A stretch of DNA of 64,000 nucleotides, from contig JAKMFW010000047.1 of assembly GCA_022425325.1 (NCBI GenBank), positions 1-64,000 of the forward strand. Direction: 5' to 3'. A model generated the notes under the pieces. The model ran no database searches. It worked only from the letters and a program-made list of their open reading frames with translations, and was not told where the DNA came from. Positions 1 through 64,000 of the stretch are shown one piece after another. How positions within the stretch are numbered: the stretch's first letter is position 1; each line of letters starts with the position of its first letter. The translations under genes and the position numbers were made by a program. The DNA comes from Acidimicrobiales bacterium. Its GTDB lineage: Bacteria > Actinomycetota > Acidimicrobiia > Acidimicrobiales > Aldehydirespiratoraceae.

Positions 1-114
1 GGCACCTGGGCGATCCAGCGCAACATCGTGGCCGAGATGGCATTGGGACTTCCGCGGGAACCTGACGTACAACAGGGGATGACCTGGGCCGAGACGCAGA
101 AAGCGAGAGCCTGA
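1..114 (+). CDS. Acyl-CoA dehydrogenase, C-terminal fragment (5' end outside window)
   Basis: Reading frame 1 is open from the first base and ends in a TGA at 112-114. The 37 residues include GTWAIQRNIVAEMALGLPRE, the typical last helix of an acyl-CoA dehydrogenase (family pattern G-T-x-E-I-Q-R-N-I-I-A-x-x-x-L-G-L-P-R). The codon matching the usual Glu of G-T-x-E is Ala here. The stop overlaps the next gene's ATG (ATGA), so the two are probably co-transcribed and translationally coupled. Only the tail is visible, so the substrate class cannot be judged. Confidence 0.8.
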   Translation, partial: GTWAIQRNIVAEMALGLPREPDVQQGMTWAETQKARA

Positions 115-1445
115 TGACCGATGTGCAGCTCACCCGTGAGGAGTGGCTCGCCGCCCGCCCAGGGGCCAGCCCCGAATTCGAGCAGGCTCGCTTCGGCGGC
201 GACGTACCGAGCGCCGAACAGCTCGCGATCGACGAGATCAATCCGTTCAACTCGCACCTGTTCCGCGAGGACCGCTGGCAGGAGCATTTCGCTCGACTGC
301 GGGCCGAGGATCCCGTGCACTTCAACGAGATGGGTTCCTCCGGTCGGTACTGGTCGATCACGACCTGGCAGGACGTCCGCGATGTCGAGGGCGACTGGGA
401 GTCCTTCTCCTCGGCGCAGGGCATCACGCTCACGATCCCGCCCGGCACGCCCGTGCCCGACGACACGATTCCCTTCGATGCTTTCATCGCCATGGATCCG
501 CCGGACCAGACCGATCAGCGCAAGACCGTGCGCGGCATCTCGGCCCCAAGCAGCCTCCGAAATCTCGAAGATCTGATTCGCGAACGCACGATCAATGTGC
601 TCGACTCGTTGCCGGAAGGCGAGACCTTCGACTGGGTCGACGCCGTGTCGATCGAGCTCACCACGCTCATGCTCGCCACCCTGTTCGATTTCCCGCTCGA
701 AGACCGCCGCCTGCTCACCAAGTGGTCCGATCTGGTCACGACGATTCCCGAGCCCGGCACCCGCGACGTGGCGACGAGCCGGCAGTGGTTCCGAGACCAG
801 ATCATGGAGTGTGTCAACTACTTCGATCGACTCTTCCAGGAACGGCGCGAAAACCCTGGCTTCGACATGGTCTCGATGCTCGCCCACGGTCCATCCACCA
901 AGGACAAGTCACCGATTGAGCATCTCGGCAATCTGATCTTGCTGATCGTCGGCGGCAACGACACCACCCGCAACTCCATGTCGGGCAGTGTCTACGCGCT
1001 GAACAAGTGGCCAGAGCAGTACAACAAGCTCATCGCCGACCCGAGTCTGATCTCCAACCTCGTCCCGGAGATCATCCGCTGGCAGACCCCGCTCGCCTAC
1101 ATGCGGCGCACCGCCACGAAGGACGTCGAGTTCCGCGGCAAGCAGATCAAGAAGGACGATCAGGTCCTGCTCTGGTACCTCTCGGCCAACCGGGACGAAG
1201 CCGTGTTCGGCGACAACGCCGATGTGGTCGATCTCGAGCGTCCCAACGCCGATCGGCACCTCGCGTTCGGTCACGGCATCCACTACTGCATGGGTGCCCG
1301 CATCGCAGAGTTGCAGTTGCGAATCCTGTGGGAGGAGATCCTCCCGCGCTTCGAACGCATCGAAGTGCAAGCCGAGCCCGAGCGCACGCTGTCGGCCTTC
1401 GTCAAGGGCTACACCCACCTGCCGGTGCAGGTCAGGAGGAAGTGA
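114..1445 (+). CDS. Cytochrome P450, CYP153-like
   Basis: This is a 443-residue soluble P450 with no membrane anchor. The I-helix oxygen-binding motif is GGNDTTRNS. The K-helix ExxR lies in PEIIRWQTP, and the heme-thiolate loop is FGHGIHYCMGARIAE, with Cys near residue 390. The stretch from VGGNDTTRNS through PEIIRWQTPLAYMRRTA to ELQLRILWEEILPRF closely follows the CYP153 family, which hydroxylates terminal carbons of medium-chain alkanes and fatty acids. The subfamily is recalled from motifs and was not aligned. No ferredoxin or ferredoxin reductase gene is adjacent. It follows an acyl-CoA dehydrogenase tail with an ATGA overlap, which fits hydrocarbon or fatty-acid oxidation. Confidence 0.88.
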   Translation: MTDVQLTREEWLAARPGASPEFEQARFGGDVPSAEQLAIDEINPFNSHLFREDRWQEHFARLRAEDPVHFNEMGSSGRYWSITTWQDVRDVEGDWESFSSAQGITLTIPPGTPVPDDTIPFDAFIAMDPPDQTDQRKTVRGISAPSSLRNLEDLIRERTINVLDSLPEGETFDWVDAVSIELTTLMLATLFDFPLEDRRLLTKWSDLVTTIPEPGTRDVATSRQWFRDQIMECVNYFDRLFQERRENPGFDMVSMLAHGPSTKDKSPIEHLGNLILLIVGGNDTTRNSMSGSVYALNKWPEQYNKLIADPSLISNLVPEIIRWQTPLAYMRRTATKDVEFRGKQIKKDDQVLLWYLSANRDEAVFGDNADVVDLERPNADRHLAFGHGIHYCMGARIAELQLRILWEEILPRFERIEVQAEPERTLSAFVKGYTHLPVQVRRK

Positions 1446-1449
1446 TCTC

Positions 1450-2595
1450 ATGCAGACCCCGATGACCGACATGTTCGGGATCGACGTTCCGATCTTCGCG
1501 TTCACTCACTGCCGCGACGTCGTCGCCGCCGTCACCAAAGCGGGTGGTCTCGGCGTGCTCGGCGCAGTTGCCCATTCGCCGGAGCAGCTCGAGATCGATC
1601 TCGAGTGGATCAAGAACGAGATCGGTGACCGCCCCTTCGGTGTCGATCTGATCGTGCCGGCGAAGTACGCCGGCTCCGACGAGGGCGGCCTCAACATCGG
1701 CCAGGTTCGCGACCTGATCCCCGCCGAGCACAAGGCCTACGTCGACGACATCCTCGAGCGCTACGGCGTGCCTGCACTCGCCGACGACGAGGGCGGCCGG
1801 GGTATCGGACGAGGTGGAAGCGACACGGCGGCACCGATGTCGGCCGAGTCTCAGGAGCCCAATCTCGAGATCGCGCTCGCCCACGGATCGTCGTTGATTG
1901 TCAACGCACTCGGCCCACCCCCGCAGCACATGATCGACCGTTGCAACGAGCTTGGGGTGAAGACGGGGGCGCTCGCCGGCAAGGCGCAGCACGCCGAACG
2001 CCATGTCAACGCCGGTGTCGACTTCATCATTGCCCAGGGCTCCGAGGCCGGTGGCCACACCGGCGAGATCGGCACGATGGTGCTGATCCCCGAGATCGTC
2101 GACGCCGTCGGCGACACGCCCGTTCTCGGCGCAGGCGGCATCGGCCATGGCCGTCAGATGGCTGCTGCCATGGCCCTCGGCGCTTCTGGCGTGTGGTGCG
2201 GTTCGGTGTGGCTCACCACCGACGAGGCCGAAACCCACCCGGTCGTCAAGGACAAGTTCCTCGCCGCCTCCTCGTCGGACACGATCCGTTCCCGCAGTCG
2301 AACGGGAAAGCACGCCCGTCAACTCAAGTCCGCGTGGACCGACGAGTGGGAGAACCCCGAGACTCCTATGCCCCTCGGCATGCCGATGCAGATGGTGCTC
2401 ACCGGTGAGGCGATCATGCGGATCGATCGGGCGGCCCACAACGCCGGCTCCGGTGCCGAAGCGCTCTCGAACTACTTCGTGGGCCAGATCGTCGGCACCA
2501 TGAACGAATCGAAGCCCGCCGCGCGCGTCGTGATGGAGATGGTCGAGGAGTTCATCGACGCCGTCGAATCGCTCGGACGTCAATTGGAGGTCTGA
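1450..2595 (+). CDS. Nitronate monooxygenase / 2-nitropropane dioxygenase family flavoprotein
   Basis: The 381-residue protein has an FMN-binding TIM-barrel pattern: an N-terminal TPMTDMFGIDVPIFAF, AVTKAGGLGVLGAV, and the flavin-phosphate loops QGSEAGGHTGEIGTM and VLGAGGIGHGRQMAAAMALGA. The His in GSEAGGHTG is the usual active-site residue of class I enzymes, which oxidise alkyl nitronates to carbonyl compounds and nitrite. The frame is open far upstream, but ATG 1450 is chosen because AGGAGGA at 1434-1440 is well spaced and the family N-terminus begins here. It lies 4 nt after the P450 stop, so it is probably in the same transcript. Members in actinobacterial catabolic operons often have unknown substrates. 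Confidence 0.85.
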   Translation: MQTPMTDMFGIDVPIFAFTHCRDVVAAVTKAGGLGVLGAVAHSPEQLEIDLEWIKNEIGDRPFGVDLIVPAKYAGSDEGGLNIGQVRDLIPAEHKAYVDDILERYGVPALADDEGGRGIGRGGSDTAAPMSAESQEPNLEIALAHGSSLIVNALGPPPQHMIDRCNELGVKTGALAGKAQHAERHVNAGVDFIIAQGSEAGGHTGEIGTMVLIPEIVDAVGDTPVLGAGGIGHGRQMAAAMALGASGVWCGSVWLTTDEAETHPVVKDKFLAASSSDTIRSRSRTGKHARQLKSAWTDEWENPETPMPLGMPMQMVLTGEAIMRIDRAAHNAGSGAEALSNYFVGQIVGTMNESKPAARVVMEMVEEFIDAVESLGRQLEV

Positions 2596-2610
2596 GGCGG
2601 GCTACGTTGA

Positions 2611-3210
2611 GTGGCCGTGACCACCCTGTTCGGCCGCCGAGTGCTGCTGCGCCCTCTCGAACCCGGAGATTTCGCCAAGTGGCAGGAAGTCCGGCGGCGC
2701 AACCGTGACTGGTTGACCAAGTGGGAACCGCAGCGGCTGCCCGGTCAGCCTGATGTGGTCGAGGACGCCCATGCGTTCTCCACGCGGTGTTCAGCGCGAC
2801 AGCGCGAGCGACAGCTCGGCACGGGCTACGGCTTCGGTGTGTTCGTCGAGGGCGTGTTCGCCGGTGAGGTCAACCTCAACTCGATCCAACGGGGGCCGTT
2901 CCAGAACGCCTATATCGGCTACTGGATCGACGAAGCCCAGGCGGGCAACGGCTACGTGCCCGAGGCGTTCGTGGTCGTCCTGCGCTTCTGTTTCGAAGAG
3001 CTCCGACTCCATCGCGTGCAGGCAGCGATCGTGCCGCGCAACTCGGCGAGCCGTCGCGTGGCCGAGAAGCTCGGTCTTCGCGACGAGGGAACGGCGCAGA
3101 ACTATCTCGAGATCAACGGCGCCTGGGAAGACCATGTTCGCTACGCCATCACGGCCGAGGACTGGGCCGAGCGCGGTGAGCAACTCACCTCCGATTGGAT
3201 CGGCTTCTAG
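2611..3210 (+). CDS. GNAT family N-acetyltransferase, RimJ/RimL-like
   Basis: The 199-residue protein starts VTTLFGRRVLLRPLEPGDF, a typical opening for RimJ/RimL/YdaF acetyltransferases. It continues with GYWIDEAQAGNGYVPEA, the acetyl-CoA pyrophosphate loop (Q/R-x-x-G-x-G/A variant), and ends with the NSASRRVAEKLGLRDEG helix common to the family. The likely reaction is acetyl transfer from acetyl-CoA to a protein N-terminal or small-molecule amine. The start is GTG 2611; GTG 2617 is an alternative. It lies 15 nt after the nitronate monooxygenase. Its stop and that of the convergent BLUF gene sit back to back in the palindrome CTAGCGCTAG. Confidence 0.85.
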   Translation: MAVTTLFGRRVLLRPLEPGDFAKWQEVRRRNRDWLTKWEPQRLPGQPDVVEDAHAFSTRCSARQRERQLGTGYGFGVFVEGVFAGEVNLNSIQRGPFQNAYIGYWIDEAQAGNGYVPEAFVVVLRFCFEELRLHRVQAAIVPRNSASRRVAEKLGLRDEGTAQNYLEINGAWEDHVRYAITAEDWAERGEQLTSDWIGF

Positions 3211-3212
3211 CG

Positions 3213-3659
3213 CTAGGCGGCGTGGAGTTCCGACAGGCGGTCGGTCAGCGTCCACGGTGACCGGGCCTGGGAAGGTTCGTCAGCCTGCGGGATCTCGAGC
3301 AGCGCGACGAGGACACCCTCCATGTGCATCTCGAACCGTTCGTTGTCGTTCATCAGCCGCATGCTCCAACCGGTGAACCGACGTTCATCGGCGGGGAGCG
3401 AGCGGGCGAAGCGTTTGACGATCGAGTGTCGGGGATCGTTGGCGATCTTCGTCTCGAGTGTGTCGATCGCGTCGGCTGGCCCCTCGAGGTACTGCAGGAA
3501 CATCGATCCGTCGAACCAGAGGTAGCCCGTGATGTCTCTTTTCTGGTTCGCGTACTCGGATCGAGAGGTCAGATTCACGAGGTCGACACTCGTGAACGGG
3601 ATCTCGGCGGTGCTCACATAGAGCAGTGATTGCAGCGCATCGTCAGGCATGATCCACAA
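3213..3659 (-). CDS. BLUF-domain blue-light photoreceptor (stand-alone)
   Basis: The protein has 148 residues, a single BLUF (sensor of blue light using FAD) domain with little else. Diagnostic positions are visible: the flavin-contacting Tyr in LLYVSTA, an Asn-containing helix SVDLVNLTSR, GYLWFDGSMFLQYLEGP with the key Gln, and GWSMRL, which supplies the Trp and Met of the beta-5 strand (Y21, Q63, W104, M106 in AppA numbering). No output domain is fused, so signalling would be by protein-protein interaction. ATG 3659 or ATG 3650 (MPDDALQ) could be the start. The upstream gene on the same strand ends 25 nt away, so it may be the last gene of that transcript. Confidence 0.88.
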   Translation of the reverse strand: MWIMPDDALQSLLYVSTAEIPFTSVDLVNLTSRSEYANQKRDITGYLWFDGSMFLQYLEGPADAIDTLETKIANDPRHSIVKRFARSLPADERRFTGWSMRLMNDNERFEMHMEGVLVALLEIPQADEPSQARSPWTLTDRLSELHAA

Positions 3660-3684
3660 TCATGCCGCAAAACCGATACCGATT

Positions 3685-4482
3685 TCAGGACTCGGGCCGC
3701 TGATTCGGGGGGCGGGTCCGAGAGAGGAATGCGCCGGCGTCGGCGAGGATCATCTGACCGGTGATCGCCCGGGCCAGGTCGCTGGTGAGGAACACTGCCA
3801 GACGGGCGAGTTCATCGTGCTCGACGGCGTAGCGCAGCGGGGTCGATTGGGCGATCTCCGCGAAGCGCTCTTCGGTGTACGCGGCTGCGACCATCTCGGT
3901 GCGGGTGGTGCCGGGCGCCATGGCGAGCACCCGGATACCTGATGGACCGAGCTCGACCGCCATCGAGGTGACGAGGTGGTTGAGACCGGCTTTGGCCGCC
4001 GCGTAGATCGACGTGAACGGTGCCGGTCGGGTGGTCTCTCCCGACGAGACGAAGAGGATCACGCCACCGGTTTCGCTCATCGCCTCGGCCTCGGCTCGAC
4101 CGCACAGGGCGGCGAGCACCAGGTTCTGGTCAAAGATCTCGCGGTAGTCGTCGCCGCGCCCGGCCGTGAACGACTTCGGCATCCGACCCGGTGGGTACAT
4201 GCCGACGTTGTTCACCGCGATGTCGAGCCGACCGTGCCGCTCGACGATGCCCTCGACCATTGCATCGACCGAGTCGTCGTCTCGCAGGTCGGCGATGACG
4301 GCCTCCGCTGATCCACCTGCGTCGGCGATCTCGGTGACGACCGCATCGGCGTAGTCGCCCCGGATGTCGTTGACGACGACGTGTGCTCCAGCCTCCGCAA
4401 GCCATCGGGCGATCTCGCGTCCGATTCCTGCCCCGGATCCGGTGACGAGGGCGACCTTGCCGCCGTGGTCGATCGAGATCAT
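3685..4482 (-). CDS. Short-chain dehydrogenase/reductase (SDR)
   Basis: This is a 265-residue classical SDR. The NAD(P)-binding TGSGAGIG motif is near residue 14, followed by NDIRGD and a D-L-R motif, NNVG in place of NNAG, the catalytic Ser region VSSGE, and the YAAAKAG active site (Tyr and Lys). Asp in the VVVNDIRGD loop suggests NAD+ preference. Its ATG overlaps the stop of the upstream selenoprotein gene (ATGA at 4479-4482), so it is translationally coupled to it and is probably the last enzyme of the echA-DGLP1-DmdA-like-UGSC1 set. The substrate is unknown; a hydroxyl intermediate of that pathway is a reasonable inference. Confidence 0.9.
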   Translation of the reverse strand: MISIDHGGKVALVTGSGAGIGREIARWLAEAGAHVVVNDIRGDYADAVVTEIADAGGSAEAVIADLRDDDSVDAMVEGIVERHGRLDIAVNNVGMYPPGRMPKSFTAGRGDDYREIFDQNLVLAALCGRAEAEAMSETGGVILFVSSGETTRPAPFTSIYAAAKAGLNHLVTSMAVELGPSGIRVLAMAPGTTRTEMVAAAYTEERFAEIAQSTPLRYAVEHDELARLAVFLTSDLARAITGQMILADAGAFLSRTRPPNQRPES

Positions 4483-5027
4483 CGCGGCTCCGTGAGCGCA
4501 GCAATGACCGTTTCGACGACCTCGTCAGCCCATGCACGGGCGGTGTCCTCGTCGACACCACCGATCGGATGACGGGTCTCGACGATGCGGAGATCGGGCC
4601 GGTTGAGGCTTGTGGCGACCTGATCGGTGAGCCGTCGGAAGTGTTCGGTGGTGACGACGACTGTCGGGACACCCATCGCTTCCAGCTTCACGGAGTCGTG
4701 GACACTCCACGACGTGCAGCTGCCTCAATCGGCCGTGCCGGTGAGGACGATTTCCACTTCCTTGGCGATGCCCTCGAGCACTTGGTCCTCGCACGGGATC
4801 GCGGCGTTCTTGTTGTCGCGACGCACGACCTCGGTGCCCGTGCGGGCGGCGAGGCGTTCGGCGATGTGTTCGAGCACGATGTCGGCGTTGGGTTTGCGGT
4901 TGTCGAGGAGACCGATCTTCTTGCCGGCGAGCACCGGGATCGATGCAGCTCCGACGGCGGGAATCTCGCCGACGCCTCCCTCTGGTGTGTGGATCAGCAC
5001 GGCGCAACGATCCCAGCTGGGGCGCAC
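4479..5027 (-). CDS. UGSC-motif selenoprotein, copy 1 (in-frame TGA = Sec101)
   Basis: Two reading frames that look separate (5027-4725 and 4691-4479) are one continuous frame interrupted only by TGA at 4727-4725. Read as selenocysteine, the junction is TGTAD-U-GSCTSWSVHDS, the defining U-G-S-C motif of a known (seleno)protein family whose other members carry Cys. The full length is 182 residues. The N-terminal half contains GLLDNRKPNAD and the C-terminal half VPTVVVTTEHF and ETRHPIGGVDED. All of these align with the second copy at 32339. A perfect 8-bp hairpin starts 11 nt after the TGA. The start is GTG 5027, with GTG 5000 possible; neither has a strong ribosome site. The biochemical role of the family is not known to me. 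Confidence 0.9.
4695..4713 (-). promoter_or_regulatory. Candidate bacterial SECIS hairpin for UGSC1
   Basis: On the minus strand the sequence is GTCGTGGA-GTG-TCCACGAC, a perfect 8-bp stem with a 3-nt loop. It begins 12 nt after the TGA and places a loop G at +20. Bacterial SECIS elements need a stem-loop just 3' of the UGA with a G in the apical loop, about 16-37 nt away. The hairpin is inside the coding sequence, as in E. coli fdhF. Confidence 0.75.
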
Positions 5028-5090
5028 GGCTTCAAATCTTCGCCGGCCTCGTTGCGAGTTCGGTGATGCGCGGCAACGCGGGACGGCTAC

Positions 5091-6263
5091 TCAGCTGGCC
5101 GCGAGCGACTTCTTCGGGTCGTAGAACGGCTTCTCCACGACCGTCGCCACCTTCGGGCCCAGGTTCGTCTCGATCGTCAACGCAGTGCCCACGTCGGCTG
5201 CGTCGATGCGCACCATGGCGAGGGCGATGTTCTGCGCGAGGCGGGGCGACCAGACGGCCGACGTGACCTCGCCGACGCGTTCGCCGCCGGCTGTGATCGG
5301 CCAGAACGTCGTGTTGGGACCGGTGAGCGGCTCCATCTCGATGACGATGCCGACCTGCTTACGAGTCACGCCTTCGTCGCGGATCCGACGCAGGGCGTCC
5401 TTGCCGATGAAGTCGACGTCACTGTCGACAGCGACCAGTCGGTCGAGGCCGAGCTCGAAGGGGTTCGTGTCGATGGTGGCGTCGGCGTGGTAGCTGAGCA
5501 TGGCGCCCTCGATGCGACGAATCGACGAGGTGTGACCGGGCTTGAGGCCCAGCGGTGCACCGACCGCCATGATCTTCTCCCACAGTTCGTCGCCCCGGCT
5601 GCCGTCGCGCAGATAGATCTCGTAACCGAGCTCACTCGACCAGCCGGTGCGGCTGACGACGAGTGGAATGCCGTCGAGCTCGGTCTCTCGCAGCCAGTAG
5701 TAGGCGAGCTCCTCGATCCAGTCGCCGAAGAGGGCGGTCATGATCGCACCCGATTTCGGGCCCTGCAGTTGCAGTGGTGACACGTCGGGTTCACGGATCG
5801 AGACGTCCATGCCGGCGTGGGTGGCAACACCCTGCGCCCACAGGAGGATGTCGCTGTCGGCGAGCGAGATCCAGAAGTGATCCTCGGCGAGTCGCAGGAG
5901 CACGGGATCGTTGAGCAGGCCACCCTCGGCGTTGGTGATGAGGATGTATTTGCACTGACCGACCTGCATCGTCGACAGGTCGCGGCAGGTGAGCAGCTGG
6001 GTGAAGCGGGCGGCGTCAGGGCCGGTGATCTCGACCTGGCGCTCCACGGCGACGTCGCAGAGGATCGCCTCGTTGACGAGATTCCAGAAGTTCTGCTCCG
6101 GATCCCCGAAGTCGCGAGGGATGTACATGTGGTTGTACGTGGAGAAGCCGGTGGCACCCCAGCGCACGGTGGCGTCGAAATACGGCGACTTGCGGATCTG
6201 GGTGCCGAAGCCGAAGTCGGCAGTGTCTGCCTGGCGCGGCTGGGGCGTGCCGGAGTTGGTCAT
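5091..6263 (-). CDS. DmdA-like GcvT-fold aminomethyltransferase / THF-dependent demethylase
   Basis: The 390-residue protein has the GcvT (T-protein) fold. The N-terminal signature RKSPYF...GFSTYNHMYIPRDF, then DVAVERQVEITGPDA, GQCKYI and SLADSDILLWAQG, EPDVSPLQLQGPKS and SRTGWSSELGYEIYL, follows dimethylsulfoniopropionate demethylase (DmdA) more closely than glycine-cleavage GcvT. It lacks the DmdA version of the later RSGWSKQGG stretch, so substrate identity is uncertain. DMSP, another methylated sulfur or nitrogen compound, or an O-methyl group are all possible. ATG 6263 is chosen over an upstream GTG. It sits 10 nt after DGLP1 and 63 nt before UGSC1 in a co-oriented set that also has an enoyl-CoA hydratase. 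Confidence 0.8.
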   Translation of the reverse strand: MTNSGTPQPRQADTADFGFGTQIRKSPYFDATVRWGATGFSTYNHMYIPRDFGDPEQNFWNLVNEAILCDVAVERQVEITGPDAARFTQLLTCRDLSTMQVGQCKYILITNAEGGLLNDPVLLRLAEDHFWISLADSDILLWAQGVATHAGMDVSIREPDVSPLQLQGPKSGAIMTALFGDWIEELAYYWLRETELDGIPLVVSRTGWSSELGYEIYLRDGSRGDELWEKIMAVGAPLGLKPGHTSSIRRIEGAMLSYHADATIDTNPFELGLDRLVAVDSDVDFIGKDALRRIRDEGVTRKQVGIVIEMEPLTGPNTTFWPITAGGERVGEVTSAVWSPRLAQNIALAMVRIDAADVGTALTIETNLGPKVATVVEKPFYDPKKSLAAS

Positions 6264-6273
6264 GGGTCGCAGG

Positions 6274-7329
6274 CTACGGCTCAACGGGAAGGGTGACGCT
6301 GCGGGTCATGCCCCAACTGGGGATCACCGAACTGTGCTTGCCGGCGCCACCGATGACGACCACCTTGATATTGGCGGCGGCCTCGGTCATCGGGACGAGG
6401 TCGTCGTCGCTCAGACGCTGCATCCACGGGGCCCAGGCTCGGAGCCCGAACGCCCGCTTCAGTTCACTGACCCGCATCCGGGCCTGGTTGAAGAGATAGG
6501 CGGCGACATCGTCGCGGGTCCAGCCGTCGGCGGCGCAGGCTGCGGCGTGCTCGGGACACAGGGCGACGAAGTATTCGCCCTGGCTGATCGGCGCGTTATT
6601 CTGGCCGGTGGAGGTCATCGCCGAGGCGACCTTGTCGAGGATGCGAGCGGGCTCCTCGGACTCCATGTCGTGGACGTTGTGGGGCGCCTCGCCGCAATGG
6701 ATCGTGATGGCCGACGGTGCATCGACACCGACGCTGCGTGCGTAGCCACCCCATGGCGACTCGTCGAGGTTCTCGGCGACGCAGTAGCCGTACTTCGCAG
6801 GCCCACCCTGGGTCGAGGCGTCGCCGGGCCCGGGACGGGCACCGGCGACGTGCAGCAGGATCAGGCGAAGGGCTCGCCCGACCGCAGCGTTGGCGCGGTT
6901 ACCGGGCCCGAACGCGCCGAGGCCGGCGTTGAATCCGCCCTCGACTGCGGCTTGTCCGTGCACGATCAGGAGCGGGGCGACCGGATGGGTGGTGGCGTTG
7001 ACGCCGCGAAGGTTGAGGTCGGGGTGTGCGAGCGCTCGGACGGCGGAGATGAGTACCGGCAGGTGCTCGGGTCGGCAGCCCGCCAGCACGGCGTTGATCG
7101 CGATGGTGCGGCGCGTCGCCTCGCCCGAACGAGGCGACAGCACGGCGATCACCTCGTCGGGGTCGACGGGTCTGCCGTTGACAGGAGCGAGCGCCCGGAG
7201 CATGGCGTCGACCCGTTCCGGGGTTGGTGCCTCGAGCGGCAGGCCGTCACCCCAGCCGTTGCGCTCGTAGACGTCGAGTACCGTCTCGCCGGCCTCGACG
7301 CTGACGTCGACCATCCCTGGTTCGTTCAC
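6274..7329 (-). CDS. Uncharacterised DGLP-family protein, copy 1 (UGSC partner)
   Basis: I do not recognise a named function. The 351-residue protein has GWGDGLPLEAPTPERVDAML near the N-terminus, then LAGCRPEHLPVLISA, GPGNRANAAVGRALRLIL, KYGYCVAEN, TGQNNAPISQGEYF and a terminal GGAGKHSSVIPSWG. Each block recurs in the protein at 32866-33876, so the two are paralogues. Two Cys positions (AGC and Y/F-G-x-C) are conserved between them. No signal peptide or membrane segment is visible; it looks cytosolic and enzymatic. The start is GTG 7329 (3 nt after the echA stop) or ATG 7314. Because both copies lie near a UGSC selenoprotein gene, a joint role is inferred. Confidence 0.8.
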   Translation of the reverse strand: MNEPGMVDVSVEAGETVLDVYERNGWGDGLPLEAPTPERVDAMLRALAPVNGRPVDPDEVIAVLSPRSGEATRRTIAINAVLAGCRPEHLPVLISAVRALAHPDLNLRGVNATTHPVAPLLIVHGQAAVEGGFNAGLGAFGPGNRANAAVGRALRLILLHVAGARPGPGDASTQGGPAKYGYCVAENLDESPWGGYARSVGVDAPSAITIHCGEAPHNVHDMESEEPARILDKVASAMTSTGQNNAPISQGEYFVALCPEHAAACAADGWTRDDVAAYLFNQARMRVSELKRAFGLRAWAPWMQRLSDDDLVPMTEAAANIKVVVIGGAGKHSSVIPSWGMTRSVTLPVEP

Positions 7330-7331
7330 GA

Positions 7332-8093
7332 TCAGCCTTTCGAGGAGATGTCCTTCTGGAGTCGCGTGACGAGCTCCATGAAGGGGGGCTGGCCCATCGA
7401 CCACAGCTGGGGGTGGATCTCGTAGTCGACCGCCTGGTTCGACTCGGTGATCGTGTCGAGCGTGAGGATCGTGGCTTTCGTGCGGGCATTGAGTTCGCGG
7501 TCCTGACCGGCGGCGACGGCGGCCATCTCGACGGCGGTGTCCACCAGGTCGGCATCGTCGATGACATCCCATGCGAGGCCGACCTCTTTCGCCCGCTCGG
7601 CGCGGAGGATCTGGTTGAACATCACCATCGCCATCGTCGTGGAACGTCCGGCGATCTGGCGCAGGCGCCATGTGTGTCCGCCACCCGGGTGGATGCCGAT
7701 CTGCAGGAAACGAGAATCGAACTTGGCGTACTCGCGCCCGGCGAGGACGAGATCGCACGCCAGCACCATGTTCATGCCGGCACCGACGGCTGCGCCGTTC
7801 ACGGCGGCGATGGTGGGGAGCGGGGTGTGGGCGATGCGGAGGAATCCGTCGTAGATCGCCTTCATCTCTTCTGCGTTCGAGCCGGCCATCAGGTCGTCGA
7901 GGTCGGCACCGGCGCAAAAGCCGCGTCCGGCGCCGGTCAGCACGACCGCGCCGATCGCCTCGTCGGCTTCCCACGCGTCGAGTACCGAACCGATCTCGTC
8001 GTTCATGGCGAGGGTGATCGCGTTGCGCTTGTCGGGATCGTTCAGCGTGATCAGACCGACGCGGCCGCGGACCTCGGTGGTGATGAGACTCAT
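7332..8093 (-). CDS. Enoyl-CoA hydratase/isomerase family protein
   Basis: This is a 253-residue crotonase. The oxyanion-hole motifs are GRGFCAGADLDDL and VNGAAVGAGMNMVLACDL. FLQIGIHPGGGHTWRLRQIAG covers the helix carrying one catalytic acid in hydratases; Glu is not at the first classical position here, so isomerase, lyase or thioesterase activity is possible. It is the first gene of a minus-strand set of five (echA, DGLP1, DmdA-like, UGSC1, SDR) and diverges from the PhyH gene at 8175 across about 80 bp. With a DmdA-like gene downstream, a DmdD-like methylthioacryloyl-CoA hydratase role can be imagined but is unproven. Confidence 0.9.
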   Translation of the reverse strand: MSLITTEVRGRVGLITLNDPDKRNAITLAMNDEIGSVLDAWEADEAIGAVVLTGAGRGFCAGADLDDLMAGSNAEEMKAIYDGFLRIAHTPLPTIAAVNGAAVGAGMNMVLACDLVLAGREYAKFDSRFLQIGIHPGGGHTWRLRQIAGRSTTMAMVMFNQILRAERAKEVGLAWDVIDDADLVDTAVEMAAVAAGQDRELNARTKATILTLDTITESNQAVDYEIHPQLWSMGQPPFMELVTRLQKDISSKG

Positions 8094-8174
8094 GCCGAGC
8101 AGTGTGGCACCTGCCCGGCGTCGGAGCGAGGACAGATGCGGGCGGACCTCCGGCAGATGGGTACGGTGACGCCG

Positions 8175-8984
8175 ATGCTCCCGCTCTTGTCACCGGACCT
8201 GGTCGAGTCGTTCGGCCGGGACGGCGCTGTCGTGCTGCGGGGTGTGTTCTCCGACTGGATCGAGACCCTCGCTGTCGGGGTGGCCAAGAACGAGGCCGCC
8301 CCGGGGGAGTACTTCGCCGAGAACGTGCCCGCCGGAGCGCCGGGCCGTTTCTGGGACGACTACGTCAATTGGGGGCGCATCCCCGAGTTCGAACGCTTCG
8401 CTTGCGAATCCGATGTTGCTCGCCTCGCCGCCGAACTGATGGCGTCCGACACCGTGCAGCTGTTCCACGATCACGTCCTCGTGAAAGAACCCGGCACACC
8501 GACCGTCACGCCGTGGCACAGCGACCGCCCGTACTACTTCGTCGACGGTGCGCAGACGGTCAGTTTCTGGATCCCCCTCGATCCGGTCACGACTGAGACG
8601 ACCCTCCGTCTGATCGCCGGATCCCACCTATGGGAGAAGGACGTGCTCCCGGTGCGCTGGCTCAAGGGAGACGACTTCTACCCGGATACCGATGACTACC
8701 TGCCGGTGCCCGACCCCGACCGCGATCCCGATCGGTATGACGTGCTCGAGTGGGCACTCGAACCGGGCGACGCCATCGCGTTCCACTTCGGCGTCGTGCA
8801 CGGCGCCCGCGGGAATCCCGGCGCCGGACGTCGGCGGGCATTCTCTCTGCGGCTCGTTGGCGATGATGCCCGCTATGTCTCACGTCCCGGTCGCACCTCA
8901 CCGCCGTTTCCCGGCCACGGGATGGTCGACGGTGATCGACTGCGCTCCGACTGGTTCCCGGTGCTGATCGGCTCGATCTCGTGA
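8175..8984 (+). CDS. Phytanoyl-CoA dioxygenase (PhyH) family protein
   Basis: The 269-residue Fe(II)/2-oxoglutarate dioxygenase has the iron-binding HxD in TPWHSDRPYY near residue 117. The distal His is in HFGVVHGARGN and the 2-oxoglutarate-binding Arg in RRRAFSLR. SFWIPLDPVTTETTLRLIAGSH is the usual PhyH core between them. ATG 8175 (MLPLLSPDLV) is chosen; ATG 8157 would add six residues. It ends with a GTGA overlap onto the MFS gene, so the two are coupled. The substrate is unknown; bacterial PhyH proteins hydroxylate many carboxylates and natural products. Confidence 0.88.
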   Translation: MLPLLSPDLVESFGRDGAVVLRGVFSDWIETLAVGVAKNEAAPGEYFAENVPAGAPGRFWDDYVNWGRIPEFERFACESDVARLAAELMASDTVQLFHDHVLVKEPGTPTVTPWHSDRPYYFVDGAQTVSFWIPLDPVTTETTLRLIAGSHLWEKDVLPVRWLKGDDFYPDTDDYLPVPDPDRDPDRYDVLEWALEPGDAIAFHFGVVHGARGNPGAGRRRAFSLRLVGDDARYVSRPGRTSPPFPGHGMVDGDRLRSDWFPVLIGSIS

Positions 8985-10282
8985 CCGCCTCGGCAGGGCT
9001 CCGCGAGAGCTTCTCGGTCTTCCGGCTTCGGAACTACCGGCTGTTCTGGTTCGGCGGCTTGACGTCGAACATCGGCCGGTGGTTCCAGACGCTCGCCATC
9101 CCGCTTGTTGTCTTCGACCTCACCGGCAGCGCGGGTTGGGTCGGTTTCGCCGGTTTCGCCCAGATCCTCCCAATGGCATTGATGGGGCCCTACGGCGGGG
9201 CGATCGCCGACCGGTATCCCCGTCGCAAGGTGCTCCTGGTTACGCAGACGCTCCAGGCCTTCGTCGCACTCGGGTTGATGACGCTGTGGTTCAGCGGTGT
9301 GCGTTCGCCGGGGGCGTACGTGGCCGTCTCGGCGCTGGTCGGCATGACTGCCGGCCTCAACCTTCCCGCCTGGCAGGCGATCGTCAGTGAGATTGTCCCT
9401 CGTGAGCAGTTGCTCGCTGGGATCACCCTCAACTCGGCGCAGTTCAACACGTCCCGCATGATCGGCCCTGCGTTGGGTGGTGCCGCAATCGCGTGGTTCG
9501 GACCCGGCTGGGCGTTCTTCGTCAATGCGATCAGCTACAGCGCCGTGCTCACCGGCCTTGCGCTCATGCGTCTCGACATCGTGCACCGGCGACCCGAAGG
9601 CCGGATGCGGCCGCTTCACGAGTTCGCGGGCGCAGCCCGCGACGCGTTTCGCAGCGAGGGCATTCGCACCGCCATCCTCACCGTCTCGATGATCGGGTTC
9701 TTCGGGCTGTCGCTCCAGACGCTCTCCGTCACCGTCGCCGAGGATGTCTTCGACCAGGGCGAGCGAGGGTTCGGCTTGCTCCTCTCGTTCGTCGGACTCG
9801 GTGCCGTGTCGATGTCGCCGATCATCGCCGGCGCCGCCCAGCGGTTCCGTCGATCTCAGCTTCAACAGACGGCACTGATGCTGTACGCCATGGGCGCGCT
9901 CGTGATCGCCGTGGCACCGGTCTTCGCCGTTGCGCTCGCCGGTGGCTTCATGATGGGGGCCGCCCACCTCACGTCGGCGAGCACGCTCAACACCGCGATC
10001 CAACTCCAGGTCGATGAGTCGGCCCGGGCCAAGGTCCTGGCGGTCTACCTCTCGATGCTGACGGCCTCGAATCCGATCGGTCAGTTGCTTCTCGGCCAAC
10101 TGATCGATCGCACCGATCCGCGTTTTGCGTACGGGCTGGCTGGGGGAGCGTTCCTCATGATCGCCGGCTTCCTTGCAGTCGGCGGTCGACTCGAAGGGCT
10201 CGACGCCGACGCCGGCGAGATCACCGAGGCCTATGGCGGGGAGATCCAGCCGACCATGCCCGCCCCGCCCCGTCGGGACTGA
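8981..10282 (+). CDS. MFS transporter, MFS_3/EntS-like
   Basis: This is a 433-residue integral membrane protein with about twelve hydrophobic segments. It begins with the MFS_3 pattern SFSVFRLRNYRLFWFGGLTS and has GGAIADRYPRRKVLL, the loop 2-3 signature (G-x-x-x-D-R-x-x-R-R/K). GLNLPAWQAIVSEIVPREQL and NSAQFNTSRMIGPALGG are also typical of this EntS/enterobactin-exporter-like group, so export of a small molecule is likely. The start is GTG 8981, overlapping the dioxygenase stop by four bases. Its TGA abuts the stop of the convergent nuclease gene (TGATCA). Confidence 0.9.
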   Translation: MTASAGLRESFSVFRLRNYRLFWFGGLTSNIGRWFQTLAIPLVVFDLTGSAGWVGFAGFAQILPMALMGPYGGAIADRYPRRKVLLVTQTLQAFVALGLMTLWFSGVRSPGAYVAVSALVGMTAGLNLPAWQAIVSEIVPREQLLAGITLNSAQFNTSRMIGPALGGAAIAWFGPGWAFFVNAISYSAVLTGLALMRLDIVHRRPEGRMRPLHEFAGAARDAFRSEGIRTAILTVSMIGFFGLSLQTLSVTVAEDVFDQGERGFGLLLSFVGLGAVSMSPIIAGAAQRFRRSQLQQTALMLYAMGALVIAVAPVFAVALAGGFMMGAAHLTSASTLNTAIQLQVDESARAKVLAVYLSMLTASNPIGQLLLGQLIDRTDPRFAYGLAGGAFLMIAGFLAVGGRLEGLDADAGEITEAYGGEIQPTMPAPPRRD

Positions 10283-11272
10283 TCACCAGCCGGCACCGAG
10301 CGTGGTGTCCTCGTCGTCGGCGAGATGACGCTTGCCGTCGTCACAGTCGTGACGGACGGGACACCAGCGGCAGGCCGGCCCGGTGGCCGTGGCGGCGTCG
10401 CGCTGTCCGGACGAGAGCATCAGCATCCGTTCGACCCCGTCGACGACCCGAGCAACGGTCGAGAAGAGCAGGTCTTCGGTGACGTCCTCGACCTGAAAGC
10501 GGCCCTGGTCGAGGTAATAGGTGGCCAGTCGCCGTGGCGGCGTGCCGATGCGGATCGCATCGAGCAGGGCATAGAAGCGCAGGTCGTCGCGATGGTGCAG
10601 AGAGGTGCTGCCGGTCTTGAGGTCGACGAGCACCTTGCCGGCTCGATCGCCGTCGGCCACGCCGATCGATAGGTCGCAGCGTCCGCTTAGCACGAAACGG
10701 TCGTGGATCTCGACGCGCAGCGAGGTCTCAGTGCTCGGGTACCAGGCCGGCTTGAGCGGGGGAAAGCACTCGAGGAACTTCAGGACCAGGTCATTGGTCG
10801 TTCCCCGAAGTTCCGCTCGTTCGGTCTCGGAGATGGTCTGAAGCCAGTCGGCCAGCGGGTCGATGCCTTCGCCGCGGCGGGCCATCGCCTCGTCGACAAG
10901 GGTCATTGGGTCGAGTTCTCGACGCCAGTGCACCGACAGTTCGATCGCCTTGTGCGCGATCGTGCCGCGAGCGATCGGGACCTTCCATTCGAAGGGTTCG
11001 GCCTGCTCGACGACGAACTTGCGTTCACACCCCAGCACCTGACCGAGGGCGTATTTGGAGACGAACATCGAATCGCCCGGCTTTTCGCCCTCACGAAGAT
11101 CGAGCATCGGCAGCATCGGTTCGAGGCCGTCCTCCAGGGCCCGTTGGAGCTCGTGTCGCAACATGGCGTCGAAACGGGGCCGCTGCTCCTTGGGTGCGCC
11201 GAGTTCGGCCAACACCTCCTGCTGGGCCGGGTTGAGCTCCTGCTTTGCTTCCACCCCCAGAGCGTCGCACAC
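10283..11272 (-). CDS. RecB-like PD-(D/E)XK nuclease with Fe-S cysteines
   Basis: The 329-residue protein has the RecB/Cas4-type nuclease motifs in order: ARGTIAHKAIE (G-x-x-x-H-x-x-x-E), SGRCDLSIG (motif D), VDLKTGS (motif D/E-x-K) and a QxxxY-like FYALLDAIRIG. One Cys in VLGCERKFV and a C-terminal CRWCPVRHDC give four Cys in the one-plus-three arrangement that binds a 4Fe-4S cluster in AddB, Cas4 and Dna2. No helicase or CRISPR gene is near. The role is probably DNA repair or single-strand end processing. The start is GTG 11272. Confidence 0.82.
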   Translation of the reverse strand: MCDALGVEAKQELNPAQQEVLAELGAPKEQRPRFDAMLRHELQRALEDGLEPMLPMLDLREGEKPGDSMFVSKYALGQVLGCERKFVVEQAEPFEWKVPIARGTIAHKAIELSVHWRRELDPMTLVDEAMARRGEGIDPLADWLQTISETERAELRGTTNDLVLKFLECFPPLKPAWYPSTETSLRVEIHDRFVLSGRCDLSIGVADGDRAGKVLVDLKTGSTSLHHRDDLRFYALLDAIRIGTPPRRLATYYLDQGRFQVEDVTEDLLFSTVARVVDGVERMLMLSSGQRDAATATGPACRWCPVRHDCDDGKRHLADDEDTTLGAGW

Positions 11273-11351
11273 CGCCGTGACAGCCGCGAGGAGGCTGGGA
11301 TGTCGCCCACAGCCGGTGGACTGTCACACCCCACTGGCAGAGTGAGGATCG

Positions 11352-11693
11352 GTGGAAGCGACGAGTCTTCGATTTGCTGCCGCGGCCCGTTCTCTCGGGC
11401 AAGCGGCTCGTCTGCGCTCCCTCGTGGTGCCCGGGTTCCGGTCGCCGCCGGGGTTGGCGGATGTGCACCGCACGCTCCGGTTCCGTGGAGGTGTGCCCAC
11501 GGTTGCCGTCCAGCTGAAAGGGCGCCCGTGGTCGGCGGTCGTCGCCGACATGATCGAAGGTGTGGTTGCGGCCAATGGGCTGGCGGGGGCCAAGGCCGAT
11601 CGGGCCCGAGCGGCGTTGTGGCTTGCGGTCGATGATTCGGGCGAACTCTCGCCCGTCGACGACGGCGTGGTCGAGACACGTCGAAGTGCCTGA
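11352..11693 (+). CDS. Hypothetical protein, 113 aa
   Basis: A small basic protein begins at GTG 11352 and is divergent from the nuclease gene. It is rich in Ala and Arg and has GLADVHRTLRFRGGVPTV and VADMIEGVVAANGLAG segments. No catalytic motif, signal peptide or membrane segment is visible. The composition is that of a real coding frame (third-position GC bias, ordered hydrophobic spacing), and the opposite-strand frames over it are low complexity. Similar short proteins occur beside RecB-like nucleases in actinobacteria to my recollection, but I cannot confirm that. Function unknown. Confidence 0.6.
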   Translation: MEATSLRFAAAARSLGQAARLRSLVVPGFRSPPGLADVHRTLRFRGGVPTVAVQLKGRPWSAVVADMIEGVVAANGLAGAKADRARAALWLAVDDSGELSPVDDGVVETRRSA

Positions 11694-11819
11694 GGTCGCT
11701 CGACGCCCGCAGCCCGCCACCTTCGGGCCCGGAGATACCGGTCGGCTCCGCCGGGGAGGCACAACCCGATCGGCTTCTGGCCGGTCAGGATCTCGTTGCC
11801 GGGGCTATCGTTCCGGCGG

Positions 11820-11908
11820 GCCCGGGTGGCGGAATCGGTAGACGCAGGGGGCTTAAACCCCCCGATCCCTTCGGGGGTGTGTGGGTTCGAGTCCCACCCC
11901 GGGCACCA
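11820..11908 (+). tRNA. tRNA-Leu (anticodon UAA)
   Basis: The acceptor arms GCCCGGG (11820-11826) and CCCGGGC (11898-11904) pair perfectly, and CCA is encoded at 11906-11908. The anticodon loop CTTAAAC (11852-11858) lies in a GGGGG/CCCCC stem, giving anticodon UAA at 11854-11856. A long variable arm (GATCCCTTCGGGGGTG region) marks class II, and the T arm is GTGGG-TTCGAGT-CCCAC. All features fit Leu reading UUA, a rare codon in DNA this GC-rich. Confidence 0.96.
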
Positions 11909-11966
11909 TCGAGGTCAACCGGCGCCCTGCGGTGTTCGACGGGCCCGGATACCTGTGCAAGACTCC

Positions 11967-11981
11967 CTGACGGTGCGTCAG
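11967..11981. promoter_or_regulatory. Palindrome CTGAC-GGTGC-GTCAG, possible operator
   Basis: A perfect 5-bp inverted repeat with a 5-nt centre lies 52 nt upstream of the sortase-substrate start. Two closely related palindromes occur upstream of other genes at 29867-29883 and 50078-50092. The shared CTGACGGTxxGTCAG form resembles TetR-family operators. The cognate regulator is not identified. Confidence 0.4.
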
Positions 11982-12032
11982 ATTCGCACCCACATAACCG
12001 GCGCCACGGCGCCAAGAGGGGGATTCATTCCA

Positions 12033-12509
12033 ATGAAGCGTCTGCTGTTGGCCATCACGGCCGCTTTCGCCTTGACCATCGCCGTCGCCCCGCCGGCGTC
12101 GGCTCAGACCGTCGAGATCGACCCGAATCCGGTGTCGGGAGCCGGTGAGCAAGAGATCACGGTGACCGGTACTGGCTTCGCTCAGGACGGTTTCCTGTTG
12201 CCCTGCCCAGGGGCCAACGCCGATCCGGCCCAGCTCGCCGAGGACTCGTGCGATCTCACCAACCTGACCCCGTATACCGCTGGTGACTGGGAGCGCACCG
12301 TCACTTACGACGTGCCTGCGGTCGGACTCCTGATCGTGGCCGGCAGCGCCGACCAGACCGAGGTCGTGACGGGCCTCATCGAGGTTGACGGTGGCGGCGA
12401 CTTGGCCAACACCGGTGGCAACACCGAGGCCTACCTGCTGCTCGCTTTCGTGTTGTTCGGCGCCGCAGCCGTCTTCACCATGGGGGGCCGCAAGCTGCAG
12501 CGAGTGTGA
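12033..12509 (+). CDS. Secreted surface protein with LANTG sorting signal
   Basis: The 158-residue protein has an N-terminal signal peptide (MKRLLLAITAAFALTIAVAP, cleavage near ASAQT). The mature region is small, with an Ig-like opening VEIDPNPVSGAGEQEITVTG and two Cys (LLPCPG, DSCDLT) that could form a disulfide. The C-terminus is a complete cell-wall sorting signal: LANTG, a hydrophobic span (AYLLLAFVLFGAAAVFTMGG) and a basic tail RKLQRV. Class E sortases recognise LAxTG, and the next gene is a class E sortase, so this is very probably its substrate, attached to peptidoglycan. ATG 12033 follows an AGAGGGGGAT ribosome site. Function at the surface unknown. Confidence 0.88.
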   Translation: MKRLLLAITAAFALTIAVAPPASAQTVEIDPNPVSGAGEQEITVTGTGFAQDGFLLPCPGANADPAQLAEDSCDLTNLTPYTAGDWERTVTYDVPAVGLLIVAGSADQTEVVTGLIEVDGGGDLANTGGNTEAYLLLAFVLFGAAAVFTMGGRKLQRV

Positions 12510-13354
12510 GCGCACGGGGTGCGGGCCGTCGGCGCCGTCTGGCGGCCCGAACCGCAACACGCCTCGGGGTGCTCTGTGCGCTCGGGGCACTCGGTGTACT
12601 CGCCTTCGCCGCCTGGGAGCTCTGGGGTACCGGCCGCAAGGAAGCGGCGGTGCAACAGGAGCTCCGGACCGCGTTCGAGTTCGTCGAGGGTTCGACGACC
12701 ACCTCCAGTGCACCGTCCGCAGCGGACGACGTTGTGGCGGATGTCGAACCCGACCTGCCCGGCGGTATCTCTGCCGAGCTGGCTCGCGCTCGCTTTCCGG
12801 AGGACGGCGATGCCCTTGCCCGGCTGGAGATCCCGGCGATTGAACTCGACAAGTTTGTAATGCGAGATGTCGATCGGGAGTCGCTCCAGGTCGGCCCCGG
12901 CCATTACCGCGGCACACCACGACCCGGTTTCTCCGGCAACAGCGCCATCGCAGGTCATCGCTCGACCTATGGAGCGCCGTTCAAACGGGTCGACGAGCTC
13001 GCGCCAGGTGACGCAATCACGGTGCACTCGGCTGACGGCATCTTCTCCTTCAAGGTCGTGAGTCCTGCCGCGGCGTTCGGCGACCGGCTCGACACCATCG
13101 AACCCGACAAGGTCTCTGCCGGGTCCGTCATCGTCGATCCGAGCGACACCTGGGTTGTCTCGGATTTCGGCGACGCTCGGCTCACGCTCACGGCCTGCCA
13201 CCCCGAGTTCACGTCAAGAAAGCGGATTGTGGTCGTGGCCGAACTGGTGAGCGAGGCGGTTCCGCTGGCAGCCGTCTTCGGCGGTCTCGATGCGGACGAA
13301 CTCAACGAGCTCGTCACCGAGGACCTCGGCGTGCTCGAAAACTCAGCGTCGTAG
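12506..13354 (+). CDS. Class E sortase
   Basis: The 282-residue protein has a basic N-terminus (RRRRLAARTATR), one membrane segment (LGVLCALGALGVLAFAAWEL), a Ser/Thr-rich linker and a sortase domain. The catalytic His is in SAIAGHRSTYGAPF, the catalytic Cys in LTLTACHPEF, and the Arg in TSRKRIVV, the classic H-C-R triad. The enzyme cleaves a sorting signal between Thr and Gly and joins the substrate to the cell wall. The start is GTG 12506, overlapping the stop of its likely substrate gene (GTGA), a dedicated sortase/substrate pair. It ends overlapping the convergent EamA gene by 12 nt. Confidence 0.93.
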   Translation: MSARGAGRRRRLAARTATRLGVLCALGALGVLAFAAWELWGTGRKEAAVQQELRTAFEFVEGSTTTSSAPSAADDVVADVEPDLPGGISAELARARFPEDGDALARLEIPAIELDKFVMRDVDRESLQVGPGHYRGTPRPGFSGNSAIAGHRSTYGAPFKRVDELAPGDAITVHSADGIFSFKVVSPAAAFGDRLDTIEPDKVSAGSVIVDPSDTWVVSDFGDARLTLTACHPEFTSRKRIVVVAELVSEAVPLAAVFGGLDADELNELVTEDLGVLENSAS

Positions 13355-14257
13355 CGGACGGGGCCGCGAGCCGATGCCTGCCTGGCCGGTAATGACGCCC
13401 GTGAGGGCGACGAGCACGAGGACGATTGCGCAGACCTGCATCCCGGTGACCGGCTCGTCGAGGAACGCCCACGCCACCGCAGTCGAGATGACCGGAACGA
13501 GCAGGGTGAAGGTGCTCCCGAGCCACAGCGGGATCTGTTGGAGCGACCAGTTCATGACCGCATGGCCCAGCACACCGGCACCGAACGCCATCAGCAGCAG
13601 CCAGCCCCAGCTCTCGAGCGTGGGCCAGGCGAGGCTCTGCCCGAAGAGCAAGGCGAGCGGGGCGTTGATGATCGCCACCCAGAGCGCGGCACCGACGGTG
13701 TAATCGTTGGTGCTGATGACATCTTTCGCCCGCTTGGCGAAGACGAAGTAGGCCGACCAGGCGAACAGTGCCCCGACGGCGAGGAGGTCGCCGCGCCAGT
13801 CGGTCGGGGCGTCGGAGGCGGCGCTGAGCACGACGATCACGACGCCGGCGATGGCGACCAGTCCGAGCGCCATGTCGCGTGGCCGGATGATCTCCCCGAA
13901 AACCCGGTTGGCTGCGATGGCGACGACGATCGGTTGCAGCGCGCCGATCACGGTTGCGTTGGCGATGGTGGTCAGCTTCACCGCCGAGAAAAACAGTGCG
14001 ACATCGAAGCCGAGCGCGATGCCCCCGGCCATAGATGCCCGCATCACGTTCCAGCCAATGCGATGGCGACGAGCGGCCATGAGGGCCGCGACGACGAGTC
14101 CGTACGTACCGAACCGGTAGGCCGCCACTGCGAGGCCCTCCATGTCGACCTCTTTCGCGATGACGCTCGACACGCCCCACGCCGAGACGGCGACCGCGGC
14201 ACCGATCAGGCCACGACCGTTGATGGCGTCCTCGGTGTCGACATCAGTCCCGGGCAT
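13343..14257 (-). CDS. EamA/DMT family transporter
   Basis: The 304-residue membrane protein has ten hydrophobic segments in two EamA repeats, the drug/metabolite transporter pattern (LIGAAVAVSAWGVSSVIAKE in repeat 1; FAWSAYFVFAKR in repeat 2). TVIGALQPIVVAIAA and STFTLLVPVISTAVAWAFLD are the Pro-containing helix 4 and 9 signatures. Export of an amino acid or metabolite is typical for the family; the substrate cannot be read from sequence. It is transcribed alone, convergent with the sortase operon. Confidence 0.9.
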   Translation of the reverse strand: MPGTDVDTEDAINGRGLIGAAVAVSAWGVSSVIAKEVDMEGLAVAAYRFGTYGLVVAALMAARRHRIGWNVMRASMAGGIALGFDVALFFSAVKLTTIANATVIGALQPIVVAIAANRVFGEIIRPRDMALGLVAIAGVVIVVLSAASDAPTDWRGDLLAVGALFAWSAYFVFAKRAKDVISTNDYTVGAALWVAIINAPLALLFGQSLAWPTLESWGWLLLMAFGAGVLGHAVMNWSLQQIPLWLGSTFTLLVPVISTAVAWAFLDEPVTGMQVCAIVLVLVALTGVITGQAGIGSRPRPLRR

Positions 14258-14285
14258 CGCGGCACGTTACCGGTGCCACCCGTTG

Positions 14286-14678
14286 CTACATCTCGTTCTG
14301 GGCGAGGAAGCTCTCGTAGACCTGGATCAGGACCTGCTTCTGGTCGTGGGTCAGGTCGTCTTGGGCCCGGATGGCGGCGATCAGATCGGCCTCGGGTTCC
14401 TCGTCGAGGATGCCGGCGCGGACGTAGAGGGATTCCGCCGAGACCTCAAGCGCTCGCGCGATCTGCTGCAGGATCTCCGCACTCGGCCGCTTCAGGCCTC
14501 GTTCGATCTGGCTGAGGTACGGATTTGAGACGCCGGCGAGGTCGGCGAGTTTCCGAACGGAGAGTTCGGCCTGGCGGCGCTGTTCACGGATGTACTCACC
14601 GAGGTCGGCGACGGCGTGTCGAGGATCGGGTGGCACGAGGACTCCAACAGTAGGGGAGGGATGGTGGGCGAAAAGCAT
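14286..14678 (-). CDS. XRE-family transcriptional regulator
   Basis: The 130-residue protein has a helix-turn-helix (LSVRKLADLAGVSNPYLSQI, then ERGLKRPSAEIL) and a short C-terminal region ending LIQVYESFLAQNEM. The pattern matches the Mycobacterium XRE regulator that neighbours hbhA (Rv0474 type), including YVRAGILDEE. ATG 14678 is the longest start; GTG 14642 would begin nearer the conserved VADLGEYIREQRR. It lies 78 nt downstream of the HbhA-like gene on the same strand, and probably regulates that gene and itself. Confidence 0.88.
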   Translation of the reverse strand: MLFAHHPSPTVGVLVPPDPRHAVADLGEYIREQRRQAELSVRKLADLAGVSNPYLSQIERGLKRPSAEILQQIARALEVSAESLYVRAGILDEEPEADLIAAIRAQDDLTHDQKQVLIQVYESFLAQNEM

Positions 14679-14756
14679 CGCAGCCGGGCCGCCATGATGG
14701 CAGTCCGGCTGCGACGAGGGGGACCCAGGGAACGGCGGAGTGGCCGTTGCGAGATG

Positions 14757-15086
14757 TCAGGCCTTCTTCGCTGCCTTCTTGGTGGCCTTCGGGGCGGCGA
14801 CCTTCGGTGCATCGATACCGAGGAAGCCCCAGGCGGCCTTGCGGCCGGTCTCGACGGGACCGGCGACCTGCTCCGGCAGGCGCTCGACGACCTTGGCGGC
14901 CAGCGGTTCGGTGCGGCCACGAAGATCGGTAAGGGCCTCAGTGCCCTTGGCGCGGGCGGTGGCGGCGTGCTCGGTGACGGCCTTGGGAGCCGGAACCTCA
15001 CGGCCGATGATGGCGTCGGTGACGACAAGGTTGACGCCGACGCCGGTGTAGGCGACGTTCTTGACCTGATCGAGGACAGCAGTCAT
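14757..15086 (-). CDS. HbhA/phasin-like protein with Lys-Ala-rich tail
   Basis: The 109-residue protein has an amphipathic helical centre (EHAATARAKGTEALTDLRGR) and a C-terminal tail APKATKKAAKKA. The tail resembles the heparin-binding Lys/Ala/Pro repeat of mycobacterial HbhA and of phasin-like granule proteins. ATG 15086 follows AGGAGAT at a good distance. In Mycobacterium the XRE gene precedes hbhA; here it follows, keeping the pairing but not the order. Possible roles are coating of lipid inclusions or a surface adhesin. The protein is short compared with HbhA (about 200 residues), so identity is a family-level guess. Confidence 0.65.
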   Translation of the reverse strand: MTAVLDQVKNVAYTGVGVNLVVTDAIIGREVPAPKAVTEHAATARAKGTEALTDLRGRTEPLAAKVVERLPEQVAGPVETGRKAAWGFLGIDAPKVAAPKATKKAAKKA

Positions 15087-15137
15087 GGGGGATCTCCTGT
15101 GAGAGGTTGGTGCACGCTCTTGCGTGCCGATTTGCGT

Positions 15138-15166
15138 ACAATAGTTAGCACTGAAGGGGAATGCAA
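15138..15166 (-). promoter_or_regulatory. Candidate sigma-70 promoter for the HbhA-like gene
   Basis: On the minus strand TTGCAT (15166-15161) and TATTGT (15143-15138) are separated by exactly 17 nt, and the start codon follows at 15086. This AT-rich island stands out against the GC-rich surroundings. The divergent phosphoribosyltransferase gene starts at 15209, so its promoter must overlap or lie within this short region. Confidence 0.45.
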
Positions 15167-15208
15167 CCTCGGCAGCGCATTTTCGCTAGCCAAAGTTTGC
15201 AGTGCGAG

Positions 15209-15730
15209 ATGACCAAGTCGCGACACATCGACGTGCTCGGCACGATCTGGCACACCGATCGCCACGAGCGGACATCGCTCGGTCGCATCGTCGAGGCGGC
15301 GAAGGACCGCGACGACAGCGCGGCACGTGCCCGCATCGTCGACGAGATCCATTCCTGGGTGGCGGGCGGCGGACTCATGGTCGAACCCGATGCGATCGTC
15401 GTCGGCATCCCCTCCAGCCCCGATCGACCCAATCTGCTCGTGACGGCGGTTGCCCGAGCGATCGCGACAGCGACGGGGTCCGTCTCGGTCGATGCGGTCG
15501 TTCGGCATCGAGTGACGGTGCGGCTGCGAGATCTTGATCCGACGGAACGCCCGGCGACGGTTCTCGCTGCGGACTACGAGGTCGTCGAAGACGTTGGGGG
15601 CCGCCATGTCGTCCTCGTCGATGATGTTGTGCTGAGCGGCACGACCCTCGACCACGTCGCCGACCTGCTGCTCGCTGCCGGCGCCGCCTCGGTGCGACCG
15701 GTCGCCATCGCCCGATCCCGTCGTGGCTGA
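15209..15730 (+). CDS. Phosphoribosyltransferase-family protein
   Basis: The 173-residue protein has the PRPP-binding loop VVLVDDVVLSGTTLDHVA near residue 140, the type I phosphoribosyltransferase signature (hydrophobic stretch, D-D, then S-G-T-T). Upstream it has AIVVGIPSSPDRPNLLVTAVA, resembling the ComF-type core rather than HPRT or OPRT. ATG 15209 (MTKSRHIDVLG) is chosen; the open frame upstream is AT-rich promoter DNA. A salvage or competence-linked role is possible. It is convergent with the seleno-DsbA gene and separated from it by a strong terminator. Confidence 0.75.
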   Translation: MTKSRHIDVLGTIWHTDRHERTSLGRIVEAAKDRDDSAARARIVDEIHSWVAGGGLMVEPDAIVVGIPSSPDRPNLLVTAVARAIATATGSVSVDAVVRHRVTVRLRDLDPTERPATVLAADYEVVEDVGGRHVVLVDDVVLSGTTLDHVADLLLAAGAASVRPVAIARSRRG

Positions 15731-15734
15731 GCGT

Positions 15735-15761
15735 CTGGGTTCACGTACTGCGTGAACCCAG
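15735..15761. terminator. Bidirectional terminator hairpin
   Basis: CTGGGTTCACG and CGTGAACCCAG form a perfect 11-bp stem around a 5-nt loop (TACTG). It sits between the stop of the phosphoribosyltransferase gene (15730) and the stop of the convergent seleno-DsbA gene (15773). There is no clear T-run on either side, which is common in GC-rich actinobacteria. Confidence 0.75.
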
Positions 15762-15772
15762 GCAGCGACGTC

Positions 15773-16417
15773 TTATCCGCCGCGTCGCTCCAACAACCGT
15801 TCGATCCAGCGCTCGTAGCTCTCGAGATCCTGCGCGCCCTGCACCGGCAGGACATCGTCGAGCACGATCGTCGGCACGGCGGTGACGCCCTGCTCAATCG
15901 CCGCATTGTGTTCGTCGATCACCGAGGCGGCGTAGACCCGTTCGTTCTCGACGAGGTTGCGGATGAAGCCGCCCGCATCGACCCCGACGTCGGCGGCGAG
16001 GTCGGCGAGTACCTCGGCGTCGGAGATCGTGCGGTTCTCTGCGAAGTACGCGTCCATCAGTCGGCGGTGGTACGCATCGGTCGCCGCAGGAGCAAAGGCC
16101 TCCATCGCCTTCTGGGCGATCTGGGCAGGCATCGAGCCCGATGGCTGGGCGTGGTCGGTGGCCCATACGGAAAAGGTCAGGCTGGGCTCGGCTGATGCCG
16201 GTCGCAGCCAACTCTTCGTGTACTCGACGAATTTCTCGTGTTTCGCCGGGTCGCCGCCGTCGTTGTCGGGGCGAAGCAGAAACGACTTCCACTCGACAGC
16301 GATGCGGTCACTGAATCGCGTCCGGAGCTGCTCGACGCGAACTGCGCCGACGTAGCACCAGGGTCAGAGGAAGTCAGACCAGACAGTCAATCGAACGGGT
16401 TCTCCCACAGCGGGCAC
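15773..16417 (-). CDS. DsbA/FrnE-like selenoprotein with UPWC active site (in-frame TGA = Sec18)
   Basis: The frame 16132-15773 is a clear DsbA-family C-terminal part (TAVPTIVL carries the cis-Pro), but it lacks its active site. Upstream, the same frame is open to 16417 apart from one TGA at 16366-16364. The reading is TVWSDFL-U-PWCYVGAVR, exactly where FrnE/HCCA-isomerase proteins have C-P-W-C. Read through, the protein is 214 residues from GTG 16417 (or GTG 16408), the normal family length, with SFLLRPDN and SMPAQIAQKAMEAF in place. The Sec replaces the nucleophilic Cys, which would raise reactivity. The likely role is thiol-disulfide or related redox exchange in the cytosol; no signal peptide is seen. 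Confidence 0.88.
16333..16352 (-). promoter_or_regulatory. Candidate SECIS hairpin for the seleno-DsbA gene
   Basis: Positions +12 to +31 after the TGA fold as an imperfect stem. GCG/CGC closes a 5-nt loop CAGTT with G at +22, supported below by C-G, G-C and C-G pairs with one mismatch and one bulge. Placement fits a bacterial SECIS, but the stem is weaker than those of UGSC1 and SelW. Confidence 0.45.
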
Positions 16418-16505
16418 GGTAGCCCGAGGCCGGAGGCAGATCACTCTCATCGGATGCCGACGGGAGGACACGGCGGTTCCTCCCATCGCGTGACAGAGTC
16501 ATGGC

Positions 16506-17375
16506 ATGGCCATCTGCGCATTTCTCGGACTCGGTGTCATGGGGTACCCCATGGCCGGACATCTCGTGGCTGCTGGTCACCGCGTCACCGTGTACAACCG
16601 AACGACGGCGAAAGCCGAGCGATGGGTTGCGGAGCACGGTGGGGCGATGGCGACGACTCCGGCTGCTGCGGCCGAGGGCGCCGAGTACGTCTTTCTGTGT
16701 GTCGGTGACGATCCCGACGTACTCGCCGTGACCACGGGTGCCGACGGCGTCCTCGAGACGATGGGGGAGGGCACGGTGCTTGTCGACCACACGACTGCGT
16801 CGGCGGTCATCGCCCGTGAGGTCCACGCGGCGGCTGCTGCTCAGGGTGTCGGTTTTGTCGATGCGCCGATCTCAGGCGGACAGGCCGGCGCCGAGAACGG
16901 GGTGCTCACAGTGATGTGCGGCGGCGACCAGGCTGATTTCGATCGGGTTGCCCCGGTGATCGACGCCTACAGCCGTGCCTGCAACCTCCTTGGCGGCCCT
17001 GGTTCCGGTCAGCTCACGAAGATGGTCAATCAAATCTGCATTGCCGGTCTCGTGCAGGGGCTTTCCGAGGGCGTCAACTTCGCCCAGCGGGCGGGACTCG
17101 ATGTCGGAAGCGTCGTCGACACGATCTCGAAGGGCGCAGCCGGTTCGTGGCAAATGGAAAATCGGGCCCAGACGATGGCCGACGGTGTCTTCGACTATGG
17201 CTTCGCGCTCGACTGGATGCGCAAGGACCTGCGGATCTGCTTCCAGGAAGCCGCGGCGAACGGGTCAGCGCTGCCGGTGACCGAGATCGTCGACGGCTAT
17301 TACGAGCAGCTCCAGGGACTCGGGCTCGGCCGCTGGGACACCAGCACGCTGATCCACCTGCTTCGTCAGGAGTGA
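16506..17375 (+). CDS. Beta-hydroxyacid dehydrogenase (3-hydroxyisobutyrate dehydrogenase-like)
   Basis: The 289-residue NAD(P)-dependent enzyme has the Rossmann motif FLGLGVMGYPMAGHL at the N-terminus. Next comes the substrate-binding DAPISGGQAGAENGVLTVM (family D-A-P-V-S-G-G-x-x-x-A), and then the catalytic Lys in LTKMVNQ. Asn at VYNRT suggests NADP+ use. The family oxidises 3-hydroxyisobutyrate, tartronate semialdehyde or glyoxylate-type substrates. It diverges from the seleno-DsbA gene across 88 bp and is followed 101 bp later by an APH-like kinase. Confidence 0.9.
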   Translation: MAICAFLGLGVMGYPMAGHLVAAGHRVTVYNRTTAKAERWVAEHGGAMATTPAAAAEGAEYVFLCVGDDPDVLAVTTGADGVLETMGEGTVLVDHTTASAVIAREVHAAAAAQGVGFVDAPISGGQAGAENGVLTVMCGGDQADFDRVAPVIDAYSRACNLLGGPGSGQLTKMVNQICIAGLVQGLSEGVNFAQRAGLDVGSVVDTISKGAAGSWQMENRAQTMADGVFDYGFALDWMRKDLRICFQEAAANGSALPVTEIVDGYYEQLQGLGLGRWDTSTLIHLLRQE

Positions 17376-17476
17376 GCCGTCCGTGGGCGGTTCGCCGTTC
17401 GGCGAGTTACCGATCGCCCTGTGTCGTGTGTCACACTTCCCGCCGGTTGTGAGCGCAACCGGGAGAGGGGCCAATC

Positions 17477-18526
17477 ATGGATGAACCGATGATCCCATCG
17501 TCGATCACCGACATCGATGCGAGCTGGATGGCTGCCGCGCTGGGGCAGCCAATCACTGGCGTGAACCATGAGCAGATCGGCGAGGGCGTCGGCGTCTCGT
17601 CAGCCGTCTACCGATCGACCCTCGAGGGTGGCGATCTCGACTCCGTCGTTGTCAAGCTGCCGGCGCTCGCCGAGGAGGCGGTGTTCACCTCCACCGTTTT
17701 GCGCATGTACATCCGCGAGGTCCGGTTCTTCGAGAACCTCGCCGGCCAGAGCCCGATCCGCGTGCCGGTCGGCTACCACGGGGCGGTCGACCTCGAAACC
17801 AGCCAGTTCGTGCAGGTCATGGAGGACATGGGCTCGATGCGCATGGTCGACCAGAACGAGGGCATGAACATCGACGACGCCCAACGCGCTGTCGACGAAC
17901 TCGCCGCCTGGCATGCGGCGTTCTGGCGCAAGGCCGACGCTCCGGTCGACCGGGGCGACGTCGTGTGTCTGAGTGACCCCGTCTACCCGGCCGTACTGCC
18001 GATGGTCTTCGCCGAGGGATGGGAGAAGGTCAACAACGCCATGGACGTCGATCCCGTGATCGCCGCAGTCGGGCCGGGGTGGGTCGACTGGATGCCGTCG
18101 GCCCTCGAGCGCCTCTCCGGCGCTCCTAACACGATCACCCATGGCGACTATCGCGCCGACAACATCCTCTTCGACGATGAGGGCAACGTCGTCCTGCTCG
18201 ACTTCCAGCTCACCGGACGGGGATCGGCGAGCTACGACCTCGCCTACTTCGTGACGCAATCGCTCGCGCCCGACCTGGCCGCCACGCACGAAACGGCGCT
18301 GTTCAACCGCTGGCTCGACGGCCTCATTGCGGCGGGTGTGTCCGAGGCCGACACCACCAACCTGTGGGATCGCTATCGCGACGCTGCGCTGTTCTGCCTC
18401 GTCTATCCGATCGTGGCCAGCCGAGGCATGGACTTCTCCGACGAGCGCCAGTACGTACTCGTCGACAACATGAACACCCGGTTTGTCCGAGCCGTCGACC
18501 AGCTCCACCTCGCCGACCTGCTGTAG
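17477..18526 (+). CDS. APH/ecdysteroid-kinase-like phosphotransferase
   Basis: The 349-residue protein has the aminoglycoside-phosphotransferase-fold signature HGDYRADNILFDDEGNVV followed by LLDFQLTGRGSASYDLAYF (catalytic Asp and Mg-binding Asp). An N-terminal lobe carries VVVKLPAL (ATP-binding Lys). This subgroup is frequent in actinobacterial catabolic clusters and probably phosphorylates small alcohols rather than antibiotics. ATG 17477 is preceded by GAGAGGGG. The next gene, a Baeyer-Villiger monooxygenase, begins 39 nt later on the same strand. Confidence 0.85.
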   Translation: MDEPMIPSSITDIDASWMAAALGQPITGVNHEQIGEGVGVSSAVYRSTLEGGDLDSVVVKLPALAEEAVFTSTVLRMYIREVRFFENLAGQSPIRVPVGYHGAVDLETSQFVQVMEDMGSMRMVDQNEGMNIDDAQRAVDELAAWHAAFWRKADAPVDRGDVVCLSDPVYPAVLPMVFAEGWEKVNNAMDVDPVIAAVGPGWVDWMPSALERLSGAPNTITHGDYRADNILFDDEGNVVLLDFQLTGRGSASYDLAYFVTQSLAPDLAATHETALFNRWLDGLIAAGVSEADTTNLWDRYRDAALFCLVYPIVASRGMDFSDERQYVLVDNMNTRFVRAVDQLHLADLL

Positions 18527-18565
18527 GGATTGGCGGTCGGCCGGAATCTGACGGATCATCAGGCC

Positions 18566-20344
18566 ATGGCCGACGCTGACAAGACCGCCCTCGACGCCGC
18601 CCAGGCCCGCTACGCCGCAGAGCGGACCAAGCGCCTCCGAGTCGACGGCAACGAGCAGTACAGCGAGCTCGCCGGCACGTTCGCCGACTTCGACACCGAC
18701 CCCTACGTCGAGCCGGGTTTCACTCGAGACCCAATCGTCGAGGAGACCACGGCGGTGATTGTCGGTGGTGGCTTCGCCGGGATGATGACCGCTGTCGAGC
18801 TGAAGCGACTCGGCATGCATGACTTCCGCATGGTCGAGAAGGGCGGCGACTTCGGTGGCACCTGGTACTGGAACCGCTACCCGGGTTGCCAGTGCGACGT
18901 TGAGTCCTACACGTACCTGCCGCTTCTCGAAGAGACCGGCTTCATGCCCACAAAGCGGTACTCGAGTGCCACCGAGATCTTCGAGTACTGCCAGCTGATC
19001 GGGCGACGGTTCGAGCTGTACCCCCACGCCCTCTTCCAGACCGAGATCGCCGACGCGGTCTGGCACGATGACGAGGGCCGCTGGCTCGTCACCACCAGCC
19101 GCGGCGATGAGATCCGCTGCAAGTACTTCGTCACCGCAGGCGGCATCCTTCACAAGGCCAAGCTTCCCGGCATCCCGGGTATCGACACCTTCGAAGGCCA
19201 CGCCTTCCACACGAGCCGATGGGATTACCGCTACACCGGCGGCTCCGCCACCGAGCCAATGGACAACCTACGCGGCAAGAAGGTCGGCATCGTCGGTACC
19301 GGGGCTACCGCCGTGCAGGCCGTGCCCCAGCTGGCCAAGTACGCCGAAGAGCTCTACGTCTTCCAGCGCACCCCAGCGGCGATCGGTGTGCGCGACAACG
19401 GCCCCACCGACGTCGAATGGTTCCAGAGTCTCCAGCCAGGGTGGCACGCCGAACGGGTCGAGAACTTCACCCGTTGTGTCACCGGCGAGCAGCCCGATGT
19501 CGATCTCGTGAAGGACGGCTGGACCAAGGTCAACTGGGTCAACACCCAGGACGCCTCATCGCCCGAGCAGCGTGAGGAACTCGACATCGTCGACTTCGAG
19601 GTCATGGAGGAGATCCGGGCGCGAGTCGACGAGATCATCGACGACCCAGCGACCGCCGAGAAGCTCAAGCCGTGGTACGGCAAGCACTGCAAACGCATCA
19701 CCTTCCACGACGAGTACCTGCCGACCTTCAACCTTCCGCATGTGCACCTGGTTGACACCGACGGCCAGGGCATCGAGCGGATCACGCCGACAGGCGCGGT
19801 CGTCGACGGCGAGGAATATGAACTTGATCTGATCGTTTTCGCCTCCGGCTTCGAGGTCACCACCGATCAGCACCGCCGACTCGGCTTCGACCCGGCGGGC
19901 CGCGACGGTGTGCGGCTCAGCGAGCGCTGGCACGACGGTGCGCACTCGCTGCACGGCATCCTCTCGGCGGAGTTCCCGAACCTGCTGATGCTCGGCATCG
20001 TGCAGGCCGGTTTCGGTACCAATTTCGTGCACTTCCTGCAGAACTCCGCCCGTCACGTCGCCTGGGTCATCGATCATTGCGAGGGTGCAGGCATCAACAC
20101 GATCGAGGCCGCGCCGGAAGCCGAAGAGGGCTGGCTGATGGAGCTCTACATGGCGGTTGGCGGTATGCCCGACTACTCGGGCAACTGCACCCCCAGCTAC
20201 TACAACTCGGAAGGTAACCGGGGGCCAAAGGCGGCCCGCAACCTCACCTACATCGGCAGCCTGCTCGATTACGACGGTTTCCTGCAGCGCTGGCGAGCCG
20301 ACGCCGCCGAGACCGGCGAGTACACCGGCACCCGCACGACCTGA
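18566..20344 (+). CDS. Baeyer-Villiger flavin monooxygenase, long type
   Basis: The 592-residue enzyme has an extra N-terminal segment of about 60 residues. It then has the FAD motif [16 protein letters not shown] and [11 protein letters not shown], the BVMO fingerprint [13 protein letters not shown] (F-x-G-x-x-x-H-x-x-x-W), and the NADPH motif [15 protein letters not shown]. The length and extension resemble phenylacetone, cyclododecanone or steroid monooxygenases, which insert oxygen next to a ketone to make an ester or lactone. ATG 18566 is chosen. The substrate is not known. A second, shorter BVMO lies at 47194. Confidence 0.92.
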
Positions 20345-20357
20345 TCGGTCGAGCCGC

Positions 20358-21122
20358 TCAGACCCCGAGCAGGCCGGGCGCCTGCTCGCTCACGAGATCG
20401 CGCAAGGCATCACCCAAGCCGGGCCGATCGCTCGGATTCAGTCGGTAGGCCGGGCCGTAGAGGCTGATCGACGCCACGGGATCGGCTCCGGGTACCAGCA
20501 CCGCAACGCCGTTGACCTCGAGGTCGAGCGCCTGGTCGGCCCAGGCGTAGCCGCGTTCGGCGCTCATACGGACGACGTCCCGGAGGGTCGCAGCGGCCGT
20601 GATGGTGAGTGGTGTGGCGGCCGGCAGGGGAGCGGCGGTGTAGGTGTCGAGGCGTTCGTCGTCCCACGACGTCATCAGCGCCAGGCCCGGCGCAACCAGA
20701 TGGAAGTCGAGGCGTTCGCCGGTGGGGTCGGGTGCTTGGATCGCCGATGGCCCGAGCACGTTGGTGAGATACAGCGCGCCGGTGGGGGTGTCGACGGTGA
20801 GTGCGGCGCTCTCGCCGAACCGCTGAACGCACTCGACGAGCAGCGGTCGGAGTCGATCCTCGAGCGCGGCCGGTGGCGCTTCGTCGCCGGGGATCAGGGT
20901 GCCGAGGGCCGGCCCGCTCACCAGGCCTCCGACCCCGCTGCGGCTGAGCATGCCGAGTTCGACGAGTTGGGCGGCGAGCCGCGAGACCGTGGATCGGGGG
21001 AGCCCGCTGCGACGTCCGAGTTCACGCACACCGAGCGGTTCGTCGGCGGCGGCGACGAGCTGAAGGAGGAGGAACGAGCGCTCGATCGCGGACGTCGTTG
21101 ACTCGGCCGGGCTGGTCGCCAT
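20358..21122 (-). CDS. IclR-family transcriptional regulator
   Basis: The 254-residue protein has an N-terminal winged helix (IERSFLLLQLVAAAD, then LGRRSGLPRSTVSRLAAQL) and the IclR effector domain (LRPLLVECVQRFGESAALTV). Its start is only 14 bp from the divergent gamma-butyrobetaine dioxygenase start, so it almost certainly controls the carnitine cluster, probably in response to carnitine or a metabolite. With so little space, promoters must overlap the coding ends or one of the starts lies further inside. Confidence 0.92.
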   Translation of the reverse strand: MATSPAESTTSAIERSFLLLQLVAAADEPLGVRELGRRSGLPRSTVSRLAAQLVELGMLSRSGVGGLVSGPALGTLIPGDEAPPAALEDRLRPLLVECVQRFGESAALTVDTPTGALYLTNVLGPSAIQAPDPTGERLDFHLVAPGLALMTSWDDERLDTYTAAPLPAATPLTITAAATLRDVVRMSAERGYAWADQALDLEVNGVAVLVPGADPVASISLYGPAYRLNPSDRPGLGDALRDLVSEQAPGLLGV

Positions 21123-21136
21123 ACGCTGACCATACC

Positions 21137-22348
21137 ATGCAGCAGGACGTCCCGCTCAGTAGGACATCCGGGGATCGGACCCCCGACTTCTACGTCTATC
21201 CCGACCAGCCGCCGGCTTCCGCTGAGCTGGTGGGGGCCGTCGCCCGTCTCCGCTGGGCCGATGGTCTTGAACTCGACGCCTACGCACTCTGGCTTTTCGA
21301 AAACCAGATGGGCGATGTCACCATCGAGGAACGCAGTCGAGAGTCGAAGTTCGACCCTGCTGATTTTCCCGCCGACGACGTGTTGCGCAACGTGGCCGTC
21401 TCGACCGACGGTGATGTCATCGCCGAGTGGGCCGACGGCTCCACCTCGGTCCACCACAGCGGTTGGCTCCGTCATGTCGCAGAGCAGCGGCATCGTCCCG
21501 ATGCCTTCCTGCCGGAGATCGAGGAGTGGACCACCGCCGAACTTCCGGCTCCGCCGACCCACAACGGTGCGGCGGTGCTGCACGATGACGGCATCCTGCT
21601 GTCGTTCCTGCACGACGCCGTGCGCTACGGGCTCGCCCGACTCGAGAACCTGCCGCCCGAAAAGACCTCGCTCGTCGCACTCGGCGAACGCATCGGCGCA
21701 CTACGCGACACCAACTTCGGTGTCACCTGGCCGGTGAGCGTCGACCTCAAGCCCACCTCCACCGCCAATACGCCGCTGCCGCTCCCACCCCACACCGATC
21801 TCCCGACGCGTGAAACACCGCCCGGCTTCCAAATGCTGCACTGCCTCGTCAACACGACCACCGGGGGGCTCAGCACCATGGCCGACGGACACGCGGTCGT
21901 TCGCCGGCTCGAAGCCGAGCACCCCGACGACTATGAGGCGCTCTGCACCCTCAACTGGATCTTCTTCAATCGATCGCCGAACCACGACCATCGCTGGTCG
22001 GGCCCGCTGATCGACCACGGCGCCCCCGGCATGCCCCTCACCATTCGCGCCTTTCATCCCGTGCGCGGTTTCCCCGACATGCCGATCGCAGACCAACCCC
22101 GCGCCTATGCGGCCCTGCGCCGATTCAGCCGGCTCGCCGGCTCCGACGAGTTCCAGATGCGCTACGCGTTCCGGCCTGGCGATCTTGTGCTCTTCGACAA
22201 CCGTCGCACCCTGCACGGACGCACCGCCATCGATGAGACCGGCGGAGTGCGAGAGTTGCACGGGACCTACATCGACCACGACGAGATCTACTCGCGCACC
22301 CGCGTGCTCACTCGTCATCGAACCGCCCGCGAGCTCAGGCTCGCCTAA
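21137..22348 (+). CDS. Gamma-butyrobetaine dioxygenase-like (GBBH/TauD family)
   Basis: The 403-residue protein has the two-part structure of gamma-butyrobetaine hydroxylase. An N-terminal GBBH-like domain (RLRWADGLELDAYALWLFEN) is followed by a TauD-type Fe(II)/2-oxoglutarate domain with LPPHTDLPTRE (H-x-D) and LFDNRRTLHGRT (distal His). The 2-oxoglutarate Arg lies in ETGGVRELHGTY. The inferred reaction is gamma-butyrobetaine to L-carnitine, supported by the next two genes. The related trimethyllysine dioxygenase has the same layout, so substrate should be tested. Confidence 0.85.
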   Translation: MQQDVPLSRTSGDRTPDFYVYPDQPPASAELVGAVARLRWADGLELDAYALWLFENQMGDVTIEERSRESKFDPADFPADDVLRNVAVSTDGDVIAEWADGSTSVHHSGWLRHVAEQRHRPDAFLPEIEEWTTAELPAPPTHNGAAVLHDDGILLSFLHDAVRYGLARLENLPPEKTSLVALGERIGALRDTNFGVTWPVSVDLKPTSTANTPLPLPPHTDLPTRETPPGFQMLHCLVNTTTGGLSTMADGHAVVRRLEAEHPDDYEALCTLNWIFFNRSPNHDHRWSGPLIDHGAPGMPLTIRAFHPVRGFPDMPIADQPRAYAALRRFSRLAGSDEFQMRYAFRPGDLVLFDNRRTLHGRTAIDETGGVRELHGTYIDHDEIYSRTRVLTRHRTARELRLA

Positions 22349-22380
22349 CGGCAAACAGATCAACCAACGGGGGAACCACC

Positions 22381-23274
22381 ATGCCCAGCGTCTTCATCAC
22401 CTGCGCCGTCACCGGCGGCGGCGACACCGTCAACAAGTCGCCGCACGTCCCAGTCACGCCCGAGCAGATCGCCGACTCGGCGATCGAGGCGGCCAAAGCC
22501 GGCGCCGCGGTCGTGCACTGCCACGTTCGCGACCTCGACACGGGAGCCCAGAGCCGCGACCCGGACCTCTACAAGGAACTCACCGACCGCATTCGCTCGG
22601 CCGACACCGACGTCGTGCTCAACCTCACGGGTGGCACGGGTGCCGACCTCACCCTCGGCGGTGTCGAGAACCCGCTGCCACTGAGCGAGGAGGGCACCGA
22701 CATGGCCGGGGCCACCGAGCGCATGCGTCACGTTCGTGAGTGCCTGCCGGAGATCGCCACGATCGACATGGGCACGATGAACTTCGGCGAGGGCAACTAC
22801 ATCATGACGAACTCGACGTCACAGCTCGACGAGATCGCCCGCCAGTTTCAGGACCTGCCGGTACAGCCCGAACTCGAGTGCTTCGACACCGGCCATCTCT
22901 GGTACGCCAAGAACCAGGAGGAGCGCGGCCTGTACGAAGGCAAGACCATGAACGCCCAGCTCTGCATGGGCGTGCCGTGGGGTGCGCCCGACGACATGAA
23001 CACCCTGATGGCGATGGTCAACAATGTGCCATCGCACTGGCACAAGTCGGCGTTCTCGATCGGCCGCCGCCAGCTGGAGTACGTCGCTGCTGCAGCGCTC
23101 GTGGGCGCCAACATTCGCGTCGGCCTCGAGGACAACCTCTACCTCTCAAAGGGTGTGAAGGCCACCAACGCCCAACTCGTCGAGCGCGCCACGGTGATCC
23201 TCGAAGGCATGAACTTCAACGTCATGGGCCCCGACGAGGTGCGCGACATGCTCGACCTCAAGAAGGTCGTCTGA
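22381..23274 (+). CDS. Beta-keto acid cleavage enzyme (BKACE), probable 3-dehydrocarnitine cleavage
   Basis: This is a 297-residue TIM-barrel enzyme of the DUF849/BKACE family. The N-terminus is VFITCAVTGGGDTVNKSPHV with the Zn-binding VVHCHVRDLDTGAQSRDP (H-x-H), then VLNLTGGTG, and FDTGHLWYA and GLEDNLYLSKG near the end. BKACEs cleave a beta-keto acid with acetyl-CoA to give acetoacetate and a CoA ester. Between GBBH and carnitine dehydrogenase genes the natural substrate is 3-dehydrocarnitine, giving betainyl-CoA. It lies 32 nt after the dioxygenase. Confidence 0.9.
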   Translation: MPSVFITCAVTGGGDTVNKSPHVPVTPEQIADSAIEAAKAGAAVVHCHVRDLDTGAQSRDPDLYKELTDRIRSADTDVVLNLTGGTGADLTLGGVENPLPLSEEGTDMAGATERMRHVRECLPEIATIDMGTMNFGEGNYIMTNSTSQLDEIARQFQDLPVQPELECFDTGHLWYAKNQEERGLYEGKTMNAQLCMGVPWGAPDDMNTLMAMVNNVPSHWHKSAFSIGRRQLEYVAAAALVGANIRVGLEDNLYLSKGVKATNAQLVERATVILEGMNFNVMGPDEVRDMLDLKKVV

Positions 23275-23314
23275 TCCCGGTCACCGGGCACGCGTCGACA
23301 AAGGAGCGAAAACA

Positions 23315-24286
23315 ATGAGTGAGCACGTCGCCATCGTCGGCGCCGGCGTTATCGGAGCTGCCTGGGCGGCACGCTTCGTGATGCACGGTATCGACGTCAA
23401 GATCTCCGACCCGAACCCGGAAGCCGGCCGCATTGTCGATGAGGTCCTCGACAACGCCCGAGCGGCCTGGGTCGATCTCGGTCTGCCTGACCCCACCGAA
23501 GGCAGTGTCAGTGTCGTCGGCTCGATCGCCGAGGCGGTCGAGGGCGCGATCCACGTCCAGGAAAGCGTTCCGGAAAACCCGGCCATCAAGGTGCCGATCC
23601 TCGAGCAGATCGCAGCGGCCTGTCCGTCCGACACCGTCATTGCGTCGTCGACCTCGGGCATCAAGCCCTCGGATCTCCAGCCCTCGATCACCAACCCGGA
23701 GCGGTTGGTTGTCGGCCATCCGTACAACCCGGTGTACCTCGTGCCGGTCGTCGAGGTCGTCGGTGGCGACCTCACCTCGCAGGACGCGATCGACGCAGCG
23801 ATGGCGACCTACGACCGGGTGTCGATGAAGCCGATCCATGTTCGAGTCGAGATCGACGCCTTTATCGGCGATCGTCTTCTCGAGGCGGTGTGGCGCGAGG
23901 CGCTCTGGCTCGTGAACGACGGTGTCGCCACCACCCAGGAGATCGACGATGTCATGCGGTACGGCTTCGGTCTTCGGTGGGCGCAGATGGGCCTTTTCGA
24001 GACGTACCGCATCGCAGGCGGCGAGGGCGGCTTCGGTCACTTCATCCGTCAGTTCGGTCCCACGCTGTCGTGGCCGTGGACCAAATTGATGGACGTTCCC
24101 GAGCTCACCGACGAACTCGTCGACCGGCTCGAGTCCCAGTCTGATGAGCAGTCCGGCGCTCACAGCATCCGCGAGCTCGAACGCATCCGCGATCGCAATC
24201 TCGCCGGGATCATGCGGGCACTCGAGGAGAACGACTGGGGGGCTGGCAACACCCTGAAGACCCAGCGAGAACGACTCGACGGCTGA
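23315..24286 (+). CDS. L-carnitine dehydrogenase
   Basis: The 323-residue protein belongs to the 3-hydroxyacyl-CoA dehydrogenase superfamily without a CoA-binding need. It has HVAIVGAGVIGAAWAARFVM (NAD-binding), VQESVPEN, IASSTSGIKPSDLQ and VVGHPYNPVYLVPVVEVVGG. The length and these motifs match L-carnitine 3-dehydrogenase, which forms 3-dehydrocarnitine with NAD+. Cluster logic (GBBH, BKACE, regulator) supports the call. ATG 23315 follows AAAGGAGCGAAAACA, a strong ribosome site. Confidence 0.9.
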   Translation: MSEHVAIVGAGVIGAAWAARFVMHGIDVKISDPNPEAGRIVDEVLDNARAAWVDLGLPDPTEGSVSVVGSIAEAVEGAIHVQESVPENPAIKVPILEQIAAACPSDTVIASSTSGIKPSDLQPSITNPERLVVGHPYNPVYLVPVVEVVGGDLTSQDAIDAAMATYDRVSMKPIHVRVEIDAFIGDRLLEAVWREALWLVNDGVATTQEIDDVMRYGFGLRWAQMGLFETYRIAGGEGGFGHFIRQFGPTLSWPWTKLMDVPELTDELVDRLESQSDEQSGAHSIRELERIRDRNLAGIMRALEENDWGAGNTLKTQRERLDG

Positions 24287-24311
24287 TCAGCAGCGCCCGT
24301 TGGATGTTCGT

Positions 24312-25169
24312 CTAGGCGGTGTCCTCGATCGCCTTGACGTGCCGTAGCCAGAGACCCCCGCCGGGATGGGGCATCGGGGTGTAGCTGCGGTGACCAAGAA
24401 GGCGCTGAACCCGAGGCGAGCGGTGGTCGAGGCCGCCGAGCGGGATATCGAGTGCGCAGCTCTCCTCAGGGGTCAGCCAGCCGGCAACGAAGCTCAGATG
24501 CATCGCCTTGCGCCAGCGATCGGCGGTGACGTTTGCGCCACCGCCATGGAAGACATAACCCGAGTAGACGAGCGCATCGCCCGGGCCGAGTTCGGCAGGA
24601 ACGGACTCGTGCTCGACCCGATAATCGAGGTTTTCCCACGTGTGGCTGCCGGGCACGACCTGCGTTGCGCCGAGTTCCTCGGTGACCTCCTCGAGACCGA
24701 TCATGGCGCTGATCGTGATGTCGACCACGTTGGGCCAGGCCGAGCGCACGTACTCCCACCAATTATCGGCGTCACGGTGCAGGACTTGGGCCGCCTCGCC
24801 GGGCCCGATGTACATGATCTGCCCAGTGTTGACCCAGTACGACCCGCAGTGGGGGAGCAGGACAGCGTCGGCGATGGCGGCGTAGATCTCGTTGTCGAGC
24901 ATGTCGAAGTAGGCGTCGTCGAGCAGCGGCAACGACGAGAAGCGCACCGTGTTGGCACCGACGAATGCTGCGCCCGCCGCCCCCATTCCCTGCGTGGCGG
25001 AACCAGGTGGGAACTCCGGCACACGCCGGTCGGCGGCAGCCGTCACCGCGTCGATCGTGGCCCGGTTAAACATGCCTTCGACGATGAGGCCACCGTCTCG
25101 GCGGAAGGCCTCCAGCATGTCGTCGAGCGGGGCGTCGGCGGGTAGGCGAACAAGAGTCCGTGGTGACAC
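24312..25169 (-). CDS. Phytanoyl-CoA dioxygenase family protein
   Basis: The 285-residue Fe(II)/2-oxoglutarate oxygenase has its HxD in VLHRDADNWWEY, the PhyH core GLEEVTEELGATQVVPGSH, the distal His in YVFHGGGANVT and the Arg in RWRKAMHLSF. It is unrelated in detail to the PhyH protein at 8175 except for the fold. It is convergent with the carnitine dehydrogenase gene and divergent from the nickel-cofactor operon, so it is probably a single-gene transcript. Substrate unknown. Confidence 0.88.
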   Translation of the reverse strand: MSPRTLVRLPADAPLDDMLEAFRRDGGLIVEGMFNRATIDAVTAAADRRVPEFPPGSATQGMGAAGAAFVGANTVRFSSLPLLDDAYFDMLDNEIYAAIADAVLLPHCGSYWVNTGQIMYIGPGEAAQVLHRDADNWWEYVRSAWPNVVDITISAMIGLEEVTEELGATQVVPGSHTWENLDYRVEHESVPAELGPGDALVYSGYVFHGGGANVTADRWRKAMHLSFVAGWLTPEESCALDIPLGGLDHRSPRVQRLLGHRSYTPMPHPGGGLWLRHVKAIEDTA

Positions 25170-25256
25170 ACCCGTACGTTCGCACAGCCGCGGACACGAG
25201 GCGTCAATACCGCCCAGCGTGGTTGTGATCGATGCCGCTCCCTACGATGAGCTCCG

Positions 25257-25709
25257 ATGAGCGAGCGGACGACGCGTACCCAGATCGAGGCCAACGTCGA
25301 CGATCTCGATCCTCGGATCTGGCCCCGGGTCATCGAGCAGTTGCTGGCCGTCGGTGCCGACGATGCGTGGATCACGCCGATCGTGATGAAAAAGGGTCGT
25401 CCTGCGTTCACGCTCGGCGTGTTGTGCGACGACGGCGTCGCCGACGAGGTGCGCCGCGTCATCTTCACCGAGACCAGTTCGATCGGCCTCCGCGAGACGA
25501 TCGTGACCAAGCATGCGTTGCCGCGTTCGTTCACGTCGGTCGAGGTTGAGGGGCACCCGATCGCCATCAAACGAGCTGACTTCGACGGCACCGAGGTGAA
25601 TCGGAGCGTCGAGTGGGACGACGTCGTACGGGTGGCGGATGCCCTCGGCATGTCGGCCAACGACGTACTCATGGCTGCCCTTCAGGCCGTCCGAGAGCAG
25701 CAGGCATGA
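25257..25709 (+). CDS. larC2: LarC C-terminal domain protein (LarC2), nickel insertion
   Basis: The 150-residue protein matches the C-terminal part of LarC, the CTP-dependent nickel-inserting cyclometallase of nickel-pincer nucleotide (NPN) synthesis. The characteristic stretch is QIEANVDDLDPRIWPRVIEQ, then GADDAWITPIVMKKGRPAF. LarC C-terminal domains begin L-E-T-N-I-D-D-M-N/D-P in the same way. In Lactobacillus LarC1 and LarC2 are joined by a programmed frameshift; here LarC2 is a separate gene that opens the operon, with LarC1 at its far end. It overlaps larE by ATGA. Confidence 0.9.
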   Translation: MSERTTRTQIEANVDDLDPRIWPRVIEQLLAVGADDAWITPIVMKKGRPAFTLGVLCDDGVADEVRRVIFTETSSIGLRETIVTKHALPRSFTSVEVEGHPIAIKRADFDGTEVNRSVEWDDVVRVADALGMSANDVLMAALQAVREQQA

Positions 25710-26545
25710 ATCCCGAATCGACACGTGCGGCGATCGAACGCGTCCTCGCCGATTGCGGCCCGGTCATCGTCGCCTGCAGCGGGGGAATCGACTCGCTGCT
25801 GCTGGCGACGATCGCTCACCGCCGATCGCCATCGACAACCGTCGTCGCGCACACCGTCACCCCTGCGGTACCGGGGGAGGGCACCGGCCGAGTCGTGACG
25901 CACGCCGAGCGCCACGGTTGGACACTCGAGCTCGTTCGTTCGAATGAGTTCGAGGACGAGCGCTACCTCGCGAATCCGACCGACCGCTGTTACTTCTGCA
26001 AGACCAACCTGTACGCAGCGATCGCTCCGCTGCGCCACGCCGACATCGCACGAGCCGACGCCGTGATCGTGAGCGGTGCCAATATCGACGATCTGGGCGA
26101 GTACCGGCCCGGCCTTGATGCCGCTGCCGAGGCCGGGGTGCGACACCCGTTCGTCGAAGCCGGTGTCGGCAAGGCCGGTATTCGCGCCGTTGCCCAACAC
26201 CTCGGCATCGTCGAGGCCGATCTTCCGTCCTCGCCATGCCTGGCGAGTCGGCTCTACACCGGTACCCGTGTCACCGAGGCCCGCCTCCGTTCGGTCGAGG
26301 CCGGCGAATCGGTGCTGCGTGCCGAGGGCTTCGAGATCGTCCGCTGTCGTCGTCGAGACGCCGACGCAGTGGTCGAGCTGCCCATCGGCGACCGCGATCG
26401 AGTCACACCTGCGCTGCTCGACACCGTTCGTTCGGCGATGCAAGCCGTTGACCCTGATCTCGAGTCGTTGACCCTCGACGATCGTCCCTACCGGCCCGGC
26501 CAGGCCATCCTGCACGTCTCCGAAGGATCCCATGCACGTTCATGA
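25706..26545 (+). CDS. larE: LarE, ATP-dependent sacrificial sulfur transferase
   Basis: The 279-residue protein has the PP-loop CSGGIDSLLLATIA near residue 20 for AMP activation, a CYFCKTN region, and ADLPSSPCLASRLYTG. The Cys of PCLASR corresponds to the sacrificial Cys of L. plantarum LarE that donates sulfur and becomes dehydroalanine. The enzyme thiolates the pyridinium dinucleotide precursor of the NPN cofactor. Extra Cys (CYFC) raise the alternative of a 4Fe-4S LarE that recycles sulfur, known in some bacteria. ATG 25706 overlaps the larC2 stop. Confidence 0.92.
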   Translation: MNPESTRAAIERVLADCGPVIVACSGGIDSLLLATIAHRRSPSTTVVAHTVTPAVPGEGTGRVVTHAERHGWTLELVRSNEFEDERYLANPTDRCYFCKTNLYAAIAPLRHADIARADAVIVSGANIDDLGEYRPGLDAAAEAGVRHPFVEAGVGKAGIRAVAQHLGIVEADLPSSPCLASRLYTGTRVTEARLRSVEAGESVLRAEGFEIVRCRRRDADAVVELPIGDRDRVTPALLDTVRSAMQAVDPDLESLTLDDRPYRPGQAILHVSEGSHARS

Positions 26546-27194
26546 TGACCGACGACTCGATCGCATCGGCATGCCCGAGGCGGTGCTGTGTTCGGCAAAG
26601 TCCGATTCGCAGCTTCGGGTGATCGTCGACGAGCTCGCATCGACTGGCCACCCGACCTTGTTGACCAGGCTTCCTGCCGAGCGCCTCGGCTGCCTTTCGC
26701 CCGAGGTTGTCGAGCAGATCGACCACGACCCGATCTCCGAGACGGGCATCCTCGGCGGGATGCAGCCGGGTCGGCCGGGCACGGTCGCCATCGCCGCCGC
26801 CGGCACGTCGGATCAACGGGTTGCGACCGAGGCGGCCCGCACGCTCGAGTTCTCCGGGGTCGACGCCGAGGTGTTCGTCGACATCGGCGTCGCCGGTCTG
26901 TGGCGTCTTGAAGCCCGGCTGCCCGAGCTGCGTGCAGCCGACATCGTGATTGTCGTGGCCGGCATGGACGCGGCCTTGGTCTCAGTGATGGGTGGTCTTG
27001 TCGGCGCGCCGATCATCGGTGTGCCGACGTCGGTCGGGTACGGCGTGGCCGAAGGCGGCTCGACGGCACTCAACAGCGCCCTGGCGAGTTGTGCGCAGGG
27101 GGTGGCCGTCGTCAACATCGACAACGGCTTCGGTGCTGCGTGTGCTGCGGTTCGGATGCTGTCGCTGCTGGGCACGGACCGATCCCGCTCGTGA
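26532..27194 (+). CDS. larB: LarB, NaAD carboxylase/hydrolase
   Basis: The 220-residue protein has a short N-terminal part and a PurE-like C-terminal domain (TVAIAAAGTSDQRVATEAAR, then ADIVIVVAGMDAALVSVMGG, IIGVPTSVGYG and VVNIDNGFGAACAA). These are the LarB signatures. LarB carboxylates nicotinic acid adenine dinucleotide and hydrolyses its phosphoanhydride to start NPN synthesis. It overlaps larE by 14 nt and LarC1 by one base (TGATG), so the operon is tightly coupled. Confidence 0.93.
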   Translation: MHVHDDRRLDRIGMPEAVLCSAKSDSQLRVIVDELASTGHPTLLTRLPAERLGCLSPEVVEQIDHDPISETGILGGMQPGRPGTVAIAAAGTSDQRVATEAARTLEFSGVDAEVFVDIGVAGLWRLEARLPELRAADIVIVVAGMDAALVSVMGGLVGAPIIGVPTSVGYGVAEGGSTALNSALASCAQGVAVVNIDNGFGAACAAVRMLSLLGTDRSRS

Positions 27195-27904
27195 TGATCG
27201 GGTGGTTCGACGGTGGGGCGGGAGCGAGCGGCGACATGTTGCTCGGCGCCTTCGTCGGCGCAGGTGTGCCGCTCGAGGTGCCGTCGGCGTCGATCGGGGC
27301 ACTCGACCTCGGCGTCACGCTGCGTTCCGAGCAGGTCCAGCGAGCGGGCCTCGACGCCACCCGGATCCATGTCGAGGTGCCCGACTCCACCGTCGTGCGG
27401 CATCTCCCCGACATCCTCGAGCTTTTCGCTCAGCTCGACGCCGGGGTGCGCACCATCGCCACGGCGGTTTTCGAGCGCCTCGCCGACGCCGAAGCTCGGG
27501 TGCACGGCACCTCGATCGACGAGGTCCACTTCCACGAGGTGGGAGCACTCGACTCGATCGCCGACATCGTCGGTGCTGCCGCGTGCGTCGTTCACCTCGG
27601 GCTTGACCGGATCCACTGTTCGGCTCTGAGCCTCGGCTCGGGTTCGACCCGGGGTGCCCACGGACCCATCCCGATCCCGGCGCCCGCCGTACTCGAGGTG
27701 CTCACTGGCGTGGCCCCGATGCAGGCGGGCCCCGCCCCGTTCGAAAGCACGACACCGACCGGCGCTGCCGTGCTGGCGACGATTGTCGAAACCTGGTGTC
27801 CGATGCCGCCGATGACTGTCACGGCGGTGGGCAAGGGGGCTGGCGGACGAGACAGCGATCAGGTCGCCAACGTCTTGCGGCTTGTCCTTGGCAGCCCGGC
27901 CTGA
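27194..27904 (+). CDS. larC1: LarC N-terminal domain protein (LarC1)
   Basis: The 236-residue protein begins GWFDGGAGASGDMLLGAFV, the LarC N-terminal signature (F-D-x-x-x-G-A-S-G-D-M), and has DEVHFHEVGALDSIADIVG (metal-binding His cluster) and TPTGAAVLATIV. It holds the part of LarC that lies before the domain encoded by larC2. The protein ends naturally after GGRDSDQVANVLRLVLG, so it is not truncated by mutation. ATG 27194 is preferred to GTG 27191. No LarA lactate racemase gene follows; the next gene is a convergent TetR regulator. Confidence 0.92.
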   Translation: MIGWFDGGAGASGDMLLGAFVGAGVPLEVPSASIGALDLGVTLRSEQVQRAGLDATRIHVEVPDSTVVRHLPDILELFAQLDAGVRTIATAVFERLADAEARVHGTSIDEVHFHEVGALDSIADIVGAAACVVHLGLDRIHCSALSLGSGSTRGAHGPIPIPAPAVLEVLTGVAPMQAGPAPFESTTPTGAAVLATIVETWCPMPPMTVTAVGKGAGGRDSDQVANVLRLVLGSPA

Positions 27905-27917
27905 CGCGAGCGCGACC

Positions 27918-28484
27918 TCAGCCCGTTGCGACTTGAGCTCGGAGACCGTCGAGGAAGAGTTCGACGAGTGCGTCGAAGCTGGCGTCGTGATCACCTCGGC
28001 CGAGGGCGTCGGCGGCCTGGAGCGTGACGAACCCGTGGAGTGATGCACGCAGGGCGCGACCGGCGCGGCGGGCGTCGTGATCGGTGAGGCCGTAGTGGGC
28101 GAGGATTGCGTCCATCGTTTCGACGGCGCCGATACCGGCCGACTTTCGTTCGGATCCGGCGACGGTGCGCAGGGTGAGGTCGTAGCGGCCGGGATGGGTT
28201 TGAGCCCATCCTCGATACGCGGTTGCGAATGCTCGAACGGCGTCGTCGCCTGCGATGCCGACGGCCGATGCCCGCAGGGTCTCGCCGAAGTCGGCCGTGG
28301 CGGCAATCGCAAGGTCGTCGAGCAAACCCCCCAGGCCGGCGACGTGGCTGTAGAGCGAGGGTGGTTGGACATCGAGGAGGTCGGCCACCGCCCGCAGGCT
28401 CACCCGCTCGACGCCGTCGCGGTCGATCACGGTGAACCCGGCGTTGATGACGTCGTCGTGGTCGAGTCCTCGCTTGCGGGCCAT
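27918..28484 (-). CDS. TetR-family regulator
   Basis: The 188-residue protein has an N-terminal TetR helix-turn-helix (VSLRAVADLLDVQPPSLYSH) and a C-terminal domain of the WHG type (HGFVTLQAADALGRG). It diverges from the amidohydrolase gene, and a perfect 19-bp palindrome lies between their starts, very probably its operator. It is likely a repressor of itself and the amidohydrolase, and perhaps of the sulfatase further on. Confidence 0.9.
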   Translation of the reverse strand: MARKRGLDHDDVINAGFTVIDRDGVERVSLRAVADLLDVQPPSLYSHVAGLGGLLDDLAIAATADFGETLRASAVGIAGDDAVRAFATAYRGWAQTHPGRYDLTLRTVAGSERKSAGIGAVETMDAILAHYGLTDHDARRAGRALRASLHGFVTLQAADALGRGDHDASFDALVELFLDGLRAQVATG

Positions 28485-28519
28485 GCGACGAGACTACGAC
28501 TTGAAGAACCGTAGATCAA

Positions 28520-28538
28520 TGTCTAATCTACTTAGACA
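28520..28538. promoter_or_regulatory. Perfect palindrome TGTCTAA-N5-TTAGACA, probable TetR operator
   Basis: A 7-bp perfect inverted repeat with a 5-nt centre lies 36 nt from the TetR start and 25 nt from the amidohydrolase start. It is the most AT-rich spot of the region and the only strong dyad in the divergent promoter. Size and symmetry are typical of TetR operators. Confidence 0.75.
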
Positions 28539-28562
28539 CAGTCACTTCACTTGGAGCAGCCC

Positions 28563-29753
28563 ATGAGCGAGCGCTACACGATCATCTCCGCCGACTCCCA
28601 CGCCGGCGGCAACATGGCGTCCTACGAGGAATACCTCCCCGCCGAATGGCGCGACGCCTACGACGAATGGCGCGGTGGCTACACGAATCCCTACCGAGAC
28701 CTCCAAGACGACGGACGCACCCGCAACTGGGACAACGAGCGCAGGGTCAGCGAGCAGTACGCCGACGGTGTCGTGGCCGAGATCACGTTCCCGAATACCG
28801 TGCCTCCCTTCTATCCGACGGGTGCGCTGTTGGCCCGATCACCCAAGAACAGCGAAGAATTCGCCCGGCGCAAAGCCGGACTCCAGTGCCACAACCGTTG
28901 GCTCAGCGACTGGTGCAGCGAGTACCCCGATCAGCGTCGAGGCCTGCCTCAGATCTTCCTCGAAGACCTCGATGACGCAATCAAGACGTTGACGTGGGCG
29001 GCCAACGAAGGCTTCAAGAGCTTCCTCATGCCCCACGTCGCCCCCGACGTCGACCTCCCCGGACTCTGGTCACCCGAATGGGACCGTCTGTGGGCCGCCG
29101 TGCAGGACCTCGACCTTGTCGTCACCCAGCACGGCGGCAACGGCACACCCGACTACGGCAAGGACCCGGCCTCCGGTGTCATCTTCCTCATGGAGGTGCC
29201 GTTCTTCGCCCACCGCAACCTCGCCCACCTCACGATGAGCGGCGTGTTCGAGCGCTTCCCCAACCTCAAGTACGTCATGACCGAGCAGGGCGTGGCCTGG
29301 GCCGTCGAGGAACTCCGCCGCATGGACGCCTACCACGCACAGATGAAACACGGCCGGGTCGGCGAACTCGGCTTCTCCGCCGACATCGTGTTGCCACTCA
29401 AGCCGAGTGAGTACTTCGACCGCAATGTCTGGATCGGTGCGTCGTTCCCGTCGCCCGGCGAAGCCGAGGCGATGAAGCAACTCGGCACCCACAAGATCAT
29501 GTGGGGCTCGGACTACCCGCACCACGAAGGCACCTACCCCTACAGCACCGAGTCGCTCCGGCGAGCATTCCACTCCTGGGACGAGGCTGAGATGAAGCAG
29601 GTCCTGAGCGAGAACGCGGCCGAGGTTTATGCCTTCGATCTCGATGCGCTGGCACCGCTTGCCGCCACACACGGGCCCACCATCGACGAGGTGAAGGTGC
29701 CGCTCGACGGCATTCCCAAGGGCGCAACCAGTCCGGCCTTCTTCAAGGCCTGA
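28563..29753 (+). CDS. Amidohydrolase_2 family metal-dependent hydrolase
   Basis: The 396-residue TIM-barrel protein has the Amidohydrolase_2 pattern: ISADSHAGG near the N-terminus (D-x-H), VTQHGGNG, FPNLKYVMTEQGVAW and the metal-ligand motif MWGSDYPHHEGTYPYS. Enzymes of this family decarboxylate or hydrolyse ring-cleavage products and related acids. ATG 28563 follows TTGGAGCAGCCC. It is controlled by the divergent TetR gene. The sulfatase, UGSC2 and DGLP2 genes follow on the same strand. Confidence 0.88.
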   Translation: MSERYTIISADSHAGGNMASYEEYLPAEWRDAYDEWRGGYTNPYRDLQDDGRTRNWDNERRVSEQYADGVVAEITFPNTVPPFYPTGALLARSPKNSEEFARRKAGLQCHNRWLSDWCSEYPDQRRGLPQIFLEDLDDAIKTLTWAANEGFKSFLMPHVAPDVDLPGLWSPEWDRLWAAVQDLDLVVTQHGGNGTPDYGKDPASGVIFLMEVPFFAHRNLAHLTMSGVFERFPNLKYVMTEQGVAWAVEELRRMDAYHAQMKHGRVGELGFSADIVLPLKPSEYFDRNVWIGASFPSPGEAEAMKQLGTHKIMWGSDYPHHEGTYPYSTESLRRAFHSWDEAEMKQVLSENAAEVYAFDLDALAPLAATHGPTIDEVKVPLDGIPKGATSPAFFKA

Positions 29754-29866
29754 GCCCAGGTTCGGCCGCGAACCCGGCGCCCCGAAGGTGTCGGGTGAAA
29801 TTGTCTTCCCAGGGGTAGCGCGACGGTCGCGGTCCGTAATAGCCTTCCCCGTTAGAGGCCCTCACA

Positions 29867-29883
29867 CCTGACGGTGTGTCAGG
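29867..29883. promoter_or_regulatory. Palindrome CCTGAC-GGTGT-GTCAGG, possible operator
   Basis: A perfect 6-bp inverted repeat with a 5-nt centre occurs in the 255-bp gap before the sulfatase gene. It shares CTGACGGT with palindromes at 11967-11981 and 50078-50092. Upstream at 29837-29842 is TAATAG, a weak -10-like element. Confidence 0.45.
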
Positions 29884-29894
29884 CACTCGCCAGT

Positions 29895-29969
29895 GTCCGA
29901 ATTGGGGGATTCGGACGACGACGGCGCTGCCCTACGAGGCGGCGCCGTCGTCGCGTCTGGACGCAGACG
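29895..29969 (+). other. Three tandem perfect hairpins in the sulfatase leader
   Basis: Hairpin 1 is GTCCGAAT/ATTCGGAC (8 bp, 6-nt loop, 29895-29916). Hairpin 2 is 15-16 bp with one T-G wobble and a CTACGA loop (29916-29953). Hairpin 3 is CGTCTG/CAGACG with a GACG loop (29954-29969). They abut with no spacer and end 39 nt before the GTG start at 30009. This could be a structured regulatory leader, an attenuator or a small RNA. A terminator for the amidohydrolase gene, 140 nt upstream, is also possible for hairpin 2. Confidence 0.6.
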
Positions 29970-30008
29970 GTTCGCCCTGGAACAAGACCTGAGCCAGACT
30001 CAGCATTT

Positions 30009-32321
30009 GTGAGCGACACGCCAAAGGCCTACGACGGTTTCGACGGAGAGGTCGGACGGATCTTCTCGACGTCCGAACCGTCCTGGCCGACCTTCCCGAC
30101 GGCGCCAACCGGTGCGCCCAACGTCATCGTGATGCTGGCCGACGATCTCGGGTTCGCCGACCTCGCCTGCTACGGCTCCGAGATCGACACCCCCAACCTC
30201 GACGCCCTCGCCGCCGGTGGTGTGCGCTACACCAACTTCCACGTCAATCCGATGTGCTCGCCGACCCGCGCCTCGATGCTCACCGGCCTCAACCACCACA
30301 TGGCCGGCATGGGGCACGTCGCTCACAGCGACCCCGGCTTCCCCGGCTACACCCATGAACTGCGTGACGACGCCGTCACCATGGCCGAACTGTTCCGCGA
30401 CAACGGCTGGGCCTCGCTCATGGTCGGCAAATGGCACCTGTGCAAGGACGCGCATCTCTCCGACGCCGGGCCCCGTCACAGCTGGCCGCTGCAGAAGGGC
30501 TTTGAGCGCTACTACGGCATCCTCGACGGCTTCACGAACTTCCATCAGCCGCACCGGCTGTACGAGGACAACCACCACATTCCGGTCGACCAGTACGCCG
30601 ACAACTACTACTTCACCGACGACCTCACCGATCAAGCGATCCACATGATCGACGAGGTCCGGGCATCGCATCCCACCAAACCCTTTTTCATGTACTTCGC
30701 CCACGGCGCCGTCCACGCGCCACTACAGGCGAAGGTCGACGACATCGAGAAGTACCGCGGCGTGTACGACGCCGGCTGGGACGAGATCCGTCGGCAGCGC
30801 TACGAGCGTCAACTCGAGATGGGTGTCATTCCACCTCACACCGAGCTTCCGCCCCGCAATACCGAGGCGGGGCATGCCGTCGAGGCGTGGGACAACCTCA
30901 GCGACGACGAGAAGCGAATCTTCGCCCGCTACATGGAGATCTTCGCCGGGATGGTCGACAACATCGACCAGAACCTCGGCCGGCTCCGGACCCACCTCGA
31001 GGCCATGGGGGAGTGGGACAACACGATCATCGTGTTCACCTCCGACAACGGCGGTTCGCGCGAAGGTCAGGAACTCGGCACGTCGGCGTACTTTCGCACC
31101 CTTGTCAGCCAGACCCGCCAGAACAGCCTCGACTCGGTGGATCTTGACCTGCCGAATCTCGATGCCATGGGTGGGCCGACCAACCTGCCGCACTATCCGA
31201 TGGGGTGGGCGATGGTGTCGAGCACCCCGTTCCGGCTCTACAAGATCAACACGCACCAGGGCGGGCATCAGGTGCCGTTCATCGTCCACTGGCCGGCCGG
31301 CCTTTCGGCCGCCGGTGAAGTGCGCACTCAGTACCAGCACATCACCGACCTGCTCCCGACGCTCGCCGAGCTTTGCGGGGTCGAGGTGCCGACGACCAAG
31401 GGTGGCCGTCCGGTACCCGAACCCGCCGGTGCATCGATGGTGCCGACCCTCGACGACGATGGCATTGCGACCACGCATCCCGAGCAGTACTACGAGCAGA
31501 TCGGCCACCGCGGCTTCTATCGCGACGGCTGGTCGGCGGTCACCTGCCGTCAGCCCCGTGAGCCGTTCAGCGAAGAACAGTGGGAGCTGCACAACCTTCA
31601 CGACGATCCGACGGAGACCAACGACCTTGCGGCCGAGCATCCGGAGAAGCTCAGAGAACTCCAGGACGCCTGGGAGGATGCAGCCTGGGCCAACCAGGTC
31701 TTCCCGCTCGATGAGGGCAATTACGTGAAGATGATGGCCCAGCCGCCCTGGAACGCTGAACTGGCCGAGCCCATCACCCTCCGTCCGGGCATGCCCACGG
31801 TCGAACGATGGCGTTCACTCCAGCTGATCTCCAGTCGAAGCTTCACGGTCGACATCGACGTCGATCTGGCCGACGGCGACGACGGCGTGCTCGTGGCCCA
31901 CGGCGATCAGGGCGGTGGGTACTCGCTCGCCATCGACGACGGTCGCCTGATCCACGCCCATAACGGCTACGGCGAGATGACCATCGTCGACTGCGGTCCC
32001 GTCGCCGCCGGGCGCCACACGATCACGCTCGACGTGGCCGACGTCGGTGACGTCACCTGGGAGCCGCGTGTCCTTGTCGACGGCGAACAGGTCGCCGAGG
32101 CCGGCCAGGTTCCCCGGCTGATGGCGATGGCACCGTTCGAAGGCATCGATGTCGGCATCGACCGGCGTTCACCGGTCAACTGGGAGCTCTACGAGCGCAA
32201 GGGGGTTGCCCGTTTCACCGGCACGATCCACGGGGTCACGTTCACGCCCGGCGACCTCGCCCCCGACAACGGCAGCCAGTACCTCCAGATGCTCAAGGAG
32301 ATGGGCACCAAGTACGAGTAG
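30009..32321 (+). CDS. Arylsulfatase (type I, formylglycine-dependent)
   Basis: The 770-residue enzyme has the sulfatase metal-site motif VMLADDLGFADLACYGS, the formylglycine motif MCSPTRASMLTG (C-S/T-x-P-x-R, with Cys to be oxidised to formylglycine), GKWHLCKD and VFTSDNGG. A C-terminal jelly-roll-like part of about 130 residues follows the catalytic domain. No signal peptide is visible, so it is probably cytoplasmic, and needs a formylglycine-generating enzyme that is not in this window. The start is GTG 30009; the longer open frame upstream runs through hairpin DNA. It is followed 17 nt later by the UGSC2 selenoprotein gene. Confidence 0.93.
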   Translation: MSDTPKAYDGFDGEVGRIFSTSEPSWPTFPTAPTGAPNVIVMLADDLGFADLACYGSEIDTPNLDALAAGGVRYTNFHVNPMCSPTRASMLTGLNHHMAGMGHVAHSDPGFPGYTHELRDDAVTMAELFRDNGWASLMVGKWHLCKDAHLSDAGPRHSWPLQKGFERYYGILDGFTNFHQPHRLYEDNHHIPVDQYADNYYFTDDLTDQAIHMIDEVRASHPTKPFFMYFAHGAVHAPLQAKVDDIEKYRGVYDAGWDEIRRQRYERQLEMGVIPPHTELPPRNTEAGHAVEAWDNLSDDEKRIFARYMEIFAGMVDNIDQNLGRLRTHLEAMGEWDNTIIVFTSDNGGSREGQELGTSAYFRTLVSQTRQNSLDSVDLDLPNLDAMGGPTNLPHYPMGWAMVSSTPFRLYKINTHQGGHQVPFIVHWPAGLSAAGEVRTQYQHITDLLPTLAELCGVEVPTTKGGRPVPEPAGASMVPTLDDDGIATTHPEQYYEQIGHRGFYRDGWSAVTCRQPREPFSEEQWELHNLHDDPTETNDLAAEHPEKLRELQDAWEDAAWANQVFPLDEGNYVKMMAQPPWNAELAEPITLRPGMPTVERWRSLQLISSRSFTVDIDVDLADGDDGVLVAHGDQGGGYSLAIDDGRLIHAHNGYGEMTIVDCGPVAAGRHTITLDVADVGDVTWEPRVLVDGEQVAEAGQVPRLMAMAPFEGIDVGIDRRSPVNWELYERKGVARFTGTIHGVTFTPGDLAPDNGSQYLQMLKEMGTKYE

Positions 32322-32338
32322 CCACGTAGCATCCGGGC

Positions 32339-32866
32339 ATGGCGATCAGCTTCCTGGACCCACGTGGCGAGTCGGCCGTCGAGCCGACTCCGTATGACCT
32401 CTCCACCCGTCTCGATCCCGGCGTCACGGTCGGACTGCTCGCCAACGGCTTCCCTGGCTCCGTCGAGTTTCTCGACGCGGTCGGCGAAGCGATCACCGCA
32501 CGGCGGCCCGGCATCGAGCTTGCACGCTGGAACAAGGGCGACGCCTCGGCCATCGCCAACGACACCATGCTCGGCGAGATTGAAGCCGAGTGTGTGGCGG
32601 TGGTCGCCGCCTACGGGCATTGAGGGAGCTGCACGACCGGCACCGTGCGTGACGGCATCAACATGGCTCGTCGAGACATCCCGGCGGTCGCCCTCGTGAC
32701 CGACGAGTTCTGGGCCCAGGGTGACTTCATCGCCACCTCGTTCGGCATGCCCGACATCCCGCGGGTACAGCTCCCGCACCCCGTGGCGGGCACCGGGACC
32801 GACAACCATCGCCTGGTCGCCGAGAAGATCGCCGCTGAGCTTGTCGCTGCACTCGAGGATTCGTGA
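32339..32866 (+). CDS. UGSC-motif selenoprotein, copy 2 (in-frame TGA = Sec95)
   Basis: The frame from ATG 32339 meets a TGA at 32621-32623 and continues in the same frame to 32866. Read through, the junction is AAYGH-U-GSCTTGTVRDG, again the U-G-S-C motif. The 175-residue product aligns with copy 1: GLLANGFPGS versus GLLDNRKPNA, IPAVALVTDEFW versus VPTVVVTTEHF, QLPHPVAGTG versus ETRHPIGGVD. A conventional annotation would call a short ORF and a fragment. The SECIS hairpin is less obvious than in copy 1. Its final TGA overlaps the DGLP2 ATG, a strong sign of a functional pair. Confidence 0.88.
32631..32655 (+). promoter_or_regulatory. Candidate SECIS region for UGSC2
   Basis: Two alternative hairpins follow the TGA: GCACG/CGTGC (5 bp, 8-nt loop with central GG, 32631-32648), and CCGT/ACGG (4 bp, loop GCGTG with G at +24, 32643-32655). 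Either meets the distance rule for bacterial SECIS elements, but both are modest. Folding calculations would be needed to choose. Confidence 0.35.
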
Positions 32867-33876
32867 TGGCCGCCCTGCTCACTGCCGACGATGAGGCCGC
32901 CGCCCTCGAACAGCTCCACGAACTCGGCTGTACCGACGGCCTCCCCGTCGTCGTCCCCACGCCCGAGCGGGTCGAGCGCATGGTGCTCGCCGTTGGTCAC
33001 CCGGCCGAGACCGCACTCGGCGAGATGGGGCCGCTCCAGGGGGTGTGCACGGTCGAGAAGCTCGCAGCGGCGGCCGTCATGGCCGGGTGCCTGCCCGACC
33101 ACATGCCGATCGTCGTGGCGTCGGCCCTGGCGATGATGGACCCGGCATTCGATCTGGCCGAGATGCAGGGCACGACCCACGCCACTGCGCCGCTGATCAT
33201 CGTCAACGGGCCGGCCCGTGCGATGTGCGGCGTCGCCTCGGGATACGGCGCCCTCGGCCCCGGCCACCGTGCCAATGCGTCGATCGGGCGGACGATCCGA
33301 TTGGCGATGATCAACATCGGCGGGGCCCGACCCGGCACGTCCGACATGGCCCTGCTCGGTCACGGCGGCAAGTTCGGACAGTGCCTCGGGGAGGACGAAG
33401 CGCACAGCCCGTTCGCACCGCTCCACACGAGCCGAGGCTTCGCCGCCGAGGACTCGGCCGTCACGGTTATCGGCACGGAGCCGCCACAGTCGGTGGCGCA
33501 CGTTGCCGGAAGTGACGTCAAGCGATCGAGCGAACGTCTCATCGACCTCCTGGCGGCATCGGTCGCCGGCGTCGGTTCGAACAACGCCTGGCTGGGCGGT
33601 GGGCAGGCCGTGATCGTACTGACGCCCGACCACATCGGGGAACTGGCCGAGGCCGGCCACGATCGATCATCGACGACCGCGGCGATCGGCGAACGGGCGA
33701 CGACGCGCGACGGTCGGCCTGCGTTCGAGTCGGCCGACGACGTCCTGCTCGTCGCCGCCGGTGGATCCGGGCTCTACAGCTATGTCTTCCCGACCTGGTG
33801 TGCAGGGGCGAACCGCAACCGGGCCGTCACCCGTCCGATCGACATCGGCCAGGCCTGCGCCATTCCCGAGCGCTGA
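32866..33876 (+). CDS. Uncharacterised DGLP-family protein, copy 2 (UGSC partner)
   Basis: The 336-residue protein is a paralogue of 6274-7329. Shared blocks in order are CTDGLPVVVPTPERVERMV, VMAGCLPDHMPIVVAS, GPGHRANASIGRTIRLAM, GGKFGQCLGED, GVGSNNAWLGGGQAV and GGSGLYSYVFPTWC. Conserved Cys in AGC and FGQC suggest thiol chemistry. ATG 32866 overlaps the UGSC2 stop by one base (GTG 32863 is also possible), so the two proteins are made together. The catalytic role is unknown; a partner or substrate for the selenoprotein is inferred. It is convergent with the WS/DGAT gene. Confidence 0.8.
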   Translation: MAALLTADDEAAALEQLHELGCTDGLPVVVPTPERVERMVLAVGHPAETALGEMGPLQGVCTVEKLAAAAVMAGCLPDHMPIVVASALAMMDPAFDLAEMQGTTHATAPLIIVNGPARAMCGVASGYGALGPGHRANASIGRTIRLAMINIGGARPGTSDMALLGHGGKFGQCLGEDEAHSPFAPLHTSRGFAAEDSAVTVIGTEPPQSVAHVAGSDVKRSSERLIDLLAASVAGVGSNNAWLGGGQAVIVLTPDHIGELAEAGHDRSSTTAAIGERATTRDGRPAFESADDVLLVAAGGSGLYSYVFPTWCAGANRNRAVTRPIDIGQACAIPER

Positions 33877-33883
33877 TGCGTCG

Positions 33884-35305
33884 TTAGCCTGCGTCGCCCG
33901 TGTAGGCGTCGAGGGTTGCCTGGACGATGTCGCCGAAGCGGTCGGGGTCGTCGATTGCGGCCGGGTCGATCATGATCCCGATGTCGAGGCTGTCCTCGCT
34001 CGACATCACGGTTGCGTTGCAGGCGGCGCCGGCAACCGGCCCGATCGGGAAGGTCCCGAGGACGTGAGCATCGCCGACGAAGATCGGCACGGGAGCGCCG
34101 CGAATATTGCTGGTGACGATGTCGATCCGGGCGCCCTGGTCGCGGCCGAGGCGAGTCAGCACCGGCGTCGGGATGAGGGCAGCGAGTCCGCTGACGACGC
34201 CGAGGCTGGGCTCACCTTCGGAGGCATCGGACGGTGCCATTGCGTTGCTGAGTGCCGTGAAGCGCTCGTCGGGAGTCATACCTGCTCCCGGGGCCCGGAC
34301 CTTGATCGGCACGAAGGCGTTGCCGCCCGCCCCGGAGCCGGTCCGGGTGCTGCGGACGAACGACATCGCCACCGACCGGGGCTCGGTGCCTCGTTCGGCG
34401 TGGTAGGCGATAGCCGCATCCGCGAGCGCGGTGACGTAGAGATCGTTGATCGTCCCGCCGCGCGCCTTGGCTGCGGCGCCGGCTGTCGAGAGCGGCATCT
34501 GAGCGGTGACGAAGTAGCGCCCACCAGAGCGGCGCGTCCAGAGTTCCGATGTGCTGTCGAGGTAGGGATCGCCGGTGAGTTGGTCGATCACCGTGCGAAC
34601 GGTGTCGAGCGCCTGGCCGGCCGTGCGTTGGGCTCGTGCGGGATCCGCACCGATGAGTGCGAGTTCGGCCGCCGTCGATTTGGCGAGACCGACGTGACCG
34701 GCGAGCGCTGACCAGATGGCGGCAGCGGCATCAGGGAGATCGTGGTCGGTGGCGGCGGCTCGCCACTCGCAAAGGATGGCGTCGAGATCGGTATCGGGCG
34801 GTGGGGTCGTGTCGGCATCGAGCGTGAGGAAGATCTCCGCCATGCGAAGACCGCCGATGCCGTCGGCGACCGAGTGATGCAGGCGGGCGATCAACGCACC
34901 CGTGCCATCAGCGAGGCCGGTGACGAGCACGATGCGCCACGGCGGACGCCCCGTGGGAAACGGGGTCATGTGGATCTCGGTGGTGAGGTCGAGCAGCGCC
35001 CGGCGATCGCCGGGTGCCGGGACCGCGACTTCGACGACGTGGTTCGTCAGGTCGAAGTCCGGATCGATCTCCCAGCGCAGCGCCTCGATCGGGCGGGCAG
35101 TGTCGACGACCCGCTCGACGAGGCGAGGCATGGAGGGGATTCCGGCCGCCACCTTGCGTCGGAGAAGGTCGAGGTCCACGGGTCGGTCGAGGAGCGCCAG
35201 CAGGCTGCCGCTGGGATCGAGCCACGGGTCGTCGCCGATGCGCCACATCAGCGCTTCTTCGGCCGACATGGTCGGCTCGAAGTCGTCGGGGGACATGTCG
35301 CTCAT
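33884..35305 (-). CDS. Wax ester synthase/diacylglycerol acyltransferase (WS/DGAT)
   Basis: The 473-residue protein has the active-site motif RLHHSVADGIGG (H-H-x-x-x-D-G) near residue 138, an N-terminal MSAEEALMWRIGD, and a C-terminal DUF1298-like part with SNIRGAPVPIFVGD. The enzyme esterifies acyl-CoA to diacylglycerol or fatty alcohol for storage lipids. It lies 6 nt downstream of the HAD-PlsC gene on the same strand, so both steps of neutral lipid assembly are co-transcribed. Confidence 0.92.
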   Translation of the reverse strand: MSDMSPDDFEPTMSAEEALMWRIGDDPWLDPSGSLLALLDRPVDLDLLRRKVAAGIPSMPRLVERVVDTARPIEALRWEIDPDFDLTNHVVEVAVPAPGDRRALLDLTTEIHMTPFPTGRPPWRIVLVTGLADGTGALIARLHHSVADGIGGLRMAEIFLTLDADTTPPPDTDLDAILCEWRAAATDHDLPDAAAAIWSALAGHVGLAKSTAAELALIGADPARAQRTAGQALDTVRTVIDQLTGDPYLDSTSELWTRRSGGRYFVTAQMPLSTAGAAAKARGGTINDLYVTALADAAIAYHAERGTEPRSVAMSFVRSTRTGSGAGGNAFVPIKVRAPGAGMTPDERFTALSNAMAPSDASEGEPSLGVVSGLAALIPTPVLTRLGRDQGARIDIVTSNIRGAPVPIFVGDAHVLGTFPIGPVAGAACNATVMSSEDSLDIGIMIDPAAIDDPDRFGDIVQATLDAYTGDAG

Positions 35306-35311
35306 CGTCGC

Positions 35312-36715
35312 CTAGCGATCCGTGAAGCCGAGGTCGTCGGCCTTGCCTGCCGGGAACGTGCGAGCGAGTTCCTCCGGCGTCGGGTCGTACGGCTGCCGTG
35401 CCCGCTCCGGGAGCAGGGCGCTCAGCGCGTGCATGATCCGCTCGGTGTCGCGTTCGACACTTCGGTATTTGAGGTCGACCGGTGGGCCGACCGTGGCGGT
35501 GACCTTGGGCTGATCCTGGAGGTTGAAGGACGGTAATGCTGCGCTTCGTGGCCAGACCTCGTCGGTGCCCCACAGCCCGACCGGAATCACGGGTGCCCGT
35601 GTCATGGCGGCGAGTCGGGCCGCACCCCAACGTCCTTTCAGCACGGGGTCGAAGAACGCCTGGCCTCGTGGAATCGTGCCCTGCGGAAACATCACGACGA
35701 CATCGCCGCCCCGCACGGCAGCCGCTGCAGCATCGAATGCGCCGTCGTCACTTGTGCCCCGGTCGACCCGGATTCCGCCGCCCGCTTGCAGGAGCGGACC
35801 GATCACGGGGATGTCGAAGACTTCCTTCTTGCCCAGGTAGCGGCCATTGCGGCCCGACTTCGCCACCGTCGTGATCATCACGGCCGGATCAAAGTAGCTC
35901 CGGTGGTTGCCGACGATGATCGCGCCGCCTTCACGAGGAATGTGTTCGAGTCCCGACACGGTGATGTCGGCGTTGGGAATGAGTTCGGGCCGCAGAAACG
36001 GACGAAACAGATCCTGCAGTTCGAGACCGCCCATGGTCGGCACGCCATCGGGCTTGTCGAGCGAACGAATCGGCCAGCCGTTGAGCGCGGCGGTGGCGGC
36101 AAGACGGGCATCGGGGTTGACGGCGACAGGGTGGCCGACGAGGTCGAGCAGCGACGAGTCGTAATAGCTGTCGGAGTACGCCCAACAGCCCGCCGGATCG
36201 ACGTCGTGCTCGGCACACCACCGCAGCACGGCGTCTCGTTTGCCCGGACCCCAGACGACGTCGCCATCGACCCGACCGGTGAATGCGCCGTCGGCCTGCG
36301 CCCATCTCGTGGCGATGACGTCGTCGATGCCGAGGAGGTCGGCGAGGGGCCGAACAAGGTGCTCCGGCGTGGTGGTGGCGAGCACGAGGGTGCGTCCCGC
36401 ATCGCGATGCATGGCGAGCTCGACGCGAGCAAAGTCGGAGACATGCGCTGCGATTTCGGCGGCTGCCGGTCCGGCAGCGGCGATCACCGCATCGACCGGC
36501 CAGCCGACAGCTGCACGGGGAGCGAGTTTCGCCGACCGGCCCACGATCGACGACTCACCGACGAGTTCGAAGACCTTGAAGGCGAGGTCGGCCAGGGTTC
36601 CGTCGACCGGTGTGCCGAACCCGGCTGCAGAGAGGTGGCGCTGAAAGATCTTGGGCGAGGCGACCGAGACGAGGGTGCGGTCGAGATCGAAGAACGCAGC
36701 GGCGGGGGCGGACAT
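35312..36715 (-). CDS. HAD-IB phosphatase / PlsC acyltransferase fusion
   Basis: This is a 467-residue two-domain protein. Residues about 1-220 form a HAD-IB hydrolase (FFDLDRTL, with first-motif Asp; YSDSYYDSSLLDLVG, the motif III-IV region). Residues about 230-467 form a PlsC acyltransferase (VGNHRSYFDP with H-x4-D; FPQGTIPRG in place of F-P-E-G-T-R-S). Known fusions of this kind combine 1-acylglycerol-3-phosphate acylation with a phosphatase, producing diacylglycerol or its precursor directly. In the second PlsC motif Gln replaces the usual Glu. Next to WS/DGAT it would feed triacylglycerol synthesis. Confidence 0.9.
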   Translation of the reverse strand: MSAPAAAFFDLDRTLVSVASPKIFQRHLSAAGFGTPVDGTLADLAFKVFELVGESSIVGRSAKLAPRAAVGWPVDAVIAAAGPAAAEIAAHVSDFARVELAMHRDAGRTLVLATTTPEHLVRPLADLLGIDDVIATRWAQADGAFTGRVDGDVVWGPGKRDAVLRWCAEHDVDPAGCWAYSDSYYDSSLLDLVGHPVAVNPDARLAATAALNGWPIRSLDKPDGVPTMGGLELQDLFRPFLRPELIPNADITVSGLEHIPREGGAIIVGNHRSYFDPAVMITTVAKSGRNGRYLGKKEVFDIPVIGPLLQAGGGIRVDRGTSDDGAFDAAAAAVRGGDVVVMFPQGTIPRGQAFFDPVLKGRWGAARLAAMTRAPVIPVGLWGTDEVWPRSAALPSFNLQDQPKVTATVGPPVDLKYRSVERDTERIMHALSALLPERARQPYDPTPEELARTFPAGKADDLGFTDR

Positions 36716-36814
36716 GCCCGATCAGTCTGACAGTTCCGCACGATTCACGAGAGAGCGGGCACCTGGGGTACAAATGATTGTCGGTTCGGCACGTTTCTGA
36801 AGGGGTTTCGAGGC

Positions 36815-38026
36815 ATGTACATCGGGTACGACGAGAAACAGGAGGCGCTCCGAAAGGAGCTGCGCGACTACTACAACGAACTGCTCACGCCTGAGATCCG
36901 GGATGCGCTCGCGGCTGAAGAGGGCACCGGCCCGGTGCACCGAGAGATCGTCGGCAAGATGGGACGCGACGGTTGGCTGACGGTCGGGTGGCCCGAGGAA
37001 TACGGCGGTCGCGGCTACTCCGCCGTCGAACAGTTCGTGATGTTCGACGAGTCTGTGGCCATCGGCGCACCGATCCCGATGCTCACGGTCAACACCGTCG
37101 GCCCGACCCTGATGCAGTACGGCACCCAGGAGCAGAAGGACTTCTTCCTGCCGAAGATCTCCCGCGGTGAGATCACCTTCTGTGTCGGCTACTCCGAACC
37201 CGATGCCGGCACCGACCTCGCTTCGCTGCAGTGCCGAGCCGTTCGCGACGGCGACGAGTTCGTCATCAACGGCCAGAAGACCTGGACCTCGCTCGCCAGG
37301 GACGCTGACTACATCTGGCTCGCAGCCCGGACGAACCCCGACGTGAAGAAGCACAAGGGCATCTCGCTCTTCTGTATCCCGATGGACACGCCCGGGTTGT
37401 CGATCGAACCGCTCCACCTCCTCAGCAGCCACAACATCAACCACACCTTCTTCGATGACGTCCGGGTGCCGGCCTCAACCCTGATCGGTGAGGAGAACGG
37501 CGGCTGGGGGCTCATCACCTCCCAACTCAACCGTGAGCGCGTGACGATCTGCTCCTCCGGCATGGTCACCAAGGCACTCGAGGAGACGGTCGAGTTCGCC
37601 AAGAGCACCCAACTCGCCGACGGCACGACGCTGATCGACAAGCCGTGGGTGCAGCGCAACCTGGCCGAAGTCACCGCCGAACTCGAGTTTCTCCGCTTGA
37701 TGAACTGGAAGGTGGCCTGGGAGGTCGCCACCCACATCGACGGCAAGGAACTCGACGAACTCGACTTCGAGCACATGAAGGCGTTCATCGCCGATTCGTC
37801 CAGTGTGAAGGTCTTCGGTACCGAGTTCTTCCACCGGTCGTACCGCAAGCTGATGGAGATCTACGGACCACAGGCGACGATCGCCAAGGGTTCGATCGGC
37901 CACCTCACCCGTCTCGAGATGCAGTACCGGTCGACCATCATCCTCACCTTCGGTGGCGGTACCAACGAGATGCAGCGGGATCTGATCTCGCAATTCGGCC
38001 TCGGCTACCCGAAGGCGGATCGCTGA
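36815..38026 (+). CDS. Acyl-CoA dehydrogenase, larger subunit type
   Basis: The 403-residue protein has FAD and substrate motifs FCVGYSEPDAGTDLASLQ and GDEFVINGQKTWTS, and ends with STIILTFGGGTNEMQRDLI. Its stop overlaps the ATG of a second, shorter acyl-CoA dehydrogenase. Adjacent unequal FadE pairs in actinobacteria often form alpha2beta2 enzymes acting on bulky substrates such as steroid side-chain CoA esters. That assembly is inferred here. ATG 36815 follows AAGGGGTTTCGAGGC. Confidence 0.92.
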   Translation: MYIGYDEKQEALRKELRDYYNELLTPEIRDALAAEEGTGPVHREIVGKMGRDGWLTVGWPEEYGGRGYSAVEQFVMFDESVAIGAPIPMLTVNTVGPTLMQYGTQEQKDFFLPKISRGEITFCVGYSEPDAGTDLASLQCRAVRDGDEFVINGQKTWTSLARDADYIWLAARTNPDVKKHKGISLFCIPMDTPGLSIEPLHLLSSHNINHTFFDDVRVPASTLIGEENGGWGLITSQLNRERVTICSSGMVTKALEETVEFAKSTQLADGTTLIDKPWVQRNLAEVTAELEFLRLMNWKVAWEVATHIDGKELDELDFEHMKAFIADSSSVKVFGTEFFHRSYRKLMEIYGPQATIAKGSIGHLTRLEMQYRSTIILTFGGGTNEMQRDLISQFGLGYPKADR

Positions 38027-39150
38027 TGGACTTCACGCTCGACGACGAACAGCAGGCGATCCACGACATCACGAAGCAGGTGCTCGGTGATCTGTCGACC
38101 CACAGTCGCCTGAAGGATCTGGCGGTCGCCGACGATCATGTCGACTGCGACGCCTGGGCTGCCCTCGCCGAAGCCGGTGTGGTCGGTGCCTCGATCCCCG
38201 AGGCCCATGGCGGCGCAGGACTCGGCTTCCTCGCCACGGCGATGGCCCTGGAGGTCGCCGGCTACCACGCGTCGCCGATCCCGCTCCTCTCCACGATCGT
38301 CATGGGGGCGATGCCGATCGCCGAGTTCGGCACCGATGCCCAGCAGGCCGCCTGGCTGCCGCGCATCGCCGAAGGCTCGCTTCTTTGCGCTGCGGCGCTC
38401 TACGAGCAGGGCACCACGCCCGGCGAGCCGCTCACTACCGCCCGCACCGACGGCGACGGATTCGTTCTCGACGGCGTGAAGCCGATGGTCGATCAGGGCC
38501 TCGAAGCCGGTCTCCTCGTCGTGCCGGCTCGCCTCGACAACGGCTCGGTCGGGGTGTTCCTCGTACCCACCGATGCCGATGGTGTGACTCGCCAGCGAGT
38601 CGAGGTCACCACCGGACGCCCGCAAGCTCATGTCACCCTCGCTGGTGTGGCCGTCGGTGCCGAAGCACTCCTCGGTGGTCCTGACGAAGACGCTGCCGCG
38701 ATCATCCGGTGGATCGAACAGCGGGCCACCGTCGGCATGTGCATGCTCATGTCGGGTGCTGCTCGCGCCTCGATCGAGCTCGCCGCCGACTACACGAAGC
38801 AACGCCAACAGTTCGATCGTCCGATCGCGACCTTCCAGACCGTGTCGAACCGGGCCGGTGACTCCTACATCGACGCCGAGGCGATCACCCTTACCGCCTG
38901 GCAGGCGGCGTGGCGTCTCGACGCCGGCCAGCCCGCCGACGATCAGATCTCGATCGCTGCGTATTGGGCGGCGGTCGGCGGCTACCGAGTCGTGCACGCA
39001 GCTGTCCACGTCCACGGCGGGGTCGGCGTCGATCGCGACTACCCGCTGCATCGGCACTTCCTGCTCGCCCGCCAACTCGAGCTCACGCTGGGCAACGGCG
39101 AAGAGCATCTCGTCACCCTCGGCCGTTCCATCGCTGCCGCACCGGCCTAG
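38026..39150 (+). CDS. Acyl-CoA dehydrogenase, smaller partner subunit
   Basis: The 374-residue protein starts MDFTLDDEQQAIHDITKQVL and has IPEAHGGAGLGFLATAMALE, GDGFVLDGVKPMVDQGL and FDRPIATFQTVSNRAGD. It is shorter and more divergent than its partner, with a weak FAD-binding middle region, typical for the second chain of heteromeric FadEs. ATG 38026 overlaps the preceding stop (TGATG), so equimolar synthesis is expected. The protein closes with HVHGGVGVDRDYPLHRHFL. Confidence 0.9.
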   Translation: MDFTLDDEQQAIHDITKQVLGDLSTHSRLKDLAVADDHVDCDAWAALAEAGVVGASIPEAHGGAGLGFLATAMALEVAGYHASPIPLLSTIVMGAMPIAEFGTDAQQAAWLPRIAEGSLLCAAALYEQGTTPGEPLTTARTDGDGFVLDGVKPMVDQGLEAGLLVVPARLDNGSVGVFLVPTDADGVTRQRVEVTTGRPQAHVTLAGVAVGAEALLGGPDEDAAAIIRWIEQRATVGMCMLMSGAARASIELAADYTKQRQQFDRPIATFQTVSNRAGDSYIDAEAITLTAWQAAWRLDAGQPADDQISIAAYWAAVGGYRVVHAAVHVHGGVGVDRDYPLHRHFLLARQLELTLGNGEEHLVTLGRSIAAAPA

Positions 39151-39217
39151 GCCTTACCCGTCGGCGCGGTCGGCCGGGCTGTGGGAACATCACCGAGCGT
39201 GAACCCAGGGGGGATCC

Positions 39218-40558
39218 ATGACCGACTTTTTCACCACGGTGCCCGAGCCTGTCCGCTTCGAGGGCCCGGAATCCGACAACCCGCTTGCGTTCCGCTGGTA
39301 CGACGCTGATCGTGTGGTCGGCCAGAAGACGATGGCCGAGCATCTGCGCATGGCGGTGTGCTACTGGCACTCGTTCAACTGGCCTGGCAACGATGTCTTC
39401 GGCGACGGCACGTTCGACCGCCCGTGGCTCGCCGCCGACCTCGAGCCGATGGAAGCGGCCCGCACCAAGATGGCAGCCGCCTTCGAGTTCTTCGAGAAGC
39501 TCGGCGTTCCGTACTTCTGCTTCCACGACCACGATGTCGCTCCCACCGGCTCGTCGTTTGCCGAGGAGACCGCCAACCTGAACGAACTCGCCGACGACAT
39601 GGCCGTCCATATGGAGCGCACCGGTGTCGGTCTGCTGTGGGGCACGGCCCGCCTGTTCGGCCACCCTCGGTACATGGCCGGTGCCGCCACCAACCCGAAC
39701 CCCGAGGTCTACGCCCGTGCGGCCGCCCAGGTGAAGAACTGTATGGATGTCACCCACCGCCTCGGAGGCCAGAACTATGTCCTCTGGGGCGGCCGCGAAG
39801 GCTACGAGACCCTCCTCAACACCGACCTCTCGCGAGAGCTCGATCAGCTGGGCCGGTTCCTGAACCAGGTCGTCGAGTACAAGCACCACATCGGCTTCCA
39901 CGGCACGATCCTGCTCGAGCCCAAGCCGCAAGAGCCCACGAAGCATCAGTACGACTACGACTCGCAGTCGTGCTTCGCCTTCTTGCAACGCTACGGCCTC
40001 GAGGACGAGGTGAAGGTCAACATCGAGGTCAACCACGCAACCCTCTCCGGCCACGACTTCCAGCACGAACTGGCGATGGCCGCAGCGTGCGGCATCCTCG
40101 GCTCGGTCGATGCCAACCGAGGCGACGACCGACTCGGCTGGGACACCGATCAATTCCCGAACTCGGTGGAGGAGATGTCGCTCGGCGTCTATGAGATCCT
40201 CCGGGCCGGAGGCTTCACGACCGGCGGGTTCAACTTCGATACGAAGCTGCGACGAATGTCGATCGCCCGTGACGATCTCTTCCATGCCCACATCGGCGGC
40301 ATGGACACGCTCGCCCGATCCCTGCTCGTCGCTCACTCGATGCTCGAGGACGGCGTGCTGGAAGGCCGCCGCAGCGGGCGGTACGCAGGCTGGGAAACCG
40401 GCCTCGGCGCCGACATCCTCCACGGCAACGGCCCGGGCGCGTCGCTTGGTTCGCTACACCACTTCGTCGGTGACACGGAACTCGACCCGGCCCCCATCAG
40501 CGGTCGCCAGGAGGAGCTCGAGAACCTCGTCAACCGCTTCATCGAACGCGTTCGCTGA
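39218..40558 (+). CDS. xylA: Xylose isomerase
   Basis: The 446-residue enzyme has the type II xylose isomerase motifs. [12 protein letters not shown] carries the catalytic His and Asp, [18 protein letters not shown] and GSVDANRGD carry metal ligands, and [17 protein letters not shown] is near the N-terminus. It converts D-xylose to D-xylulose using two divalent metals. ATG 39218 follows AGGGGGGATCC. It is translationally coupled (TGATG) to xylB. No xylose transporter or XylR regulator is adjacent. Confidence 0.97.
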
Positions 40559-41937
40559 TGCCGTTTGTCGCCGGGGTCGACTCGTCGACACAGTCGTGCA
40601 AGGTCGAGATCCGCGATCTCGACTCGGGTCAGGTCATCGCCGTCGGCCGTGGCGCTCATCCGCCGACGAGTCCCCCTCGCAGCGAGCAGGACCCAAACGC
40701 ATGGTGGGCCGCACTCGTCGATGCGTTCGACGAGGTTGGCTCCGTCGCCGGTCAGGTTGCGGCGATCGGCGTCGGGGGCCAGCAGCACGGCATGGTCGTG
40801 CTCGATGCCGACAACCGACCGCTCCGGCTCGCCAAGCTCTGGAACGACACCGAGTCCGCCGCCGAAGCCACCCGCCTCACCGAGGCGGCCGGGGCCGAAA
40901 CCTGGGCCGCACGTGTGGGTTCGGTACCGGTCGCCTCGTTCACGATCAGCAAGCTGGCCTGGCTCGTGCAGCACGAACCCGACCTCGTCGGACGCATCGC
41001 CAAGGTGCTTCTGCCCCACGACTACGTGAACCTGAGGCTCACCGGCGTGCACGCCACCGATCGAGGTGATGCATCGGGAAGCGGCTGGTTCGATGCACGA
41101 ACGGGCGAGTGCGCCGCCGAACTGCTCGAGCTTGTCGGCGGCCGAGACGACTGGGCGAGTCTCGTCCCGACGGTGCTCGGTCCGACCGAGGTACTCGGCG
41201 CGGTGACGGGTGAGGCGGCCGCAGCGCTCGGTGTGCCCGAGGGCATCCCTGTGGGTCCCGGCAGCGGCGACAATATGGCGGCAGCACTCGGACTCGGCCT
41301 CACGACCGGCGATGTCGCCCTCTCGCTCGGCACGTCGGGTGTCGTGTACGCAGCGTCGCCGACACCGACAGCCGATCCGTCGGGCGCGGTCGCGGGATTC
41401 GCCGACGCCACGGGCGGCTATCTGCCGCTCGTGTGCACCCTCAACGCCACCAAGGTCACCGACACGGTCGCTGGGTGGCTCGGGATGGATCACGAGACGT
41501 TTGCGGCCGCAGCGCTTGATGCGCCTGCCGGCGCTCACGGTGCCCGGCTCACCCCCTATTTCGACGGCGAGCGGACACCCAATCTGCCCGATGCAACGGG
41601 CACGTTTGAAGGGCTTCGCAACGACACGACGTCAGCGGATCTGGCCCGAGCTGCCCATGAAGGGGTGCTTCGCGGCCTGCTCTTCGGACGTGAGGCCTTG
41701 GCCGCCGCAGGAGCAGCGGTCGATGGGCGAGTGCACCTGATCGGCGGCGGGGCCAGGAGTCCGGCGTACCGCCAGATCCTTGCCGACCTGCTCGGCGCGG
41801 CGATCCGGGTGCCCGATGCCGATGAGACGGTCGCCACCGGTGGCGCAGTGCAGGCCGCCGCGATGTTGGGCCGCTCCTTTGCCGACACGGCGACTGCCTG
41901 GGATCTGGGCGCCGGCATCGACATCGGCCCCAGCTGA
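40558..41937 (+). CDS. xylB: Xylulokinase
   Basis: This is a 459-residue FGGY-family sugar kinase. VAGVDSSTQSCKVEI is the phosphate-1 loop, GGQQHGMVVLD is specific to xylulokinases, and SLGTSGVVYA and GGGARSPAYRQILADLLG complete the ATPase fold. The catalytic Asp is in GSGDNMAAALG. It phosphorylates D-xylulose for the pentose phosphate pathway. ATG 40558 overlaps the xylA stop by one base. Confidence 0.95.
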   Translation: MPFVAGVDSSTQSCKVEIRDLDSGQVIAVGRGAHPPTSPPRSEQDPNAWWAALVDAFDEVGSVAGQVAAIGVGGQQHGMVVLDADNRPLRLAKLWNDTESAAEATRLTEAAGAETWAARVGSVPVASFTISKLAWLVQHEPDLVGRIAKVLLPHDYVNLRLTGVHATDRGDASGSGWFDARTGECAAELLELVGGRDDWASLVPTVLGPTEVLGAVTGEAAAALGVPEGIPVGPGSGDNMAAALGLGLTTGDVALSLGTSGVVYAASPTPTADPSGAVAGFADATGGYLPLVCTLNATKVTDTVAGWLGMDHETFAAAALDAPAGAHGARLTPYFDGERTPNLPDATGTFEGLRNDTTSADLARAAHEGVLRGLLFGREALAAAGAAVDGRVHLIGGGARSPAYRQILADLLGAAIRVPDADETVATGGAVQAAAMLGRSFADTATAWDLGAGIDIGPS

Positions 41938-41940
41938 CGG

Positions 41941-43203
41941 CTACTCGATCACGCCCCGCTCGCGCAGATCGGCGAGCGTTTCGGCGTCGAGCCCGAGCTC
42001 ACGACTGAGGATGTCATCGTTGTGTTCGCCGAGCCAGGGCACCCGCGTCTCTGGGCCTTCGGCCATCTGGCTGAGCTTCACGGGATTGCCGGGGATCAGC
42101 ACCGGCTCACCACCCCCAGGTGGGTCCATGGCGACGAGCATGTTGCGGACTGCCACATGCTCGTCCGCCACGATGTCGGCCGGGGTGTAGCTCTCGCCGA
42201 CGGCAAGGCCCTCGGCCGCAAGCGCAGCGACCGCCTCGCGGTTGGTCATCGATGCGGCCCAGCGCTCGACGTCGGGGCGGATCACGGTGGCGAAGTGATC
42301 GCGCCAGCCTTCTCTCGTGGCAAGGCGTTCGTCGGTGAGCCATTGACCGTTACCGGTGACCTCGGCGAGCTTTTCGAACTGGTGCTCGCGCACACACTGC
42401 ACGATGAAGTGCCCTTCGCCGGCCGCAAAGGTCTCGATGATGCCGACGGCGCTCTCGGCCTCGCCGGCGATGCCCATCGAGTAGAAGTTCGTGACGAGGT
42501 CGGTCATCGCAACGGCCGCATCGAGCATGGCGATGTCGACGTACTGCCCTTCACCGGTGGCGTCGCGGTGGCGAAGGGCGGCGAGCACCCCGATCACGCC
42601 GAACAGAGCGGAACTGATATCGCCGAGCGCCCCGACCGGATTGACGATCGGTGGCCGCTCTGGCAGCCGCTTGTATTCATAGATGCCCGACATGCCCTCG
42701 ACCACCGCTGCATAGGCAGCCCGGTGGATGTGCGGCGACGCGGGGTCGTTCCCGAAGCCGGAGACCGAGAGGTAGATCGCTGCGGGGTTGACCGCCTTGA
42801 CGGCGTCGTACCCGATGCCGAGGCGGTCGGCGGTGCCGGCCTTGAAGTTCTCGCACACGATGTCGGCGGTCTTCGCCAGTTCGAGGCACAAACGCACGCC
42901 TTCGGGGTCCTTGAGGTTCAGGGTCACCGAGCGCTTGTTGAGGTTGTTGCGCAGGAAGGTGGCACCCACTGGGCGTCCGTCCGGGTCGTCGATCGCCGGC
43001 ATCGAACCGCGGCCCGAATCACCGGTGCCGGGTGACTCGACCTTCACCACGTCGGCACCCAAACGGGCAAGGAGCTGGGTCCCGAAGGGAAGGGCGGCCA
43101 TCTGTTCGATGGCCAGCACCCGGATTCCGGCGAGCGGTTTGGGCTGGTCGGCGGCCGCCTCGTTGGCGATGTCGCCGAGGCGCATGTGCGGGGTGTCGGC
43201 CAT
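41941..43203 (-). CDS. CaiB/BaiF family III CoA transferase
   Basis: The 420-residue protein has GIRVLAIEQMAALPFGTQLLARLGADVVKVE at the N-terminus (quoted in parts: GIRVLAIEQM, LGADVVKVE), NKRSVTLNLKDPEGV, VCENFKAGTADRLGIGYDAV and PAIYLSVSGFGND. The Asp of the active site (family position 169) is in this last region. ATG 43203 is preferred; the longer open frame upstream lacks family similarity. The enzyme exchanges CoA between carboxylic acids. It ends convergent to xylB. A second family III transferase is at 48810. Confidence 0.9.
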   Translation of the reverse strand: MADTPHMRLGDIANEAAADQPKPLAGIRVLAIEQMAALPFGTQLLARLGADVVKVESPGTGDSGRGSMPAIDDPDGRPVGATFLRNNLNKRSVTLNLKDPEGVRLCLELAKTADIVCENFKAGTADRLGIGYDAVKAVNPAAIYLSVSGFGNDPASPHIHRAAYAAVVEGMSGIYEYKRLPERPPIVNPVGALGDISSALFGVIGVLAALRHRDATGEGQYVDIAMLDAAVAMTDLVTNFYSMGIAGEAESAVGIIETFAAGEGHFIVQCVREHQFEKLAEVTGNGQWLTDERLATREGWRDHFATVIRPDVERWAASMTNREAVAALAAEGLAVGESYTPADIVADEHVAVRNMLVAMDPPGGGEPVLIPGNPVKLSQMAEGPETRVPWLGEHNDDILSRELGLDAETLADLRERGVIE

Positions 43204-43306
43204 GACTCGCAGTCTGGCCCAGGCGGCCCGGCGGCGCACAAAACTCGTGCGCACTACCGCTGGGTCAACCTCGCGCCGGGAAGAAACGATCGCTACCCTG
43301 CGCGCC

Positions 43307-43837
43307 ATGGAGATCGGAGGCGACCGGTACCGGACGGTGGGAGGGGTGCATCGCATCCCGATCGACGGTGTGTCCGGCATGTTGGTGCTCGCCGGGCTGG
43401 AGGCGGTCGGACCCGACGCCGCCGCACTGCTCGGTCATGTGGGCGCCGAGACGATGGTCTGCCTCCAGACCGATGCCGAGATCGACCGGCGCTATCCGCC
43501 GTATCTGGAATGGCTGGCCGATCCCGAACCCCATGAGGCGCTCCGCCTCCCGATCGAGGATCACCTCGTGGCACCCGACGGCCCGATGACCTCGCTCATC
43601 GAGGCGATTGTCGACCGCCTCGACGGTGGGGGTGGTGTCGTCGTGCACTGCGGGGCTGGTTGGGGACGTGCCGGACTCGTGGGGGCGCTGGTGCTCGTCG
43701 CCTATGGCGCCACGGTCACCGAGGCGCTCGACCGGGTGCGCGCCGCCCGGCCGGCTGCCGGACCGCAGTCTGATGAGCAGGATCAGCAGCTGATTCGTCT
43801 CGCTCCGGTTGTCAACGAGCAGACACGGCGACGCTGA
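43307..43837 (+). CDS. Protein tyrosine/dual-specificity phosphatase family protein
   Basis: The 176-residue protein has the Cys-phosphatase loop VVHCGAGWGRAGLVG (H-C-x5-R) near residue 114 and a candidate general-acid Asp upstream in LRLPIEDHLV. The N-terminal VGGVHRIPIDGVSGML resembles the cyclin-dependent-kinase-inhibitor 3/dual-specificity type found in bacteria. It could act on phosphotyrosine, phosphoinositides or small phosphates. It diverges from the CoA transferase gene and is convergent with the SelW gene. Confidence 0.85.
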   Translation: MEIGGDRYRTVGGVHRIPIDGVSGMLVLAGLEAVGPDAAALLGHVGAETMVCLQTDAEIDRRYPPYLEWLADPEPHEALRLPIEDHLVAPDGPMTSLIEAIVDRLDGGGGVVVHCGAGWGRAGLVGALVLVAYGATVTEALDRVRAARPAAGPQSDEQDQQLIRLAPVVNEQTRRR

Positions 43838-43840
43838 GCC

Positions 43841-44107
43841 TCAGGAGCCGTAGCGACGCACCTCGGGCCCGACGAACGCCTCGAATGACGCAAGAACCTC
43901 GCCATCGTTCGCATGGCGGCCGGTCTCGTGCTTGCTGTAGATCGTGGTGCCGTCGACGATGACGTCGAAGACGCCACCGCCGCCGGTGACGAGGGTGAGA
44001 CCAGCGATGACGTGTTGGTAGTTCGTCAACAGATCCGAGACCGCGCTCACGGCGCGGGCTGAATAATCTCAAGGGACGCAGTAGGTGATCTCGACCGTGT
44101 GGCTCAT
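43841..44107 (-). CDS. SelW/Rdx-family selenoprotein with CVPU motif (in-frame TGA = Sec13)
   Basis: The frame 44050-43841 is a SelW/Rdx protein without its redox motif. The same frame continues upstream across a TGA at 44071-44069 to ATG 44107, giving MSHTVEITYCVP-U-DYSAR. C-x-x-U at this place is the hallmark of selenoprotein W. The 88-residue product has the rest of the fold: GGGGVFDVIVDGTTIYSKHE and EVLASFEAFVG. A 6-bp perfect hairpin follows the TGA. SelW proteins are small thioredoxin-fold oxidoreductases. It lies 26 nt downstream of ybaK on the same strand and may share its transcript. Standard calling would start inside the protein and miss the active site. Confidence 0.93.
44041..44057 (-). 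promoter_or_regulatory. Candidate SECIS hairpin for SelW
   Basis: On the minus strand CCGCGC-CGTGA-GCGCGG forms a perfect 6-bp stem with a 5-nt loop, from +12 to +28 after the TGA. The second loop base is G at +19. This meets the bacterial SECIS model well. Confidence 0.75.
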
Positions 44108-44133
44108 GGCGACGAACCTAGTGCAGTGACGGG

Positions 44134-44610
44134 TCAGTCGGGCCACGCTGCGATGGACGCAAACGTCGCGCCGAGGGCGACGGTGAAGGCGTCGGGGGGA
44201 ACGACGACTTCGAGACCCCGACGGCCACCGCTGCAGAACACCTCGTCCAGCGCCGTCGCCCATTCATCGACGAACGTCTCCAGGACCTGCTTTTGTCCGA
44301 AGGGGCTGATCCCACCGACGACGTAGCCCGAGCGCCGCTCGGCTTCGGCTGGCTCGGTCATCCTCGCCTTCTTCGCCCCGGCGGCCGCTGCGATCGCCTT
44401 GAGGTCGAGCGTGCACGAGACCGGCACGACACCGATTGCGTTTCGTCCGTCATCAAGCGTGACCATCAGTGTCTTGAAGGTCCCGTCGGGATCGGTGCCG
44501 AGGGCCTCGACGGCCTCGAGGCCGAACGAGCCGTGATCGGGATCGTGGTCGTAGTGGACGACGCGGTGCTCGATGCCGAGTCGCCGAAGCATGTCGATCG
44601 CGGGAGTCAC
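44134..44610 (-). CDS. ybaK: YbaK/EbsC-family Cys-tRNA(Pro) deacylase
   Basis: The 158-residue protein has the YbaK signatures TFKTLMVTLDDG, CTLDLKAIAAAAGAKKARM with the conserved Lys, RRSGYVVGGISPFG and the closing GLEVVVPPDAF. The enzyme hydrolyses Cys mischarged on tRNA-Pro. GTG 44610 (VTPAIDMLRRLG) is chosen; the longer frame upstream is antisense to tpx. Its start and the divergent tpx start are only 18 bp apart. Confidence 0.93.
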   Translation of the reverse strand: MTPAIDMLRRLGIEHRVVHYDHDPDHGSFGLEAVEALGTDPDGTFKTLMVTLDDGRNAIGVVPVSCTLDLKAIAAAAGAKKARMTEPAEAERRSGYVVGGISPFGQKQVLETFVDEWATALDEVFCSGGRRGLEVVVPPDAFTVALGATFASIAAWPD

Positions 44611-44628
44611 ACGGCTATGGTGCCGCAC

Positions 44629-45129
44629 ATGGCTCAGATCACGCTCGGGGGCAACCCCATCAACACCAACGGTGACCTTCCTGCAGCAGGCGCCACCGCA
44701 CCCGACTTCACCCTCACCAAGGCCGACTGGACCCCGGTGAGCGCCGGTGACCTCGCCGGTCAGCGAGTCGTGATGAACATCTTTCCCTCGCTCGACACAG
44801 GGCCCTGTCAGCTCACCATTCGCACATTCAACGAGCGTGCCGCCGACCTCGAGAACACCGCCGTGCTGTGCGTCTCGGCCGACCTGCCGCCCGCCGCTGC
44901 TCGGTTCTGCGGCGCCGAGGGCATCGAGAACGTGATCACGGGTTCGACCTTCAAGAATCCCGAAGTCCTCGAGGCGCTCGGCGTGAAGATGCTCGACGGC
45001 AAGCTTCAGGGCCTCGCCGCTCGTTCCGTGGTCGTGCTCGACACCGACGGCACCGTGTTGCACAGCGAACTCGTCCCGGAGATCGCGTCCGAGCCCGACT
45101 ACGACGCAGCGATCGCCGCGCTCGGCTGA
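44629..45129 (+). CDS. tpx: Thiol peroxidase Tpx
   Basis: This is a 166-residue atypical 2-Cys peroxiredoxin. The peroxidatic site is FPSLDTGPCQLTIRTFNE, where most Tpx proteins have D-T-P-V-C; the GP substitution is unusual. The resolving Cys is in ARFCGAEGIENV. The N-terminal ITLGGNPINTNGDLPAAG is typical. It reduces peroxides with electrons from thioredoxin. ATG 44629 is chosen. It is convergent with the APH/LLM pair, with a terminator between them. Confidence 0.93.
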   Translation: MAQITLGGNPINTNGDLPAAGATAPDFTLTKADWTPVSAGDLAGQRVVMNIFPSLDTGPCQLTIRTFNERAADLENTAVLCVSADLPPAAARFCGAEGIENVITGSTFKNPEVLEALGVKMLDGKLQGLAARSVVVLDTDGTVLHSELVPEIASEPDYDAAIAALG

Positions 45130-45157
45130 TCCGCAAGCACAACTAGATCGTCATCGT

Positions 45158-45178
45158 GCCCGGGCCTCAGGCCCGGGC
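45158..45178. terminator. GC hairpin terminator overlapping the APH stop codon
   Basis: GCCCGGGCC and GGCCCGGGC pair perfectly (9 bp) around the 3-nt loop TCA at 45167-45169, which is itself the complement of the APH gene's TGA stop. It lies 28 nt after the tpx stop and would serve both convergent genes. There is no T-run. Confidence 0.65.
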
Positions 45179-46198
45179 CAGCCACGCCTCGGCTCCGCTG
45201 AGCAGGTAGTCGATACCGTCCTGGGCATCGCCGTCGGCCGTGCCTTCCTGGTCGCCCATCGCGCCGGCTGCGTAGCGCACCCGTACCCCTTCGCTGATCG
45301 CAGCGAGTCGCCAATGCTGGAACGCGACGTACCACGGCAGGTTCGAGAGGTCGCGGTCGCTGCGCTCGGTGTAGCGAGCGATCATGTCCTCGGCGGAGCC
45401 GAAGCCGGGAGCTCGGGTAGGCACGTCGCCCAGACGACCGCGGGCGTCGGGATCATCGCCCCACCACATCACCATGCCTCCGAGGTCGGCGAGCACATCG
45501 CCCAAGGTGCAGAGTTCCCAGTCGAGCACTGCGGTGATCGTGCCGTCGTGGCCGGCCATGCAGTTGTCGAGGCGATAGTCGCCGTGCACGATGCCGGCAC
45601 CCTGTTGGTCGGGGATGCTGCCCGAGAGACGGGCGTGCAGGTCATGGAACAGGGGGAGATCGCGATCGGATCCCTCGTCGATCTGGCGCTTCCAGCGGCG
45701 AAGCTGGCGGGCGCAGTAGTCCTCCGTCTTGCCGAGATCGCCGAGTCCGACGGAGGCCGGATCAAGGGCGTGAAGGTCGACGAGCGTGTCGACGAGTGAC
45801 TCGGCGAGTTTGGCCCGGAGTTCCTCGGGATAGGCATGGCCGTCCTGGTGGTCGAACACGATCCGGCCATCGACGAAACCCATCACGTAGAAGTCGGCCC
45901 CGTTGACATCGGCGTCCTGACACAGGCCGATGGCGGGCGGCACCGGCACACCGGTGCCCTCGAGGGCAGCGATGATCCGGTATTCGCGAGACATGTCGTG
46001 CGCTGATGCGAGAACGTGGCCGGTCGGTGGCCGCCGCAGGACCCACGTGCCGCCGGCGGTATCGGTCACCCGGAAGGTCAGGTTCGATGCGCCGCCGGTG
46101 ATCAGTTCGAAGTCGAGAGGCCCGGCGAGGTCGGGGATGCGATCGGCCATCCAGGCGGTGACGTTGGCGGCGTCGATACCGGTGGGTTCGGGACTCAC
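45167..46198 (-). CDS. APH-like phosphotransferase (acyl-CoA-dehydrogenase-associated type)
   Basis: The 343-residue kinase fold has the ATP lobe GGASNLTFRVTDTAGGTWVL, the catalytic loop GIVHGDYRLDNCMAG and VLDWELCTLGDVLADLGG (metal-binding Asp). This subgroup resembles the N-terminal kinase domain of ACAD10/11, which phosphorylates 4-hydroxyacyl-CoA, and is common beside fatty-acid catabolism genes. GTG 46198 overlaps the upstream LLM gene's stop (GTGA). Confidence 0.88.
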   Translation of the reverse strand: MSPEPTGIDAANVTAWMADRIPDLAGPLDFELITGGASNLTFRVTDTAGGTWVLRRPPTGHVLASAHDMSREYRIIAALEGTGVPVPPAIGLCQDADVNGADFYVMGFVDGRIVFDHQDGHAYPEELRAKLAESLVDTLVDLHALDPASVGLGDLGKTEDYCARQLRRWKRQIDEGSDRDLPLFHDLHARLSGSIPDQQGAGIVHGDYRLDNCMAGHDGTITAVLDWELCTLGDVLADLGGMVMWWGDDPDARGRLGDVPTRAPGFGSAEDMIARYTERSDRDLSNLPWYVAFQHWRLAAISEGVRVRYAAGAMGDQEGTADGDAQDGIDYLLSGAEAWLARA

Positions 46199-47097
46199 GG
46201 GTTCGTCTGCTCCGAGGTGATGGGGGAGAGGGCCTCGAGAAGGCGCCAGTCGGGTTCGCCGCGAGTCTCCGGGTCGATGGGTTGGATACAGACGTGGCTT
46301 GCCCCGGCGTTGTAGTGGGCCTGGATGCGGTCGGCGATTGCGGCTTCGTCGCCCCAGGCCATGACGGCGTCGAGGAACCGAGGCGCGCGGTCGCTGATTT
46401 CGTCATCGGTGAAACCGAGTCGCTTCCAGTTGTTGCGGTAGTTCGGAAGGTCGGCGTACATGCCGAGCTGATCTTTGGTGGTGGCGTGGGCGAGGTCGGC
46501 GTCGGTAGTGAGAACACACTTCTGTTCGACACACAGCCAGGCGTCGGGGCCCATGATCTCGCGGGCCATGGCCGTGTGTTCCGGTGTGGTCCAGTACGGA
46601 TGGGCGCCCTTCGTGCGTTCGGCAGCGAGTTCGAGCATCTTGGGTCCGAGGGCGGCGAGGACGACCGGCACTTCCTCGGCGGGCGGCACGGCCATGTAGA
46701 GCGAGGTGTCCATGTCGTCGAGGTAGGTGCGCATCGTCGTGAGGGGCTTCGAGTAGTCAAGCTTGCGGAGACCGGTGACGAGTGGTGCGTGGGAAACACC
46801 CATCCCGAGCACGAAGCGGCCTCCCGAGAGTTCGGCAAGCGATGCAGCTCCCTGCTTCATCATCCCGGGGTGGCGCATGTGGATGTTGGCGATACCGGTG
46901 GCGACGACGAGATCGGTCGTCGATTCCAGAAGAAGGGTGGCGTTGACGAACGGGTCTCGGCCGACGGTGTCGGGGATCCAGAGCGCGGCGTAGCCGAGGG
47001 ATTCGATGCGGGCGGCGAGCTCTCGCGAGCGGCCGTGATCAAGGAGGTCAGTGAAGAACCAGACACCGGTGGTGCCGAGCTTTTGGTCGAGACTCAT
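46195..47097 (-). CDS. LLM-class flavin/F420-dependent oxidoreductase
   Basis: The 300-residue luciferase-like TIM barrel has ARIESLGYAALWIPDTVGRD, VVATGIANIHMRHPGMMKQG, LAELSGGRFVLGMGVSHAP and LAALGPKMLELAAERTKGAH. These are signatures of actinobacterial F420-dependent oxidoreductases (TIGR03620-like). The cofactor is probably F420, but FMN cannot be excluded. ATG 47097 is preferred over GTG 47106. It is coupled to the APH kinase and divergent from the BVMO gene 96 bp away. Confidence 0.88.
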   Translation of the reverse strand: MSLDQKLGTTGVWFFTDLLDHGRSRELAARIESLGYAALWIPDTVGRDPFVNATLLLESTTDLVVATGIANIHMRHPGMMKQGAASLAELSGGRFVLGMGVSHAPLVTGLRKLDYSKPLTTMRTYLDDMDTSLYMAVPPAEEVPVVLAALGPKMLELAAERTKGAHPYWTTPEHTAMAREIMGPDAWLCVEQKCVLTTDADLAHATTKDQLGMYADLPNYRNNWKRLGFTDDEISDRAPRFLDAVMAWGDEAAIADRIQAHYNAGASHVCIQPIDPETRGEPDWRLLEALSPITSEQTNP

Positions 47098-47193
47098 GGC
47101 GGTCACATTCGCAGTTGGTGTGGATACGCGCCAACCGCTCGGCGCTCAGATGCCCGAATGGCCGTGGCTGGCGGCGCCTGCGATCCTGTGGCC

Positions 47194-48786
47194 ATGACGC
47201 GTCAGCTCGACATGGTGATTGTTGGGGCCGGGTTCGCCGGGCTGTACATGCTGCACGAGGCTCGAACCCTGGGGCTCGAGACCGAGGTGATCGAGGCAGG
47301 CGACGGGGTCGGTGGCACCTGGTACTGGAACCGCTATCCGGGAGCCCGGTGCGACACACCCAGCATGGAATACAGCTATGGCTGGCATGAGGCGTTGCAG
47401 CAGGAGTGGGAGTGGTCGGAGAAGTACGCGACGCAGCCCGAGATTCTGGCGTACCTCGATCATGTCGCCGACCGATTCGATCTTCGTCGCGACATCACGT
47501 TTGGGACGCGGGTTGAGGCGTGTTCCTTCGACGAGGCCACCGAACGTTGGACGGTGCGGTCGTCGAACGGTCAGGAGCGGATCACACGCTTTGTCGTCAT
47601 GGCAACGGGTTGCCTGTCATCAGCGAACCTCCCCGCCATCCCGGGCCGCGACGATTTCGGTGGTCGGACCTTCCACACGGGCCGATGGCCACACGAGGGA
47701 GTCGACTTCGCCGGTCGTTGCGTGGCGGTGATCGGCACGGGAAGTTCCGGAGTGCAGTCGATCCCGTTGATCGCCGAGCAGGCTGATCAGGTCATCGTGT
47801 TCCAGCGCACACCGTCGTACGCCGTACCGGCTCACAACGAGCCGCTCGACCCGGAGCAGGTTGCGGCGATCAAGGCCGACTATGTCGAGTGGCGCAAGAC
47901 GGCGCGTGACACCAGCACCGGCTTCGGTGGCCATATGGCGCGCCTAGACCGCAGCGCGATGGACGTGTCGGAGGAGGAGCGCCGGGCCACCTACGACGCT
48001 CGGTGGGAGATCGGCGGCCTGTTCTTTCTCGGCTCGTTCAACGACCTGCTGCTGAACCCCGAATCCAACGCGACGGCGGCCTCGTATGTCCGTGCGCGCA
48101 TCGCCAAGATCGTCGACGATCCGGAGACGGCAGCGATGCTGAGTCCCGACACGACCATCGGCTGCAAGCGGCTGGTGGTCGACACCGACTACTTCCGCAC
48201 CTTCAACCGGTCGAACGTCTCGTTGGTCGACGTGTCGGCGACGCCCGTCGAGCAGATCACCGAGACGGCGGTCGTCGTCGACGGACTGCACCACCATGTC
48301 GACGACATCGTGTTCGCCACCGGTTTCGATGCGATGACCGGCTCGCTCGACCGGATCGACATCACCGGCCGAGGCGGTCGGACCCTGCGCGACGCGTGGT
48401 CGGCGGGTCCGACGACCCTTCTGGGGCTTCAGGTGGCGGGTTTCCCGAACCTGTTCACCGTCACCGGCCCCGGCAGCCCGTCGGTGCTCACCAACATGGT
48501 CGTGTCGATCGAGCAGCACGTCGAGTACATCCGTGATGTGATCTCGTCGCTCGATGCTGAGGGTCTGTCGACCATCGAGGCCACCGAGGAGGCGCAGGCC
48601 GAATGGGTGGCGTGGGTAAACGCGGTCGCCGGACTGACACTCTTCCACGGATGCAGCAGTTGGTACCTGGGCGCGAACGTCCCGGGAAAGCCGCGGGTCT
48701 TCATGCCATTGCCGGGATTTGTCGATTACAAGACCCACTGTGATGCCGTCGCCGCGGAGGGCTACCCCGGCTTCGTGCGGGCCTGA
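47194..48786 (+). CDS. Baeyer-Villiger flavin monooxygenase, cyclohexanone-monooxygenase type
   Basis: The 530-residue enzyme has the FAD motif MVIVGAGFAGLYMLHEAR at the very N-terminus, [18 protein letters not shown], the BVMO fingerprint FGGRTFHTGRWP, and the NADPH motif VAVIGTGSSGVQSIPLI. Size and lack of an N-terminal extension match cyclohexanone/cyclopentanone monooxygenases. The product would be a lactone or ester. ATG 47194 is chosen over a much longer frame that reads through the divergent LLM gene. It is not closely similar to the long BVMO at 18566 outside the shared motifs. Confidence 0.92.
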   Translation: MTRQLDMVIVGAGFAGLYMLHEARTLGLETEVIEAGDGVGGTWYWNRYPGARCDTPSMEYSYGWHEALQQEWEWSEKYATQPEILAYLDHVADRFDLRRDITFGTRVEACSFDEATERWTVRSSNGQERITRFVVMATGCLSSANLPAIPGRDDFGGRTFHTGRWPHEGVDFAGRCVAVIGTGSSGVQSIPLIAEQADQVIVFQRTPSYAVPAHNEPLDPEQVAAIKADYVEWRKTARDTSTGFGGHMARLDRSAMDVSEEERRATYDARWEIGGLFFLGSFNDLLLNPESNATAASYVRARIAKIVDDPETAAMLSPDTTIGCKRLVVDTDYFRTFNRSNVSLVDVSATPVEQITETAVVVDGLHHHVDDIVFATGFDAMTGSLDRIDITGRGGRTLRDAWSAGPTTLLGLQVAGFPNLFTVTGPGSPSVLTNMVVSIEQHVEYIRDVISSLDAEGLSTIEATEEAQAEWVAWVNAVAGLTLFHGCSSWYLGANVPGKPRVFMPLPGFVDYKTHCDAVAAEGYPGFVRA

Positions 48787-48809
48787 TCAGGTTCCCTCAG
48801 GTTGGTGCG

Positions 48810-50057
48810 TCAGCCGAAGGCGCCGCCGGCGCGCAGCGCGGCGATGTCGTCGGCGGACTTGCCGAGCACCTCGGTCATCACCTGATCGGTGTTCTCGCCG
48901 ACCTCGGGCGCCATGGTCGGACACGGCGGGAGCTCGCCGTTGACGTAGGCGGGGAGCGGTAGCTGCTCGCATCCGAGGGCGTCGGCCGGGTAGAAGTCCA
49001 TTCGAGCCTTGAAGTGCGGATCGTCACCGATGTTCTTGGTGGTGTTGACCGGAGCGATCGTGGTGACCCACTCCTCGGAGAAGGCCAGCCACTCCTGACA
49101 GGTCTTGGTCTTGAACACCGCCTGTAACTCCCGCTGGAGTTCGACGTTGCCCTTGGCGTGGTCGGCGTACTTCGCGCCTGGATACGCCTCGAAGAGATCC
49201 ATGCGGTCGACCCCCTCGCAGAAGTTCTTCCAGAAGGCCTGCTCGCTCGCCATGAACAACACATGGCCGTCACTGGCCTCGTACATCTGATAGCGCACGC
49301 CCTCCCACATGCCGGCCAGGCCGGCGGGGCGCCGCTCGTAGTTGTCGGCCGGGTTGCCGGTGACCTCGTCTTCCGGGCGCAGGTACGCCCGCTCGGTCTC
49401 GATGCGATACCAGTCCATATAGGCGGCAGCATCTGACTGGGCGAACTCCATCTCGCACCCGACCCCGGTCTCGCGGGCCTTGATGATGCCGGCGAGGATG
49501 CCCATCGCGGCGACCATCGGGCCGACGTTGATGCCGACGTTCGGCATGTCCTTGGGGATGCGGGTGAAGCCGTCGTCGTCGGTGACGGGTTGCACGATGC
49601 CGGCCCAGGTGTCGTAGGCGATGCCGTGGCTCGGCATGTCTCGGTAGGGGCCGGTGGAGCCGTATCCCGACAGGGTGGCGAACACGATCGATGGATTGAT
49701 CTCCTTGAGCACGTCGTAGCCGAGCCCGAAGCTCGCAAGTGCACCGGGCTTTTGGGCCTCGACGACCACGTCGGCGGTGGCGACGAGTTCCTTGTAGAGC
49801 GTCTTGCCCTCCTCGGTTTTGAGGTTGAGCGTGATGCTCTTCTTGCCGCGATGGGTGTGGAGGTGCAGCAGGGAGGTTCCCTCGATGATCGGCCAGGTCA
49901 TCTGCCGGATGTAATCACCGGCCGGGGACTCGACCTTGATGACGTCGGCCCCGAGGTCGGCGAAGAAGGTGGCGACATGGCCGGGGCCAAGCAAACTTGA
50001 CTCAATTACTCGGATATTGCTGAGGAGCCCCTCGGCGCCGCTCGTAGGGTTGATCAC
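48810..50057 (-). CDS. CaiB/BaiF family III CoA transferase
   Basis: The 415-residue protein has RVIESSLLGPGHVATFFADL, GADVIKVESPAGDYIRQM, KKSITLNLKTEEGKTLYKEL and SIVFATLSGYGSTGPYRDM. The active-site Asp is in the MPSHGIAYDTWAG region. ATG 50057 lies in a divergent promoter with a perfect CTGACGGTCCGTCAG palindrome. The substrate is unknown. It is only distantly related to the transferase at 41941. Confidence 0.9.
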   Translation of the reverse strand: MINPTSGAEGLLSNIRVIESSLLGPGHVATFFADLGADVIKVESPAGDYIRQMTWPIIEGTSLLHLHTHRGKKSITLNLKTEEGKTLYKELVATADVVVEAQKPGALASFGLGYDVLKEINPSIVFATLSGYGSTGPYRDMPSHGIAYDTWAGIVQPVTDDDGFTRIPKDMPNVGINVGPMVAAMGILAGIIKARETGVGCEMEFAQSDAAAYMDWYRIETERAYLRPEDEVTGNPADNYERRPAGLAGMWEGVRYQMYEASDGHVLFMASEQAFWKNFCEGVDRMDLFEAYPGAKYADHAKGNVELQRELQAVFKTKTCQEWLAFSEEWVTTIAPVNTTKNIGDDPHFKARMDFYPADALGCEQLPLPAYVNGELPPCPTMAPEVGENTDQVMTEVLGKSADDIAALRAGGAFG

Positions 50058-50077
50058 AACGTCCTCCGGCCATGTTC

Positions 50078-50092
50078 CTGACGGTCCGTCAG
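50078..50092. promoter_or_regulatory. Perfect palindrome CTGACGG-T-CCGTCAG, possible operator
   Basis: A perfect 7-bp inverted repeat with one central base lies 21 nt from the CoA transferase start and 85 nt from the CBS start. It is the most symmetric of the three CTGACGGT palindromes in this window and has the form of a TetR operator. No regulator gene is adjacent, so a trans-acting one is implied. Confidence 0.6.
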
Positions 50093-50176
50093 AAACTAGC
50101 CGGGGGAATTCCCGGCAGCACGTTCAGGTTCTCCTGACTGGTGTGGGAGCCTTTACCCGTCGGAAGGTCATCGCTC

Positions 50177-51547
50177 ATGGAGATTCACGACTCGGTCCTT
50201 GACCTGATCGGCAACACGCCGCTGGTCAACCTGAAACAGGTGGCGAAGGACAAGCCCTGCAAGGTCGTCGTCAAAGCCGAGATGACCAACCCCGGTGGGT
50301 CGTCGAAGGATCGTCCGGCGGTCAGCATGATCGACCACGCCGAGCGCGAAGGCCTGCTCAAACCCGGCGGCACGATCGTCGAACCGACATCGGGCAACAC
50401 CGGTGTCGGCCTTGCGATCGTGGCAGCCCAGCGCGGGTACAAGTGTGTCTTCGTCATGACCGACAAGGTCGCCCCCGAGAAGGTCGACCTGCTGCGGGCC
50501 TACGGCGCCGAGGTCGTCGTCTGCCCCGTCGCCGTCGCTCCCGACGATCCGCAGTCGTACTACTCCACCGCCGAGCGACTCGTGAACGAAATCCCCGGGG
50601 CGTACCGTCCGAATCAGTACTTCAATCCGACCAACCCGCTGGCCCATTACGAGTCGACCGGCCCGGAGATCTGGCGACAGACCGACGGCACTGTCACGCA
50701 CTTCGTCGCCGGCGGCGGCACCGGCGGCACCCTCTCGGGTGTCAGCCGCTATCTGAAAGAGCAGAACCCAGCGATCCAGGTGATCTGCGCCGATCCCGAG
50801 GGGTCGGTGTACTCCGGTGGCTCGGGCCGCCCGTACCTGGTCGAAGGCGTCGGTGAGGACTTCTGGCCGACGACGTATCACCCCGACCTGATCGATCGGG
50901 TCATTCCGATCAGCGACGCCGACTCCTTCGCGATGGCTCGCCGAGTCAGCCAGGAGGAGGGCTTGTTGATCGGTGGTTCGTGCGGCACGGCGGTCGCTGC
51001 AGCGCTGCAAGTCGCCGACGAATGCACTCCCGACGACCTCATCGTCGTGCTCACGCCCGACTCGGGTCGTGGCTACCTCTCCAAGGTCTTCAACGACGAC
51101 TGGATGGGCGGCTTCGGCTTCTTGCGAGCCGACGGCCCGGTCGTCTCCGACATCATCGATCGACGAAACACCGACGTTCCCGAACTGCTCTATGTGCAGC
51201 CCCACTTGAAGGTCAGCGAAGCGGTGGCGATTATGCGTGACAACGGCGTGTCGCAGTTGCCGGTCGGCAAGGGCGAGATGCCGCTCGCCGCCGCCGAGAT
51301 CGCCGGCTCGGTTTCCGAACTGCGCCTGATGGAACTCGCCTTCGAGACCGACGCCGTCCTCGACAAGACCGTCGAGGACGTCATGGCGTCGCCGTTGCCC
51401 ACCATCGGTGCCGGCCAACCCGTCGCCCTTGCGGTCGAGATGCTCGAGTCGTGCTCCGCAATGCTTGTGCTCGACGGCGGCCGCCCCCGAGCGGTCGTCT
51501 CCTCGACCGACGTCCTCAACTTCCTCTCCGACGCCCAGGGAGCCTGA
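50177..51547 (+). CDS. cbs: Cystathionine beta-synthase
   Basis: The 456-residue protein has the PLP-binding Lys in NPGGSSKDRPAV, the PTSGNTGVGLA substrate loop and GGGTGGTLSGVSRYL phosphate loop. About 120 C-terminal residues form a CBS-domain pair (VSEAVAIMRDNGVSQLPV and TVEDVMASPLPTIG) for regulation by adenosyl ligands. It condenses homocysteine with serine. No heme-binding extension is present. ATG 50177 is chosen. The next gene starts 3 nt later, giving a complete reverse transsulfuration operon. Confidence 0.93.
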   Translation: MEIHDSVLDLIGNTPLVNLKQVAKDKPCKVVVKAEMTNPGGSSKDRPAVSMIDHAEREGLLKPGGTIVEPTSGNTGVGLAIVAAQRGYKCVFVMTDKVAPEKVDLLRAYGAEVVVCPVAVAPDDPQSYYSTAERLVNEIPGAYRPNQYFNPTNPLAHYESTGPEIWRQTDGTVTHFVAGGGTGGTLSGVSRYLKEQNPAIQVICADPEGSVYSGGSGRPYLVEGVGEDFWPTTYHPDLIDRVIPISDADSFAMARRVSQEEGLLIGGSCGTAVAAALQVADECTPDDLIVVLTPDSGRGYLSKVFNDDWMGGFGFLRADGPVVSDIIDRRNTDVPELLYVQPHLKVSEAVAIMRDNGVSQLPVGKGEMPLAAAEIAGSVSELRLMELAFETDAVLDKTVEDVMASPLPTIGAGQPVALAVEMLESCSAMLVLDGGRPRAVVSSTDVLNFLSDAQGA

Positions 51548-51550
51548 ACC

Positions 51551-52717
51551 ATGGCCGATGACCTTTTCGCCGATGCCGAGATGTTCGGCTTCGAGACCCG
51601 TGCGATCCGGGCCGGTCAGCGTCACGACCCCACCAGCGGTGCGGTCGTGACACCGATCTCGCTCGCCACGACCTTCGTGCAAGAAGAGCCCGGAGTCCAC
51701 AGGGGCTATGAGTACTCACGAACCAACAACCCGACCCGCCAGGCGCTCCAGGAATGCCTCGCGTCGCTGGAGGGTGCCGCCCACGGCCTGGCCTTCGCCT
51801 CAGGCATGTCGGCCGAGGACACGCTGTTGCGCACGCTGTCGCCAGGCGACCACATCGTGCTCGGAAATGATGCCTACGGCGGCACGTTCCGACTCATCTC
51901 AGCTGTGCTCGCCCCGATGGGCTTCGCATGGACCGCTACAGATCTCACCGACCCCGATGCCCTTCGGGCCGCGATGCGGCCCGAGACCAAGATCGTGTGG
52001 GCCGAGACGCCGACCAACCCATTGTTGACCGTCGTCGACATCGCGGCGATCGCCGAGATCGTTCACGAAGGCGACGCCCGTCTCGTCGTCGACAACACGT
52101 TTGCCACCCCGTATCTCCAGCAGCCGCTGAGCCACGGCGCTGACGTCGTCGTGCACTCGACTACCAAGTACTGCGGCGGTCACTCCGATGTGGTTGGCGG
52201 TTTCCTCGCCACCAACGACACCGAGCTGTCCGATCGTCTGGCCTATCTGCAGAACGCCATCGGCGCCGTGGGATCACCCTTCGACAACTACCTCACGCTG
52301 CGGGGTCTCAAGACGCTCGCCGTGCGGATGGACCGCCACTGCGAGAACGCCCGTGCCGTCGTTGAGCTCCTGCAGGGCCACGACAAGGTCACCCATGTGC
52401 TCTACCCGGGCCTGTTCGACCACCCCGGGCACGACGCTGCCGCCCGGCAGATGAAGGACTTCGGTGGCATGGTCTCGTTCCGAGTCGACGGCGGCGCCGA
52501 TGCCGCAATGCGGCTCACCACCACGACGCAGGTGTTCTCGCTCGCCGAATCGCTCGGTGCCGTCGAGTCCCTGATCGAGCACCCTGGCGTGATGACCCAC
52601 GCGTCCGCCGCCGGGTCCGAACTCGAGGTCCCAGCCGATCTGGTGCGGCTCAGCGTCGGGATCGAGTCGACGCGAGACATTCTCGACGATCTCGGTGAGG
52701 CACTCGATCGGCTCTGA
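51551..52717 (+). CDS. Cystathionine gamma-lyase / gamma-synthase (Cys/Met metabolism PLP enzyme)
   Basis: The 388-residue PLP enzyme has [39 protein letters not shown] and the PLP Lys in [18 protein letters not shown], followed by [20 protein letters not shown]. Sequence alone does not separate gamma-lyase from gamma-synthase; pairing with CBS 3 nt upstream favours the lyase direction, releasing cysteine. Cysteine and serine metabolism is also relevant to the Sec-rich proteome. Confidence 0.9.
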
Positions 52718-52783
52718 GCCGTGACCGACTGCTGAACGCTTCGTCATACATTCCTCACATCCTTGGCCGATGGTCAGGATGTG

Positions 52784-54070
52784 ATGCAGTTCAACTCGAC
52801 TCGAGAACAGGTCGCCTTCCTGGCTCGCCGGGCAACGTGGGGTCTTGCGCCCGGCGAACTCGATGTGCTCGAGTCGCTCGGCGTGGCCGCGACGATCGAC
52901 CGACTCGTCGATCCATCGTCGGCCAGTCTCGGAGAAGAGGCCTCGGCGTGGGCTGACTGGAACTTCGTGTACGACCGGTCGGACCGGAAGGCGAGACGGC
53001 AACAGGACATGGAGGCGTTTGAGCGCTGGATGGGACGCCTGCTCAGCACGGAGCGACCGCTCGACCATCAGCTCGCGTGGTTCTGGCACGACCACTTCGC
53101 CGTGTCGATGCAGGTCGTACGGCATCTGCCGGCGATGCTCGCTCACCTCGACCTCTGTTGGTCGCTCGGCCGGGGCGATGTTCGGGCGCTGATCCGCCAG
53201 GTCACGACCGATGCCGCGATGCTCGTCTTTCTTGATGGTGCGACCAGCAAAGGAACCGCTCCGAACGAGAACTTCAGCCGGGAACTGCTGGAGCTGTACA
53301 CGGTCGGTGTCGGCAACTTCACCGAAGCCGATGTCAAGGCTGCAGCCGCCGCACTCACCGGCTGGGTCGTCCGTCGCCGTGACGGTTGGAAGGTGCGCTT
53401 TGTGCCTGCCCGCCATGACGACACACCGCAGACCCTGCTCGGTGTCGACGGCGTGCTCGACGCCGACACCACCATCGCCGCAGCGACGAGCAGTCCGGCA
53501 TGTCCGGTCTTCCTCGCGTCGAAGCTCGGCCGGTACCTCCTTGGCGACATCGACGACGCAACGGTCCTCGCGTTGGCAGCAACGTTCTCCAACGCGGATC
53601 TCGACATCTCCGCGCTCGCTCGGGCGACACTCGGCGCTGGTGTCGGTGGGACTGCGACGCCAACCGTTCTTGCGCCGCTGCCGTGGCTGCTCCAGGCGAT
53701 CAAGGCCACCGGTGCCCGCGTGTCGACCGCCGAGTTGGCCAACACGCTTCGCAGCATGGGCCAGTTGCCCGGCAGCCCGCCGAACGTCGGGGGCTATCCC
53801 GGTGCGGCGACCTGGTTGGCGTCATCGGCCACTGCGGCCCGCTTCTCGGCGGCAATCGACGTTGCCCGAGCGACACCCGACGAGGCTCCTGCGCTTGCGG
53901 CGGCCCGGGCGGGCGACTGGCCTGGGCTGGCCGACCTGTTCATGCGTCCGGCCGGCTTTTCGGACGCCACCATGACCGCCCTCGAGGACCTCAAATCGTC
54001 CGTGTCTGCCCGACCCGGTGAGGGAGCGCTTGCCCTTGCGCTTGCTTCGCCTGACCTGTTGATCGCCTAG
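52784..54070 (+). CDS. DUF1800 family protein
   Basis: The 428-residue protein has the DUF1800 pattern: FLARRATWGLAPGELDVLES near the N-terminus, DHQLAWFWHDHFAVSMQ, GTAPNENFSRELLELYTVG and NFTEADVKAAAAALTGW. ATG 52784 is preferred over TTG 52763. It is followed 6 nt later by a DUF1501 protein gene, the common pairing for this family across bacteria. The function is unknown; a role in exported redox or surface proteins has been proposed for related pairs. Confidence 0.9.
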   Translation: MQFNSTREQVAFLARRATWGLAPGELDVLESLGVAATIDRLVDPSSASLGEEASAWADWNFVYDRSDRKARRQQDMEAFERWMGRLLSTERPLDHQLAWFWHDHFAVSMQVVRHLPAMLAHLDLCWSLGRGDVRALIRQVTTDAAMLVFLDGATSKGTAPNENFSRELLELYTVGVGNFTEADVKAAAAALTGWVVRRRDGWKVRFVPARHDDTPQTLLGVDGVLDADTTIAAATSSPACPVFLASKLGRYLLGDIDDATVLALAATFSNADLDISALARATLGAGVGGTATPTVLAPLPWLLQAIKATGARVSTAELANTLRSMGQLPGSPPNVGGYPGAATWLASSATAARFSAAIDVARATPDEAPALAAARAGDWPGLADLFMRPAGFSDATMTALEDLKSSVSARPGEGALALALASPDLLIA

Positions 54071-54076
54071 GAGCCG

Positions 54077-55420
54077 ATGATGCCGATCTCTCGCCGCGCC
54101 TTTCTCGGTGGTGCCGCCGGCGCCGCTGCCGCCGGGGGTAGTGCATGGGCCGCACTCCTGCGCGACAGCCTGGAGGCCGCCGCCCCCGCAGTTCGTCCTT
54201 CGCCGACCACCACCCGTGCCCCGGTCACGACGACCACGGCCGCAGCGGCCGAGGCGGTTGCTTCGTCCTCGGCTCGCCTGCCCGTCACCGAGCGAGTCCT
54301 GGTCGTGTTGGAGATGGACGGTGGCAACGATGCCCTCAACACGCTTGTTCCCGCCGTTGGCCGCTACCACGACGCCAGGCCCGAAATCGGATTGTCGGAT
54401 GGCCAACTCGTTACGCTCACCGGAGCGGAGTACGGGCTGCATCCGGCCCTCGCTGGCCTGACGCCATTCTGGGAGGCGGGCACGATGAGCGCCATTGCCG
54501 GGGTGGCGATGCCGCAACAGTCGCGTTCGCACTTCACGGCCAAGGATGCCTGGTGGTCCGGTGTCGGCGGTGCGCCGTCACAAACCGGTTGGCTCGGGCG
54601 TTGGCTTGATCTCAGCCTCGACGCCGAACGCAACGGTGTCGACGATCCGCTGCGAGCCATCGCGCTCGGTGGCGGAAGTCCGGCACTCGTCGGCGCGCAG
54701 ACGACGGCCACCGCCATTCGCGACCCGGCCGCCTTCACCCTCGCAACGGGTCCCGGCGTGGACGAAGGTGGCCTGGTGGAAGCATTCCTCGCGACGGCGT
54801 CCGCCCTGAATGCCGAACCGACGCTGGCCGCCGCGCAGCAGGCGATTCCGGGCACGCTCGACGCCGTCGCCCTGCTTGCCGCAGCCGCCGACAGCGAGAA
54901 TCTCTCGGCCTACGAGAATCCCACCCCGGGAGCCGGCCGGACGGCGGTCGACCTGTTGTCGACTGCCGCGAACATCATTGCGATGGGAATCGGCACCCGT
55001 GTCCTCACGGTCGGGGTCAGAGGTTTTGACACCCACGCCGACCAAGTCGAGAACCATCAGGCGTTGCTCCAGGACCTCGCCAGCGGGCTTGCATCGTTCT
55101 TCACCGCGCTCGAGGCCTCGGGTGATCTCGACCGGGTGATGGTCATCACTACAAGTGAGTTCGGACGACAGATCGCAGAGAACGGATCGGCGGGCACTGA
55201 CCATGGCAAGGGTGGCCTGCAGTTCATCTTCGGCCCAACGGTCACCGGAGGCATCGTGCACGGCGGCTATGACCTCGGTGCGCTCGACGATGGCGGCGTG
55301 CCGCCTGCGGTCGACACCCGCTCGGTGTACCGGTCGGCGCTCGAGTGGTTGGGTGGGCCGGGTGGTGCCGATGGCGTCTTCGAGGAAGATCCTGCGGTCC
55401 TGGGACTCCTCACGGCCTGA
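54077..55420 (+). CDS. DUF1501 family exported protein (Tat signal)
   Basis: The 447-residue protein begins with a twin-arginine signal (SRRAFLGGAAGAAAAGG), then a Thr/Ala-rich linker and the DUF1501 core: VLEMDGGNDALNTLVPAVG, GLHPALAGLTPFWEAG, HFTAKDAWWSG, and near the end ITTSEFGRQIAENGSAGTDH and GGIVHGGYDLG. The fold is related to sulfatase/alkaline phosphatase-like proteins. It is exported folded, coupled to the DUF1800 protein. ATG 54077 or 54080 are both possible starts. Function unknown. Confidence 0.92.
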   Translation: MMPISRRAFLGGAAGAAAAGGSAWAALLRDSLEAAAPAVRPSPTTTRAPVTTTTAAAAEAVASSSARLPVTERVLVVLEMDGGNDALNTLVPAVGRYHDARPEIGLSDGQLVTLTGAEYGLHPALAGLTPFWEAGTMSAIAGVAMPQQSRSHFTAKDAWWSGVGGAPSQTGWLGRWLDLSLDAERNGVDDPLRAIALGGGSPALVGAQTTATAIRDPAAFTLATGPGVDEGGLVEAFLATASALNAEPTLAAAQQAIPGTLDAVALLAAAADSENLSAYENPTPGAGRTAVDLLSTAANIIAMGIGTRVLTVGVRGFDTHADQVENHQALLQDLASGLASFFTALEASGDLDRVMVITTSEFGRQIAENGSAGTDHGKGGLQFIFGPTVTGGIVHGGYDLGALDDGGVPPAVDTRSVYRSALEWLGGPGGADGVFEEDPAVLGLLTA

Positions 55421-55499
55421 CGCAGGAAAGCGGAGTGATCCTCGATCGTGAAGCGACTCGCGGACGGCTCGCCCAGGTGAAGGTGGGTGTCCGGCCCGA

Positions 55500-56414
55500 T
55501 CAGGTCTGCTTGTTGAGAATCGGCGCCAGGTGCTCGAGTTCGGCGTGCCAGTCGTCGGGTTCGCCGAAGGGAAAGCAGACGAATTTGCTGGCGCCGACCT
55601 CGACGTAGGCATCGATCATGTCGTGGAGTGCCTCATGCGATGTTGCGACGACCTCGTCGGGTGCCGCGTCCGGGCGACGCACCGACACCCGCTCGAGTGC
55701 TTCCGACGGGAAGTCGAGCCCGGGTGGGATGTAGGGGATCAGCACCCCGTAGTGGTCGCGGTCGAACGTGCGGCCTGCCTCGTCGGCGGCCGCTTCGATC
55801 GCCGTAATACCTTCGGCGACGTGCCTCGGCGTGGTGAAGCTGGCGAGCCAGCCGTCGGCGAGACGGCCGGTGCGGCGAAGCTCGGAAGGTGCCTGCCCGC
55901 CGAGCCAGACCTCGAGCGGTTGCTGGATCGGCTTGGGGAGCACACGAGCGCCGACCACCGAGAAGCGGTCGCCTTCGTGGTCGACGACGTCTTCCTCCCA
56001 GAGCCGACGCATGAGGGGCAAGGCCTCGTTCAGCCACGGGGCCCGGTCCTTGCGGTCGACCTGGAACGCCTGGTGCTCGGCGGTGTTGGCGATGCCGAGC
56101 CCGAACGCCGGAAGGCAGCGGCCGCCACTGACGACATCGAGGCTTGCCAGCATCTTGGCCATCAGGATCGGGTTGCGGCCCGGTACCACTGAGACGGCAG
56201 GGCCGAATTTCAGGTGCTCGCTGCGGCCAGCGACGTAGGCCATCGCCACGATCGGATCGAGCTGCATCGAATTGATGCGCTCGGGGAACCACAGGCTGTC
56301 GAAGCCGAGACGGTCGAGGTCGTCGACGACGGGACCGAGTCCGGCGAGTTCTCGCCGAGCCCGTGGGTAGAGACTCGGGACGGCTCCGAGGGCGTAACCG
56401 ATGCGCACCTTCAT
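55500..56414 (-). CDS. LLM-class flavin/F420-dependent oxidoreductase
   Basis: The 304-residue luciferase-like protein has MKVRIGYALGAVPSLYPRAR, LDRLGFDSLWFPERI, FGPAVSVVPGRNPILMAKML, LDVVSGGRCLPAFGLGI and VWLGGQAPSELRRTGRLADG. These fit the F420-dependent subgroup. ATG 56414 (MKVRIGY) is chosen. It is divergent from the thioesterase gene 73 bp away and convergent with the DUF1501 gene. Substrate unknown. Confidence 0.88.
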   Translation of the reverse strand: MKVRIGYALGAVPSLYPRARRELAGLGPVVDDLDRLGFDSLWFPERINSMQLDPIVAMAYVAGRSEHLKFGPAVSVVPGRNPILMAKMLASLDVVSGGRCLPAFGLGIANTAEHQAFQVDRKDRAPWLNEALPLMRRLWEEDVVDHEGDRFSVVGARVLPKPIQQPLEVWLGGQAPSELRRTGRLADGWLASFTTPRHVAEGITAIEAAADEAGRTFDRDHYGVLIPYIPPGLDFPSEALERVSVRRPDAAPDEVVATSHEALHDMIDAYVEVGASKFVCFPFGEPDDWHAELEHLAPILNKQT

Positions 56415-56487
56415 GCGCAGACGATGGCACACCTCGCTGGAGCTGACCGCATCTCTCTGTGTCCACGCTACCGATAGCCTCCGGCGG

Positions 56488-57261
56488 GTGAGTGACGCTG
56501 TCTTCGTCCCGCAGGGCGATCTCCTCATCCCGCAGTCGTCTGCGATCGGCCCGTGGTTCCCGGGAGTGCAGCACGGTGGCGCGATCGCCGGTGTCTTCGC
56601 CCGAGCAATTGAGCGGGTCCCATCCGCTGTCCCGATGACCACCACCCGTTTGTCGATCGATATGAGTCGACGGGTGCCGATGGGTGCGACTCGGGTCGAC
56701 ACCGAGGTCGTGCGCGACGGAAAGCGCATCCAGGCGATCGAGGCTCGCTATGTGGTCGACGACGAGATCGTCGGCCGAGCCACAGCGATGCGGGTTCGCA
56801 TCGCCGAGGATCTGTCAGTGCCCAACCCGGTGCTTCCCGAAGACCAGATCCCAAGCGACCCGGACACCCATCCGGCGATCACGTGGACCTTCGCCGGGCC
56901 GCTCGATTTCGCCGCCAGTTTTGACTTTCGCCGAAGCGAGGACGACGACGGTCGGGTGGCCGGCTGGATGAAGATGGAGAAGCCGTTCGTCGAGGGAGAG
57001 TCGAACGATCCACGGGTGCTCATCGCTGCCGTCGCCGACATGATCCCGAGCGGTGGCAGCGTGCTCGATTACGAGCGGATGATCTCGATCAATGCCGACC
57101 TGGTCATCTCGTTGCATCGGCCACCGGAAGGGGAGTGGCTCGGCTTCACGGCGGCTGTGCGCGGTGAAGGCAACGGCTATGGGCAGGCCGACGCCACCTT
57201 GTTCGACCATCGGGGCCGGATCGGGCGGGCGCTCAAGAGCCTGCTGATCGACACCCGCTGA
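56488..57261 (+). CDS. Acyl-CoA thioesterase-like double-hotdog protein
   Basis: The 257-residue protein has the start of the TesB-like pattern (FPGVQHGGAIAGVFARAIE), MTTTRLSIDMSRRVPMGATR, and a second domain with KPFVEGESNDPRVLIAAVAD, LVISLHRPPEGEWLGFTAAV and YGQADATLFDHRGRIGRALK. Two hotdog repeats in one chain are typical of acyl-CoA thioesterase II and its actinobacterial relatives. GTG 56488 is chosen. A strong terminator follows. Confidence 0.85.
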   Translation: MSDAVFVPQGDLLIPQSSAIGPWFPGVQHGGAIAGVFARAIERVPSAVPMTTTRLSIDMSRRVPMGATRVDTEVVRDGKRIQAIEARYVVDDEIVGRATAMRVRIAEDLSVPNPVLPEDQIPSDPDTHPAITWTFAGPLDFAASFDFRRSEDDDGRVAGWMKMEKPFVEGESNDPRVLIAAVADMIPSGGSVLDYERMISINADLVISLHRPPEGEWLGFTAAVRGEGNGYGQADATLFDHRGRIGRALKSLLIDTR

Positions 57262-57283
57262 TGCGCCGCGTCGACTCGATTCA

Positions 57284-57321
57284 CCGGCGCACGCGACGCC
57301 TTTTGGTGTCGCGTGCGCCGG
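57284..57321. terminator. Strong bidirectional terminator
   Basis: A 17-bp stem with one G-T wobble (57284-57300 pairs with 57305-57321) surrounds a TTTT loop. It lies between the stops of the convergent thioesterase gene and the 57332 gene and is the longest simple hairpin in the window. Confidence 0.85.
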
Positions 57322-57331
57322 AGTATCGGTG

Positions 57332-57964
57332 TCAGTTCAGACGCTGCGCAAGGGTGCGTTGACCGTCGGGCAGGAAGAGTTCAGCGGTCCTGCCCATGGC
57401 TTCCATGTAGGTCGAGTCGCTCATCAACGTCTCCTGGGTGGCGTCGACGCCCTCGGCACTGTCGAAGCCCATGAAGAAGATCATGCTGCCGGTCGCGGTG
57501 CCGTAATTCGAGGTGCACAGGATGACCTGGTTGCCCGTGGCGCTGGCGACATGGTCGGCCATCTGGGTTCCCCACTCGAGGGCTTGCATGGCCATCCCCG
57601 GGGCGGGCGTACCCATCGTGGTGCTTGCGAACATCATCGGGCCTGCATCGCCGGCGGCGTGGACGATGCGAGCGAGGCCGTCTTCCCACGAACCGGGGAT
57701 GAACAACCCCTGTTCGCCCGCCTTCGAGACCCGAGTCAACCACTCGGGGTTCTCCGCCAGCTTCTGGCTTTGCGCGGCGGCATCGGCGAAGCCGGTGACC
57801 TGTGTCGTCCATGAGACTGTGCCCAACGGCATGCCGTAGACGCTGCCCCAGACACTGACCGCGTGACCGGTGGTCTGCTCGACGAGTTCCGCCATCTCGA
57901 CCGCGAAGGTCGTAGCGCCGACTTGATCGCTGGCGATCAGGCTGCGGCGAAGTTGGATATACAC
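57332..57964 (-). CDS. Hypothetical protein, 210 aa
   Basis: I do not recognise a named family. The protein begins VYIQLRRSLIASDQVGATTF and has AVEMAELVEQTTGHAVSVWG, FASTTMGTPAPGMAMQALEW, NQVILCTSNYGTATGSMIFF and MGRTAELFLPDGQR. The pattern suggests tandem dimeric alpha/beta-barrel units like NIPSNAP or stress-response barrel proteins, but no catalytic residue can be named. GTG 57964 is chosen because GGAG is 7 nt upstream; GTG 58039 would add 25 residues. It is transcribed alone between a terminator and the fumarase gene. Confidence 0.7.
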   Translation of the reverse strand: MYIQLRRSLIASDQVGATTFAVEMAELVEQTTGHAVSVWGSVYGMPLGTVSWTTQVTGFADAAAQSQKLAENPEWLTRVSKAGEQGLFIPGSWEDGLARIVHAAGDAGPMMFASTTMGTPAPGMAMQALEWGTQMADHVASATGNQVILCTSNYGTATGSMIFFMGFDSAEGVDATQETLMSDSTYMEAMGRTAELFLPDGQRTLAQRLN

Positions 57965-58104
57965 GGCTTTTCTCCAATCAGGGACGCCCCCGTACTGGTC
58001 GCCCCAGCCGAGGGTCTCATTTCGGTCATCAGCTGTCACGAGAACCGAAAAAAAGCCGTCAGGAAAATCACGAAAGCAGAGCGTGACGACCCGCCCCGGT
58101 GGGA

Positions 58105-59739
58105 CTACCGGAGCTTCACCGGTGTGGTGACTTCGGCGTAGAAGTCGTTGCCCTTGTCGTCCACCACGATGAACGCCGGGAAATCCTCGACCTCGATCTT
58201 CCAGACCGCCTCCATGCCGAGTTCGGGGAACTCGAGCACCTCCACGCTGCGGATGGAGTCCTTCGCGAGACGTGCGGCCGGGCCACCGATCGAACCGAGG
58301 TAGAAGCCACCATGGGTCGCGCAGGCGTCGGTGACCTGCGACGACCGATTGCCTTTGGCGAGCATCACGAACGACCCTCCAGCGGCCTGGAATTGCTCGA
58401 CATAGGAGTCCATGCGGCCGGCGGTGGTGGGCCCGAACGAACCAGAGGCGTACCCCTCCGGCGTCTTCGCCGGCCCGGCGTAGTAGATCGCGTGGTCTCG
58501 CAGGTACTGCGGCATCGGCTCGCCGGCATCGAGCATGTCCTTGATGCGGGCGTGGGCGATATCGCGCCCGACCACGAGCGTGCCGGTGAGCGAGAGGCGG
58601 GTTTTGACCGGGTACTGGCTCAGCTGGTTGCGAATGGCATCCATCGGCTGGTTGAGATCGACGTGGATGACCTCGTCGCTGAGCTGATCCTCGGCTTCGT
58701 CGGGCAGGAACCGGGCCGGGTCGGTCTCGAGTTGCTCGAGGAACACACCTTCGGCGGTGATCTTGGCCCTCGCCTGCCGGTCGGCCGAACAGCTCACGGC
58801 AAGTGCCACCGGGTTGGAAGCACCGTGGCGAGGGAGCCGGATCACCCGGATGTCGTGGCAGAAGTACTTGCCGCCGAACTGGGCGCCGATACCGAACTCA
58901 CGGGTCTGCTCGAGGATCTTCTGCTCCCATTCGAGGTCGCGGTAGCCGTGACCGGTCGCTGCGTCACCCGAGGTCGGCAGGTTGTCGAGGTAGTGCGCCG
59001 AGGCGTATTTGGCGGTCTTCAGGGCGTACTCCGCCGACGTGCCGCCGACGACGAGGGCGAGATGGTACGGCGGGCAGGCCGAGGTACCGATCGCTCGCAG
59101 CGACTCGTCGAGGAAGTCGACCATCGAGCGCTCGTTGAGCAACGCCTTGGTCTTCTGGAAGAGGAACGACTTGTTGGCTGATCCGCCACCCTTGGCCATG
59201 AACAGGAACTCGTAGCTGTCACCCGGCTTTGTGTAGAGCTCGATCTGGGCCGGCAGGTTGTTGCCGGTGTTCTTCTCCTCGAACATCGACAGTGGGGCGA
59301 GTTGCGAGTAGCGCAGGTTCGTCTCGGTGTAGGTGTCGAACACGCCCTGGCTGATCGCCTCGGCATCGTCGGCGAAGGTCACCACCCGATCGCCCTTCTT
59401 GCCCATCACGATCGCCGTGCCGGTGTCCTGACACATCGGGAGCACACCGGCGGCGGCAATGCTCGCGTTTCGGAGAAGCTCCGTGGCCACGAACGTGTCG
59501 TTCGGCGAGGCTTCCGGATCGTCGAGGATCGATGCCAGCTGCTCAAGGTGCTCGGTGCGCAGGTAGTGGGCGATGTCGTACATCGCGGCTCGAGTGAGTT
59601 CCTGAATCGCGGACGGCTCGACCTTCACGAACGTCTGGCCCTCGGCCTCGAAGGTCGACACCCCTTCGGTGGTGATCAGGCGGTACTCGGTGGTGTCGGG
59701 GCCGGTGGGCAACAGGTCGGAGTAGGCGAACTCGCTCAT
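58105..59739 (-). CDS. Class I fumarate hydratase (Fe-S, FumA-type)
   Basis: The 544-residue enzyme has an N-terminal domain with [49 protein letters not shown] and [20 protein letters not shown]. The Cys in MCQDTG and SACPPYH, with a third in AVSCSAD, ligate the 4Fe-4S cluster. The C-terminal beta domain has [18 protein letters not shown] and [21 protein letters not shown]. It hydrates fumarate to malate in the TCA cycle. ATG 59739 is chosen over a longer frame. The class I enzyme is oxygen-sensitive, and a class II fumarase may exist elsewhere. Confidence 0.95.
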
Positions 59740-59865
59740 AGGGCCACGGTATCGGCCGGTGCGATCCACCACGTGAGTCGGGACTCCCTGCTTCGAGGGC
59801 GCGGCGGGCGCGGTCTGACTCGACACCACCCTCGACCTCTCGGGTTCGCAGTAGCGTCCGTGCCC

Positions 59866-60129
59866 ATGAGTCGTGACCCGGCGCAGACCTTCGATCGTCT
59901 CGCCCATGCGTTCGACCCGAGTGGATGGAAGAAGCGCAATCTCATGCTTGCGTCGGTGGCGTTTCCGAGTGTGCTCGCCGTGACCGTGCTGCAGCGGGCG
60001 CTCGTGGCGGACAGCACCGCGGCGTGGGCGATCACGGCCATCCACGGCCTGATCTGTGTCGTCCTGGTGCCCCTGCTGCTTCGCTCGACGTGGCGAAGCT
60101 GGCGAGCATCAAACCCTCAACAGTCGTGA
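59866..60129 (+). CDS. Small membrane protein, 87 aa
   Basis: The product has two hydrophobic segments ([17 protein letters not shown] and [20 protein letters not shown]) separated by a short polar turn, with basic ends ([16 protein letters not shown]). ATG 59866 is chosen. It lies divergent from the fumarase gene. No family is recognised; it may be a short regulatory or structural membrane protein. Confidence 0.6.
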
Positions 60130-60156
60130 CGCTGTCCGGGCAGTGCAGCCGGTGAG

Positions 60157-60639
60157 TCAGGCGGAGATCGGGGTCCCGGAGTAGGTGCCCGGATCGCCGT
60201 CGGCCGGCATCGGCGGACGGCTCCAGTGGGTGAACTCGGCGATCGATTCGGTGACCGCCCGCCATTCGTCGGCGTTCCAGCCCTCGGCCTTGGCGATCAC
60301 TTCACCGTCCTGACGGACAAGGAGGAGTGCGGGGGCCTCGACGACACCGAGGTTCTTTGCCGTGGCGCGATCGGGGTCGGCGAAGGTGAGGAACTCGTCG
60401 GCGTAGGGGCCGAGGTAGGTCTTCGCATCGTCGGCGGGGCAGGTGATGATCCAGCACGGGCGGCAGCCGGCGCCCTTGAAGTGCGTCAGCACGCGATGGG
60501 CCGTGTCGAGAATCCACGAGCTCTCGTTGGTGTAGGGATCGAGCACGACGGGGACCAGCGGGAAGGTCGTCATGAAGCTGCTGAGCGTGCGTGCTTCGCC
60601 TTCGACCGGGGTCAATTCGAGGTCCAGATCTGCTGCCAC
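60157..60639 (-). CDS. Thioredoxin-fold-like hypothetical protein with CRPC
   Basis: The 160-residue protein has FKGAGCRPCWIITCPAD, which contains a C-x-x-C, followed by FLTFADPDRATAKNLGVVEA and PALLLVRQDGEVIAKAEGWN. The latter is typical of the thioredoxin-fold C-terminal half (cis-Pro region APALLL). It lacks a signal peptide. GTG 60639 is chosen; an upstream ATG at 60738 is less likely. It may be a redoxin-like enzyme. It is convergent with the small membrane protein gene and divergent from the IF-2B-like gene. Confidence 0.65.
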   Translation of the reverse strand: MAADLDLELTPVEGEARTLSSFMTTFPLVPVVLDPYTNESSWILDTAHRVLTHFKGAGCRPCWIITCPADDAKTYLGPYADEFLTFADPDRATAKNLGVVEAPALLLVRQDGEVIAKAEGWNADEWRAVTESIAEFTHWSRPPMPADGDPGTYSGTPISA

Positions 60640-60709
60640 GAGCGGCAACGCTAGCGCGCCCGATCCCTGGTCACTCGCATCGGGTCGACCGTGACTACGA
60701 TCCGAAGCG

Positions 60710-61498
60710 GTGCATCCGATCGAGCGTTTGCGGTACATGGCGAGGACCGGCGACGTCGGTACGAGTTCGCTCGTCCACGAGGCGGCGATGGCGCTCGGAG
60801 CAGTCAGTCACGACCCCGCCGAGTTGGTGCTCGCATGCCGCCAATTGATCGAACATCGCCCCTCGTCGGGTCCGCTCGTGTGGCTCGCCGCCCGGATGCT
60901 CACCGGCGCTGATCCAGGGAACGAGGCGTGGGATGCATCCGAGATGATCCAACGCGACAAGACCGTTCGGGAGCTCGAACACGCTCTGCCCGGCGACACC
61001 GGCATCGTCGTCATCGGTTCGCCGGAGTTGGCGAGTCAGGCGCTCAGCGCTCGAGGTGATGTCGAGGTTTTCGTCGCCGACACCACCGGCGATGGCTACG
61101 GGCTCGTGCATCGACTCGACCTCAACGATCGGCTTGCGGTCGACGTGCCGCTCGCCGGGCTCGGCTCCGCCGTCAGCGAGGCCGATCTCGTGCTGCTCGA
61201 AACCGACGCCCTCGGCCCCAACTCAGCGATCTGTTCGATCGGTTCACTTACCGCCGCTGCGGTGGCGGCACAGCTCGGCACCGAGGTCTGGCTGGTTGCC
61301 GGGGTGGGTCGTTGCCTGCCGGCGGCAATGTGGGAACCTCTGCGCGCGATGGCCGTCTCCGATGAGCCCTGGGAGGACCCTCACGAGGTCGTGTCGCTCG
61401 ATCTTGTCGATCGGGTCGTCGGACCGGGCGGACCCGTGCCGGCTGCCGAGGCGAGGTTCCGTATCGACTGTCCCGTCGCCCCGGAGCTGTTCCGATGA
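60710..61498 (+). CDS. IF-2B family-like protein
   Basis: The 262-residue protein has LLETDALGPNSAICSIGSLT and AAAVAAQLGTEVWLVAGVGR. These resemble the C-terminal core of the eIF-2B alpha/methylthioribose-1-phosphate isomerase family (D-A-x-x-x-x-G and I-G-T-x-x-x-A). The N-terminal half is divergent, with HPIERLRYMARTGDVG. It probably binds a sugar phosphate or nucleotide rather than acting in translation. GTG 60710 is chosen; it overlaps the next gene by ATGATG. Confidence 0.7.
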   Translation: MHPIERLRYMARTGDVGTSSLVHEAAMALGAVSHDPAELVLACRQLIEHRPSSGPLVWLAARMLTGADPGNEAWDASEMIQRDKTVRELEHALPGDTGIVVIGSPELASQALSARGDVEVFVADTTGDGYGLVHRLDLNDRLAVDVPLAGLGSAVSEADLVLLETDALGPNSAICSIGSLTAAAVAAQLGTEVWLVAGVGRCLPAAMWEPLRAMAVSDEPWEDPHEVVSLDLVDRVVGPGGPVPAAEARFRIDCPVAPELFR

Positions 61499-62766
61499 TG
61501 CAGCGAATCGCCGGCGTGCTCAGTGCCGCCCTGCTCTTCGTCGCAGGCGTGGCGATCTTCAACGCCACCCGGTCCGATCCTGAGCCTGCCACCGATGTCG
61601 AGGCCACCGCCGAGATCACGCCTGCGACGACGTCGACCACCACGACGAGCACCACCACAACCACCACGACGACCACGACCCTGCCTCCTCCTCGAAGCGC
61701 CCGCCTCGCCTTCACGGGCGACCTCTTGCCGCACGGCTCGGTCCAACGGGCCGGTACTGCGTTCGTCGCCGAGGGGTGGGATTTCGCGCCGCTCTACGAA
61801 GAGGTCCGGCCGATCATCGAGGGCGCCGACCTCGCGATCTGTCATCTCGAGACCCCCATATCCATCGATGACACCAACCTGAGCGGGTACCCGCTGTTCA
61901 GCGCCCCGAGGGCATTCGCCCAGGCGGCACTCGACGTCGGATATGACGGTTGCTCCCTCGCCTCCAACCACAGTTACGACCGTGGCGCGCAGGGTGCGCT
62001 CGACACGATCACCGTGCTGCAGGAGATCGGCCTGCCCTACGCCGGTCAGGCGGCCAGCGTCGAGGAGGATCTTGCGCCGGTGCTCTACGACGCGAACGGC
62101 ATCACGATCGCCCACATCTCGGCCACCTATTCGCTCAACGGCTTCGTGATGCCGTCGGACCGGCAGTACCTGGTCGACCTGATCGAGCCGGAGGCGATCC
62201 TGCAAGAGGCCCGGATCGCGAAGGACTCGGGCGCCGAGTTCGTGATCGTGTCGATGCACTGGGGTGCGGAATATCGCCACGAGCCGATCTCCTCGCAGAA
62301 CGAATGGCTCGAAGCGACGCTGCCCAGCGAGTACGTCAATCTGATCATCGGCCATCACGCCCACGTCGTGCAGCCCGTCGACAAGGTCGGCGATGAATGG
62401 GTGGTGTTCGGGCTCGGGAACTTCCTGTCGAACCAGTCGGCGAACTGCTGCGTTGCCGCCAGCCAGGACGGCATGATCGCCACCGTCGAACTCTTGGAGA
62501 ACGACGCCGGCGAGATCGAGGCCGTCGGCGTGCACTACATCCCGACCTGGGTCGACCGAGGCGACGGCTACATCATCCGGGTGGCCGACCCTGCCCGCGC
62601 CGACCTCCCGACGTCGACCATCGATCAGATGGGGATCACGTTCGATCGAACGTTCGACGTCGTCAGCAGCCGCCTCAGCGAGGCTGATGGACTCACGATC
62701 GGTCTGGGGCTCGCCCCAGGCGAGCCGTCGGTCATTGCGTCCGTTGTGCCAGCAGGCGACGGATGA
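61495..62766 (+). CDS. CapA-family metallophosphatase-like lipid/surface protein
   Basis: The 423-residue protein has one N-terminal membrane segment (VLSAALLFVAGVAIF), a low-complexity Thr-rich linker (residues about 40-65) and a CapA/PgsA domain. That domain has LAFTGDLLPHGSVQ (D-x-x-x-H-like metal site), CHLETPISIDD, SLASNHSYDRGAQGALDTI, VIVSMHWGAEYRHEP, IIGHHAHVVQPVDKV and VFGLGNFLSNQ. Related proteins take part in poly-gamma-glutamate capsule synthesis, but many CapA homologues in actinobacteria have other, unknown envelope roles. ATG 61495 overlaps the previous stop. It overlaps the convergent acyl-CoA dehydrogenase gene by 35 nt. Confidence 0.9.
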   Translation: MMQRIAGVLSAALLFVAGVAIFNATRSDPEPATDVEATAEITPATTSTTTTSTTTTTTTTTTLPPPRSARLAFTGDLLPHGSVQRAGTAFVAEGWDFAPLYEEVRPIIEGADLAICHLETPISIDDTNLSGYPLFSAPRAFAQAALDVGYDGCSLASNHSYDRGAQGALDTITVLQEIGLPYAGQAASVEEDLAPVLYDANGITIAHISATYSLNGFVMPSDRQYLVDLIEPEAILQEARIAKDSGAEFVIVSMHWGAEYRHEPISSQNEWLEATLPSEYVNLIIGHHAHVVQPVDKVGDEWVVFGLGNFLSNQSANCCVAASQDGMIATVELLENDAGEIEAVGVHYIPTWVDRGDGYIIRVADPARADLPTSTIDQMGITFDRTFDVVSSRLSEADGLTIGLGLAPGEPSVIASVVPAGDG

Positions 62767-64000
62767 TCACCTTGAGGGCCAGCGTCTCGTCGGCGCCCTC
62801 GAAGATCGAGAGCACCCGGGCGTCGACGAAGTAGCGGCTCACGGGGTACTCCTCGGCGTAGCCCATCCCGCCGTGGATCTGCATCGCCTCGCGTGTGACC
62901 CACTCAGCGGCCCGGCAGACGTAGGCCTTGGTCATCGAGGCCTCGAGCATGCCGTCGCCCTTCGCCATGAGTTCCGCGACATGAAGGCTGAGTTGCCGGG
63001 CGCCCTGGATGATCACGGCCATCCGCCCCAGCTTCGCCTGGGTGAGCTGATACTCCGAGATGGGCTGATCGAAAACCACCCGCGACTCGGCGTAGGCCCT
63101 GGCCTCCTCGTAGGCAGCCTGCATGACCCCCACGGCGCGGGCAGCGGTCTGGAGTCGGCCGTTCTCGAACCCCTGCATCTGGTAGTAGAAGCCCCGGCCC
63201 CGACCGGCCTCCTCGCCGATGAGGTTCTCCGCGGGAACGAACCAGTCTTCGAGGGCGACCTCGTAGCTGTGCATGCCGCGGTAGCCGAGCGTGTCGATCG
63301 CTCGCCCGGTCATCTTGCCGCCGCCATCCTGGACGTGCTCGAAGCCGTGGCCATCGCCCCTCGGCTTCTCGACGATGAAGACCGACAGACCCTTGTGGTC
63401 GGTGGTGCCCGGCTCGGTGCGGGCGAGCACCATCAACACGTCGGCCCGGCCGGCGAAGGTGCACCATGTCTTTACGCCGTTGATGACCCAACCGCCATCG
63501 GTCGGGGTGGCGCCCACCCGAATGCCGGCGACGTCGGATCCGTAGTCCGGCTCGGTGACCGCAACGGCGGCCATGACCTCGCCCGAGGCAAGCCGAGGCA
63601 GCCAGTACTGCTTTTGGTCCTCGGTGCCGCCTGCGATCAGGGCCCGAGTGAGGATCTCGGGCCGTGTGATCAGCGAACCGCCGATGCCGAGCGAGCCGCG
63701 GGAGAGTTCCTCGGTGGCAACGACCATGCCGAGGTAGTCGTTGATGCCACCCTCGGCGAAGCCGCCGTACTCGACCGGCGCGGAGAGACCGAAGATCCCG
63801 AGCTCCGCGAGTCCCTCGATGAGCTCCTCGGGCACGTCGGCGTTGGTGCGGTGCACGTGCTCGGCCCGCGGGGTGATCTGCTCGTCGGCGAACCGACGGA
63901 AGGTGTCGGAGGCGAGCTGCATGTCCTCGTCGAGGTGCGATGGCGCCCCGCCGATAAGGGAGGCGAGCAACTCCGGCGCTCGGCCGGCCGCCATGAAATC
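62732..64000 (-). CDS. Acyl-CoA dehydrogenase (5' end possibly beyond window)
   Basis: At least 420 residues are visible, with VAVTEPDYGSDVAGIRVG, GGWVINGVKTWCTFAG, QMQGFENGRLQTAARAVGVM and IHGGMGYAEEYPVSRYFVDA, ending in SIFEGADETLALKVIIRRLL. The last segment is the catalytic C-terminal helix region with Glu in F-E-G-A-D-E. ATG 63994 is a possible start, but the frame is open to the last base (Asp-Phe upstream), so the protein may be longer. The opening region resembles members with an extra N-terminal helical domain. Substrate unknown. Confidence 0.88.
   Translation of the reverse strand, partial: DFMAAGRAPELLASLIGGAPSHLDEDMQLASDTFRRFADEQITPRAEHVHRTNADVPEELIEGLAELGIFGLSAPVEYGGFAEGGINDYLGMVVATEELSRGSLGIGGSLITRPEILTRALIAGGTEDQKQYWLPRLASGEVMAAVAVTEPDYGSDVAGIRVGATPTDGGWVINGVKTWCTFAGRADVLMVLARTEPGTTDHKGLSVFIVEKPRGDGHGFEHVQDGGGKMTGRAIDTLGYRGMHSYEVALEDWFVPAENLIGEEAGRGRGFYYQMQGFENGRLQTAARAVGVMQAAYEEARAYAESRVVFDQPISEYQLTQAKLGRMAVIIQGARQLSLHVAELMAKGDGMLEASMTKAYVCRAAEWVTREAMQIHGGMGYAEEYPVSRYFVDARVLSIFEGADETLALKVIIRRLLAQRTQ

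Follow-up and report, generated by a model that had tools for sequence, protein, structure and literature searches.

Within a 64,000-nucleotide stretch of an Acidimicrobiales genome (hereafter the window), the initial annotation proposed that a gene interrupted by an in-frame TGA encodes a selenoprotein with a U-G-S-C motif. This locus raises two questions: whether the TGA of the gene (UGSC2) is read as selenocysteine (Sec), and what its product does together with that of the following gene, the DGLP protein. The literature on UGSC selenoproteins goes back at least to 2008 (PMC2398784; reviewed in PMC9312934 and PMC13188914), and PMC5330540 cites a UGSC case in which tRNA-Sec has the anticodon CUA. 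The relevant features are collected in Table 1.

Table 1. Features of the UGSC and DGLP loci in the window and elsewhere in the genome
Feature	Position	Strand	Remarks
UGSC-family selenoprotein gene, copy 2 (UGSC2)	32339..32866	+	175 aa, Sec at residue 95 (TGA=U translation)
Sec-encoding TGA of UGSC2	32621..32623	+	homologous position: TGA in 75 genes, Cys codon in 5
TGC codon, Cys98 of UxxC motif	32630..32632	+	Cys in 90% or more of 76 homologues; proposed resolving cysteine
SECIS hairpin of UGSC2	32637..32655	+	CCG-G-CAC-CGUGC-GUG-A-CGG, apical loop 20 nt after TGA
DGLP protein copy 2 (DGLP2)	32866..33876	+	336 aa, near-obligate UGSC partner, no named family
Sulfatase directly upstream of UGSC2	30009..32321	+	PF00884, E = 2e-54
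UGSC1 (copy 1)	4479..5027	-	PF24696, 154 bits (genome search); start codon not certain
Sec-encoding TGA of UGSC1	4725..4727	-	single in-frame TGA
SECIS hairpin of UGSC1	4695..4713	-	GUCGUGG-AGUGU-CCACGAC; -12.5 kcal/mol, z = -4
GcvT/DmdA-like gene between DGLP1 and UGSC1	5091..6284	-	NF009133 DMSP demethylase, 379 bits (cut-off 410)
DGLP protein copy 1 (DGLP1)	6274..7314	-	34% identity to DGLP2; included in one alignment with the three other copies
UGSC copy 3 (L002)	C78:65289-65789, just outside the window		TGA; adjoins DGLP with thioredoxin-like CPTC domain
UGSC copy 4 (L004)	C85:3574-5211	-	UGSC-DGLP fusion, one frame through TGA

The UGSC2 gene and its paralogues

When the TGA is read as Sec, U95 lies within ...AAYGHUGSCTTGTVRDG..., and the U-G-S-C motif is encoded by TGA-GGG-AGC-TGC at 32621-32632. 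The translation matched PF24696 'UGSC family' with 147.4 bits (cut-off 25, E = 5.8e-43) over residues 6-173 of 175, which bears out the read-through frame that had been proposed. NF041046 also gave a full-length match, at 96.2 bits under the NCBIfam equivalog cut-off of 125, and by this model UGSC2 is a divergent subfamily. The real stop codon of UGSC2 (TGA, 32864-32866) overlaps the ATG of DGLP2 (32866-32868) by one base, as had been noted. Homologues that end at the internal TGA would have spoken against read-through; in L025, whose DGLP is 94% identical, the UGSC frame continues intact beyond the TGA and the downstream part is conserved: of 80 codons, 10 differ synonymously and 8 non-synonymously between the two genes.

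A search of the whole genome, a fragmented assembly of 2.6 Mb in 102 contigs, revealed four UGSC genes, each of which contains one in-frame TGA, always at the same site. Among them is the paralogue on the minus strand of the window (UGSC1) that the initial annotation had reported; its argument that two paralogues with TGA at the same motif position make a sequencing error very unlikely was right and even understated. In the DGLP tree, the copies occupy separate, deeply diverging branches, with copy 2 in a set of 16 rows from Actinomycetota and Pseudomonadota. The four UGSC/DGLP pairs are old, divergent paralogues that probably act on different substrates.

Selenocysteine machinery and codon distribution

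The genome carries a tRNA-Sec (64 bits against a gathering score of 47) with the anticodon UCA (tca in ARAGORN), adjacent genes for SelA (371 bits) and SelB (288 bits), both over their cut-offs, and SelD, also over its cut-off. The SelD gene (L150, C101:10129-11055, minus strand) has an in-frame TGA of its own, and this selenophosphate synthetase is likely itself a selenoprotein.

We searched 84,980 species genomes for DGLP and obtained 80 loci, among which the rate of UGSC is conditional on DGLP. In the related loci and the genome under study, the codon at the Sec site of UGSC was TGA in 75 cases, Cys in five, and another codon in one. A UGSC homologue at L055:1173-1709 has CAG (Gln) at the Sec/Cys site and is possibly decayed or non-catalytic. 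SelA was above the cut-off in 32 of 35 tested TGA-form genomes and in none of the five Cys-form genomes (Fisher p ~8.5e-5, computed by hand with kinship ignored, as the genome counts ignore phylogeny). The three TGA-form genomes without SelA were L049, which is small (1.9 Mb), L061, where only a SelA fragment was found at a contig edge, and L095. A codon that turns up as Cys precisely in genomes lacking SelA is difficult to account for except as Sec, and this comparison of the copies with their Cys homologues favors the Sec reading.

We also searched for the hairpin that would direct recoding. Because the 45 nt after the UGSC2 TGA, folded alone, were uninformative (z = 0.19; -13.3 kcal/mol in another fold), we turned to comparative tests. 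Synonymous changes are entirely absent from codons +5 to +10 after the TGA in 19 clade-A genes of Actinomycetota and Pseudomonadota (GGC ACC GTG CGT GAC in all), whereas the flanking codons vary freely, and at pair 18-34 of the hairpin a C-G pair is replaced by a compensating U-A pair. The hairpin of the other sequences lies two bases earlier, and a single register for both types was rejected since the two need registers two bases apart. Across 50 non-clade-A sequences, the five inner pairs are intact in 97% of cells, 20 double changes were observed against 3.6 expected after shuffling, and the covariation score (0.28 against 0.07) exceeds that of every slid register. The Cys forms L041 and L043 have lost the conserved codons after the TGA position. 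The apical loops are CGUGC in copy 2 and, 18 nt past the UGA, AGUGU in copy 1; the hairpins conform to the published bSECIS model (PMC13188914) in loop size, G position, and spacing. The short hairpin of UGSC2, at -6.0 kcal/mol, is weaker than the minimum free energy cut-off of -7.5 kcal/mol in that model (PMC13188914), and the hairpin of UGSC1 has -12.5 kcal/mol. The evidence for a SECIS element in copy 2 comes from comparative constraint and covariation; judged across homologues, the hairpin behaves as a SECIS element should. On these comparative grounds, the TGA of UGSC2 encodes selenocysteine through SECIS-directed UGA recoding, and the assignment as a selenoprotein is supported by family membership, the Sec machinery, the covarying hairpin, and the restriction of Cys forms to genomes without SelA.

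DGLP as the partner of UGSC

The AlphaFold2 model of DGLP2 has a mean pLDDT of 94.6. None of 83 DGLP members tested matched a Pfam or NCBIfam family, and no relative was found in the PDB by sequence or fold. All four UGSC copies in this genome have a DGLP: overlapping in copy 2, separated by the GcvT/DmdA-like gene in copy 1, adjoining in copy 3, and fused in copy 4. Of 71 UGSC/DGLP pairs, 67 lie within 300 nt of each other on one strand, with a median gap of 82 nt over all 71, and the two protein trees mirror each other (Spearman 0.715 over these pairs; at most 0.14 in 500 permutations). A sample of 150 genomes of the phylum served as an unbiased test of co-occurrence: the identical 11 genomes carry UGSC and DGLP, and none has only one of them. 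In addition, a thioredoxin-like CxxC domain is fused to DGLP in this genome and in six relatives; at the copy 3 locus (L002, C78:65289-66793) it is the CPTC domain at the N-terminus of DGLP. No UGSC was seen at 11 of the 80 DGLP loci, including five from Poribacteria, although some of the 11 may be contig ends. DGLP is thus a near-obligate partner of UGSC, and from synteny, fusion, and co-occurrence together we strongly infer that the two are halves of one enzyme. The initial annotation had coupled UGSC2 to DGLP, and the support is far stronger than the window could reveal; it did not mention that the family was known and proposed no mechanism. Because of the one-base overlap and the conserved synteny, a single transcript over 32339-33876 is very likely.

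Two groups of DGLP sequences deserve separate mention. Poribacteria contain shorter DGLP-like matches (L068, L069, L078, L098, and L102) with no detectable UGSC gene nearby, where the DGLP fold perhaps has a different role. Among the loci of the Chloroflexi assembly JACPQD and relatives (L093, L055, L075, L080, L086, L090, and L100), one assembly has many DGLP copies on several contigs, and L093 contains a tandem array of three genes each for UGSC and DGLP.

The genes around the pairs were also inspected. The sulfatase upstream of UGSC2 was rejected as part of the unit because no relatives other than the two closest (L025 and L026) share it, and neighbor-family enrichment found no substrate gene common to the UGSC/DGLP loci. 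Loosely recurring neighbors, whose families were mostly named by eye, include Bug/TctC-type receptors, CaiB-type CoA transferases, dehydrogenases, and hydratases; they suggest carboxylate or CoA metabolism and no single pathway. The DmdA-like gene in the copy 1 cluster is a lead to methylated sulfur or nitrogen compounds there. A scan for promoters and terminators stayed at chance level, and Rfam found only an ordinary tRNA in the window. At 25257-27904 on the plus strand, the window also contains the nickel-pincer cofactor genes LarC2-LarE-LarB-LarC1, in which LarC is split into two genes (LarC2 and LarC1) at opposite ends of the cluster.

Predicted fold of UGSC and probable kinship to GrdB/PrdB

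The AlphaFold2 model of UGSC2 (mean pLDDT 95.6) is a single alpha/beta Rossmann-like domain in which strand E87-93 is followed by Sec95, just before helix H96-111. Foldseek gave generic Rossmann/flavodoxin-like matches only, with TM up to ~0.55. The model contradicts the thioredoxin-like fold proposed in the 2008 description (PMC2398784), and we rejected that fold for UGSC in favor of a Rossmann/flavodoxin-like one.

UGSC was compared with protein B of glycine/betaine/sarcosine reductase (GrdB) and with PrdB of D-proline reductase. Against a GrdB-like profile built from a narrow set, UGSC scored a probability of 56%; against 29 GrdB/PrdB-like sequences, hhalign gave 92-96% (E 5e-7 to 3.5e-9) with Sec placed on Sec. 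In controls, 30 column-shuffled profiles gave at most 0.8% and the reversed profile 0.6%, and with every Cys masked the probability was 89.7%. With 92-96% against at most 0.8% in the shuffled and reversed controls, profile comparison indicates that UGSC is most likely related to the GrdB/PrdB Sec domain (PF07355/TIGR04483) and stands alone as a protein. The likeness extends over the UxxC Sec domain, the next helix, and a GIPTV-like strand, and both systems have a two-component layout and a link to thioredoxin. However, GrdB has ~430 aa and UGSC 175 aa, and the match covers only the C-terminal Sec domain of GrdB. UGSC proteins gave no direct match to PF07355. In glycine reductase, the partner is the pyruvoyl protein GrdE, whereas DGLP is unrelated to it: profile comparison with a GrdE-like alignment gave 0.6-0.9%, and DGLP was rejected as a GrdE relative. 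With neither a direct PF07355 match nor a GrdE-like partner, UGSC was rejected as a glycine reductase. The genome separately encodes a GrdB/PrdB-like selenoprotein with an in-frame TGA (L105, contig C30 near 61743-62105, minus strand; ...VVLLTPVUPLCTRTV...).

Proposed two-component enzyme and alternative readings

UGSC is a true selenoprotein, and we consider it rather probable that it forms one half of a two-component enzyme with DGLP, in which a GrdB-type Sec domain carries out a two-electron reduction and is restored by thioredoxin. In the proposed reaction, DGLP would bind a small substrate and present it to UGSC, whose selenolate, at the start of the helix that follows the beta strand, would attack it. 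Cys98 would then resolve the selenolate-substrate adduct, and thioredoxin, or the fused thioredoxin-like domain, would reduce the Se-S bond and restore the selenol. Most likely, this net two-electron reduction would cleave a carbon-heteroatom bond in a small compound of the carboxylate type, by analogy to GrdB and PrdB, for which such reductive cleavage is the outcome (PMC13188914). Because DGLP is not akin to GrdE, the chemistry of the substrate may be different.

An unlikely but serious alternative is that UGSC is a general thiol/selenol redox protein, such as a thioredoxin-type peroxide or disulfide reductase, with DGLP as an accessory. Its UxxC motif, the fold suggested in 2008 (PMC2398784), and the recurrent thioredoxin-like fusion to DGLP would suit such a role, but the confident Rossmann-like model and the kinship to GrdB/PrdB argue against it, and the strict pairing and several divergent copies per genome better fit substrate-specific enzymes. 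We regard as improbable the reverse assignment, in which the main catalyst is DGLP, for example as a lyase or as a hydrolase with a distant likeness to cyclic-amide hydrolases, and the role of UGSC is only to regenerate or protect it. DGLP does have seven invariant and many nearly invariant positions, and Foldseek repeatedly matched it to cyclic amide hydrolases; however, these matches (TM ~0.2, probability at most 0.54) are no better than noise and too weak to rely on, and DGLP without UGSC is the exception. That the TGA marks a normal stop, arose from a sequencing error, or reflects damage in a pseudogene, as the standard gene caller that stops UGSC2 at 94 aa and the NCBIfam score under the cut-off might suggest, can be practically dismissed in view of the same TGA in four copies and most related loci, the conserved downstream part, the SECIS constraint, and the correlation with SelA. 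UGSC probably acts as the catalytic half of a reductase that has two components and is fed by thioredoxin.

Relation to known systems and significance

The UGSC family itself (PF24696/NF041046) is known, and UGSC2 shares with it the sequence family, the U-G-S-C motif, and Sec or Cys at the same site; what looks new is its neighbor DGLP. The available portions of the published accounts of the family describe neither a conserved partner nor a link to GrdB, and we found no report of either in the literature searched, which covered few subscription journals. In the Global Ocean Sampling study of 2008, UGSC was found fused to an 'Unknown_1' domain (PMC2398784), much as copy 4 is fused to a conserved domain; Unknown_1 may be DGLP, and a conserved pairing is not reported in the portion of that paper available to us. 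The SAO and Tso selenoprotein operons are similar in that their biochemistry is unexplained, but the review, in its available part, places UGSC in neither, and we compared them by description only (PMC13188914).

UGSC/DGLP pairs occur in Actinomycetota, Pseudomonadota, Chloroflexota, Rokubacteria, other phyla, and, in the Cys form, a haloarchaeon; Natrialba asiatica is a culturable carrier of the Cys form. Whether UGSC and DGLP constitute an undescribed class of selenium-dependent two-component reductases, in which the GrdB Sec domain works with a new substrate-binding subunit that has no structural match, spread over phyla in several substrate-specific versions, we judge to be evenly balanced. 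The expansion of DGLP in one Chloroflexi assembly would be worth a search for substrates. Since gene callers truncate UGSC genes at the TGA, and since no family model was found for DGLP, both halves of the pair are easily missed or mis-annotated. The near-obligate partner and the link to GrdB now provide a concrete, testable hypothesis for UGSC.
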